Shown here in pieces: positions 1 to 64,000 of a DNA stretch of 64,000 bases. Below the pieces are notes generated by a model, which was given only the letters and a program-made list of their open reading frames with translations, was not told the origin of the DNA and searched no databases. This DNA is from Phorcus lineatus (Eukaryota > Mollusca > Gastropoda > Trochida > Trochidae). Made by a program: the position numbers and the translations under genes. Within the stretch, counting starts at the first letter, position 1; every line of letters starts with the position of its first letter. The DNA lies in NCBI GenBank assembly GCA_921293015.1, contig OV121094.1, forward strand, positions 36,516,054-36,580,053. The letters run 5' to 3'.

Positions 1-2125
1 CTTCTGATGCCGTAAATAACGACAAATTGCTATGCACTACCAGTGGTAGGAGGTATTGCCTTGTCGTGCATGAATCCTGATGGATCAGGATATCAGCGCA
101 TGTAAAAATAAAGAGTATACTATCTAAGACTAATCTTTCTAATTGTAATTATTTGTACACAGAGTATAGAGATACCAATCATGGCAATTACCGTACAAGC
201 GGTTGCGAACATCACCATGATAAAGTACATAATTTACAGTCACTTTCATATTTCCTATTGAACACAAATTATCATGTGTACACGTACACTATAGTTATAA
301 GGTTGGCCCTGAGATAATAATAATCACGTTACGGTTTTGGAACTGCATGAATAATAATGATTATTATAGAACTATACTTCACTAACAATATTTTCATTTG
401 TAAAGTGTATGATTATGGTTAAACAATTCAAAGGTAGAATGGCAAGTTAAGTTGACAGACTGACATTACAGTTCATTCATTACAAAATGAACGTGTTTAT
501 TTGAAAACACAGATAAAACCAATCATGCAAATGCTTTTTAACAAAATCTGAGATTTATTCCTTTTGATGAAATTGTATATGATGAATATAGGGGAACGAT
601 ATGTATTTTGTAAACATTTTGCACATATCTTTTAGTGGCTCAGATGAAAGGAAACATATTCATGAAAAGAAATAACAAAAGGAAACGTGTCAATTTCTAA
701 ATGTATTCTTAGCAATGGTTTTGTCTGTTTCAGCTCTCACATAACCTTCATATTTTCAATTGTATCAACTCAGCGATTCAAATATCAAATCCAAAAATTT
801 AAAAGTAAATTATACTTATTTTTCATCAGTTTTTCTGTAAATCAGCAACTATAAGAAAATATGTAGCATGTTCAACGGTCGCTACATCTAGAGACTATTG
901 GTCTCTCAACAGTTGAGTCAATGAGCACTTTTACATTATTAACACAATCTTGCTGAATCTCTCTCTCCCTAATCCTTTCACTACAGGTTATAAACTATCT
1001 CAGTTACGTATTTGCTTCTTCTTGTGGTCGAACGTTTGTCTGAATCTTAGGATCATTGGTCACTCAGTTACTCTTAGAACAAAGTGAAAAAGTAAGAGTT
1101 AAGGTGGCCGCCAATAAAATATGTCTAGTGAAGGGTTGGCATACATAATGATACCATCAGTTAAACACTTTTAGACATTTTAAAACATTTCAGTAACCTT
1201 TAACACATCTTCAAAACGTCACGGCCGAAACGAAAAGATTTTAACTCTCCCCGCTATACACTTGATATTACACCCGAATGTTTTGTTGCGAGATTTTTAG
1301 CCTTTTGATAAGCCAATCAGAAGACAGATTGCAAAATGAGCTTCCTGTGTTAAAGATAGCGGCGTGTTTGCAGCGTTGTTACCTCCCGCTAGACGAAGAA
1401 GAATATACTTAAGTGGACACACATGCAAAGGAAACCTATCAAGTGTGCAGTTGTATGATGTTTACTGTAGAGTTGTAAAGTTCACATAAAGTTCATAGAA
1501 ATATTTCCGTATTCAAACAAATAACGTCAAACATTGTTGAGTGACAGCATGCACAATGGAGAGTATCTTCAACAATAGTTTTGTGTTACATGAGTAAGAC
1601 GCGTTATAGCAATCATAAAATCAACAAGAATCAACAATCAAATAACACATTACTTAACGTTGGTCACATGGTCGTTGAGCTCATGGCGTGACTTATTAGA
1701 GATTTCAACAAAGTAAACCTTATTTGAATTTTGCAAATATTCTTAGACAGCTGATCACAAAAATTGTAATTTGTCTATGTTCTTTACGTGAATTGTAACA
1801 ATATGATAATAATTTAGAATTATGAATTTAGATAGTTTGTCTTCACCCTACAGCGTGCGAGGAAAAGAAGTGTAAAATGCACCATTTAGTAGATTCATAT
1901 TGACTTCTGTACATACATAACGGGGACATTTTATCATTTCAATGAACATTATTTGTTTGAAGGTCTTTTGCACTAGAATTTTTCTCTGATGCTGATGATG
2001 TGAAACATTTGCTTAAAACAGAATTATATATATGAAAGTATATAAAATGAAAGTTAAGTTCAGAGTTATTTCTGTTTGTTTTTATTTATTCAGTTCATTG
2101 ACATGTAAACTTAGGATAGTAATAC
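1..2125. other. AT-rich non-coding stretch
   Basis: I see no coding region, RNA gene, tandem repeat or transposon end here. Around 1200-1400 the base composition is less AT-biased and includes a CCAAT-like motif near 1310. I found no TATA box, open frame or other partner that would make this a supported promoter. Confidence 0.5.
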
Positions 2126-2190
2126 AAGGATGCAATACGGAATCCGTCTTCAAATTCCGTATTGCACTTGAGATTCCGTATTGCACCCCT
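2126..2190. repeat. Short hairpin plus direct copy of a 13-mer
   Basis: TGCAATACGGAAT (2131-2143) is followed by its exact reverse complement at 2154-2166 and again at 2173-2185. The first two copies can form a 13-bp stem with a 10-nt loop. The third is a direct repeat of the second. The overlapping 92-codon open frame (2032-2310) is not recognisable and may be chance. The hairpin could be a relic of a small inverted-repeat element, but no longer ends are visible. Confidence 0.7.
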
Positions 2191-2780
2191 GCCGGTTCTA
2201 CTTTTTCTAAACCTTGGGACTTCCCGGATTTCCCGAAGCAGTTATTCATAGATATACATTTAGGTCATTGGGATTCCCAGTTTGCGAGAGTTGCACAAAA
2301 GCTCTTATAAAACAAGATTGTCATTTCCAAATAATTTGATTACAATTATAAACAAATACCATAAACCATGAAAATCAGCAACGAAAGCGTAGACGTGTTA
2401 TCTTCAACAGTGACTCCGACTAACTGACGGCGCGAGCCAATATGACGACAACGGATTTACTGATTTCTACACGATTGTTTATAAACAAAATAGCTTGATC
2501 ATTGTTTGATTTATGCTTTATCATATTAAATCAATTCTGAATTTGATCAAAATATCTTTCTTTTTATCCATTTGTTGTTACTGTAAGATGTGAAAGTCGG
2601 ACTTGCTATACTTGAAGTCATGTGGAGGAATGTGGCATTCAGGTCAATTGCATACTAATACCAATGTCAAGGTAACCTCAACGCGGAAGTATGTATGGCG
2701 TGAAAATGTGTATCGCTACGAAACCGTTTATTTTTTATAAAACATATTTTCATTAATTAAGATCGGGTATATAATAAATA
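2191..2780. other. Non-coding stretch, nothing recognised
   Basis: No recognisable gene, repeat or element end. Confidence 0.4.
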
Positions 2781-2937
2781 TAGAACATCATACTAGTGCA
2801 TTTTGATGTTTTATATTGAACTCGAAAATGTCATGGGAGAAGAGAAACAACTCGTTCTTCGAACTCGTTGTTTCTCTGCTCCCATGACATCTTCTCATTC
2901 AATTCAAAACATCAAAATGCACTAGTATAACGTTCTA
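2781..2937. mobile_element. Small foldback/MITE-like hairpin element (157 bp)
   Basis: Two arms of about 70 bp (2781-2849 and 2867-2937) are near-perfect reverse complements around a loop of about 17 bp. The outer ends read TAGAAC on each strand, and both arms contain ACTAGTGCATTTTGATGTTT and ATGTCATGGGAG. The flanks are TA-rich, so a TA target duplication is possible but cannot be told from background. The size and almost complete self-complementarity fit a non-autonomous DNA transposon (MITE). It could also be a palindromic rearrangement. There is no coding capacity. Confidence 0.7.
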
Positions 2938-5900
2938 TATATATATATTACTAGAAAACAGTTAGAAGGATTATGAGGGAAAAATAAACATAATTTTAGC
3001 AAGAAAACTAGTTTCTCAGAAACTGTTTATGGATTTTTGAAGGAGAGTAAAGGTTAAAATGAGGAATTTCATTGTGACGTAATTGTTTTAATGATAGATA
3101 CTTGGTGTTCTGGGTAAAACCCTGCAAACAATCCAGCGGGCAAAAGAAAATGTTTTATGGGAAATGTCCGCTTGGATTGGCTTTGAAATAGTGTCTTACG
3201 TATTGAATGTAAACGGCAATTTACTCGCTGTAGGTTAGCAGCTATTCGTCTAGATGGGTATAGATGTCGCCGCCTTCTTTCACAGGTTTTCTTACCGATA
3301 AGAGCAAGGTCGAATATAGATAGATTCTAGCTATTTCAAAACGTTTTCACCTTGCCATGGGATGTGTTTTAACCAACATACTTAATAACATTTCATTCGA
3401 AAGACGCCTTTGAAAAAATGAGCATGTTACTGAATTTGTTATAGATGTTTGTTGTAGTGCTTTTATTTGCATTTGGAGAAGATATTCGCAAAATAACACC
3501 TAGACGTTTGTTTTGGTGAGACTGGTTAAAAAAGGACGTTCGTATGCCATTAGTCGTGCCTAAACTAGATCAGGAACTAAACCTAAAAAAAATACAAGAC
3601 TTTTAATCAGTTCTTGCTAATAACTAATAATCAGATTGTGTCAAAGTTTGAATTGGCTTGACCTATGTTTTTCAGTAACAAAGTTACATTTACACAACAC
3701 TGTTCCAAGCATTAACCGTTTGGTAAATTAACTCGGAGATATCCTGGATACAGTTATTAAGTATAGACACGCATCATAACACAACCACGCTCAGAACTCA
3801 TTATAAGTAAGTACTTGTGAAATGCTTAATTTGAACTTTGAATATCTTTAAAGGGGCAGTAGCATGTGATTTGACTCTTATAAACATTCTTCATTCAAGA
3901 AATACCTTTTACAGTGACTTTGAAATAATGTTAACGATATTGATATTCCACTTCAGTGAAAAGGTGTTTGTTTGCACGTTGTAAAAGTACATGTAATATA
4001 TAAGCATTTAAGAGTTGACAAATTCTCGTTTTAAAAATTACATTAGCTAAGACATGTATGAAAAACGTAATAGGTAAAACTTTAAAATCCCTGAAAAACA
4101 ATTATGTTGACCTTTCTTCTAAAAGAAACAAAAATAGATCAGTGTACGGTTTCGTGTCATTTACACATTCATAAGTGATAAGCATGTAGATATATTTACA
4201 CAAAATATTATGTATGCTCAACATGTTGGCCAAAGTGCAAAATTTTAAAATGATACATATTCTTCACATATACACACCAGGATGACATAAGAAGCATTCA
4301 GCTGTATTTTTATCATGGTTTCACGGCGATTTTTTTTACATTAAATCATATCTTTTAACTCCTTATTTTGTTGAAGTTGGGAAATCGCTTTTCATAACTA
4401 AGAACATTTTATTGAGAGTTTAGCTTTCCCATTAAATTGAACTTGTCTATGATGCTTTTTATGTGATGAACACTTAGTTAGCTTTCTGAAACTTAACATA
4501 ACCAAAGATACTTTTTGGATCTGTAAACATCAAAAGGCAATGCTCCAAGATTTAAAAACAAATAAGTCAGAAAAATATGTCCTTGTCGGTATTCATAATG
4601 TTACAAATTGATCTGTTCTGAGCGAAGATCCTTTTTGAAGTTGTTTCTCAATTGAAATATCATAAAATAAATATTATGTTTATTTACTCTTATGTTTTAA
4701 TGCTCAAGTAGGTGTTCCCATAATTCTCTAATGGGCAATAACGTTTGATCTTATATTATGTATAAAATGTTAAATCTAAATAGTGCATTTAAAAGCCATA
4801 AAATAGATGTCTTGAAGACATTGTTAATTTATCACAATATGACCCAGATCACCAATGACATGCACAAGATTAACATAAGGAAAAGCCACCTTTAGAGAGA
4901 ATAAAACCGTTAAGGAAACAATCCTTTAGGCATCATATAATGATAAAATATTAAATGAAAGGTACTGATTTAAAAGAAAACGTTCTAACAGTTGTAATAT
5001 CTCAAAAAAGCCCAACTATTGTCATTTTAATTTTCATTTTAATGGCTAGCGCTTTCAGCATACAACATACATACAACGGATAATGCGTTGTCAGCAACGT
5101 CATCGTGTAAAACATTACTTCATTACATTATTACGTCACAATATTGGTTACAATAGGATATACATGTACAGTAAAACATTAAATTCTAGAACTTCATATT
5201 TTTCTATATCTAATGCCTCGGAGCTGAACATCAATTTCAAGATTGTGAACTTTTTTCATATATATGCTTATATATCTTTCTCTCTTAACCTTCAGGCAAT
5301 CCCGAATCTGGTGAAAAGGCATGGTATTAAGAACTTTAAGGCGATTTAAACAAATCAATATTTGTGCTTGTTGTTTTGTTTTGACATGGCCATTGTCCTA
5401 ATGTCTAACGAAACGAATTTCACTTTGTCCAGTTCTTCCAAAGAATTGTTTTCTGAAAACTAGCACTCAGACAGGACATGACAAAACATCCAGATTGTAT
5501 AAAGTTTAAGAATAGGAATACTTTGAAAGATGCGTTTCCTCTTAATCTTTCTTGCATATAGATGTCTAAGAGCAAAATATCTTCAACCATATTATAGTTG
5601 CTAAATAAACATTTGATTCATTTATAAAAGCCCATATCTGTTATAAAGTTCAAATAGTTTAATACAATGTCAATGAGAACTTCTGTTTCTTGAAAGATTG
5701 ATTTAGTATTTCAAGCATAGGTCAGGACACAATTATAACTTTGGTTATATTTATTTAGAATTGATTATGAGTTATTTACTTTTGAATTTCGATAATTTCG
5801 GGGCCCCCTACATCAATATAGATTAACTAATGTTAATTGGCATGTAGAATTGCGGATGCTTTTGTAAATTTCTAGGGGGCAAATTTATTGTTAAACAATA

Positions 5901-7470
5901 TAATCTATTTCTCTATATATTCTTGCCTTCAAACTCAATGGTTCATTACGCAAATCGGAGAAAAAAATCGATACATATATGTAATATTTTATCCGCAACT
6001 GAACGAATTATTGTCAAAAGTATTTGGCAATAATTTAAAATAGTTGGTGTAAGAAGCTGTGAAAACAATAAGACAATTGCTCCAAATGTATTTCTGAAAC
6101 AAGTTTGATACACCCGCTTGTCTTTATACATCACAATAACATTGTTATTCTTAGCTGTTATTCATTCCAGGTTGAATAACAGCTCATTCATTGGTTAAAT
6201 TGATTTGACTCTTGTTTGATAACAAATTGTTGGGGGTCATGCATAACTAATGAAATAAGAGTTGTTCTCAGAATCTAACAAACTTCTGTTATAGCAGCTA
6301 TACGAATTATCCAGACAGAGGAGAACTATTGACAGTGAATCTAGCTAAAAATTCAAATCTTAAACTATACTAACAAATATGCCCAACATCAGTTATAATT
6401 TCTCCATGTATATCGAAACTTCGTCATATAAAGAACTTGTCCTATCTATTTTGCCCGTTACTTCTTTTGATATAACTGACAAGCTGTAGCATTATCTACG
6501 TGTATTATTGATTCTAAGTGATTTAAAAACATCCCGTGATGTCCAGCTGATGTCAATTATAAACTAGATTATGAACTAAATTTTACGGCTGTTAGATAAC
6601 AATATACTCCTGAAAATATTACAAATGAAACTCTGTTCCTTCAAAGGTCACCCAACGTAATTATAAGCGAAAGAGATAATCAATCTGAGGGAAATCTCGT
6701 TCCTGCAATTCTGAGTTAAACATCTGAATCAAAATATTGACGATATATCCATGTACAGCTTTCGCATGCTTCTATTCTATATATGTAGGAAGAAGCTGTT
6801 TCTCAGCCTTCTACGATAGTAATCCGTTGGTGAAAAATATATTACCAAAACAAAGGTATCTGAGAAGATATCAAATAGGAAAACTTTTGTAGATGTATAT
6901 GTATAAACCAACAAGAGACAGATGGATTGAGTGATTGTTTCCTAATGCAATTTTAACATATTACTCTAACAAAAGCGTCTTCTGCAAATGTTGTTATTCA
7001 GAGTTGTTGGTTTTTTGTCTGAGGCCGGTCCGATGCTTGAGTTGATTTAAAAATATTTAGTCACATGTTATCGGTTGCTATCAGGATCAGGAAATTGTGG
7101 ATAAGGTATTCTATTTTATTTGGATTGATTGGTCAGTGTATCATAACACCGTTCAATTGTGTATGAATAACTACTAATTATTCTAACTAAACTCTATTTA
7201 GGTGTAGTGATTATATGCTCAGATCTCATTTCAGGTATGTGATGTAGTAGAGTTATGATACACAGATGTAAGTATATGATCAGTCACAAGTAGGTGATGC
7301 CAGAATAGACATTAACAAAAGTTGAACAGCTGCAAGCAAGGACTCAGAGATAACATTATTCCAAGCAGTTAAGCATGTCTTCAAACAATGGAATACATTT
7401 CCTGTACGTTTCGATTTGATTTGTTTTTATTGTGAGTCAGGCATAAAAAGATGCCTAAACAATCAATATA
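2938..7470. other. Long AT-rich non-coding stretch
   Basis: No gene or mobile element is supported over these 4.5 kb. The open frames at 5083-5349 (+) and 5946-6134 (-) have no recognisable domain. A weak terminal-exon candidate at 5296-5349 is listed separately. Confidence 0.5.
5296..5349 (+). other. Weak candidate terminal exon (17 codons plus stop)
   Basis: A long pyrimidine-rich tract ending in TTCAG (5291-5295) is followed by an open segment reading AIPNLVKRHGIKNFKAI and a TAA stop at 5347-5349. The acceptor-like signal is good and the segment is less AT-rich than its surroundings. No homology is recognised and no partner exon is evident upstream. Chance is quite likely. Confidence 0.15.
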
Positions 7471-7472
7471 TA

Positions 7473-8273
7473 CTGCTCCGAAAAGAAACCCATAACTAAA
7501 ATCTGATTTTGAAACAAAACTGTGTTTAAGAGTAACGCTTATTCAGTGATGAGTCAAGGTTCATGCTTTTTTCACCATGAGGATAGGATGCGTGTCTAAC
7601 GACTGAGAAATGTTCACTACACTCAACGTTGCATTCTTCCACTCGACAGACTCGGCAGAGGAAATTTCATGATGTGAGCAGGCATCTAATTGAATGAAAG
7701 AATAGGATTTGATGCAAGTAAAAGAAGACAGCTGTACGCTACCGTGATGAAGTCCTTAGTTGCTTTAAGCCTTTAACATAAAAGACAGATTTAACGCACA
7801 CCGCATACTGCACGTGTCAGTATGGATTATCTTGCCAACAACATCGGCAACGTGCTTTAATGGCAATCTATATCGCCGGATCTCAACCCGATCGAGCATT
7901 AGTTGGATCTCCTTGACAGACGTCTACTTCGTCAACCACAAATACTTCAACAACTGAGTCTCGCATTGCAGGATGAGTGGGAAAGATCCTAAAACGCCAG
8001 GTCCGAAGTTTCATCCATTACATGTCCAGGCGATGCAGAGCAGTGATTGAATCTCGAGGTGGCAACACAAGCTACTATTTTGACGGAAATGACGTCACAG
8101 CTGTAGACATCAGCAAGATCCGAAAATCACTGAATGTGGTGGGAAAGATATGTATCTTAACTTGTGCGAACCTTTGCAGTTGTATTGGCAATATCCATTG
8201 TGTCAACCTATTTCAGAGCACATATAAATGAATATTAATTTTTCTGTTTTTGCGTTTCTTTTTTGGGCAAGTG
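7473..8273 (+). pseudogene. Eroded Tc1-like transposon with transposase remnant
   Basis: Translating around several lesions reveals transposase pieces in the right order. SDESRFML (first catalytic Asp block) lies at about 7545-7580, and YRDEVL near 7750-7765. PHTARV follows at about 7799-7822, then SPDLNPIEH (third catalytic Glu block) at about 7875-7905. The C-terminal MSRRCRAVIESRGGNTSY is at about 8020-8085. Stops and frameshifts separate these, so no active enzyme is encoded. The 84-codon frame at 7977-8231 is only the tail. The N-terminal DNA-binding domain is missing. Imperfect terminal repeats carrying a GAAAAGAAAC/AAAAAGAAAC core occur at 7473-7495 and 8248-8273, next to TA dinucleotides, and resemble the ends of the 15-kb element. 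Confidence 0.85.
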
Positions 8274-8795
8274 TAGTTGTTATATTCAAGGTTGTTCCAA
8301 AATAAGTATATGAAAACAGCTTATATAATATTTAACCTCAACTCGAAGGAAAATCGATAAATCCTTCTGGTAGAAACTTCATAATATATACAACTATAAT
8401 CTTAAATTTCTCATCTTAAATGATTTTAATTGTGATATTTGCGTTCACACTTCTAGAATGGCAGCATTTCTATAACTTTTTCCTTCAAAGATTCGACGCC
8501 AACATCCTTAGAGGTGGCACAACCAGAACATTCCATACAAACAGCTTACATACTCATGCCGCAGGGAATCTATTGACCGGAGACATCAATGTTATATTTG
8601 TTCACTATCTTTAGAGCGTGTATTTATAGATATGGTAATTATTCTTTGAACTTCAGTCTACTTCCTTTATGGATAAACCCAAAGAAACACAATCTTCAAG
8701 CTATAGTATATTTAGAATATAACTAGTTACAACAGAACTTATACTGTCTTTATATTGGTCACGATTCACCACATCCATACTGAAATTATATTAAC
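8274..8795. other. Non-coding stretch, nothing recognised
   Basis: AT-rich. The 64-codon frame at 8420-8614 has no recognisable features. Confidence 0.4.
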
Positions 8796-8927
8796 ACCAT
8801 GTCATTTATTAATAAAAAGGAGATTAGATGGATATCTTATGACATAAAGGAACTTGCATGAAATAAGTATAATTTTAATTCGTCGAGAACTGATAGAAAT
8901 CAATCTAAAATGTAAGAGACAGGACAG
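8796..8927 (+). repeat. Dispersed repeat, copy 1 (pairs with 27211-27336)
   Basis: The segment begins ACCATGTCATT and contains GGATATCTTATGACA, GAACTTGCATGAA, GAAATCAATCT and GACAGGACA. The same motifs in the same order and spacing occur at 27211-27336. The two copies are diverged but collinear over about 130 bp. This is an unclassified interspersed repeat with no coding capacity and no visible ends. Confidence 0.65.
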
Positions 8928-11900
8928 AAGATACATACCCTGATCAATAATACATTGGTTTATATTACCCATATGAGAAGATTGATACAGGGTAATATAG
9001 TCCCTTAAATTTAAAAAAAAGAATTAAACGACAATTTAGCCGTGCGCAGGTAAGTGTCAAGTAAAGCCCTAGCACAAGCCTTTGAATTTCTATGAAACGT
9101 TTATTTCTATTATATTCGAGTTTAATCTTTTACAAAACATATGGGTAACATAAACAATATAAACAAAATAAAATAATTATATTTCCCTCGTTATATTAAT
9201 TGTGTGAGTCTCTGGCCAAGGCTCGAGAATTACGAAATTGATATAACTCGGCAAAGATAATTTGTCATTCCCCGCCACTCGTTATCATTTGTTCATGTAA
9301 ACTAAACTGCCATTCATGTAACGTAACAACCGCTGTTGATTTCAAACCTTACTTTTGCTTACTAAAAAACACTTTTAGAAATAAGTTTGATAATGAATTA
9401 GTGAAGAAATCAATTATTTTAGTCTGTATGTTTACGTGTTACGTTACCACTTAATTCTATCTGAAAACAGAAATGAAATGAAAGTTTCAGATCAAAGGGT
9501 GACGAGAAAAAACATTTGTCCTCTATGTCATCATTTTTTGTGGCTTAATTATGTTGCAAGATTAAAGCTACGAACTTGTCTTGGTCGTCTATCACACGTT
9601 GAATGAATACCTGTTCAACTGTTACGTTCTAACCATCATATATGTTAGTAAGAGGAACAAGTTATGCGTGAATAAAAGTACATTAATCTAACTAAACGTA
9701 CCACGTCAGGTAGCATTAGGGATCGCTACGGCAGCACCTTTTCGCACAGACTGGAAGTAATCTACGAGCTGCGTTAATGTGACTTACTTCATGTCATGTA
9801 GGTTAGTATGAAACACACAATAGGATTTATTAACATGACATGCTTGTAACAACTCAATTAGTATGTCGGGAACGCTGTTGATCCATTGTCCCACAGACTT
9901 GAAGTCATCTTGAAGCATTCAGAACAATGTGTGTCTGAAAGCATCGATTTATAATCCTTCCCTAACAGAAGAAATGAATTATTACTCTAATGCAATGTCA
10001 TTCACGTTTCATTTCGCTTAAGCTGGTACGATGTCAGAATACTGAAACTTTAAATTTAAGATACTGGTAATCGTCATTCCTACACCATCAATGTTGAGTC
10101 CGTCCTTCTGTAATCAGGATCAAATGAAGACATCGGAAGCGGACATCACAGAGTAATACATTCTACATGAATGAATATCTGAAGCTTAGAGGACCAAAAG
10201 GAAGTGCTAATTCTGCTACTTAATGCCCCAACTAGTTTCTTGTTTGTAATTTAGAGTCTTAGCTGTACATAAAGAGGTAGCATGTGTTATTTTAGAAAAT
10301 GTAATTTGACAACACTGAGAAAAATCAAAATTAGCATCCTCTAATAAAAAGGCATTTTTTATAGGAATATAAGTTGACCAGCTACAAAATGAGTACATCT
10401 TTCGATGGATTAGTTACTTTCAAGGGATGTTATTTTGTTATGTATACCATGCTTGGGTGTTAACGTTACAGCTGGAAAATGTGAAAAGCAAAAATTAGAA
10501 ATGATTAAAAATTAAAAGTTTCCTTATCATTTCATCCTTCTTGGTCTAGTGCGAAAATCCCCTAGTGCAGTCTTAATAATGGGAAATGAAGGACAGCACA
10601 TCAGTCAATCATCAACATATTATACATGTGGACCAAAGATCCCTTAATTTATATCTTCTTTAATTAAAGATTCCAACAGTGACCAGGTTTTCATTTACAT
10701 GTGACAGCCTGTTTCTGTATATGATTTTATTTATTATTATTAATAATGATGTTGCATTTTGTCTATATTTTCTTTATGCTAGACTTCAGCCAATAAACCT
10801 GAATGATGCATGCGGTATACGTAACACAAAGAAAATTGCATACCTATAGGCCTTAAGTTGTTCTTGGCGAATTGCCGACAATTTTATCTGCCCACACGGA
10901 TCCGGAATCCGCTATGACGCTCCCGACCAATATACAAAAGGCAGAATCAAGCCATTGCGTCACTAATACATTTATATGACGTTAAATGGTTCTCAAGTAT
11001 CTCCAATGAAATAACTTTTAATAAAGTAAATTCTTTTATTATCTTATTTTGAAACATTTAGTTCAATCACATAAAGGGTTTTCTTTCACACTGATACAAA
11101 TGGACAAGTTTGAACCTTATATACAAACAGCCCACAAAAATACCTTATCTGTCAAATCCACTTTCATAGCAATGAATAAAGCAAAGACGACTATACTATC
11201 TCAATTTTATAGGAAGTATTTAAAACTTATGTTTATTTCAATTATTTTAATCGACATTTATAATTCAAAATTCAAAGTGTACTCTTAAAAAACCAAGTGA
11301 ATACTAAATTGTCCTTGAAACCAACACGTTTGGAAAAAAATGTGAATGTAGACCCTAAATTGGCCATTCCCTGAAAACTATATTTCGAAAAAAACACATT
11401 TTTAATACTAACACTTTTTAAAACTAAATCTTAATTGGCTATGTGGTCCCTCATATAGACAACGAGTATGATACCCTTAAATATACTTTCGATAAAGTGA
11501 TAGATGCGAGTCTCAGTTCCCACCCCTCTTTAGATTAACATGTAGGCCATGACAAATGAAAGTTACGTTTATGTGTCCTAGCTTCAAAATAAACATTTCT
11601 GTACCAATGATGAGACAGCAATGTTGTTGGAGAGAGCGTGAAATGCACAGTTTGAGATGTAAACTATTGACAAAATAACTTTCCCATCACTTATCAAATC
11701 ATATTTGCATTGAAACCATAAAATATAAAATTAAGATGGGGCATCTATGAATCATGTCTCACTTATATATCAAACTGCTTAAGATTGCTTTTGAACATAT
11801 AACAGATCGACTCTTTCTATTGAAGTCTCTTTATATGAAATATAGATTAGCTATTGTTCCTTCCTTCATTTGTCTATGAATTATGGTCGAGATGGAAGAT

Positions 11901-14900
11901 AATTTGTTCAGTAAGTCTCTTTTGTAAACAGCAAAACAATTAATAGCAAAGAATATATAGATTATATGGTAAGAAGACAATAAGAGTAGAAGAGGATTTT
12001 ATTATATATTTTTAATTCTTAAGCACATTTAGGGATCATATTTATTTCAAAGTATTCTCTCAATTTATATTGTAACAATGTATTTATTCATGATTTCCCA
12101 GGTCCAAATGTCTAAAACAACAAGATTAATGCGCAAATCATTTATTAGTATCACATTAGTTGCATTAGTTGCCGAGGAACGTCAGATAAAATGTTACTTG
12201 TAACAGAGAAGCTAGATTGTATGTGTTAGGTTAGCTGAAGTTAGGATTTTAATGGATAAGCATTACACAAGAGGAGATTCTCTCATTTTGTTTCATTTGC
12301 AACAGAACCAAACTTAGGTGCAGTTGTTGTAAGGAAGATGTTTTTGTTAGGTTGTATGAATGTAAACGTTTTCTGCAATTATAAAATGGTAGCTTATTTG
12401 TATTAGTTCTCGTTCAATCAGATATGCCGAAATAAATCTAACAAAATATTTTGTAATAATTATATAATCTAATTATATTTGTTAATCATTGACTCATTTC
12501 CAAAGCATGGAGATACGTTAAACTTGTTCACCCACCTGTGTCAAACATACGAAAACTTTAGTCTTTAGTCTTATGTTCTTAATGAATCTTTGTAATACAT
12601 TCGACAAATACAAGATTTATTGTAACAAGTAACTAGGACAGATCGAAGATAATATATTGGTTTTAAAGGAAAGATTGATCAGATTAATTAGATTTTATTT
12701 AAGGAAGAAATGCACTTTTACCCTGTAAACGTGTACTGCTGAGTAATTAAACACCCAGATGTGGACGAAATAGGAAAAATAATTAACCAAATTTGGATCA
12801 ATTCATGTGATATATAATTATCTGACAAGCTATATGCGATATCATTTATATTTGGAAAAAAACGGTATTGTCATGTATGTGACATAGTTAGTCATGGAGA
12901 ATAATTATTATGTCTGAATATCGTAAAGACATATCACACATCTATTTCTGCTACATAACCATGATACAAGTCACGCAATTTCCTGATATGTTCAACTCTG
13001 TCATATTAGTCAAGTTCAATGTTAAATATGGACCTGAAAAGACATAGTCTATCAGGAAGTTTCAGAAAACCTATAGATTTTAAGTACAATGTTGGTACAG
13101 GTTACGGGTAGTATTCGTCATTGGTTTACATATCAAATTACTATCTAAATGCTTAAAATACACCTGACACAAGTATAAAAGGTTCCGACATGATAGTATG
13201 TTTTATAAATGAAGAATAAACGTTCCACGCTACCTTTTGATTAACAAAACATAATTTCGTACACTTAACAATGCAGCTAATGTCCTTATTGAAATAAATA
13301 TTTCCTTCATAATTGGTTGAAATAGTGAGAGTCGGCGGGAAACAAGGGAATGGCCCAATGGCCGATTTGAAAGAAGTACATGTATATGTTTTTGTCCTGC
13401 ACGCAGTTCAGTTTAAGTCCTTGATATTCTTTGATAGTACTCTTCTTTCACATCTTCTTTCATATCACAACTGAAAACGGCTGGTGATAATAGCTTAAGG
13501 GAACAACTTATGAATATCTATGTACAACTAATGAATATTCATGTTGTAGAAGATATCAACGATCCTCGTGAAGGCGTTGCTTTTTCCAATGAAAACGAAT
13601 TAAAATTTAGATTAAACTGTGATTGACCAAATAGAATGAAGCTTTATCGTAAGCTAAAGGCTTTCAAGAAAGGTCAGCAATCGTCGGTCTTCGAGTGCCG
13701 ACTACAGCCTATAGATGTCAACAAAATGCTAATGTTAATTCATTAACAAACCTAATCATAGAGTGTTGTTATGGATAATTCTGATTTGCAGTACATGTAT
13801 TGATTTTTATTCATTCAAATCTCAAATGTCACGAAAAAGAATATACAATACCAATCCTATTTTTGTGAATTAAAAGATTCAGATAAAGCTACAAATGCAA
13901 AAACGAATCTTCGGCAATAATGAAGATGACATTCCATTTATTAAAGCAGAAATGGTAAGAAACCATGTATCTTGTGTAACCTTAATGTACAAGCACCGTA
14001 CCTCAACATTTTGAAAGGAACGTAGTTGATTAATAATGAGCAACAGAAGAAGTCGCCATTGTAGCGCTGAAAAAATGTTTCTTGTAATTATAGATTCTTG
14101 ATTATTTCTTTCTTTATTAAAAAAGGATCCCATGGAAGCTATCCCAGAATATAGTGCACTTAAAAACAGAAACTTACTCAATTACTCCTTGATATAATGA
14201 AGTCAATAAGTGTAATTGAGTATCATCTAATGGTTACAAATTACAGTTGGAGGTCGATGAAGTTAGTAAAATTAGTAAAAACTGCCTAAAGACACCCCTC
14301 CCTACAGAGGTAGCTCATGCCTCTTTTTAATAGGGAATATTTAAAGACAGATCAGTTCAAAAACAACTGTTGATGATGCATAATTCATGTTGAATTTGTA
14401 TATATCAAGAAGAAAGCAGTATTAACCTATTAATGTCTAAGACTACTTTTTATCATTGAACGATATAAGATATTCAGAATTTAAGAAGAAACTTGAATTA
14501 AGGTGAACATGGCATGTATATGCATTTATTCTACCCTTTATTCTTACATACCATCGTAACTCTGTCTCGCACTTTGAGACAGCGTTTTGTATTTGCATTC
14601 TCTAATTATTTCTAACTTTAAGCCCGAGGAATGATAATGATATATATCATTTGAAGCTCATGATGTTTTTCGGATCAGTATGGAATATGCTGCCAAAGAA
14701 AAGAAAGTCTTATTTACCTATGATGCATCTATAAATCACAATTATGTATAACTTCTGTAACTAAGAGGATGAAATGTTAACGAAACACAATCGTTAGACA
14801 AATTATTCAAGTATGTTTAACGTGTTATTAAGCTATCACAATTGATATTATGTTGCAAGTCAACATCAGCTGTTTTCTATAGTTTGGTTTTCCAGTGAGT

Positions 14901-15016
14901 TTTTGTTATCTTTTAGCTGTTTTTTATTGCATGAAAGAAAGGATAATTGTGAAAGTTGTGAAAAAGTTTTATTGTTACAAGTGTAAAAGGATAACCTTAA
15001 CACTAACTGCAACTTA
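8928..15016. other. Long AT-rich non-coding stretch
   Basis: Six kilobases without a supported gene or element. The 100-codon minus-strand frame at 13879-14181 and the 79-codon frame at 11049-11288 show no domain, signal or homology I recognise. Frames of this length are expected by chance in a window of this size. A short segment near 14290-14315 resembles the reverse complement of a segment near 61385-61410. Confidence 0.5.
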
Positions 15017-15018
15017 TA

Positions 15019-16416
15019 AACTCTTCAAAAAAAGAAACTTGACATTCATGCCAAATTGATTTTTTCGAAAGGGGTCAATTTTTCTCATGATACATACCTG
15101 TAATTTAAAGAAAGGCTTGCTCAAAAGTGTAAATTTACCCCAAAAAATGGCCCAAAAAGTTTACGTTGTAGTTTACGTCCAAATGCATTTTCTGCCAAAG
15201 CACGTGCAGCATGGGATCATGAAGGTTTACATGCATACACGTCTGCTTCATTCACGTTCATTCAGTCTACACAACATCAGTACAGCGACCTGAAGAATGC
15301 CAAGACTGAACAGAGCGCAACGCAACAACGCTATTGGCAGACTGCAAGCAGGAGCGACGCAGCGAGATGTTGCAACACACTTTGGCGTGTCCAGACAGAC
15401 GATCTCTTCATTGTGGACCCGTTTCAACACCCGAAACAGCGTTGATGATAGGCCAAGGTCAGGCAGACCAAGGGTGACTACTCGGGCCCAAGATCGGTAC
15501 ATCCGACTGCTCCACCCTCGGGAACGCACCAGGACAGCAACGTCAACAACAACAAAGATACCAGGCCTGCGTCGAATTAACGCAATGTCATCTGGCGGAA
15601 CGTCTCCAGTGGTGTCAACAGAGGATGAGATGGGCACGTGCAAGGTGGAGAACCGTTCTCTTGACTGATGAGTCCCGTTTTCTGCTTCGACGAAGTGATG
15701 GACGAGCACGCGTATACCGACGTCGTGGAGAACGTTATGCTGCCAAGTGTTTACAGGAGGTTGTCCCATTTGGAGGTGGGAGTGTCATGGTGTGGGCCGG
15801 GATTCGTCATGGTTATAGAACACCCCTTGTGCATATGTTGTGGGTAACCTCACAGGAGTACGGTATAGGGACTTGATCCTACAGCCTTACGTTATTCCTC
15901 ACGTCAACGTCCAAGGTGGTCTCTTTTAGAAGGACAATGCTCGACCACATAATGCACGTGTTTGTCAAGACTTTTTACAGCGTAAGAATATCCAGACATT
16001 GCCATGGCCAGCCAGGTCACCAGATTTGTCACCAATTGAGCATCTCTTTGACGAACTGGATCGACGCGTGCGCAGTAGGAATCCACCACCACAAACACTT
16101 CCAGGACTTCTTGCAGCACGAATGGCAGAACATTCCACAGGCTGTGATAGACAACCTAATTGCATCCATGGGTCGTCGGTGCCAAGCAATAATCAATGAC
16201 AATGGTGGCCATACCCGATACTGACATTTGTGCACCCCTGTGATGTTGAAACACTTGTGCACCTGTGCATTTCCAGATCATGCTTATTCTGAACAAAATT
16301 TACTGAACAGAGATCTTCAAACAGCGTTTTAGTTTTCATTTCAATGTTTATCTTGCATCTGTGGTCTTTATATTGAACTTTGAAAGTCAGTGTCAAGTTT
16401 CTTTTTTTGGAGAGTT
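15019..16416 (+). mobile_element. Tc1/mariner-superfamily transposon (Tc1-like), inactive
   Basis: Terminal inverted repeats of 26 bp are visible. The left end is AACTCTTCAAAAAAAGAAAC followed by TTGACA (15019-15044). The right end (16391-16416) is its reverse complement with one mismatch. Each end is bordered by TA (15017-15018 and 16417-16418), the target site of this superfamily. The 1.4-kb length is usual for the group. The single gene inside is a broken transposase (separate entry). The ends and coding remnant mark a fairly recent but non-autonomous copy. Confidence 0.95.
15297..16224 (+). pseudogene. Tc1-like DD34E transposase pseudogene
   Basis: The protein would bind the TIRs and catalyse cut-and-paste transposition. 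From ATG 15297 the N-terminal helix-turn-helix is intact (RDVATHFGVSRQTISSLW), followed by the GRPR hinge (RPRSGRPR) and the start of the second DNA-binding half. About 30 or more residues between the second HTH and the catalytic core appear deleted near 15590, with a frame change by 15625. The core reads VLLTDESRF (first Asp), GGGSVMVWAGI, then KDNARPHNARV (second Asp) and SPDLSPIEH (Glu). There are 34 residues between the second Asp and the Glu, the Tc1 signature. A TAG interrupts the line just before the second Asp (about 15926). Another frameshift near 16090 puts the C-terminus (MGRRCQAIINDNGGHTRY) in a different frame. All catalytic residues survive, but the reading frame does not. Confidence 0.93.
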
Positions 16417-16418
16417 TA

Positions 16419-18989
<2,571 letters not shown>

Positions 18990-19839
18990 TCGACAGCGTT
19001 TTTTCGAACCAACTTTGTTTTATCAATATTTACTCGTAGTCCTGAAAAACGTTCAAACGGGTTTAGAGTGTTTAAAACTGCTTGTAGACAAGTTTTTGTG
19101 CCATCCAGCATCATAGATGTGTCGTCTGAAAACTGAGCTAGCAGACGTTTAGTGGTACCAATCTTTATCCCCTTGATAAGTTTATTACCTTTAATCAATC
19201 TGGTTAATATTTCGGAACATATAATGAAATATATACATGGTGAAATTGGGTCCACTTGGCGAAAGCCCCGACTAAGCCTGAAAAAGGAACTTGCGAAACC
19301 GTTGACTAATACACATGATTCAGAGTTTTCGTACAGTATTCTAATCTATTTACGAACTGACGGACCAATATTAAAGTAGGTTAAAGCATTTTGAATAAGA
19401 CCCCAATCCAGAGAATCAAAAGCGTTTTCGAAATCTATAAGCATTAACAGACCAGGTATTTGGTAAGTATCAACATATTCCATAACATCATACACTTGTC
19501 TTGTTACTTCTACCATATATATCTACCTTTAATAAAACCCTTCTGTTCTTCGCTATGAAACAAAGCGAGAGTAGGTTTTATCCTCTGAGCTATAGCCGAT
19601 GAAGCAAGTTTTAGGTAATATTGAGTAATGATATTGGTCTCCAATTTTTAAAAAATTTCTTTGGCTAATCCTCTTTTGGAATACATGTAATAATTCCTTG
19701 CACTTGCTTAACTGAGAAGGCGTTATTTCTAAAAGCAAAATTTAATGATTTGATAAGGTATTTATTTAGATCACGCCAAAAGAAACAAATACTGCGGAAA
19801 AACCATCTGGGCCGGGGCTTTTATCGTTTATAATACGTT
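18990..19839 (-). pseudogene. LINE reverse transcriptase domain with motifs A-C
   Basis: The RT copies element RNA at the nicked target. Its blocks appear in order on the minus strand. SPGPDGFS is at about 19800-19825, NWRPISLLN at 19619-19645, and SSAIAQRIKPTL just after a one-base deletion. QKGFIKGRY follows near 19530. Motif A is DFENAFDS (19412-19435), and motif B is GFRQVDPISP, with Val where Gly is usual. Motif C is FSDDT at about 19119-19133, with Ser in place of the usual Ala of F/YADD. KINxxKTK-like VNIDKTK closes the palm. At least three frame changes and several stops occur. Both catalytic Asp pairs are still legible. Confidence 0.93.
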
Positions 19840-20539
19840 TTAAGGTTTTAAGGCATTGACGACTTCATCATAAGTAAGTTCTCCTTCCGTAATTTCTGCC
19901 AAATCGTCAATTATTTTAGAATGTTCCTTTGGTAATAAATCATCTAAATTAATTTGGGAGATATGTTTTTCAAAATAAAGGGTTTCGTAAAATGTTTTTG
20001 TCTCACTTAAGATATCAGAAATGTTTGAAATAGTTTTTCCAGAGGTTTTTTCATATTGAATAAATGATTTCTTAAGAAAGTTTCTCAATTCCAAATTCAA
20101 AATGAATTTCGTTGGTTTTTCCCCTTTTTCAATCCATTTAGCTTTGGCTCTAATAAAACACCCCCTAGCCTTGATTTCGCTAATTGGCTCCAATTCGGAA
20201 TTGACTTTTTCCATTTCTTCTAATTACTTTTCTTTGTCCTCAAGTGTTTCTGATTCTTCAAGTTCGATCGTCAAAACTGAAAGGATTTCATTTAATTGTT
20301 TTTCTTTTTTTTTCTCTATTCTTTTTTTTACTACTGGAGTAATATATGGTTTTACCTCTTACTAAACCATTAATATGGTTTCCCATAAAAGATGATCCGA
20401 AATTTTAAAACCTTCTTCATCTATATATTCCTCACAAATTTCCTAATCGTATCTTTAACTAGTTTTACATAGTCCGGATCATTTAACAGAGAATTATTAA
20501 ACTTACAAAAACCTTTACCGCGTACAATCTCGTTTAGTT
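19840..20539 (-). pseudogene. LINE linker between endonuclease and reverse transcriptase
   Basis: A basic, coiled-coil-like segment rich in Lys and Glu (about 20215-20360) leads into ARGCFIRAKAKWIEKGEKPT at about 20100-20165. The next residues, KFILNLELRN, complete the familiar pre-RT block of L1/Tx1 elements. A stop near 20222 and a frame change near 20365 interrupt it. The 124-codon frame at 19840-20214 covers the second half and ends as the RT fingers begin. Confidence 0.85.
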
Positions 20540-21060
20540 GCAGACTCATTTCTATTATAGAATGGTCTGAATTAAAGCCAGAGTCAATTTCGGTATATTC
20601 TATTGATGAAAGGAGATTATGCAAAACAAAGGAAATAATCAAGACGTGATTGTTTCAATGGGGTAGGTTGTCGCCAAGTATATATTTTTTCATAAGGATT
20701 GGATAATCTCCATGGATCTTTCAGATCATACAATTCAATAAGATCATCTATTTTTGCTCTCACTTTAGGGTTGTTTACATGTTTGTAATTAAATTGATCA
20801 AAAATTGGATTTAAAGCACAATTCCAATCCCCACAGATAATTAAAAATTCCGACTCTGATTTATTTCATGTCTACAATTCGTTCGTAGAATTTGGGTGTG
20901 TTTTCGTTAGGGCCATACAAGTTTAAAAGAAGATATTCACTATCATCAATTTCAACATCTAAACCCTTTAAGTTCTTAAAATCTTCTGGCAAGTTATGTC
21001 TTAAACTAAACATGCCATACTTTCGTTAATATTCCATGAATATAAATAACATAATGTTGC
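20540..21060 (-). pseudogene. LINE endonuclease domain (APE-like), internally deleted
   Basis: This domain nicks target DNA to prime reverse transcription. The expected first strand (YSWNIN) appears at about 21045-21060 and then the frame breaks. The next recognisable block, LLLNLYGPNENTPKFYERI, begins about 20945, so most of the first half is missing. GDWN, the catalytic Asp/Asn block, is at 20822-20836. The segment DLIELYDLKDPWR lies at 20705-20745. The terminal SDHSIIEM with the catalytic His is at about 20550-20580. Stops and frameshifts separate the blocks. Loss of the early catalytic Glu segment would abolish activity even if the frame were intact. Confidence 0.88.
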
Positions 21061-23520
21061 ATGTTTATCAGTGCATGTGAGAAGATGAGGAAATAGAATT
21101 TCAATGAATGAGTTGTTCCTCAGTTTCAATGAAAAGTTCTTGTTTACATTAAACGATCATAGTTCATTATTGCTGTGCTCCATACCATCCAATAAGAATT
21201 TTGCTTTAGTTAAGGAACGAAAATTAATTAATTCCTCTATTTCCAAGATATATTCAGGTTCAATACAAATATCCATTCACAATTAATATTTTATATTTTC
21301 AACATTACTCATGACATGTTTTTAATAACATTGTAACAAAATTGTATCATATGGACCATACACAACGCAACAAAATACATTGATTTTTTAATTACCATAT
21401 GTCATACCTGTATCGCCATCAAGAGTTTAGATTGGTCTATGTTTAGAGTATGTGCTGGCAAGAAGAGTTTATTAATCATAACTTAAAACCATCACCTTAC
21501 CTTTTTTTCTTTAAACACATATTTCCCTGTTTACGAATTATATGTATCGTCTGATAAAAATTATAAACTTTCAGTTTGAAATTGAATAAATAATTCATAA
21601 TTGAATATCAGTACTCTCACTTTGAAACTTAATCATAAGGCATTAGAACGATTTGTAATAAATCAAAGGTGGTTCAAGCATCCGTAGTCTATAAGAAGAA
21701 CATCTTTACTTGGAAAATGGCAGTACCTTAAATTATTGAATAGAATACTGTATGCGCACTTCTATCATCTTTTTGACATTTAAAATAAATCATATTCTTT
21801 ACAATAATTGCTGAAGACATTACTACATTGAATACAACGGTTGAAAATAAAATAGAAACCGAAAAGCAGCATGTTTAAAACATTTATTGTGTTGAATTTA
21901 AGATACACAGCATGTACTCAGATAAGATATTGACGATAATTCAAGTTTCCCAGTTGTTCCCATAACAATGACGACAAAGTCTCTTATAACTTCTGCTTAT
22001 AGAGATTTAGTTTTTAAAAGTGTTTGCCACGATATTGTACACATATAACTCACTATGTTGTGGATTGAGTATCGTAAGAAATTCCTTCCTTGAAGAGTAC
22101 ACTGACACGTCCAAGATATTGAACCAATATCACGTGAATGCAGACAGGACAACTGATACCTTTTAATCTAGTGAATCCTCATCAATACTCAGGTTTTATG
22201 AGTGTCGCTAAGTGGATCGGATCGATATTGTCTCCAATCTCGACCAGAAATGTCAAATAACTGTCAAAAATGCATATAAAACATTTTCTATAAACCAGCG
22301 CACTTTTAATCAATTATTAAAGGAGTGAAATTCCGTTGGATGTTTCTTCAGATTCCACCCATTTAATATCAGTTTAAGCAAACCTTGCCTTATTTAGGGG
22401 TTAAAACTTAGCCTTAATCGACCTTGTTTAATTAGTCGTAGAATGAATTTTCATAATTCAATCCCAACAACCGAATAAGTTCTAATATAAGTATATTTAA
22501 AACGAGATAAGTCAACAGTATTACGTTTATCAACATATTGCTAAACGACTTGTTTATTTCGAATGAAATAGGAAGAAATTAAAAAAGAATGGAATTAATG
22601 ATCAAGACTTGCCATTCAGATTGTGAACAAATTTAATCTTCATCACCAATAGCATAAATGTTTGTACTGTTCCGTCCCGTCGATTGTGAATTGATAAACT
22701 GTGAGACCATAAGACTTGATACAATAGGAGTATTCTAAACGAAATCATACAAATATATTAAACAAACAGCGGTCTCTCATTTTTAATTCACAGAAGTTAG
22801 CGAATTTAACGTACAAGACTTACGTTTGTTTAAAAACCTCATTAATGTAACATGTATGATATCAAACATAAACTTAAACTCTGGCATACAGAAATAACTC
22901 TGTTGCAAAACTCAATCTCATAAACTGATCAACTGCATCCTAGATATCACCCTTTGTAACAACAGCTTAACATGTCTAATCACACATCTATCGATCGAAG
23001 ATTATTATCCCTTTCTTTTTAGAGGTCATTTTCCTCCTCTTGAAATAAACTTAGATGTGTGTGCCGCATAATAACATAGTGCCATTATTTGATAAGAAAT
23101 TCGATACATGAGAGATGATATTAAATCATTACGTCACACCTAATGACAGAGTTGATGTTTATAGTCAACGATAGTTATCAATATGAGCAGTTGTTATAAC
23201 TTACGGACAATTGTCGACAAAAAAATGTATATAGTTATTTTTTTATAGGTTTAAGTATAGAATTTGTAGTCATAGCATCTGTATGGTCATTTCAGTTTCA
23301 TTTCTGTTATTCCCTAACTACCTTTAATGTGGCTGATTTATTTTCAATAAAAAATCGATGAAATGTTTCTTCTACGTTCGTTTGTATGTGTGTTTAGGGG
23401 GTTTCATAAAAAAAACTGCATTAGTAACATTTCTTATTTGAATTTTAAACATTGCACCAGACCTGATTGTCATTATACAAAGAATGTGACATTTTAGGTT
23501 AACCAGGACTGAATGCTTTT
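21061..23520. other. Non-coding stretch, possibly LINE 5' flank
   Basis: The minus strand of 21104-21286 may still be LINE sequence, because a run translating to EELINFRSLTKAKFLLDGM lies upstream of the endonuclease start. I cannot assign it to ORF1. The rest, to 23520, shows no recognisable gene or repeat. Confidence 0.4.
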
Positions 23521-23528
23521 TGCTTCTT

Positions 23529-23847
23529 AATAATAATAATAAATGGGTACTTATTGTGCGCTATAGTCCATCCAAAGCATGCTCAATGCGCTACACATTT
23601 ATTACCCTGAAGGAATTGTACTCTCGATGCAGCTACTAAGCGCTTCGCGCGACCATATAGGTCCATACATCCCATATTCAGGTACCCAATTGTACCGCTG
23701 GGTGGACTGGGTGCAATGTGGATGAAGTACATGTACCTTGCCAAAGGACACAACACAGTGTAAAGCCCAGGTGACAAATGTTTGGTGTCTCCACCCGGAT
23801 TCGAACCCGGGCCGTTTGCGCGCTGACTACTACATCCACATGTTCCA
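23529..23847 (-). mobile_element. SINE with (ATT)n tail and tRNA-like B box
   Basis: On the minus strand a Pol III B-box-like GGTTCGAATCC (about 23796-23806) lies near the 5' end. The body follows, and the 3' end carries a GCGC...GCATGCTCAATGCGC-like module and a TAATAA repeat (23529-23541). The exact 8-bp sequence TGCTTCTT flanks both sides (23521-23528 and 23848-23855), fitting a target duplication. The A box is not convincing, so the tRNA part is degenerate. Related 3' modules lie at 34663-34955 and 38086-38240. The frames across it (23583-23777, 23738-23965) are not genes. Confidence 0.75.
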
Positions 23848-23880
23848 TGCTTCTTGCTTAGCGTGCTTTGGTCTTTTCAT

Positions 23881-24300
23881 AAGGAATATCTGTACTGATA
23901 TCAACAAATCTCTATTCTTTTCAGTATACTCTGATTCAATCAAGTACAAATTAATGCTAATATGATTAATTAATGTACATATAATTTTTTTCCATGATCA
24001 ATTGCATTGGTCAAGTGCAGGTTTATAAGTCTTGTTTAAGATTATACTTGAAGACATGTATGTATGAAGAACTGACTTTTAAAGATCTGAAAAAGGAATA
24101 TCTGTACTGATATTAACAAATCTCTATTCTTTTCAGTATAATCTGATTCAATTTGATCAAGTACAAATTAATGCTAATATTATTAATTAATGTACATATG
24201 ATTCTTTTCCATGATCAATTGCATTGATCAAGCGCAGGTTTATAAGTCTTGTTTAAGAGTATTCTTGAAGACATGTATGTATGAAATGACTTTTAAAGAC
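23881..24300. repeat. Tandem duplication of a 212-bp segment
   Basis: AAGGAATATCTGTACTGATA at 23881 recurs at 24093, an offset of 212 bp. The following roughly 200 bp repeat with scattered substitutions and small indels, including TTCATGCTAATAT-type and GCAGGTTTATAAGTCTTG segments. This is one simple segmental tandem duplication, old enough to have diverged slightly. No coding content. Confidence 0.92.
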
Positions 24301-24612
24301 CTGGAAAGACCTAAAAACATCGAATTAAACCATAAGCAATAAAAAGAATTGGCTTATTTGGTTCACCTCCTGTTTGTTGACTTGAATGTATTTGTTGTGT
24401 TCTAGATAGCCTATATCACTCATATAGTAAACTATGATAATCAACCTAGCTCGTCGAAGCACGACCATCAATCAATGTTACCGTATATGTTCCAATGTAT
24501 GAGAGCTATAATTATTCTAATTTAGGTCAATTCTATTCTCTTTTTATTCAAACACTACATATTGAGACAAAGATGATTACTCAATGGGATATTCTTTTGT
24601 TAAGGGCAAAAC

Positions 24613-25857
24613 GGCCTAAGAGTAATTGAGGGGTCCGGATGACGGGGTCTCTAAAACAACTGTAAAATGCAACCTAGTCCTTCAAAAAAGCCTAAATGGG
24701 ATTTTTCTTATAGCTGAGATAATTTTCTATACAATGATATATAACATGAAACCTTTTGAATTTGGTTGCAGACCGATTTATCACCTTGAAAACGTCATAT
24801 TTTCGAGTTTGGTTGCAGTCCCCTATAGGCCACTGCAACCAAATTCTTGAAACCATCAAAATACACGTTTTCATAGAACAGAAGAGTCTTGACTAAACAT
24901 AATTTGGTTGCAGAGAGAAACTAAACGATGATATCGCAAATGTTGGAACTTTACCTGGCTGTTTATTTACATTTCAATGAAACATCGGCAACTTGCTCAA
25001 AGCTACCGAGTCCGGTTTTCGATCACGTCGTGTCCCGCTTCGCTGTCGTTTCTGACAGAGTGGATAGAAAATTTCTACTAACCTTGTTAAATCTAACATT
25101 CTCTATAGTTTATCATGTCTTGGCAAGTATTTATGCCATTCCTTGACCAAATTATTCCTAAATTGCAATTTGTTTTTACAACGTGGCCCCGAGACGAATT
25201 CGAATTGTTGTCAAATCTCATCACTATTCTCATTGGTTGTAACAGATGCCTCTGATAGCAAACTAATTTTGATAGAAAATAAACATCATCAAGTATGTTT
25301 AATGATTAGTTTCTATCTAAAAACCGATCAAACTCAATCATGAATAAGTAAAAACGAACGTCAAAATATTATTGAAAATGTTTTATACTGAATTAGCCAA
25401 TTGAAAGACGTGTTACATAGCGCATGGTATTACGTCACACGTTGTGTCAGAGGGAACATGTCAAACTGAAACTGTTGATTTGGTCGTTTTCTCGTCAATT
25501 TAGGTAAATTTGAAGTCTCCTGCAACCAAATTGATCTGATAATCTTTTCAAAACATAATTGTATTACCTGCAACCAAATTATTATTAGCCAAGACATGAA
25601 AAATGATGTATATTTGACAAAAAATAATTTGGTTGCAGTTGCCTATAAGGGACTGCAACCAAACTCGAAAATTACTCGATTTCATGATGATTTTTCACTT
25701 TGCAACCAAATTCCAGGATTCCTGATAATATAGTATGTTACAGTAAATTAATTCAGCTTTCGGAATATCTTCATCTGAGCTATTTTCAAGGACTGGGTAG
25801 CATTTTATTGACGTTTTAGATATCCCGTCATTCGGACCCCTCAATTACTCTTAGGCC
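24613..25857. mobile_element. 1,245-bp palindromic DNA transposon, non-autonomous, 8-bp TSD
   Basis: Both ends begin GGCCTAAGAGTAATTGAGGG and continue GTCCG(G/A)ATGACGGG in inverted orientation. The 8-bp GGCAAAAC occurs exactly on each side (24605-24612 and 25858-25865), a clear target duplication. Inverted similarity extends inward about 300 bp on both sides (24613-24915 and 25510-25857). It includes nine copies of a TTTGGTTGCAG-type motif in both orientations. The 8-bp duplication fits hAT, P or Merlin superfamilies. The terminal bases do not match the typical hAT (CAGGG/TAGGG) start, so I leave the class open. The centre (24916-25509) has only short frames of 72 and 66 codons with no transposase motif. 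Confidence 0.88.
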
Positions 25858-25983
25858 GGCAAAACGAGTATTCATTTACTTAAAAAAGGCAAGTTTGGAA
25901 CATCGCGACTAAATCTGTATATGATAACATGGGATTTAAAGCAGCTTACTAAAGTCTTTGACTTCTTTCATGCCTTCTTCAAT

Positions 25984-26140
25984 TATTGCAGGGTAAAGGA
26001 TCGCAAACCTGGTGGGCTACACATTGCGGTAAACCTGCGAGCAGCCGCTTGAACTACCGACCCACGGGTGATGGAATCAGTGAAGCATTGCACCCAAACC
26101 TAATTGCATGTAGACTAGTTCTCTGCTGCAGAGAAGGTTT
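25984..26140 (-). mobile_element. 5'-truncated copy of the tRNA-derived SINE family
   Basis: The run TTATTGCAGGG, CATTGCGGTAAACCTGCGAG, GCATTGCACCCAAACCTAA and GTTCTCTGCTGCAGA matches, in order, the body of the SINE at 46952-47271. The tRNA-like head is absent and similarity stops near 26140. On the minus strand this is a 5' truncation, which is common for retroposed copies. The 68-codon frame at 25986-26192 lies in it and is not a gene. Confidence 0.8.
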
Positions 26141-26383
26141 AAAAATTACAACCATTATAAATATAGCCTTGCAAAACATGTTCAAGCAGTGATATCTACT
26201 TTCCTTTGAAAAACAATGTTGGTGTTAAAAAATGAGTAGATTATTTTCGCATTCATAACTAAAACAAATACTGAGAGGGACTTGAGAAACAATCTTTTAA
26301 AGACGAAACGAAGTTCTTGTCTCCGTCTTAACACCCTTGAAAGTACTAAGCCGGCAAAACAATCAAAATCCGTCTCTTATCTA

Positions 26384-26446
26384 TTATCATATGACATTTT
26401 TCTATTTTCATATGACATTTTTCTATTTTCATATGACATTTTTCTA
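26384..26446. repeat. Three tandem copies of a 21-bp unit
   Basis: The unit TATTTTCATATGACATTTTTC occurs three times in a row, the first copy with one substitution. Because 21 is a multiple of three, the overlapping frames on both strands stay open through it (26282-26533 and 26346-26585), spelling repeated FSYDIFL or KCHMKIE. I see no evidence that either is expressed. Confidence 0.9.
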
Positions 26447-27210
26447 AGGAGACCATTGTGCAAAGAACTGCACATATGTTACTGGTCTGTTGATTGCATT
26501 GATATTTCTCGATGGTGTCTATTAAATGTATAATCAAGCTGCGTGTTTGACAAAGTATTTTGTGGACATTATTACACTGAAACATTCAAGGCCAAATATT
26601 TCACAATCCCTTATTTCACGACACATCACTAATCAAAATTGAAGCTTGAATACAACGAGCTCCAAACGTCCATTTTCCACTTTGACAAGTGTCAGTGACA
26701 ATATGTATGCAATCCATGATAGGGAACTCATTTGTTCTTATCGATTTGGATAAAAGTGTTGTTGAACTTGAAATGACGTTTCAAATTTTAATACGATGGA
26801 CACTTTAAATATTTTTTCAAACCTCTCCAAAACTTTAAACATGCATGACGTGACATATTGAATTATAAATCTAACTAGTTGTAATAGAATGTATGTCATT
26901 GCATTGATCTTCTTTCACCAAAAGCATGATATTGTCATGAAATGAGAATAAGAGGTTCCTATCTCAGAATTACCAGCAGAGATTTGATAAACTCAATGAA
27001 TTGCCATGTCAGGAGTCATATTCATATCTTGGCTTTTACTCACATTGAGTAAGTGTTAAGGAAATTGTAAAGTTATGATTTTTATTATACATATATCATA
27101 TGAAGAAAACATCATATGACTCATATGGCGTACTATGTTATAGATGTTTCTACTAACAATAGCATTAATGACATTATAATAGTCATGTTTCATCAAAACA
27201 TGATGAAATG

Positions 27211-27336
27211 ACCATGTCATTGATTAAGAGTAAGATGTTTGCTGGATATCTTATGACACCAGAGAACTTGCATGAACTTAGTATTGTTTTGATTAGACAA
27301 GAAGCGATTGAAATCAATCTCGAATTGACAGGACAC
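27211..27336 (+). repeat. Dispersed repeat, copy 2 (pairs with 8796-8927)
   Basis: Collinear with 8796-8927 through ACCATGTCATT, GGATATCTTATGACA, GAACTTGCATGAA, GAAATCAATCT and GACAGGACA. The copy is followed directly by an ATTATTATT run, which could be a retroposon tail. The other copy lacks this run, so its class remains open. Confidence 0.65.
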
Positions 27337-28773
27337 ATTATTATTATTAATATTATTAGTGCCAATAAAGAAAATTAGCAAATTCGTTACTTTTGAGAGA
27401 TGCAATTTTGCCATGTTTACCCTTGTTCTCGTTAATAAAACAAGTAAAAATATGTACAGCAAAAATTAATTTCATTTTAAAATATACTGGTAAATACATA
27501 TGTTCCGCTTTATTATGATATTGTACAAGATTAATCAAAAGAAGTAGTGGTTTTGGAACATGATTCACAGCAGTAATTTATACCATTATCAACAAACCCC
27601 GGTATTTGTATACAAAACTAATAAAGTGACAACTTAATTTTTAAGAAAGCATTAATGATGCGTTAGTCTCTGAATTAAGGTTTTCTTATGAACAAGGATG
27701 CTCTTTGCTTATACTTTGCCTTTGACTGCCGTAAGCCGATAAACATGTTTGGATATTAAACACTAATGGATTGGACATTCTCAGCAAATAACTAACAGCC
27801 TTAGTATATTGTTTTGTCAAAATAATTTGAGATATATTGTTCCGTCACTTAAAGAGGATTTCTTGTATACACCTAAAGAGGATTTCTTTTTTTACACCGG
27901 ACTAAATAGACATGGTTGGAAACAGATGTCAAATTAGCCCACGTAAGAGTTGTTATCTGTCAGCAAATGTCAACATTCAGAGCAATGAATTTTGATAACT
28001 ATCATTGTTGTTTATGTATTGGACTTTACATAATCATATATCATGTATTTTAGCGTTTTTCTTATCATGGGCATGCTATCTGAAAACATTTTTTTGTTTC
28101 TGTTTTACATATTTTACTACCACAGTTAAGAAATCAATAGAGTTGCTGCATAGACAAAATGCAATAGAGAATTATTAATTATTGTTACATACAAAGTGTA
28201 TATTGGAAAGCCCATGTATATTTTACGATTTATACTGAAAAATAAATGATTTTTATAAGGTCAACGAGGACAATATACATTCAAGAAGTGTAGAAGCTAG
28301 CGCAGTTCAGATCTCTTGATCAATTTGATAGAGATAGCTTGCAAAGTTTGAAAGATAACCTCTGGACTAAATCACTTCTTTATGCTATGTTTAGTGACAC
28401 AGGCAGTGTAACAAAGTTGTTGTGTTGCACATAAACTGCGAATATGGTGCCAAGGAATGTCAAACCCCCTGTTATTTTGCAGGATATGTTATTGAAATAT
28501 TTCATAGCGAATGATCTTTGATAACACATAATGCCCATGTTCATAGAAGCACAGAAGCAAAGAAGGTTATTATTAATCTGTTACGGTTTGATTTGCTACC
28601 AGTTTTAAAAGCATTATAAGACTGTGCTATGTTATGTCTAATTTTATTGAATATTGACAAATATTGTACTAAACTGATATATCGTCTTTATTAATAGCAA
28701 CAGCTTTGATTTTTATTATCATAATCATGATACAGCAGTACTGATGTGATTTCCTTAATAGTTTTATTTCTAG

Positions 28774-28815
28774 AAAAGGTATATCCTGAAGTTATATACG
28801 TCGAACATCAAATTG
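28774..28815 (+). other. Very weak candidate exon
   Basis: A good pyrimidine tract ending in TTTCTAG precedes a short open segment reading KVYPEVIYVEHQI, followed by GTGTATG as a possible donor. The in-frame opening continues to 28934. No homology is recognised. Such a 42-bp match can easily be chance. Confidence 0.12.
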
Positions 28816-30422
28816 GTGTATGTTCATTTTTGCTCTTCACGATATGTCAGATGAAGAACAATAACTTCAAAGAGTTGTTTTCCCATGTTGAAAAGTTGTT
28901 TTTCAAACCAACTGTTCAAATTGGAATGGCATGATGCCCTGTACCAAGTGTAATAAAAAATGTGTTTTATTTATAGGGACGGTAAATCCTCTGTTTCCAT
29001 GGCATCTTTAGAGTTCATTATAAATCCATATATATATTATCAACATTATCGATTTTCAACGCTTTAAATAGTCACTTTCACATATCAAAGAAATATACTT
29101 TGTGTGCTTGATGTTGTATATGTAATGTGAACTAAGAAGAAATGAAAACAGCATCTAATAAAACAATAACAAGAGTATAATATTTCTATTTTACTGATAT
29201 CTTTATTTCAGTTTAAACGAAATAATGTATATAATTCTTTATTTCAAATACTTGTTTATTATTATTATTTTATTATTTGTATTTATCATTTTGTTTATTA
29301 TTAAATGTCCTTTGCATATAATAATCGTCTCAATCAAAATCCCTACTTTTAGATATGAAAAAAGCCTTAATCAAAACCTGTACTTCTATTGAGTAATAAG
29401 GCCTGAATCGAAAAACACGTCGTTTACCGAATTGCCTCATTTATACACGCAATAAGAGCATATGTTTGAAACACCGCAGTTTTACTTGTTTCTTGGTGAC
29501 AGTCTTCTTAAAAAAACAAAAACATGGCTTTGATATTTGCGTCACATGATTTAAACAATACTTGTTAAAAATACACATTGCGTTTATAGAAATCCACTAT
29601 TAAATTGATCGGGTATTGAATAGAATTCGTTCAAGTCATAATATTAAAATTTTGCAAAACATATTTCCTGCGTTTAGGTTCAACATGTTCAATTCTACAT
29701 AACAGGGAAGTGTTATTCTTTTAGAAGGCAATGCTATACTTTACTTTAAGTTCTTGTTAAAGATAATTGGGAACAGTCAACATCAGTTTCATGATTGTAT
29801 TGTTATACATTTTGTTTGCTTAAATGAATTAAATAAGTCGCAGTTTTAGAGAAAAAAAAACAAATGAGATAAATTAACATGGTAAACAAGTATAAAATTG
29901 TTATCCTAATCTTCAATAATACCAATGCTTGTACTCTTCCAGTATGAGTGCCCTAGTTTGTCAGTTGATATACCGTTGAGACGCCAGTGTTGAAAAATAT
30001 TCGACCCAAAGCGAAACAAGAATTTGTACTATTGCAGATATTGGAGTCTGCCGGAGCGCAATGATAATTGTTTTAATCTCAAGCAAACGGACTTATTAAC
30101 ACACCTAGATCGTGTTACATTACATAAAGTTCTGAGCAAATTAATAGAAACAGATTTTGATATGTAATGACGCAGTTTTAAATAGGAAAAGAAAATGCAG
30201 AATATATTGGGCTCATATGAGTACATTCCAGCGACATTTAATGTCATATTCGAGAGCAAACTGGTGAGGTTTGAATTTGAATTTAGGAGCTACCATTACT
30301 CTTACAAGCAACAGGTCACTTTTTTCATGGAAGTACTGATAAATTTGACATCATAGACTGCTTATTCCAGCAATCAAAAATTATTTCAGCATATTAGGAA
30401 AGTAACAGTGTCATACGTTCAT

Positions 30423-30724
30423 CATCCTCATGAATCAGCGTAATTGAATCTGCTGATCCAGCTATTTCCGTATACCCTGATATCCTTCGGGCAAAAAGCC
30501 TCGTATCGCTAGCTATCTAACCATATCGCATCCAGCAACAGCGGCACAACCCGGATGGAAAATGCAAAAGAGTAGCTTCACGCTCCTTAGATGACAATAT
30601 TTCATTGGCTTAAACAGGTGAGCATAGCCAAGAATATCAAGCCGCCAGCCATACGGAAGTTTTGGCCCGAAAAAGATCAGAGTATATGGATCAGCGGATT
30701 CAATTACGTTGATGAAGCAGGATG
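30423..30724. mobile_element. 302-bp MITE with exact 9-bp target duplication
   Basis: Inverted ends CATCCTCATGAATCAGCG and CATCCTGCTTCATCAACG continue inward through AATTGAATC(T/C)GCTGATCC. TACGTTCAT is duplicated exactly on both sides (30414-30422 and 30725-30733). There is no coding capacity. A 9-bp duplication is usual for Mutator-like elements, so a MULE-derived MITE is my best guess, but I see no transposase to confirm it. The central GCAACAGCGGCACAACCCGG is shared with the inverted copy at 46565-46884. Confidence 0.88.
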
Positions 30725-31254
30725 TACGTTCATTGGTAGATTAAATTAACATCTGTTAAAATAATCTTTTTAAGCAGCATTGCATAAAGAATATGTTTTG
30801 AAATTACACATTTCCCATGTCTTCATATCCATCCGTATGAAAACACTAAACTCTACACATCACAAACACGTTATGGATTTCCAGGCGATTCACCGGACAC
30901 TTTTAATCTAGACTTATTACTCAGTATAAATTGGAAATATTACAACAATACCATGTTTAAGCCAATTGATACAATTGGTTTATGTAACATGATAATGAGT
31001 TATTTGAGAAACTCACAAACCGTTGTGATAAATGAAGTGTCGTGGCAGATAGCACAGTTTCGAGTGGCATGGAAGAGCGATCGACCGTGAACAATTAAAA
31101 GATTAATTCACATGGAAAAAATCGTATACATTGCTTCTAACGTGTTTGCTATTCTTATCAATGTTTACTTTTTAAATTCATAGAAACATTATTGTAATTA
31201 GTCAGTTGGATTTAGGATTTAACAAATTGACTTAAGGGCTGATTTTTACTTTTG

Positions 31255-31420
31255 AAAGAGATTGTGGCAAGGTTTTGATATCTTCGTGTGAGATGCAATA
31301 TTACAGTTGCTTAAGAAGCATTGATTATTATATCTTAAGGATATTGTATGTGTTATATAAATTAATAAAAGTCAAAATATATCACTAGATGTGATTAAAA
31401 TCTGGTGGTACGAGGAATTG
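31255..31420 (+). repeat. Dispersed repeat, copy 1 (pairs with 39711-39876)
   Basis: About 165 bp is collinear with 39711-39876: GGCAAGGTTTT, CAGTTGCTT(T/A)AGAAGCA, GATTATTATATCTTAA, and CACTAGATGTGATTAAAATC followed by TGGTGGTA. Both copies are in the same orientation. No ends or coding capacity are seen. It is probably a fragment of an unclassified repeat. Confidence 0.75.
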
Positions 31421-32143
31421 ACTTTGTAACATTACTATATGTTCATATTTAACATAACTAAGGAGCATCTTATATCCTGGATGTCCAATATAAAGCTCTT
31501 TTCTGCCCACTACACATTTAATGAAACCTTTATCATTATTGCTTCAATAGACACATAAGCACTTCGATTCTCTTCTCGGTTTGGTGAATCCATTTAAATA
31601 TACCTACAATTCTGACATGATACCTTATGACACATCCGAACAAGACGAAACATAAATGGAATCATTTTACAAAGACCAAACTATATCAGTGTCCATAAGA
31701 GCCCTTAAAAGGACTTAACAAGTCAATAATTCTTACATAACCTACCCTCTCTTAGTTCATGAATTCGGAGCTCTATATTAATGGTTCCCCAGTAATCAAT
31801 AAGTTCTAATCAGGTTGTAGTAGAAGTGAACTTAAGATTAAAGCAGGCATAACTTAATTTAACATATTGACTTGCTAAAGCAGCATAACCTTCCAAGCTA
31901 TTATCTTTATGTTTGAAATGAGTAACTTGGACATTATTTTATATCGTATAGATACTGTAAACTCATATTTATCATACACTTTCATGAATAAATGAAATGA
32001 ACCAATAAAGAATGACTGAATGAAAAAGAGTTGTCTCCATGTTCTACTTTTATTTCCTCGTTAGACACATACACATATATACCAAGATGAAATTATTAAC
32101 CAAATTTGGATTAGAAAGTTGGTATTTTATCTGCACCCTGTAT

Positions 32144-32242
32144 TTGAAACTCCCTTCCAGCAACCCTGCGAGATGCACCAACCCTTGAAAACTTTAAAAC
32201 TAGCCTAAAGACATATCTTTTCAGCCAAGCATTCACTGACTG
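32144..32242 (+). pseudogene. C-terminal fragment of a CR1/L2-type LINE protein
   Basis: One frame reads SLPATLRDAPTLENFKTSLK followed by TYLFSQAFTD and a stop. This is the classic tail of CR1/L2/Jockey-like LINE polyproteins (W-N-S-L-P ... F-K-x-x-L-K-x-x-L-F). Only the last 30 or so residues are present, as expected for a strongly 5'-truncated insertion. The 3' untranslated part probably continues towards 32330, but no tail repeat is certain. Confidence 0.7.
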
Positions 32243-34302
32243 ATTACCACTTTAATATATGTTTAGGAGTATTCAGATGCTCATTTGCTTGGCGGCACCT
32301 TGTCCAATTCGTATTTCACCTGAAATAGTTTAGAAATAAAAATGATTATTTCTTATTTCTAAACAATCTCTTTGCTTTAAGTAATAAGGATATTTTAAAG
32401 AAATCTAATTTTGTCTTCATAAAAGGCAATCTGCGAACATCGAACAACCTTGAACATGCCACATGAAAAATGTTCTTCCTTTATTAATGTCATCATTTCT
32501 TTTTTGCTACTTGATCCCTCCTTTCATATAATATAAAATCAAACAGTAAAACAATAAGATATTAGTCAGACTATCTCTTTGAAAAATACCAATTTAAGCT
32601 TTTAAATACTGTCCCTTTTAATATATGTCATATTTGCCTCATTGTGTAGCCCGTTGTCCTTTTGTATTTCGTGCAAAAAGGCGTTAGTAAATATAGTTAA
32701 ATAAATATTTTTTAAAGAAAATTAAAGACAATATAGTGCACAGACAGAAGGAAAGAAATGAAAGCTCTTCTAAAGCTATTAACGAAATTGAATTTTTGTT
32801 TTATTCTATATATACTGTTATGACTCTCAATCAATCAATTTGCAATCATACTGAAATGCCACTGACCTACAGTACAATTTGAAACGAAATTAAACGTGCA
32901 ATCCTATCAAACATTGCAGGGAAGGACTCTTAAATCAACATAGCTGAATTTCAATGGAGCTTTATTGCATTAAATATCAAAGTTACATTTTTATGTTCCT
33001 GGTTGCAATTTTTCTATTACTTTTAGACTTAAAAGACAATCCAGTGCTCCTGTTACAAACAAATAGTTAATGATAATAGGGAGATTATTTTCGCATTTGT
33101 ATCTTAAACAACTGACGTCTAGGGCTCATGAATAAATCTTATAAGTACAAACACGGTTTCTGTTTTAGTTCAAACTCCCCTGAGAGTAAACATGCCGGTA
33201 GCATGTAGAACCCTTTGATTATTGTTGTATGGAATATTTTCTGAGGAGATCATTGCGTGAAAACTTTACATACAGTTCATGTTTATTACTATTGAGATTT
33301 CTTGATACGCTCAAAACAATTTGTAATCATTATGATATTGAAATGGTTTACATAATTCATTCACAGTTTTTCCACCGCAGACAATTAATATTTATTTTAC
33401 AATTACTGTTTATACCGCTATACATAAATAATTAATTTTGAGGCTATAATGCAGTAAAGATCCAAAAGTAAACTTTTTCAATTATCAGCAGATAGTTGGC
33501 AAACTTTATGCAATGGAATGACATGGAACCTCATAGAATAAAGGTTAAGATATTATTCTGGTCGTGTTTTTCAAGATTTTGACACTTAAACATGAATTCA
33601 GAGTAAGGGGTACGCTGAATACTGCACCCATATCTATAAGACATTGGTTTCTAATTAGACTCTGTAATTTCAATATCATATCTCCTAGAATATATTTTCG
33701 CACATAAAACGAACGAATTGATTGATTTTTCAAATGAAATAATTTCATAGGTTAAATTCATAATCAATCAAAGATACAGAAATACATTAAAAGCGTTATA
33801 TTCAGGAATGACGACAAACTCATTGGTCTATATACGGTGAAACCGCATATGTGGTGGATGGCCGTTTTGCAAGGGAAGAAACTCTCTGGTCAAGAGGTAT
33901 GTTGTCTGAATGCTTTGACGGGAAATTGACGCAGTTTCTTTGAAAATTGACAAATAAACTGGTACGTTCTGATAATCGTTAGTTTGTCAAAGAATATCGC
34001 CTTCATGTTGAAAGAAAAAGCAGTTTGAGCCAACTGACTTCATGTCATTGTACTAAGAAAATTTCAAGAAAATAACAATTTTCGATATGAACGGAAATAT
34101 GAAACTGGAAGTGAAAACGTGGTATAAACTAGTATTAAGAGAGATGCTATTAACAGGTGCTTAATATATAATTTTCCATCAACATTTAAGAATGCTGATC
34201 TGCATTTTATTTTTGGCTAGGCTAGTATAAATGATGATCATCTATATATTGTGGGGAACAAACATCAACAATTTAAATTTCCTGACCTGCATTTCTTTTT
34301 AA

Positions 34303-34322
34303 GAGAGAGAGAGAGAGAGAGA
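34303..34322. repeat. (GA)n microsatellite, about 10 copies
   Basis: A short GA run sits directly before the 17-bp minisatellite. Confidence 0.9.
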
Positions 34323-34327
34323 TAACG

Positions 34328-34662
34328 TGATGCTGAAGATGATGTGATGCTGAAGATGATTTGATGCTGAAGATTATATGATGCTGAAGATGATGTGATG
34401 CCGAAAATGATATGATGCTGAAAATGATTTGATGCTGAAGATTATATGATGCTGAAGATGATGTGATGCCGAAAATGATATGATGCTGAAAATGAGGTGA
34501 TGCTGAAAATTAAATGATTTTGAAAATAATGTAATGCTGAAGATAGTTTGATGGTGAAGATGATATCATGGTAAAGATTATGTGATGCTGAATATTATAT
34601 GATGCTGAAGATGATGTGATGCTGAAGATGATGTGATGCTGACGATTATGTGATGCTGAAGA
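34328..34662. repeat. 17-bp minisatellite, first block
   Basis: Tandem units of 17 bp on the theme GATGCTGAAGATGATGT, with variants ending ATTTT, TATAT or AATGA. The register is clear from the regular recurrence of GATGCTGAA. A 17-bp period does not keep a reading frame, so the minus-strand frame at 34510-34716 is not a gene. The block stops where an inserted repeat begins at about 34663. Confidence 0.95.
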
Positions 34663-34955
34663 TAATAATAATAATGATAGTCTTCTTATAACGCCCTGAA
34701 TCCATTCACAGTACATGCTCTAAGCGCACAATTTAGAGGAGATGATGTGGAGTCAGTGAAGACACTTTTGAAAAGATAGGTTTTGAGTTGATGTTTAAAG
34801 GAGGCAAATGTTTCACACTCTTTTAAAAATTGGGGCAGATTGTTCCAGGCTTTTGTCGCTCAGTAGGCAAATGTTCTCTCTCCAAAACGTGTCTTTTTAA
34901 CCATGAAGCAAGGTTTTGTTTTGCGAACGTACAGTTCTAAATGGTGAGTAGATTT
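34663..34955 (-). mobile_element. SINE-like repeat inserted in the minisatellite
   Basis: A non-minisatellite segment of about 290 bp starts with ATAATAATAATAATG. Next to this lies a module with TAACGCC...ACATGCTCTAAGCGCAC, matching the 3' module of the SINE at 23529-23847. A body containing GAAAAGATAGGTTTTGAGTT follows. The minisatellite resumes after about 34955. On the minus strand the ATT run would be the 3' tail. The body differs from the 23.5-kb copy but resembles that at 38086-38240. Confidence 0.6.
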
Positions 34956-35645
34956 TGAAGATGATAATGATGCTGAATAGCCTGTTATGCTGAAGATTAT
35001 ATGATTCTGAAAATGATGTGATGCTGAAGTTGATGTGATGCCGAAGATGATGTGATGCTGAAGATTATATATTTCTGAAAATGATATGATGCTGAAGATG
35101 ATGTGATGCTGAAGATGGTATGATGCTGAAGATAATGATATGCTGAAGATTATGTTATGCTAAAGATTATGTTATGTTGAAGATTATTTGATTCCGAAAA
35201 TGTTTTGATGCTGAAGATGATATAATGCTGATGCTGATGTGATTTTAAAGATTATATGATTCTGAAAAAGATGTGATGCTGAATATGATGTGATGCTGAT
35301 GATGTGATGCTGATGATGATGTGATGCTGAAGACGATGTGATGCTAAAGATGATGTGATGCTGAAGATGATATGATGCTGAAGATGATGTGATGCTGATT
35401 TTTTTTGTTATGCTGAAGATTATGTTATGCTGGAGATTATATGATGGTAAAGATTATGTTACGCTGAAGATTATATGATTATAAAAATGATATGATGAAG
35501 ATGATATGATGCTGAAGATGATATCATGGTGAAGATGATGTGATGATGACGATTATGTGATGCTGAAAATGATGTGATGATGACGATTATGTTATGCTGA
35601 AGATTATGTGATGCCGAAGACGATGTGATGCTGAAGATGATGTGA
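34956..35645. repeat. 17-bp minisatellite, second block
   Basis: The GATGCTGAAGATGATGT theme continues for about 690 bp with more decay than the first block, including partial units, a T8 run near 35400 and a sub-block of ATGATGACGATTATG. The 73-codon minus-strand frame at 35471-35692 is a by-product. Confidence 0.95.
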
Positions 35646-38600
35646 GGTAAGATAACTGCAAGATAGACATATTCGTTTTTCAAACATAACAAATGTTAAG
35701 TTTGCACTTCATTAATTTGGGTGAAATCTTGCCTGCTTGATTTTATTCATATGAAACGACTATGAATCCATAACTGAACTTAAGCTCAGTGGGACATAAT
35801 GGTACGATAGATCCGTCATTCTATATCATTATCATTATATGCGATGTTCTTAATTCGACTTTTAGCCCGATAAAAAGAGATACAATGTTTATGTGGCAAC
35901 TGTTATCCAACAATAAGACAAAACATAATTATCATCTCTCAAACAAAAATCATTCGTCGTGACAGCTTAGAAATTAGTTTTATTATTAGCTAGAACCTGA
36001 ATACACTGAAATCATTTCAGGTTTAAGAAATTACAGTTTGATAAATATGTCATTCTTTATTAAAGTAAGGTACGAGAAACCTCCAATATACTATGCCCTG
36101 TCTATTTATCAACTAACATAGCAACGCTGCCAAATCAAGATGGCATACACGTTTTGGATTTCCGGGCGTTAGGACTAGGACATCGTAACAGAGTTAGACA
36201 AATTACTTGGTACACATTTTGAATGTCAGAAGTATAAAATGTTATAAACGGAAACAATTCAAGGTCAAGGCATATAGCTATGTTTTCGTATTGACTAAAT
36301 ATTGATTTATGTTGAAAATATAATAAATATATATAAATGAATTCACATGTTGAAAAAATTACAGCTGACATGTTTGCCAATTCTAATCACTAGTTTAAAA
36401 ATATCAATTTAATAAAACAATATTTCATTTCTTAAATTCTCAGTTAGATTAATCTAATTTGGTTGTATCATTGTTGGTTTGGGTTAAAATTTTTGGCTTA
36501 AGGGAACAGATGAATTGTCAGTGAAGGCTAATTGTGCGATGCAATATTCCAGAAAGCCAAACTGGCACAGTTTGATTATTCACATGTTTTATGTCTTTAG
36601 ATCTGGAAATTGCATGTGTAACATCAATGAATACATCAAAAGGTTAAACAGATGTGACTTTAAACTGAAGGCAAGGGGAATTCGTTACAGAGAATCGGCA
36701 ATTCAACAAAACTACATCCTGTCGTCAAAACAAACATTTAACAAATGCATTAGCATATAGAAGCAGCGAATGTCGGAATCCAAGTATATAGGAAAACTAT
36801 CTAATGGACAACATTCGACTGTTTGAAAATTATCTATAAGAATGTCTGATAATAACGTAATTAAGTTAATAGAAAAATCTATGCTCCTTTATCTCAATTA
36901 GGCCCTTGCTTCCTTTATAGGCACATTAGCAAAATTATCGGCTTATTATCTTGAAAATATAGGCAAATATACTAATAAGTCATTTCTTTGAAATCTATTT
37001 ACGAATCATTACAATCAGAACGCATGTTTTAAAGTTATCGTAATGTCCTCTTCATATTCTAATTGCCCCAGGCACATACACTGGGATATTGACAAATGAA
37101 CTATGAATTAATACTTTCTTGGATTGTGGACAAAGAAGTCTTATCTTATGACAATGACTATAATCTGCCACTGTCGTTAAAAGCCTATAAGAGTACCATT
37201 AAGAAATCATTAGCAGTCTTACACATTTCATGTCTCTTGTGATGATCAATACAGTCTTTCCAAATCGGGTACATATTATACGTCTTTGAATTGATCTAAA
37301 CATCAAACACTGTTATTACCTTATTTAAATGTCGTCGGACATGTTTTGCTAGATGTACATTATTAACCTTTCCACAACAGAGAAAGTTTAAAGAAATGGT
37401 CACTCTTGATCCATTAACAGATAACAATCACAGCAACAATAAATGAAAGCAAAAATACGCTACTTTTCTTTGGATTCGACAGACTAATGGAAATAGCTTA
37501 CATTAGATTTGTATCGGTATGATAGTCTGCATTGATTAAGGACATATGTTTACTTTGGAAATATTGAAATTTCACGATATTGTCGAATTTCTTACTATTG
37601 TAAATGACTAATTGAGTAAGGATGTCAAGATTTGGGCTTCTTATTGCATTGTTTTAGAATAAGAAAATATGTGTTGTTGCAGCTTAAAATCTCAAGTCTG
37701 GATTAAGTTAATAGTTCTATAACAAAATGTGTAAGAACTTATCTCAAGTTGTTCTGAATTAATTAAGTCTCAATTTTTGCAATGCCATTTCATTTCCTTT
37801 CATTTACAACAGATGAAAGGCATTTTAATCTAAGTCGACGATAGTGTCATCCAGTCTATCATAATATTTCAATCCTTTTACTGCAGCCGTAATGCATGAC
37901 AAAATCGGTGTTTCTAGATATGATTCATTATCCCGATTGATGTTTTAACAGGCTGGCAGAGTATGTTCTTATAATTCAAGCTGAAGTTGGCCGGAAAAGA
38001 AGAGAAAAAGACAAGAATCTCGGTTATTAGATTTTAAGACCTCAGATGAGTCCCTTCTGATTTATCGAGGTCATAATAATGATATCATTCGTATTGCGCA
38101 GTATCTACGCCGTAAAGGTATGCCCAAAGCGCATGGCCTTATAGTATGTTAAAGAGGCTGTTGAGTTCATTTTTTAAAGTGCTCTTGTTAAAAAGATGTG
38201 TTTTTAGGTTTCTTTTGAAGCTTTCGGCATGTTACCATTATACATTCGAATAATCAGGAAAATTGAGTTTGCAAAGCTTGGATGCACATATTGTTGTGAC
38301 GTTTCTGTTTGTTTTGGTCTCTTAAAGCTTTGATATGTTCGTGATTATTATGATTTAATTTAATATTTTTCAAAGTAAAAGGAGAAAAAAACATTACCCG
38401 TTATAAAAAGTATGAACTTCCATACACTAAATCAAGATCCTACAACTGTTTTAACAGAAAAAATAATGTTAGTTTTATTTCCTAAACAATCGCGGCAGTA
38501 TAACTATAACTTGAACAATCCTATTGACAGATGATGCATTACACAGAGGTCTGTTTATCAACTTTTAAATAACATAACATTTCATTTTCCCATTCATTAT

Positions 38601-39429
38601 CAGATTTCTTGATTTCATAAAACCATTTGAAAATGCAAATGTTCATGTTTTCGCAAAACACAAAGAAGTATTTGTCCAATCATTATTTATACCGAGAACA
38701 TTAACCCCAGCCGATTCATAAACGGTTGCTTTGTAGTTCCTTGAAGAACAGCGGAAAATTCAGACAATGTTTGGTACAAATGAACTGAATTATAAGAAAA
38801 TCATATTGTACACTAATAGATGTCAGATAAAATTTTAGGAGACTGTTAACGTCAATTGGAGATCAGGATACATTAATCATAATTTAAACCCCGCAGCCTT
38901 TAAGTATGAATTATAAATCAAAATAATCTTTAAGAGCATCAGTTGATGTTGAGAGCTCCACATGAATTCCCTCTTTTATCTCAGGACTGAATCCCGCTCT
39001 TGATTCATAACAAATAAAGAACGTCTCATCTTATTTGATAAATTCCTTAAATTGCTCATATCATACATAATCAGTTTGTTGTTGAATATTCTTACTGACG
39101 CGTTATATGAACAACAGGCAGGCAGAAAATATTGTTTTCCATTAATATGTAATTGGATGCATAAAAAGATTACACCAATATGTAAATCAACATTCAGAGC
39201 CTTTATGAGATTTACACTGGTGCTATCCACTACTGTATATATATTGATTGCTACAAGTCCAATTCAAGGCATACTCAAATGTGATTATTACTCGACAGAT
39301 CAATTTATCAAACAACTCAAGAGGTTTTCTAAAGAATTAAGGTACGGATCAAGTTGTTACAGACTTTTTGTCTTTATGGAAGAAATCTGATTTTATTAAA
39401 AGAACAAAGATGACCCATTTTCTCCTGCT
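35646..39429. other. AT-rich stretch, otherwise unannotated
   Basis: The only supported feature is the SINE-like fragment at 38086-38240. The 112-codon frame at 39052-39390 and the frames at 36135-36380 (-) and 36515-36760 show no recognisable motif. The first is hydrophobic at its N-terminus but otherwise unremarkable and could be chance. Confidence 0.4.
38086..38240 (-). mobile_element. SINE-like fragment related to 23.5- and 34.7-kb repeats
   Basis: ATAATAATG is followed by a GCGC ... GGTATGCCCAAAGCGCAT module and then AAAAAGATGTGTTTTTAGG. The order matches the insert at 34663-34955, and the first module matches the 23.5-kb SINE. No target duplication is recognised. Confidence 0.5.
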
Positions 39430-39436
39430 ACATCAA

Positions 39437-39684
39437 CGTATTTGTATCGCGGTTGATAGTATTATTGCAGGGAGACCACCATTGTGGCTATGCATTGCGG
39501 TGAAACAAGCGAGCATCGGCTGGAATAAGCGAGTGGCGGTACATTTAGTGTAGCATTGCACCAATATCTGACTGTGTGTGGAACAGTTCTCTACTGCAGA
39601 CAAAGTTTTCGAGCTCTTGGCGGGATTCGAACCACGGATCCTCAGCCGAACGCGCTAACCACTGCGCTAGACCGCCCCTCCCCC
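39437..39684 (-). mobile_element. tRNA-derived SINE, second copy
   Basis: Collinear with the 46952-47271 SINE: ATCGCGG, TAGTATTATTGCAGGGAG, GTGGCTATGCATTGCGGTGA, GTTCTCTACTGCAG and GGCGGGATTCGAACCACGGA. On the minus strand the tRNA-like head has B box GGTTCGAATCC and A-box-like TAGCGCAGTGGTTAGCGCG. A short ACATCA on both sides (39430-39436, 39685-39690) may be a target duplication, but it is too short to be sure. The 3' tail module seen at 46.96 kb is truncated here. The 61-codon frame at 39368-39553 overlaps it and is not a gene. Confidence 0.85.
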
Positions 39685-39710
39685 ACATCACTATGACTTG
39701 AGGGCATGGC

Positions 39711-39876
39711 TTTGAAGTGATCGAGGCAAGGTTTTAATGTATTTGTGTCAGATGCAGTATAGCAGTTGCTTTAGAAGCAATTTGATTATTATATCTTAAT
39801 GATATCGAATATGTTGTATAGATAAATACTTCAACATATACACTAGATGTGATTAAAATCTGGTGGTAAGAGGAAA
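39711..39876 (+). repeat. Dispersed repeat, copy 2 (pairs with 31255-31420)
   Basis: Starts a few bases after the SINE and is collinear with 31255-31420, ending TGGTGGTAAGAGGAA versus TGGTGGTACGAGGAA. The SINE may have inserted at or near the edge of this older repeat. Confidence 0.75.
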
Positions 39877-42800
39877 TTCAGTATAGGATTTGTTATTGAT
39901 GTCGAGGTGGTAGATGGTGATGTAGGAACACATACGCTGGCTGCAGCAGGTAGCGATTTCATAAAACATTTTAAATATGTATGCTTTCATTCATCCAGAA
40001 AGCTAATAAGTCTCAAAGAAATATCAAAGAAAGACAATATTGCTAAAACACAAAGGGGGGAACTTTAGAGACACATAACCCAGTGAAGTATGCCAAATGA
40101 CTTAACATAACGAGTATAAATTCACATAAATGCAGAATGTAAGTCCCATGCTCGCTTCTGATTCGACTCAACAAGACCATGTGCGATTTAACGTTTCAAC
40201 TGTTTCAATTCAGTAAGGATCATTTTAACGTGCTTTCTTAAGAATTTCTTCTTCGTTCTTTTGAATAGCACATTTTAACTTTGAAGAAGCATATTCATGT
40301 AGTTGCTGATAGTTTCAGCCACATTTTAAGACCGAATTATCTGTTGATATACTTTATCATAACCATGAGTTCGATAGAATTATTCACAGCTTTTAAAAGG
40401 TGAACGAGTTGCGATGTATTATGAAAGTCCTTAATGATGGTTATGTACGTCATAGTTAATGTCCATTCTTTTATTATTAAAGGAACAACAAATCATATGC
40501 TCAGGAGATCCTAATACTCATTTTCTTACTGGTTATTTGTTATGTTCATATATTTTATATGTATTTTGTTTCAGTATTTTTTAATTTTTTAATTCCATTA
40601 CCTTATGTTGAAATACATACATTATGAGATGGTTTAATGGTTATGTTGGCAATACACGCTTTTATTTAACGGTAGCTTTTACATCCGACAGAATTTTTAT
40701 TTTTTTTGAAATATCAAATATATTTGAGAAAAGCCATCCGCACACTTGAAATATAGGAAAACTATTTACACGATAATAGTACCAACCCTTTCTTAATGTC
40801 ACCACATCATAAATGTAATTTTTAAGACATTTTGTAAACTAACAACATCAAAACGTACGAACATTAACATTAACGATAACGATAATTACTTAAGATTTAA
40901 TCATCATCAGGGCACGATGTAAAATCACATTTAAACAAACGACATACATACACATTGTTGTTGTCAATACAAAACGTGCAGGTCAGAAACGTATTCGGAC
41001 GCTCTCAATCTAGTTCAAACAAGCTCGCTCTAAACAAATATGTGCAAAAGGGCATCCTCTCCCACTCAGTGTGCAGATGTAGTCAGTACTCATTAAAACT
41101 GAGAAACGCCCCGTACACAATTCATTGGGAAAGAGTTTCGTTTTTGTAGTTGCAGTTTAATTATTTCTTCAAGGAATCATCGACTACACGTCATGTTATC
41201 AGATTAGATTTATCGTTATACTGGCACAGACAACAAGAGCACCATAGAAGAAAAGGAATAGTGTTATAACTTCATGTAAGTTGACAATATTGACATACGA
41301 ACTTCTTTTGGTGCTTTTGTTACGAGTGGCGAACCAGACATAACAGAAAGATGGGTAAGACACAACATGTAAAATATATACAAATTTAATTACAAATAAA
41401 ATTTGAATATATAGTTACAGATTGTTTGGCAGTCTAACAAAATATCACAGCACAGAAACATAAATATATAAAAGTCTTACATTTCACAGTCCAAGAATTT
41501 ATAGGTAAATCCAAAAGCCGACGTGGCTAGAATTGAACATTGTCATACAGGCCGAAATGGCTAAAACTCCCGACACGGAAAACACTTCAACAGCACAAAC
41601 TGTCCAATTGTGATATAAATGTGATATAAATGTCTCCCGTAATCACTCGTACCTAGTTGATTATTCTCTAAATAATCAATTGATGAGTGCAATCATATAA
41701 AACCTTTATCCTCGGCAACTTAACCTTAACAAGTGCACTGGAGTATTGTTGTTAAAAACAAGGCTGGTTTTCAAGGCTGCTGGAAATGACCATTTTTTAC
41801 GAACTGATAAAACTTGTAAGTAAACGTATACAAAATGATAAGTAGAGTAAGAAAACTTAAATTTATTACTTCTGCATTACTGTACCGAAGAAAGTGAATC
41901 TCATTAATTTTAATGTAACGTGCATAATTACAAATCCAGCGAATGTAAATGTAATGATCAACTCATGTACAAGATCATGTTTTTTGGGTTTTTTTTGTAC
42001 AAAACTTTACTCTTTTACATTACGTAAGCAATGGAGAGTGCATGAGGTACAATCGATTCCTGAAAACTTTAATCTTAAATACCATTTTCTTGCTTATTTA
42101 TCTGGTATGGTTCACTATGCTGTATCTCTCATGAAATTCTTTCTCTGTGCATACTCAATTAAGCCACCAAGCACAGCGATTTGTTGGCTCGACAGCCTAT
42201 GCTATACTGTGATGGTGTGATCGAGAAGACTGACTTAGTCTATAATCTTAGTTTTAATCAAATCTCACACACTACCAAAAGGTTCCGATGATATTCATGA
42301 TTGACATGGTGACATCGATCCTACTTAGATAAAAGACAGAAAACATATTCATAATCTGAAAGATTTTCTCGGCTTTGGATTAGATTAAGGCCATGATAAA
42401 ATTAATATGGTTGATAATGACTTAATCGTATAATAACCAACTACGTCCTATGCCAGAATACATGTCCCCACTGGTTTAAATGATAAAAAAACCATCTATC
42501 AATCAAAGATGATAATCCACAAGTTTATAATGTGTCATAATGCTCACTCGTGATATGATGTTTTCAGAGAATATTTAATGTGTATTGTACATAAGAAGAT
42601 CGTGCTGTTATTTGATATTAAGTTATATAATTGAGAGAAGTATTAAACCAAGGCTTCATACCTAATGAGAGACAGGATCTACATAAAACATCCCAAGAGT
42701 TGTCAATGAAAGTAACCATTATCAATTATTAGGAGTGGTGAAAGCATAATATGATGAATGTGGAAAGTTATCAAGTGATAAATTTTCTATGGCAGTTTTT

Positions 42801-45006
42801 GGTCCCTAAATAATTTACTCTTCCCATCATGTTTCTGGATAAATATGTTTTTGTTAAATTAATAAATGTCTGTTGTTTTGTAAACATCGATAATGTCTTT
42901 ACTGATTAACCTGTATGCAATTTTGCTAAGAATAAAACTATTAAAAGCAGGCGAGAAATATTATAATAAATCTTAATTGAAAAGGTATTTAAGACACCCA
43001 ATCCCTACATATTAAATTAAACCATAAACGTTGGAATATTGCTCTCCCAATTTCAGGACTTGTTCTTTAGACCAATCAATTTTCATTTACTTCTACGGAA
43101 GAAAAAAGGTCTAGAAAACTGCTTTTGTACAGACTATTTAGTTGATGAGGACTTTTATTTATAGATTTAGTTATCCTTTGATCCTTATTAGGCCACACCT
43201 ACCACGTCCTTACATCCTATGACTATCTGCCTCTGCAGAAGAAGTTTACATAACCTATTAAGCTTCAGAGCCTATGATTATATTTTTAGAATGTAGAATT
43301 TGACGTGACGGAACAATTGTTTTGACATATAAAATTCATCTTTGTCGCAAGATTGTTACTGTGAAAACCAATCCTTCCACACGGAAATAACCTTGTTTTA
43401 ACAGAGTTATAAGGATTGAATCTAAGATTGATAGGAAATCTGTCAATTCCATCGTAGAAATGATGATTTGAAATGACACACTGTCAGACATTTTAGTAAT
43501 CATCTCAAAGGATATATTGTTTGACAGTAGATCCTCAAAATTACTGCTATTGTAATTGATGTACATCGGAATCGGAATGCCTTGACATTAACAAACGTGA
43601 TATCAAAAGTTTCAACACCTGAAAAAAGTAAGTATATCAGTTGCAAGTAACATACATTTGAACTCTTCAACAATTCATGAAGATATTTCGGAAATCAGAA
43701 GAAATATAGGTTAGATTACCTCAAATATATAAGCCAACCTTCAATTTGTAAAACATATAACAACATCATTGAAAAATATGAATATTTATTTCTCAATAAG
43801 GCATATCCCTGCAGCGTTAATGTTGATTTTTAAATCACAAGTTCAGATAAAAGGAGGTGTTTTGTTGAAACATTTTTTCTACAGAACCATAGATAAAGAA
43901 TTCATTCGAAAATTGACAATGAATTACGGAAACCCAGTGCAGTTGGTTAATTATCATTGATTTACCATCTCATCAAGAGAAAGACAAGAGAAAGTGACCA
44001 TTTTAAAGGGTAACATCTGCTATATATTTTACCCATTAAGTGAAACTACTTGAACTTTTCCTGAAATTGCAGGAATGAACATAGAACATTAGCACATAAT
44101 GAAGAACTTGTAGTCTTCAATTAACAATTAATAGATCAATTTAAGTAATTAATGTTATTTCGATTCACCTAAATTGCCACTAATGTAATTTTTCTATAAT
44201 CATATATTACCTGAAATTGCTACTCTATGTGATATCAATAATTCTAACATGGAATTGGAATACAAAACAAGGCTCAATTAAAGTGAGTGTATTATCAATT
44301 GTTTAAAAAGTGATGTCAGTATGACTCAAAATCAAGACATGATTCTTCAGAAACTACCACACAAAGATAACAACTATCACTTCAATCCAATGTCATGCAC
44401 TGGTATAACCAATTGGATTAAAATGGAAAAAAAAACTGACAACAAAGAGAAATATTTTCGTGTGGAAAAAGTTTAACACGTGTCAAAATATTATTAAACA
44501 ATCTTCTAAAGGATTATTTTAATCAATTCGTTCATAGAGTTGATTTATAGGACATGGTAAACAAGTTTAGAAAACATTGAGATAGGTTATCATTAGATAA
44601 TCATAACTTATCAAGAAACAAATAAAGTTCCCTTAGTATGCATAAACGCACTGCCTATTATAAAGAGAAGTAAAATATGATAGAAAATAACATTAACGAC
44701 TCCGTGGGGGATTTGAACTCTTGAAATTAAAGAAACGTTGACACAACAAAACAACGATGTGCAAATGCAAGATGAACATTTAGACAGTTATGGTAAATAG
44801 GAAATAAACTACCATAAGTCCTTGTTAGATAATGAGCCAAACAGTTACCCTACAAGGAAAATCCTTCATTCTCCTATAGTTTGACAAAATATGGTCAAGG
44901 AAATCCTTATCTCCAGGAGTTGATCATTTAGTTCCAGAATTTGTGTTAGATGATTATGCTAATCTTCCACTTCCATATATTGATCTTGTTTTCAATCTGA
45001 CGTTAG
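39877..45006. other. Long AT-rich non-coding stretch
   Basis: Five kilobases with no supported gene or element. The 108-codon frame at 41894-42220 and shorter frames at 40955-41149, 43336-43566 (-) and 43769-43960 are unrecognised. A B-box-like sequence at about 44703-44717 (minus strand GAGTTCAAATCCC) lacks a matching A box. Confidence 0.45.
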
Positions 45007-45066
45007 AACGAGGGGCATGTTCTACCTCTTGGTCTGTCGGGATAACAGTCCCCACTACATAAGCAA
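45007..45066 (+). other. Weak candidate exon
   Basis: CTGACGTTAG after a moderate pyrimidine tract precedes a GC-richer open segment that reads TRGMFYLLVCRDNSPHYISK in the second frame. It is followed by AAG|GTAATT as a possible donor. The local composition is clearly less AT-rich than its flanks. It could equally be a piece of the decayed LINE that follows at 45.24 kb. No homology is recognised. Confidence 0.2.
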
Positions 45067-45235
45067 GGTAATTTGAACAATGTTCAGAAGAATCACACTG
45101 CTAAGTATACCCAGTAAATGTTCACTTAAATTTGTAACAAAAGTTTTGGGGTGAAACTATGATTAAAATTAAGGAATCTAAAGCAGGATTCAAGGAAAGA
45201 TAGACAGCAATGGATACATGATTATACTTTAAAGC

Positions 45236-45690
45236 GTGTTTCAGAAATATTTAAATAATGAAAGTGGTAAGTTATTTTCCCAAATGGATTCAATCATATA
45301 TGGTATAACCAAAAGGATGAAATTCAGTCATTATTTCTCAATATATTTTCGAAAAGATGAAAAGATATTTACCAAAATATTAGAAACATATTCAACATCA
45401 GCAAAAAGTAATTATTACTCTACGTTTAAACCCATATTTATACTGAACGTGGCTTGTCATGTGTTAATGTCAAGAATTTTAGAATATATTTAGCCCGTTT
45501 CCCTTGTTCATTCTATTAAAAAGGGTAAATATATAGATATTAGAAGAGAAGATAGAATCTGTAAATGTTGTGGTAATAATGTTATCGATGACGAATACCA
45601 TTTTCTTCTTGTGTGTCAAACATATAATATATATCAAACAAATTTAGTTTGTCAATCCATCTCTTGAAGAATTTTCTTTTTAATGAACTG
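45236..45690 (+). pseudogene. LINE C-terminal remnant with Cys/His motif
   Basis: Around 45520-45640 one frame reads KKGKYIDIRREDRICKCCG, then NNVIDDEYHFLLVCQTYN. The R-I-C-x-x-C ... D-E-Y-H-F-L-L-x-C pattern is the well-known C-terminal motif of many invertebrate LINE reverse transcriptases. The upstream 85-codon frame (45236-45493) is in a plausible position for the preceding part but is too decayed to prove. Frameshifts and a stop after SIS end the similarity near 45690. The clade differs from the 17.8-kb L1-like element. Confidence 0.75.
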
Positions 45691-46424
45691 TTTGAATGAA
45701 AATGGTATTCGGAATATGAAGTATCTATTCACCAAGCAATAATATTAAGAAAGATGTATGTATGAAATGTACTATAGTCCTGTTGCCTCCTCAGTACTGA
45801 AGTAAAGGAAGATGAAGTGGCAAAATGCATATATATTTATAAATACATAATAATAACCATTCAGTCAATTATCTCTAACATCTCTTGTTCTGTGATTTTT
45901 CTTGAGACTTTCATTTCTAGATCAATTAAGGCCTGTTTATATTTCTATGGAAACCACTGCTTGCTGCACCAGCATATTTTGTCCACCAGCACCACCATGT
46001 CTATCAGGCTTATATAATACTATAATTATAAATGTAATAAAAAGTTAGTGAAGAAATCCTCCCACAAAAAGGGCCAACATTGATAGGACGAAAAACGCCA
46101 ACGCGTCACGCTCAACCATTGATCACAAACAATATTTGCAATGCTTTCAAAATCAAGATATACATTGTTTTTATTTGATGCTTTAGCCTCATCCGAGGAC
46201 AGTAATTGGCCCGGCAAAGCCAAACTCAACCCAGGCAATAGATTGCATAAATTGCTCTTCATAATTATCTGTAAACCCCACATTGCATCGCTGAATAACC
46301 GCAGTGAATTTTTTTAACGCCTGCAGGCACAACAACTCAAAAATGTTGCTCAAAGACACCAACAACAAAGAAATCACATAGCAAAAATGCAACCAAAGGC
46401 AAACATTCGGCAACAGGCCAAAGG
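45691..46424. other. Unannotated stretch with two overlapping minus-strand frames
   Basis: From about 46026 the composition is less AT-rich and two minus-strand frames (46026-46283 and 46189-46413) overlap. The second reads FTDNYEEQF and WVEFGFAGPITVLG. The segment could be a decayed element associated with the adjacent MITE, but I recognise no transposase or other domain. I assign no function. Confidence 0.3.
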
Positions 46425-46555
46425 GCTCTCGCTCCCTCCTGATACCCTAATCTCTTTCAAGCCAAAACCATCGATATCGTATCGCTAGTTATCTAACCAG
46501 CCAATGAAACGACTCGCATTCAGCAACAACGGCACAAAATGTATGGAAAAAATCC
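46425..46555 (+). mobile_element. Truncated MITE copy (30.4-kb family)
   Basis: CTCTCGCTCC, GATACCCTAATCTCTTTCAAG, CGTATCGCTAG(T)TATCTAACCA and CAGCAACAACGGCACAA follow the order of the left half of the 30423-30724 element in the same orientation. Both termini are missing. It lies directly beside a complete copy in the opposite orientation, so the two form a head-to-head pair. Confidence 0.7.
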
Positions 46556-46564
46556 GTTGAGTTG

Positions 46565-46884
46565 CATCCTGCTTCATCATTGTAATTGAATCCGCTGATC
46601 GAGCTCCTTCCATGTCTCCCTGATTTCTTTCCAGCCAAATTCCTCGTACGGCTGGCGCGGCTTGTGTTCGTCGCTATGCTCACATGTTATTGTTTAAGCC
46701 AATGAAATTTCGTTATCCAAAGAGCTTGAAGCTACTCTTTTGAATTTTCGATCCGGGTTGTGCCGCTGTTGCTAGATGCGAGTTTCTGGTAAGATAGCTA
46801 GCAATAAGAGGCTTTTGGCTTGAAAGAGACCAGGGTAATAGGAAGGAGCGAGAGTGGATTCATTTGCGTTGATGTAGCAGGATG
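46565..46884 (-). mobile_element. 320-bp MITE, second complete copy (inverted)
   Basis: Ends CATCCTGCTTCATCA (46565) and, inverted, CATCCTGCTACATCA (46884) continue through TGAATCC and the CTCTTTCAAGCCAAA block on both sides. On the minus strand it is collinear with 30423-30724, sharing GCAACAGCGGCACAACCCGG, AAAAGAGTAGCTTCA and TTTCATTGGCTTAAACA. No matching target duplication is seen at its flanks. This fits recombination with, or insertion into, the truncated neighbour. The frames at 46489-46683 and 46798-46992 are incidental. Confidence 0.85.
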
Positions 46885-46951
46885 GTAACAAAAGTGTGAA
46901 AACCTTACACAAACTACGACTGGATAGTCCCTACAGGCATGAAACAATGGT

Positions 46952-47271
46952 GAGGAAAGGTGAGGGGAGTTGGGGTTTAACACCGCTTTCAAGATTATTT
47001 CACTTATATCGCGGCTGCTAGTATTATTGCAGGGAGAAAGCCCGCAACACTATAGTGGCTATGCATTGCGGTGAAACCTGCGAGCATCGGCTGGAACTAG
47101 CGAACCATGAGTGGTACTGCGCTGAAATTCAGTGTAGCATTGCACCCAAACCTGACTGCGTGTAGAACAGTTCTCTACTGCAGGCAAAGTTGCCGAGCCC
47201 CTGGCGGGATTCGAACCACGGACCTCCTGATCCGAAGCCGAACGCGATAACCACTGCGCTATCCCGCCCCC
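46952..47271 (-). mobile_element. Full-length tRNA-derived SINE with exact 12-bp TSD
   Basis: The exact TGAAACAATGGT lies on both sides (46940-46951 and 47272-47283). On the minus strand the element starts with a tRNA-like head: A-box-like TAGCGCAGTGGTTATCGCG, a possible TCG anticodon-loop remnant, and B box GGTTCGAATCC. It is most like tRNA-Arg by eye. The body contains CATTGCGGTGAAACCTGCGA on the plus strand. The 3' end is a GTTAAACCCCAACTC module (plus strand GAGTTGGGGTTTAAC at about 46967-46981). RNA polymerase III would transcribe it and a LINE would mobilise it. Truncated relatives are at 25984-26140 and 39437-39684. Confidence 0.93.
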
Positions 47272-47283
47272 TGAAACAATGGT

Positions 47284-50200
47284 ATAGTGATAGAAATAAT
47301 ATTATCTGTAAAAAGTGATTTCAATCTACCATTTATCTTGCTACATTCACGAAATGTTGAACACTTCACCAAACTCTTACAGGGTCAAACTACGGAAAAC
47401 CTCACTGGTTTCTCAGATGCACCTTGACCTCAACATTTTATTCGTTTAATAAATAACATAGTAAACATGGCCGTGAATAACCAGCCTTCAGCAATACAAG
47501 GCTTTTGGCATGATATATATCGAGTCATTATAGCAGGTACGAAGAAGCTGATGATGCAGGAACAAAACTCGGATCATCCTCGTTGTATTTAGCACATCAG
47601 ACGCCCCCTTTCATATGCACATAAGGTCTCTCGCGGCTCGTTATTCACCCTATTTCATTAGAATGCTTATTGCAGTATTTGATACATTGATCTGTCATGT
47701 AACATTAACACAAGAGTACGATCTGAACTGGCCATGTAACATTGAACATATACAGAAATGAGATGCACATATTGATAAATCACATCGAGTTTCCGAATAA
47801 TACATTTGCGGTAGGTGAAATACATTTTGTATAGCCAATGTCCAAGCTTGTTACAAGTTATTTAAACTAAACACATAGAACTTAAATTGTTAGGCCCATG
47901 TATACATATGTACAATCATGGAGTTGAAATGACAATGGAGATTAAGTCGATATCCAAATTGATGTAATCTTATTTACAACCCAACTTTATAATGAGTGAT
48001 TAATAGTCGACAAGTCTGTAAGATTTATGGCATGTAAGTTAGTGATAAAAAAGATCTCTAGAAAAAACTTAACTCATTATGTTTGAAGCCTCCGATTAAG
48101 GGATTGAAAAATAATGATGATAGATTCACTGACATAATCGTGATGATTTCATCTGTTGTAAATTGAAGGAAAGGAATTGGCATTGCAAAATTGAGAAAAA
48201 ATTAAATTAAAACGACTTGAAATGCTATAGCGATTTTATAGATATAAAGGAAAGACAAAATTACAACAACAAAACACCTTATGCAATTTGCCATGAAGCA
48301 CTAAGTAGGAAGAGCTGTGAAATGAATGAGGGACATCATGTGGATTACTTGACAGTGACTCCCTACTGATGCTGTTGAGATTATTTTGATTTATGATATA
48401 CATATGTACGCTGTGGGTTTGCAAATTATGATTAATGTATTCATATCACAGAATGACGTAAACAGTCTTTTACCATTTCTTCAGACAATATTCAGTGTTG
48501 GATATGATCTGTATGATAAACAGCAAGAATTTTCATAACAGTTATTCAAAGAATTATTTAGGAACCGTATATGAAACGGCAAGTGATAGTGATCTCGGCA
48601 TGATAAAGGATTTGACGAATACGTCCTTGTTTTCTGCAGAATTTAATTTTAAAATATTCAGATAAATTTAATTTATCATTGATGTGTAATGAAATTAGTT
48701 GTAAGTTCATATACCCGGCACGTGCCAGCTTCACTCTAATAAACTCTTAAAAGTGATTTAAATTAATTGAACTACTGAAGCTCACAACTATATTTAAAGT
48801 ATTATCACTGAATTTTACACATTAAGTTAGATTGCTGAAAGTGGTTGAAAGTAAAAGCTTATAGTATTTTTACAGTTATGAATGTTTTTGGATCCATAAT
48901 TAAATGTTACGAAATACGTAATTGTTAAAGTGGGGAGAATATTTTTCTCAGTTTCTATTGTTAAATTGAAACATAATGCTGAATTACTCTTTAAGAAGCG
49001 CTTAACGTTCCTGTACCAAAACTATTTATCATGTGCTATTTTTATACGATCATGTTGTAAAGGTTAATGGTTTTCTTTTATATCGGACGTATTTGTTGAT
49101 TCTATATGCAAATGCATTTTCATTTTATCGATATAACACAACACATGGTAAGGTTGTATTTCTAAGTGATTTTTTAAATTCCACTCACCTTTAGGTTTAA
49201 ATCAAATCCTGTTAACCTGTTGACATATTCATCCATATAACACACGCAATTTCAATAACTTCGAAATTTCAAACATGTGAAATATGAAGATATTGCATGA
49301 CACGCAAATATAAGACTGACAAAGATATTTTGTAAAAGTCAAAACCAAACACGCGGAGTCACAATTATGTTCCATCTAATGACGTTAAACCTCAATCAGA
49401 TTAACTGGTTAAAATAATGATTCATTAGGACTACATTGTCTGATAAGATAAGCATTGGTTAATATGTCACCAGCGATTTAACTTGAAAAAAAGTGAGTTG
49501 AGTTATGAATTAATAAAAATAAGTGAATAATTAATTTGAAATGTCACTTGAAAACAGTGCTATCTTCGCTGACACTGAATTAATCATGACGATTAATGAG
49601 TTTCTCAAATTACTCATTTTAACATTTCATAAAATATTAATGTGTTGTTTCAATCTTATAGCCTTGATTAGTTCTAAAATTTCCGATTTTAATGAAGTAA
49701 GTTGTTTTATTAAATCAAAAATGTCCTAGTCCGGTCATGCCCAAGGAAATCCATAACGTGTATGTGATCTCGACAGCAGCTTTCTGATTGAATGAATATA
49801 TAGACATGGGCATGTCTTATTGCAATGCGAAAGGAATCCCATTTTGTCCCATATTTAAAAACAACATGTTCACCCAACAACTGTTTTATGACACTTTCAG
49901 CTATGTCAATACTTGAACATTTAATAAGAATAAGAGTGTATCCAGATGGCTAAAGAAGATTTGCAACATGGTGTTTTATTTTGCGCTGTCTACAATTGTA
50001 ACCCGTACAATTATCATTACTCAGAATACTACAACAAAACTACTGTCAAATACAACGAATACCAACCCAACTATTACACAACATTGCCGTACATATTTAT
50101 TCAGCTACGTTGTTTGATATACATTGTAACATCATTTTATTTAATATTTTGATCTACCGATGAACCTAGTCCTTAGTCCTTTAAAGTACTTAAAAAGAAT

Positions 50201-53200
50201 TGGTTCATCTAAAAATGTGACCTGTTCATAAAAGAGTAGCAATAGCTCCTATATACAAATCATTTCAATTTCAAATTTGTTTTTTATATATTAATTGATT
50301 GTTTAATGCTACAGTACTCATAGGAAGGCCAATAATGTTTGCATTTTCTCAACATTTGTCAACCATTTAACTTAACTTGTCCCATTTACTTTGCTTGAAA
50401 GTAAGTGCAGTTATGATTTATGTATTTTAACATGATCTAGGTGTACTATAAATTCTGATTAGTTTATATTAAAACAATTTTTATTACCCTCTGGCAAACG
50501 CAACATTTTATATAGTACACATTCTTGTGCTGTTTTAGGTCGAAGGTTTGGAAACCCACATCATCGGATTTTGGAAACTCTCACCACTGTCCTTACCAAT
50601 AGCCTGCCAACTCGCCTATCGAGTGACTCAATGGAAACAATACAAGCAATCAAGTATTCCAGGTATTATGACTCCGAATTTTTTTATTTCTTTAGTCTCT
50701 AAATTGCACGTTGCACTAATAAATGGAATTAGTTTTGGAAATACGATCTTATTACGCGTACCAAATGAAACGTATGACAATACAATTATTGATCAAATGA
50801 TGTTGACTTTTCTCGTTTTTAATTTCCTTTAATCAGTACTTATCCGGCTGTCAGGATTGGTAAACAGTGACGTTCAAAAAATTATGTAGATTGAAAATGT
50901 TAAATCACAATGAGGAAATTGGTTTTGCAAAATAATTTATTTATTTTAGATATAATTATACCCAGAGATAAACATCATACAATTTATTTTTAATTTCGTT
51001 TCTTTAAAGTACACACCAACCTTCATTTAGCTTCAAGCGTTTTATGGTCAGCACAGTGCAGTTGCATGCAATTTTGCTTGATATATGGCATTTTCCTTTA
51101 CGGTTACGTATACCATATCGAATAAAGAGATGTTTTACCCACTGAATGAAACACAAACTAACAGAGATTTCGTGTTTTATTGTCAAAGTTGACCTCTGTG
51201 TGGTGAGTTCTTCTTTTCCCAAGCTAGATGCGAATATCAATAACATAACGTTTCGAGGAAAGCTGGTAAATATCCTTTTGACCTACGTTTGACCAGTCGT
51301 GATTGACTTTCCAGTCGTGATTTGAGGAAATTTAAAGAAGCAAGTTAGCAATACCCATGAAATCTAAACGTATTGTTGTGGATTTATAAGATTTAATGCT
51401 ATCAGGGGTACTCCCAACTGCTGCATAATTATTATTTTGAAACTGAGACATATGAGTGTACTTTCCTACATTCTGATAAAGAGTTCCATAAAAGAAACAT
51501 CCCATATATTGGTTGATTACACTGAGAATGAAATACGATTGGTTGACGGGACTATTTTCACGTTTCATTGATAAATAAAACGTGCCGACACATGTATCGC
51601 CATTCAAAGAAAAGCATAATCGATGAACATTCTTATACATTTAATACAAGTTTAAATTCTAACACATAATTTGACAATTCATCAAAGTGTATTCGCTATG
51701 ACTGTTTTTTACAAGAATGATGAAAATTTGCACAATTCTTTAAAAAATCAATGTTTTAAAAGAATTGTGTAAATTTTGTGACAACCGGATCAATGACACG
51801 TAAAAGAGTAATGCAAATATGTTGACACCCGTATCAAAGCAACGTAAATTAAAACCACTGCAAGATGGCGGGCATGATCTAAAACTTTGAATCGATAACG
51901 CATTAATGTTAAACTTAAGGGAACGAACTATAATAAAGAGCTACATTTCATTTTTGATTTGGTTTATTCAATGCTTTTAATAGTTTCTACTTTCGTATCA
52001 TCCATATATGAATTATTATATGATTTCTCTGAAATATCAAAGAGATCATTGAAGAACGTATAAAGATATTTATTTAATGAAACATGACATTGCCATTTTT
52101 ATTGTCTTAAGTAATCATATTCTTCCATTAGAATTCGGAAGATAACGTGTTATTGCTTGTTACTGAATACATGTTACTGAATACATCTACGTACTCTAGT
52201 AGATAGTACTGTTACAGAGAAAGACCATCATATGTTAATAATTTATTGAATTTCAAACTGAATATCTATATCTTTGACATTAAGGGTTGTTATTAGTAAA
52301 TAAATATACTTGTAAACAGAGAAAGTTTTGTCAGACCACGGGAATTAACTTTTTGGAAGGTAAATATTTCATTTTAGACCAATGTCAACATAACGGTTAG
52401 ACAGACATGTTATATGACTTAGTGGTATTTAACAGCATTGCAATTAAATATGGGCTTGATTACTTTCCTGATCTCCGTTCCAGATGCCATCCATACATAT
52501 AAAGCTCAAACTGTTCGATAATTTCATGATCCGTTGTGTCATTAAGATAGTTTGTATTGTTTCTCACGCACATGCACACAATGGTATAAACATTATTTTT
52601 AAAAACTGCACCATTACAAGTTAATGTAACATTAAAGTTTAGGAGATAATACAATGACAGCCAAGGACAATCAGTACAGTTAGATTATACTACACTATTA
52701 ACTAATTAAAAAAATATTATTATATATATTTTACATAGTTTATAGTACATGTTTTGAATATCTTAAAGGATGTTAGCTCCTCAGTAACAAAAACTCAAAT
52801 AACCTTTAATCATAATGTTTTTATATAATAAACCAAAATGAAGTGGCAATTTCTCAATTTTGACAAATTCTGATTAAATATTTATCAAAATGAAGAAACG
52901 TAGTATTTGTTTTAAAAAAGAAAGCATGTTTTTAGTACAAAAATAGCTTGAATCTTGATAATTTAATCGAAATGTTTGAATACATGTTGTGCCGTGGCGG
53001 CTAAAAACCCTCAGTACCATATGTATTTTATCTCTGGAAGAAAATTATGTTAACTCAAACATGTTTTCATATTAAAGAAAGTTTAATACAAAAACTAGTT
53101 TAAATTCAAGATCTATGGATCATAACTTAAAACAACATTTTAAGAAACCTAGTTCACATTAACATTGTATAAAAAATCTTTAAACTGATTTAGTTTGATA

Positions 53201-53461
53201 TTCAAACACGTTTTGGTTGAAAAGTTACAAAACATTTAGAAATCCATATTTGAATTAAACAAACTTCTGTTACGCTGCTTTGATGTGATTAAAGATAGTT
53301 TGTCTATAACCTTCCACAGCATTTATATACATAAACCTGATACATTCTGGTTGCTCTTTCATTGCCAGCATATGTGATGATTTTCAAGATAACATATGGG
53401 GTAAACATGTTGATGAACATCAACTAGGGGACAAAATAAATTTCGTTTTGTTACACAATCC
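47284..53461. other. Long AT-rich stretch with one exon candidate
   Basis: No mobile element is recognised over about 6 kb. Open frames up to 102 codons (51332-51640, minus) have no visible domain. The Tyr/Asn-rich frame at 49946-50152 is a low-complexity product of AT-rich codons. A short imperfect inverted repeat (AAAATTTGCACAATTCTTT and partner) sits at 51722-51779. Confidence 0.45.
50539..50662 (+). other. Candidate 124-bp internal exon
   Basis: The segment is noticeably GC-richer than its flanks. It is bounded by TTGTGCTGTTTTAG (acceptor, to 50538) and CAG|GTATTATG (donor, 50663). The third frame reads RRFGNPHHRILETLTTVLTN, then SLPTRLSSDSMETIQAIKYS, without a stop. The first frame is also open (VEGLETHIIGFWKLSP...). 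The two open frames leave the phase uncertain. No family is recognised. An alternative is a fragment of a repeat. Confidence 0.35.
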
Positions 53462-53479
53462 CCGTGTCTATGTTCCATG

Positions 53480-53640
53480 CAATCTGGGAATGATCACAAT
53501 CTGCAGATTGTTCGCTCACAATCTGCAGATTGTTCGAACAATCTAGGAATATTTTTCATTCCTAGATTGTTTAAACAATCTGCAGATTGTGAGACCTGAA
53601 CAATCTGGGAATGATCACAATCTGGGAATTTGCTTGTTTG
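53480..53640. repeat. Left palindrome cluster of the foldback
   Basis: ACAATCTGCAGATTGT, a perfect 16-bp palindrome, occurs three times, together with ACAATCTAGGAAT...ATTCCTAGATTGT and CACAATCTGGGAAT half-sites. The half-site CACAATCTG is also part of every unit in the adjoining array. Such clustering at an element end suggests protein-binding sites or a cruciform, by inference. Confidence 0.9.
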
Positions 53641-53689
53641 TAGAATATTTTGCATTGTAAAATGAGCTTATTTAGGTTTTTATTTTTGT

Positions 53690-55214
53690 TTATTAGATTG
53701 TGACAGGTTCATAGCTCGCCTTTATGTCAAATTGAGGGAGTATAGGGGTCGATTCCTAGATTGTGAAGGGCTAACATATTGTCGTTATGTCAAACTGTGA
53801 GGGTGTATGGGTCGATTCTCAGATTGTGAAGGGCTTACAGCTCGCCTATATAACATACTGAGGGAGTATTGGGATCGATTCCTTGATTGTGAAGGGCTCA
53901 CAGATCGCCTATGTGTCAACCTGAGGGAGTATAGGGGGTATAGGGATCTATTCTCGGATTGTGAAGGGCTCACAGCTCGCCTATATGTTAAACTGAGGTA
54001 GTATATAGATCGATTCCTAGATTGTGTAGGCCTCATAGTTCACCTTTATTCAAACTTAGAGGGAGGGTATAGGAGTCGATTCTCAGATTATGAAGGGCTC
54101 ACAGCTCGCCTTTATGTCAAACTGAGGAGAAGAGGGGTCGATACTCAGATTGTGAAGGGCTCATAGCTCGTCATTTTGTCAAACGGAGAGGGTAGAGGGG
54201 TCGATTCTCAGATTGTGAAGGGCTCACAGCTTGCCTTTATGTCAAACTGAGGAGATGAGGGGTCGATTCTCAGATTGTGAAGGGCTCACAGCTCGCCTTT
54301 ATGTCAAACTGAGGAGAAGAGGGGTCGATTCTCAGATTGTGAAGGGCTCATAGCTCGCCTTTATGTCAAACTGCGGGAGTATTCGGGTCGATTCCTAGAC
54401 TGTGAAGGGGTTACAGATCGTTATTTTGTCAAACGGAGAGGATAGAGGGGTCGATTCTCAGATTGTGAAGGGCTCACAGCTCGCCTTTATGTCAAACTGC
54501 GGGAGTATTCGGGTCGATTCCTAGATTGTGAAGGGCTCTCAGCTCGTCATTTTGTCAAACGGAGAGGATAGAGGGGTCGATTCTCAGATTGTGAAGGGCT
54601 CAAAGCTCGTCATTTTGTCAAACGGAGAGGGTAGAGGGGTCGATTCTCAGATTGTGAAGGGCTCACAGCTTGCCTTTATGTCAAACTGAGGAGAAGAGGG
54701 GTCGATTCTCAGATTGTGAAGGGCTCACAGCTCGTCTTTATGTCAAACTGCGGGAGTAAATGGGTCTCTTTTCAGATTGTGAAGGGCTCACAGCTCTCAT
54801 TTATTTGAACTGAGGGAGTATAGGAGTCGATTCCTAGATTGTTAAGCGCTCACAGCTCTCCTATATGTTAAACTGAGGTAGTATGTGGATTGATTCCTAC
54901 TTTGTGAAGGCCTCATAGCTCATCTTTATGTCAAACTGAGAATGTAAAGGAGTCGATTCTCAAATTGTGAAGGGGTTAAAGCCCACCTATATGTCAAACC
55001 GAGGGAGTATACGGGTCGATTCCTAGATTGTGAAGCTCTCATAGTTTGCCTTTTTTTCAAACTGGGAGGGTATTGGAGCGCGTCTGTATGTCAAACTGAG
55101 GGAGTATAGGGGTCTATTCTAAGATTGTGAAGGGCTCAGATATCGCCATTATGTGAAACTGAGGGAGTATAGGAGTCGATTCCTAGATTGTGAAGGGCAT
55201 TGCGCTTGTCTTTG
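53690..55214 (+). repeat. Left satellite arm, about two dozen 62-65-bp units
   Basis: The unit is GGGTCGATTCTCAGATTGTG, then AAGGGCTCACAGCTCGCC, then TTTATGTCAAACTGAGG plus a variable GAGTATAG/AGAAGAG. The period is 62 bp where adjacent units were measured (54271 to 54333). Variants alternate (CTTTATGTCAAACTG versus CATTTTGTCAAACGG), giving a 124-bp dimer pattern in 54360-54660. The frames at 53785-54036 (-) and 53807-54001 (+) are tandem 21-residue repeats created by the array and are not genes. Confidence 0.95.
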
Positions 55215-56283
55215 TTTGTTGATTTCGCTTGTATGGGGTTCAATTCACATATTGTGAATATGTGGAGGTAGAAAACTAAATTTGTATGTCGATTCTGCGA
55301 TTTCAGATTTTCATTAATCATAGTTTGCAGTGACCCGTATAACACTGTCTGGAGGGTGTTACTATTTATGTAGAAGTAAGAATTAGTTCTTATATGTGTA
55401 AAAAGTTTGCGTATGGAAATCAATAAATAACAATTCATTATGAAAAGTAAACTTATTATCTGAAAAGTTAATTACACTGAAATTTAATTCTTCACTCTCG
55501 CTTATTCAACTTAAGTTAGGTTAATTGAGCATAATTATACTATCTGTATCATCACAAAACACTAATCTCCTTTGGTATGAATTACTTGCATAGACACTTA
55601 CACTTACAGGGTACAATGAAGGAAATAGTCTCGTGATGCTAAAAAGAGTTTCAAACATCAAAGACAACAAATTCTGATTCTTATATTATGTTCATTATGG
55701 AAACTTGATAACTGTTACCTTTTCCCCTAATTTTCTTCCTGGATCGTGAGATTGAAAGTTTTTTATACGAAAGATGCAAAAATCGGAAAGTTACTTAATC
55801 TTTTGAGTTTGTATATAAACAGCTTTTAAATATATGAATTTATAAAATTTATAATACTCGAACAGTTAGCATTTTGTGTTGTCGTGAATAATGAGCCCAG
55901 ATGTCTAGCTGGGTCTGCTTATCAAAGCAACGTGTCACTGTGTCGCGTCACTACTCAGACATGCGCGTAAATTTGCGTACAATCACATTAACTTCCTCTC
56001 TATAATTTGATGTTTATCATGGGGCAAATACTTATGCAATAATGAATTGTCTGGAGTAAAATGTTTAATTGCTCTTCGGTCACACTATGGTCAACATTTT
56101 GACACATATTTTTCTTTAACGTTTTTAATAGTTTCCGTTATATCGGTTTGTGAATTTTACAAAGAAATGTTTTATTTGATTTATTTGTTATCTGTTCATG
56201 ATTCAATATTGTAAGAAAAAATAAAATAAAATCCATATTAAGCATTCTCTACCTTTGAATTTGGTACAGATGTAATTAAAAAG
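55215..56283. other. Loop of the foldback, unrecognised part
   Basis: About 1.1 kb with ordinary AT-rich composition. The 100-codon minus-strand frame at 55136-55438 starts in the loop and runs into the array. It has no recognisable domain. I see no transposase motif. Confidence 0.4.
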
Positions 56284-56637
56284 CTATAAAAATCGGTTGG
56301 GATTATTTATGAAATGATACACAGATATTATTAGGGATTCGTTAGCACTCTGTGACAAGGATTTGTCGCCGCTCAAGGTAGATTTTAATATTATATCGTT
56401 TTTTAAAAAGTATTGATTTGATCGGAATCTATCATATAGTGGGCATTCAAAGAAATAATGAAAGGGATCCTCCCGAATGTTTCCACAAGAACAGGCGGGA
56501 TTTACTAACAACAGTAAGTGGACTTGCTTTGCGTAGTATATTTTCAATATGATGCTGCCATTTTCCATTTTCATCTGTGTAAACATGTTTTTATACCCCC
56601 GTATATCACGTAAAGTCGACCTATGAGCCCTTAACAA
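56284..56637 (-). pseudogene. LINE C-terminal fragment in the foldback loop
   Basis: A 117-codon open segment contains LLLLVNPACSCGN, then IREDPFHYFFECPLYDRFRS, and ends SVYHFINNPNRFL plus a stop. The C-x-C-G ... H-Y-F-F-x-C-P-L-Y ... R pattern is the C-terminal zinc-knuckle-like motif of LINE polyproteins. The N-R-F ending near the stop is also typical. The fragment's 5' end coincides with the first unit of the right satellite arm at about 56638. It may be a 5'-truncated insertion or the original partner sequence at a rearrangement breakpoint. Confidence 0.75.
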
Positions 56638-58350
56638 TCTGCGAATAGACTCTTATACCCTCTCAGTTTGATAAATAGCCAGCTATGAGCCCTTCCCAAT
56701 CTGAGACTCCTCTACCCTCTCAGTTTCATATATAGGCGAGCTATAAGCCATTCATAATCTAAGAATTGACTCCTATACCCTCTCAGTCTAAATATAGATT
56801 AACTGTTAGCCCTTCACAATCTGGGAATCAACACCTATACCCCCTCAGTTTGACATATAAGCGAGTTGTGAGCTCTTCACAATCTGAGAATCGACCTCTA
56901 TATACTCCGTCAGTTTGATTTGTAGGCGAGCTATGAGCCCTTCACAATCTGAGAATCGGCCCCTATACTCCCTCAGTTTGGCATAAAGACAAGCTATGAG
57001 CCCTTCACAATCTGAGAATCGATCCCTATACTCCGTCAGTTTGACATATAGGCGAGTTGTGAGCCCTTCACAATCTAGGAATCGGCCCCTATACTCCCTC
57101 AGTTTGACATAAAGACGAGCTAGGAGCCCTTCACAATCTGAGAAACGATCCCCATACTCCGTCAGTTTGACATATAGGCGAGTTGTGAGCCCTTTACAAT
57201 CTGAGAATTGATCCCCATACTCCGTCAGTTTGACATAAAGACGAGCTAGGAGCCCTTCACAATCTGAGAAACGATCCCCATGCTCCGTCAGTTTGACATA
57301 TAGGCGAGTTGTGAGCCCTTCACAATCTGAAAATCGACTGCTATACTCTCTCAGTTTAAATAAAGGTGAGCTGTGAGCCCTTCACAATCTGGGAATCGAC
57401 CCCTATACCCCCTCAGTTTGACATGAAGACGAGCTATAAGCCCTTCAAAATCTGAGAATCGATCCCTATACTCCGTCAGTGTGACATATAGGCGAGTCGT
57501 GAGCCCTTCACAATCTGAGAATTGACCCCTATGCCCCCTCAGTTTGACAAAAAGACGAGCTAGGAGCCCTTCACAATCTGAGAATCGATCCCTATACTCC
57601 GTCAGTTTGACATATAGGCGAGTTGTGAACCCTTCACAATCTGAGAATCGACTGCTATACCCTCTCAGTTTAAATAAAGATGAGTTGTGAGCCCTTCACC
57701 ATCTGGGAATCGACCCCTATACCCCCTCAGTTTGACATAAAGACGAGCTATGAGCCCTTCATAATCTGAGAATCGATCCCTATACTCCGTCAGTTTGACA
57801 TATAGGCAAAATGTGAGCCCTTCACAATCTGAGAATCGACTCCTAGATACCCTCTCAGTTTCATATATAGGTGAGCTGTAAGCCCTTCACAATCTGAGAA
57901 TTGACCCCTATGCTACCTCAGTTGGACATAAAGCCGATCTGTGGGCCTTTCACAATCTGAGAATCGACGGCTATACCCTCTCAGTTTAAAAAAAGGTGAG
58001 CCGTGAGCCCTTCATAATCTGGGAATCGGCCCCTATACCAGCTCATTTTGACATAAAGACGAGCTATGAGCCCTTCACAAACTGAGAATCGATCCCGATA
58101 CTCCGTCAGTTTGACATGTAGGCGAAATGTGAGCCCTTCACAATCTGAGAATCGACTCCTATATACCCTCTCGGTTTAAATAAAGGTGAGCTATGAGCCC
58201 TTCACAATCTAGGAGTCAACCCTTACATCCCCTAAGCTTGACATAAAGACGAGCTGAATGTCCTTCACAATCTGGGAATCGGCCCCCATACCCCCTCATT
58301 TTGAGAAAGAGACAAGCTGATTGCTCATCACAATCTAGGAATCGATCTAG
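56638..58350 (-). repeat. Right satellite arm, about 26 inverted units with higher-order pattern
   Basis: Units read CACAATCTGAGAATCGA, then CCCCTATACCCTCTCAG, then TTTGACATATAGGCGAGCTG plus TGAGCCCTT. This is the reverse complement of the left-arm unit. Alternating A (CGTCAGTTTGACATATAGGC) and B (CCTCAGTTTGACATAAAGAC) types are clear. A third type with CTCTCAGTTTAAATAAAG recurs at 57355, 57669 and 57985 (spacings 314 and 316 bp, five units), then at 58175 (190 bp, three units). That is a higher-order repeat, as in satellite DNA. Confidence 0.95.
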
Positions 58351-58419
58351 GAATCGCTAAATAGAAAAACCTTAATAAGCTAAATAATTCCCATTCTATA
58401 ATGATGAAAATACTAATAA

Positions 58420-58572
58420 AACACACATTCCCAGATTGTGATCATTCCCAGATTGTTCAGGTCGCACAATCTGCAGATTGTTTAAACAATCTAGGAATTC
58501 CTAGATTGTGAGCAAACAATCTGCAGATTGTTCGAACAATCTGCAGATTGTGATATACCCCAGATTGTTCGT
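58420..58572. repeat. Right palindrome cluster of the foldback
   Basis: Inverted counterpart of 53480-53640, with CACAATCTGCAGATTGT copies, CTAGGAATTCCTAG and TTCCCAGATTGTGATCATTC. The order of sub-motifs mirrors the left cluster, except that one palindrome pair is swapped. Confidence 0.9.
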
Positions 58573-61500
58573 AACATCTACACGTCATATCACACAAATA
58601 AACATTGTTCTATTTAATCCACCCACACATTCTTGATTTCTTCCTGGTCACCAGACAAGACATAATCAAAATGGTTGGAAACATTAATTGGTACAAATTT
58701 GAAATGTTAGAACTAAGAAATATTGCAAAATGGAAACAATAGATTTATCAAACGTGGTTAAAAGCCATCGTAGAAACTGGTAAACCGTCACTATTAATGC
58801 AGTGTCAGACATGGCAGAGTGTGAACAATAAGCTGTTTTCAGGTTTGCAAATATCTATCCAAAACCAAGAGATCACAAGAGACCATAACCATAAGTGTAC
58901 ATACGTACATGTACGTATTATATGAATGAATAGGTGACACATTGTTAAGTTTTATGCCAAAATAACAAAAGGTAAGTAAATAATGTTGAGAAGTGTTCTC
59001 ATATACCATTTTTCATTTCAATTTGAAAACAACAATTCACTATAAAAAAGGAAAACTACAAAGAACAGCTCTTATATTAACGCTTATTATGAACACGAAC
59101 ACATAACCTTTATTATTGCCATTAAGTAGTTAGTAGTTAGTTAAGTTTTTCCCAAACAAGAAAAACGTTTTAAGTTTGAGAAAGTTGACAAAGTATGAAT
59201 CATTTGTAAAATATTTAAGCGAAATATATTAATCACCCGGAAGTGCTATATCAAGCGAATGTCAAACTCTCATATAAAAGGTGTAAGCTGAAAAGAAATA
59301 ACTCTTACACAATCTTTAAGCTCTTTTACATTCCCTTTCAAATGAGCATTTAAAATTTATGTTTAACTCGAAGTGAAACCATGATATTGAAAAACATTAT
59401 GCAATTCTGGTGTGTATTTTGTGGAAAACAGTCATCATAAAAAAACGCATTCATAACTGAAATGTCAAGAAACCTTACACTATTCTATGTTTGTTTCTGT
59501 TTGGGGGTAAGTTAACATTATTTTCTTTCCAGAGATATCAAATTGTGGCTACCACGTTTTCTGGTGAATGTTCTGGTGAATTTTAAATTTAATTTATTTT
59601 TTAAAAATAGACTTTGTCACCTATGTAATGATGTTTCATTTCATGTACTTAGCTTTAAGGAAACAAATCGACATTACAGAAAAATATCAATACTGGCAAT
59701 ATAGAAATCGGATCCCAAATATTCCCGCTGGCAATAATGTTATTAAATTTCAAACCCTAAAGCCAATAAAATTGACTTTGTAAAAGACGGATAGCAATAT
59801 CAGCAGTGTAAAAAGCTATTCAAGTTGTGACAATAATTTTGAATAATGTAAAAGGTACTTATTAAATTAAAACTGTTTAAAAGAGTATGTACGTGAACAT
59901 GAACAGCTGTTCTCACAAAAGCAACGATAATGTTAAAAATTAAAATCTTTTCTGTTCTTTGATACTCCTATAACAAGGGATAATTGGGTTCAGTTATGAG
60001 GTGTTTTACCCCCAAAAGATGATGCATTTCGAATAAACAGCGACACTGTTATGAAGGTTCAGTGATAGATGAATCGAACAAAAACATTGATAAATACAAA
60101 TTAAGAAATAAGCAATAAATTTTCGAATCTTTTTACAGTCTTTTCTTGTTTTTCCCTGTATATTTACATGTTTAATTTTTCTAAAAAATATAGGTTGTTT
60201 CTCTTATGTTAGGAGTGTGATTTGTTAAAGTAATATACATGTAAGCACACAATCTCTCAAAATGGTACGCATGTAAAAGAAAATTGAAAGTACCTATTTT
60301 AACTTTTGATCTATCACTTTGTTTGTTACAGCCAGCGATAATAAAGGTTATTTCTTATATGCTAAAGAAATACAGATTCGTTCCCTCTCATATGAAATCT
60401 TACCATAAAGGCATAAATCTTAACACTTGAAAAATAATTCTCATAATTAGGTTCATTCCAATACGTGAGTCACCACAATGTCTCGGTCATATTTTAAAGC
60501 AAATATCTAGGTGATATATTAAAGTAAATGTCTTGTGTCAGTGACAGCTTGATATTCATGGCGATAGATGCATAGTTGTTTTTCAGCCAAAGGAATGTTG
60601 TTATTCAAGGAGTCTGAAGCAGAATTTGTTTAAACCCCTTGGTCTTTCGTCCGGGTACTGCTGTCGTAGCTGCACGGGACACTAATAGGAATGTTGAAAA
60701 ATATTTTGGAAACATGCATCACATTTCTTAGACGAATTAATTAGGTTTATATAGAAAATTGACACATGAACTGTGAAATAGATGACTCATGCTAATAAGA
60801 CGCTATAATTTAATTATACCGTGAGTGTTTGAAGACCTAATCTCATTAGCTACCCTACACACTAAAATATCAAACGACTGATTGTGATGTATATTGTTTT
60901 TGAGTTGCAATTTAAGTTGGAATTCAGCCTGTAATGTACAGATGCAGAGAGGGTAATGCTTTACAGATGTTCATCATTTTCTTCAAAAAGATTTGTTTCT
61001 GTCCTGTGGTTTGAGGTTTTCTTTTCTGATCTGATCTATTCAAACTTTTATCTCAATTGTAGGATTAATCGTAAAAGCAAAGAAACGCCGTTGTTTCAAA
61101 GCCACAAAATGTACCTAGTAAGATGTAATTATGAAAACCCGAAGGCTGAATCTTTGATGGTACATAAGAATTGCTTTCATGTCGAATTCAGATTTTTTAA
61201 AAAGTGTTAATGGCTAATAAAAGTCGAAAACAATACAAGGTTACTATTGGTTTGCTCTTCGAATTCATTACCCATCCAAATGAAGTATGTATCTTCAAAT
61301 AAACAATATAAAATATATTTTTAACAAATCTGTCGTATGACAATATCTCACTACAGATATAGCTTAATATATAAAATCAGATTGAGCTACCTCTGTGGGG
61401 AAAGACTGTAGACGGTCTTTTTGAAATCAGGAACTTTATTGATGTCTGCTGTGTAAATTATTGCCATTAGACTATACTCGATAGCACCGCATGTACTCAT

Positions 61501-62861
61501 TAAACCAAGGTGCAGAGTCGGTTTTTGCAGTAAAGTAGTCTGTGTTCCAGGATATATATCCGACATGGTATCTTTTTTGATAAAGGAAAATTAATCAAGA
61601 TGTACATCTTATCGTTCTCAGAAAGAACGAAAGTTGGCCTGCCTGAACTTGTTGAAATCGTTGAGATTTTTCTGAGAGAGTACAAGATAAAAGATTAAGC
61701 ACAAGAAACATTCGTATATTTGAGAACTTTTGCAGCTTATTGTCATTCCTGTCAGGACACAGTCCATGATCGAAATTTCGAAATACATGTTTCTATGGGT
61801 TGAAATGCTTTGACAATATGTTTACAAAATGCTAAATAACTTCTTCCAATAATACGTACCTTTTAAATACCATATTGTAAATATCGATGCATTATTTCTA
61901 CTTATTTGTCACTTTCATTATTTTTTCAAGAGCCAAACAACGTGAACGAGGAAGCAAATTCTGTCGTATCGCTGTAAAAGGTAAAATTGGTAAAATTGGA
62001 TTTATGATTTTTTCCCTAACAATAATTGTTTCATTACATTAAAATAAAAGATATACAAAAAATATCTTATTACATTTCATATGTACAAGGAAGTCTCCTG
62101 AAGACTGGTATAGAAATCATCAGAACAGATTTGGGTTGTTTTTTAAATTACATCTTCTATATTGCTGAGCTGGTACATATAAATTTTATATCATGCACAT
62201 AAATATCATTACACATAAGATTGCCTGATGAGAAAAAGATAAAATGAAAGAACAATAGTCTACATCACCAGGATGAAATGAATTGAGAAAATGAAGTTGA
62301 CTCATTTGTTTTCAATTTAAATAAGAGTGAGAGAAAAACAAAACCATACATCAACTTTAACATTGAAGTGGAAATAAAATTGCAAAATGATACTAAATTT
62401 TATTATTTGAACAGGGATAAAGAATCTCAACAAGATAAATAGACTATCAGTTTAGTTTAGACCAATCATAGATTGAACTTTACAAATATTTTTGTAAAAA
62501 ATTCCCTTTGTGATAAATTTCTTTACAATGTCCATGCACAAAAAACTTAATGACAATGAATTCGATAACAAAATTTAATAACAGAGTATATATTTAGTTC
62601 AACATTTATTCTGATTCATGTTTTATCAAAAGAAAAATAATTTCCATTTCTATAATCAGTTGAACGTCTTTGTGAAAAATCAGATGATTCCGTTTTATTC
62701 ATGATAGATATTCATGAAACAGTACCTTATAGTAAACAATTTTGATTGTTGGTGTTCATATATTCTAGCTGTAACATTAACACACAAATTGTGGTAACCA
62801 TGACAAACGAATGAAAGTAACGAATACATCAAAAGCATTACCCATTTCTTTTCTGGGCAAC
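58573..62861. other. AT-rich stretch with weak exon candidates
   Basis: No element is recognised. A strong acceptor-like TTTTCTTTCCAG ends at about 59532 and opens a frame (DIKLWLPRFLVNVLVNFKF...), but no good donor or homology supports it. The exon candidate at 61063-61117 is listed separately. Confidence 0.4.
61063..61117 (+). other. Candidate exon (alternatively terminal, to 61210)
   Basis: TTTTATCTCAATTGTAG (to 61062) is followed by an open segment reading INRKSKETPLFQSHKMYL. CTA|GTAAGATG could be the donor. Without splicing there, the frame continues VRCNYENPKAESLMVHKNC and FHVEFRFFKKC to a TAA at 61208-61210. The segment is less AT-rich and polar in composition. No family is recognised. 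Confidence 0.22.
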
Positions 62862-62874
62862 ATTTGTAATAGAG

Positions 62875-63198
62875 TGTGAGTGAGTGAGTGAGTTGGGGTT
62901 TAACGTGCTTTCAACAATATTTCAGTTATTAAACACGTGGATGACAAGCATCCAAAAGAGAGTGGACAGATCAGGGAGAAAGGGATCGAAAGGATGAGGG
63001 AAAAGACGGAAAGAAAGGCATAGTGAGAGATAGAAAGCAGGATTTGGAAGGACTCAAATTTGGTCTGACTTCTACCCTTCGACCTGTCCAGCTTGGGTGC
63101 CCCTACCAGGAGCATGTAATCTCCGGCTGGCATAGCTCTCGGGGTCTCTGAAGCACTCAAACCACCACACCACGATAAGGTATTGAGTCCAGTGGTGG
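62875..63198 (-). mobile_element. 324-bp retroposon with exact 13-bp TSD, non-tRNA head
   Basis: ATTTGTAATAGAG is present exactly on both sides (62862-62874 and 63199-63211). Read on the minus strand, the 3' end is GTTAAACCCCAACTC followed by (ACTC)n, the same tail module as the SINE at 46952-47271. The 5' part (from about 63190 leftward: GGACTCAATACC..., GGTAGGGGCACCCAAGC, AAGCTGGACAGGTCG) has no tRNA-like A or B box. It reminds me of leader sequences of invertebrate retrotransposons, from memory only. Its last half is purine-rich on the plus strand. The 86-codon minus-strand frame at 62900-63160 lies within it and is probably incidental. Confidence 0.85.
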
Positions 63199-63262
63199 AT
63201 TTGTAATAGAGAGTACCTTACCTTTAAGAATAATTAATAAAGAGTTTTCTCTGTGCTTTCAG

Positions 63263-63328
63263 ATTACAGTTGACATACAAGCAACACGTGTTACCTCTGT
63301 TTTTACGGCTAAAATTAAAGTTTCATGC
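63263..63328 (+). other. Candidate exon, phase 0 (open to 63402)
   Basis: TTTTCTCTGTGCTTTCAG (to 63262) is a strong acceptor. The following frame reads ITVDIQATRVTSVFTAKIK, then VSC, to a possible donor TGC|GTAATA. Without splicing it runs on (VIYSQTIVMNGESKAEIPRS...) to a TGA at 63400-63402. The candidate at 63486 is in compatible phase 0, which gives a 157-bp intron. No family is recognised. Confidence 0.3.
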
Positions 63329-63485
63329 GTAATATATTCGCAAACAATCGTAATGAATGGAGAATCCAAAGCCGAGATACCAAGAAGCCAAGAACCATGA
63401 GTTGCCAACGTTTTAATTCCTACCATCTCTGCATTATCCTTGAATTGGTTTCACAATGTTTTCTTATCATATTCATTGTCAACAG

Positions 63486-63549
63486 GGTACATATGTTCAT
63501 AAGGAGGAATACAATTACAACACGATGGAAAAGAAATCACAATACAAAG
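63486..63549 (+). other. Candidate exon, 64 bp
   Basis: A long pyrimidine-rich tract ending CAACAG (to 63485) is followed by the open segment GTYVHKEEYNYNTMEKKSQYK. AAAG|GTAAGG is a strong donor. The reading frame starts in phase 0 and ends in phase 1. The polar composition is unlike the AT-rich chance frames nearby. If it and 63263-63328 are real, a host gene continues to the right of the window. Confidence 0.33.
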
Positions 63550-64000
63550 GTAAGGTAGCGTTACATTTTCCCCAAGGAACTATACAGTTACATATGTTAA
63601 CAGTATTTTTTAAAATTCAAATGATGCCTTAGTACAACATTAAATTTCGAAAACAATTGTAGTCGAAAGAAATCTTTGAATATCGAATTTTGTAGCTACA
63701 GGACGGTAACATAATACTCTCTGCATCTTTTTGGAGGCATTGCACGTTCATCGTACTGCAATGTTCATATTTCACAATGACTTGATGCACATCAAGTACG
63801 TTTTCAAACAAGTACTTGTTTTCAGAAAATGTCAGGATAGTTTGTCGCCTTGTGCTTCCTTAGAGTTTAATTTACATATCAGGTGAATACAGTCATAAAA
63901 TCAAATAAGAAAGCACTATTAGTCTCTGGTGTTATTAGGTTACAGAAATACCTGTCAGTCCTGCTGAATATAAACATAAATGCGTATACTCACGCTCTTG

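Follow-up and report, generated by a model that had tools for sequence, protein, structure and literature searches.

A probable non-autonomous foldback-like transposon whose palindrome-rich caps and satellite-like arms have a motif in common

Background

Several described mobile elements combine inverted ends with tandem repeats. Tetris, a foldback transposon of Drosophila virilis, is composed, according to the excerpted text of PMC4079207, of a flanking domain (FD), a tandem-repeat domain, an inner domain and a non-coding middle; the FD and the tandem units have a stretch of 37 bp in common, and the tandem repeats expanded into a satellite. In Galileo, which belongs to the P superfamily, the THAP domain binds sites that lie in the tandem repeats of the long ends, and the authors proposed that the repeated sites give specificity (excerpts of PMC3688188). 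Tm1 is a Mutator/Phantom foldback family of root-knot nematodes, and the same source, in its excerpted part, cites the mariner-like element Mcmar of Meloidogyne chitwoodi as having inverted ends made of direct repeats and palindromes (PMC3169594). Short satellite-like arrays are also carried by the Helentron / pearl-type elements of bivalves (among them CvA and Cg170; excerpts of PMC5139131, PMC8268682 and PMC11136912; see also PMC7492417). Composite repeat-bearing ends arose in the Mutator, mariner (Tm1, Mcmar) and P (Galileo) lineages (PMC3169594, as excerpted), so that a structure of this type defines a set of look-alikes rather than a lineage.

Here we describe an element of ~5.1 kb that lies in a window of 64,000 nucleotides (the whole stretch of DNA that was analysed) from the gastropod Phorcus lineatus. 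What is new is that the cap motif ACAATCTRRGAAT recurs in the arm units, inside a block of conserved sequence.

Results

Layout of the element

Two arrays of period 63 were recovered by TRF, at 53695-55073 (21.8 copies) and 56611-58304 (27.0 copies), and sequence comparison showed the units of the left and the right array to be reverse complements of one another, in agreement with a sequence-only reading of the window that had reported two opposed tandem arrays of a 62-65-bp unit. The order of cap, AT-rich linker and array is colinear on both sides of the element (Table 1); the earlier order of cap, array, loop, array and cap is thereby borne out, with the addition of the linker between cap and array, which had been missed. 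That reading had also described a 5.1-kb inverted repeat with a 1.4-kb loop, of which the inverted layout stands and the loop size has to be reduced to ~1.3 kb (55271-56595). In inverted alignment the whole half-elements (1791 and 1977 bp) are identical at 1435 of 1733 positions and the arms proper at 1245 of 1528 (~81%), where gaps were left out of the count, as they were for the caps and linkers below. Given the unequal number of units and the ~81% identity, the arms pair in slipped registers only.

Table 1. Position, strand and description of the features of the element and of its tentative extensions.
Feature	Position	Strand	Description
Tentative outward extension of the left inverted end (CGTGT..ATGTT)	53463..53479	+	11/17, p 0.009
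Left cap	53480..53636	+	11 ACAATCT half-sites, mostly as head-to-head palindromes ACAATCTGCAGATTGT and ACAATCTAGGAAT..ATTCCTAGATTGT
Left AT-rich linker, cap to array	53637..53700	+	Homologous to the right linker, 47/58
Left arm	53701..55270	-	~24 units, mostly 62-63 bp; half-site outward
Loop	55271..56595		1.3 kb; no recognised coding content
Open frame, 103 aa	56284..56595	-	C-x-C-x8-H-x4-C spacing by eye; no family match
Right arm	56596..58345	+	~28 units, mostly 62-63 bp; half-site outward
Right AT-rich linker	58346..58418	-	Homologous to the left linker
Right cap	58419..58572	-	11 exact ACAATCT half-sites, mirrored layout; holds the 36-bp perfect palindrome 58516-58551
Tentative outward extension of the right inverted end	58568..58584	-	11/17, p 0.009

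Long, multi-domain inverted ends with internal tandem repeats are a feature by which foldback-like DNA transposons are grouped structurally, and they are present here. Since cap, linker and array follow one another colinearly at either end, the layout supports the view that the locus is a non-autonomous, foldback-like DNA transposon with composite inverted ends; we regard this as probable, its mobility being putative. A mirror-image layout is, as a matter of general knowledge, also the classic signature of an assembly artefact, in which a hairpin or chimeric read and its reverse complement become joined. A read of this kind would yield near-identical arms, whereas those found here match at only ~81%, have unequal numbers of units and consist of different homogenised unit types; such an artefact is therefore very improbable.

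Caps and their palindromes

The caps, 157 bp on the left and 154 bp on the right, correspond to the inverted ends of ~160 bp that had been proposed, and are identical at 137 of 143 aligned bases when inverted (96%). Their half-sites are mirrored between the two caps and mostly stand head to head, paired as ACAATCTGCAGATTGT or as ACAATCTAGGAAT opposite its own complement; 21 of the 22 are exact, the mismatch being in the outermost left one, which starts at 53479. Palindromes of 16 bp had been noticed in the inverted ends, and ACAATCTGCAGATTGT is confined to the caps: with up to two mismatches allowed, it was found six times in the window, all six copies being exact and inside the caps, as compared with 0.07 expected by chance and a maximum of 1 over 100 shuffles. 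The window has 14 centres of perfect palindromes that are 16 bp or longer, overlapping ones being counted by centre, and 11 of the 14 fall in the caps (null: a mean of 0.016 centres per 320 bp of random sequence with the dinucleotides of the window), and the longest is the 36-bp palindrome of the right cap. The linkers between the palindromes are arranged differently in the aligned left and right caps, which suggests that recombination may have taken place among the palindromes. The caps are better preserved than the AT-rich linkers (137/143 versus 47/58; Fisher p 0.0015), and this fits a constraint on the caps in putative earlier rounds of movement.

The motif common to caps and arms

In all, the window contains 38 copies of ACAATCTRRGAAT, of which eight are in the caps and none lies beyond the element. 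The motif is present in 29 of the 51 units that were cut, and an exact ACAATCT in 36 of them; the best ungapped 16-base match between the unit consensus and the left cap comprises 14 identical bases. In the unit alignment (49 units) conservation is 0.959 in the ACAATCT columns versus 0.855 in the remaining ones, the ACAATCT core being fourth among the 63 seven-base windows and thus not uniquely on top. The conserved block of the unit continues upstream to CCCTTCACAATCT, of which the caps hold only the TCACAATCT part. All exact half-sites of the arms point outward, 17 on the left (AGATTGT on the + strand) and 21 on the right, none are opposed, and their spacing is mostly 62-63 bp. At 10.5 bp per turn a unit of 63 bp amounts to about six helical turns; with a unit so close to six turns the sites could sit on one face of the DNA, which is only suggestive.

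Such an arrangement might also belong to an array for a host protein (e.g. a replication, chromatin or regulatory element) that is built on the ACAATCT half-site and involves no transposon. The dense, mirrored half-sites, the lack of the longer motif elsewhere in the window (0/38) and the apparent constraint on the caps would agree with this, but no gene context was recognised and the plan of cap, linker, array and loop is that of a foldback transposon, so that we hold a host array to be quite improbable.

History of the arms

Of the 51 units, three (the two fragments of one split unit and one very diverged edge unit) were omitted from the counts of unit identity and nearest relatives; two of these three are likewise absent from the conservation count given above, and the cut units do not include a 97-bp interval of the left arm. 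The nearest relative was found within the own arm for 42 of 48 units, while label shuffles (n=5000) gave a mean of 23.6 and a maximum of 37, none of the 5000 reaching 42. Mean unit identity is 0.805 within the right arm, 0.784 within the left arm and 0.785 between the arms, and this small difference of within and between means is reached by 0.4% of the shuffles. The arms have thus been homogenised largely separately. The identity to the nearest relative in the arm is 0.853 in the inner quarter, 0.943 in the centre and 0.860 in the outer quarter of the left arm, and 0.901, 0.936 and 0.876, respectively, in the right arm; in both arms, therefore, the units at the centre are more alike than those at the edges. 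The right arm has internal higher-order repeats (TRF period 314). From the same-arm nearest relatives and the more similar central units we infer that the arms had a common origin and were then expanded separately from their centres, in the manner of a satellite.

Ends and target site

An exact target-site duplication of 8-10 bp was not found in the flanks searched near the caps. The near matches at the flanks comprise five eight-mer pairs with one mismatch, a number that is reached by 18% of 200 random placements, and a 9-bp repeat, exact or with one mismatch (the criterion for Mutator / Phantom), does not occur there. The pair TTACACAA / TCACACAA (53451-53458 / 58590-58597, one mismatch) was considered as a target-site duplication and rejected as being within chance. 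A weak inverted similarity is seen in the ~17 bp past the caps (empirical p; Table 1) and may carry the inverted ends that much further outward; the true ends are therefore uncertain, and a target-site duplication could be hidden by decay or by this uncertainty. The proposal of a foldback-type element is in this way upheld by the colinear order of cap, linker and array on both sides, but not by a target-site duplication above chance.

The lack of a target-site duplication would also agree with a non-mobile chromosomal structure, i.e. a field of 63-bp satellite that is bordered by palindrome clusters and one segment of which was either flipped or duplicated in reverse orientation. The arms do act like a locally homogenised satellite, and the bivalve satellite phBglII400 has been reported with junctions at palindromes (excerpts of PMC5139131). 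However, cap and linker, which lie outside the array, are mirrored colinearly at both outer sides, the caps are the best-preserved part, and an inversion internal to a satellite would not put matched unique sequence at both outer edges. We consider a structure of this kind unlikely, and retain the foldback-like transposon as the preferred explanation.

The loop

A LINE had been placed in the loop by the sequence-only reading. The 103-aa frame of the loop has no match at E<=1 in Pfam, that of a MULE transposase included, or among PDB sequences, has no relative in viral contigs and does not align to the one LINE fragment from elsewhere in the window with which it was compared, and these comparisons lend no support to a LINE, be it by a reverse-transcriptase or by a C-terminal zinc-knuckle domain; what remains is the C-C-H-C spacing seen by eye, which might be that of a zinc knuckle. 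The loop as a whole has no blastn match at 1e-3 in the rest of the window, and the best of the short repeats that could represent a LINE target-site duplication measures 9 bp and consists of low-complexity sequence. No transposase was found in the loop (the 103-aa frame, Pfam E<=1, and the other frame at the loop edge), nor, in either frame, one of the P type with a THAP domain. Tc1-like and LINE remnants, together with the base composition, point in our judgement to an animal host.

Searches of sequence collections and literature

The 16-bp palindrome was found in nine stretches of viral contigs, with one palindrome each, and a degenerate cap pattern in four, with one match each, all of which were judged to be chance; the arm patterns were found neither in viral contigs nor in prokaryote genomes (0 and 0), collections that are not meant for animal genomes and in which negatives say little. 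When five stretches from the caps and the unit were used as search words, no paper turned up among open-licence full texts, an absence that carries little weight.

Discussion

In a foldback-like transposon of this make-up, the half-site ACAATCT would be bound by a transposase supplied from another locus. At each end, the assembly of a multimeric complex would start from the palindromes clustered in the caps, and the arm units would provide secondary sites that make recognition of the ends more specific or more efficient. With the inverted arrangement in place, each arm may have grown internally, through slippage or unequal crossing-over among its own units; the site bound at the ends would have been multiplied into arms that resemble a satellite, in a way similar to Tetris and Galileo. 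We tentatively put forward, as a possibility that we ourselves rather doubt, that the transposon end is a binding-site satellite, in which selection for additional copies of one transposase half-site would first have filled the tips with palindromes and later, at intervals of about six helical turns, have extended that half-site into arms of kilobase length, which today evolve as satellite DNA. If true, this would be a direct route from the recognition site of an enzyme to a satellite. Should the common motif be the transposase site, then the locus ties the recognition sequence of the tip to the unit of a satellite-like array, and makes it possible to test, on a concrete case, both why tandem arms develop in foldback elements and how some satellites begin; should it not be, then the locus is one more foldback-like element.

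The comparison with known systems is limited to what the excerpted sources cited above state of them. Like the Helentron / pearl-type elements, which are mobile elements with short satellite-like arrays, the locus combines array and element, but those have one central array where here two opposed arrays lie in long inverted ends; membership of that group (a single central array, short subterminal inverted repeats and an absence of long inverted ends) was rejected for this reason. With Tm1 the locus shares composite inverted ends, variable numbers of tandem repeats and terminal motifs that do not mirror one another, while Tm1 differs in its repeats of 13-15 bp, its target-site duplications of 9 bp and in having a known related transposase. 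Mcmar, which has a mariner transposase, has ends of 355 bp as against ~1.8-2.0 kb here. Galileo has, like our element, long inverted ends with internal tandem repeats, and the additional transposase-binding sites that it contains are predicted here; its P-type transposase and measured binding contrast with a binding that would here follow from the motif, and its one footprint ~70 bp from the end plus two further sites contrast with a motif that recurs dozens of times.

The architecture as such is already known and the combination is unusual. It had been taken for an unrecognised one that may seed a satellite, a claim of novelty that gives way to the published Tetris, a foldback transposon whose inverted ends contain tandem repeats from which a satellite was supplied (excerpts of PMC4079207), and to the direct repeats and palindromes in the ends of Mcmar (PMC3169594, in part). 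Compared at the level of architecture only, both Tetris and this element have an outer domain followed by tandem repeats, long inverted ends and a non-coding middle, both are non-autonomous with a repeat number that is unequal between the ends, and in both the outer domain and the repeat have a stretch in common (37 bp in Tetris, ACAATCTRRGAAT here). They differ in the units, which are ~220 bp in Tetris and 63 bp here, in the 8-10-bp target-site duplications of Tetris, of which none were found here, and in the palindrome clusters, which are present in our caps and go unmentioned in the excerpted part of PMC4079207; the expansion into a satellite is a feature of Tetris and was shown there.

Palindrome modules of the caps

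The order of the short linkers between the palindromes differs between the left and the right cap (the outermost parts of the inverted ends of the foldback-like element), a pattern that would fit an exchange of palindrome modules.

Other repeats in the window

Both minisatellite blocks show a strong skew of G over C. The Pfam matches to the helix-turn-helix and to DDE_3 lie in different frames of the Tc1/mariner-like remnant, and the zf-RVT and endonuclease matches in the LINE remnant are weak and under the cut-off.

Repeats and cap linkers, in window coordinates
Feature	Position	Strand	Basis
Tc1/mariner-like transposase, broken	15294-16224	+	Pfam matches
(TC)67 microsatellite, perfect	17616-17749		
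LINE, broken	17780-20865	-	reverse transcriptase match (18986-19345)
217-bp unit, two tandem repeats	23881-24307		
Dispersed repeat	26077-26139, 39543-39638, 47127-47222		
17-bp minisatellite, two blocks	34327-34663, 34956-35645		
Short linkers, left cap	53496-53544		
Short linkers, right cap	58503-58551		

ARAGORN found no tRNA; two copies of the dispersed repeat contain GGCGGGATTCGAACCACGGA, which resembles a tRNA B box, and the repeat is therefore perhaps a SINE.
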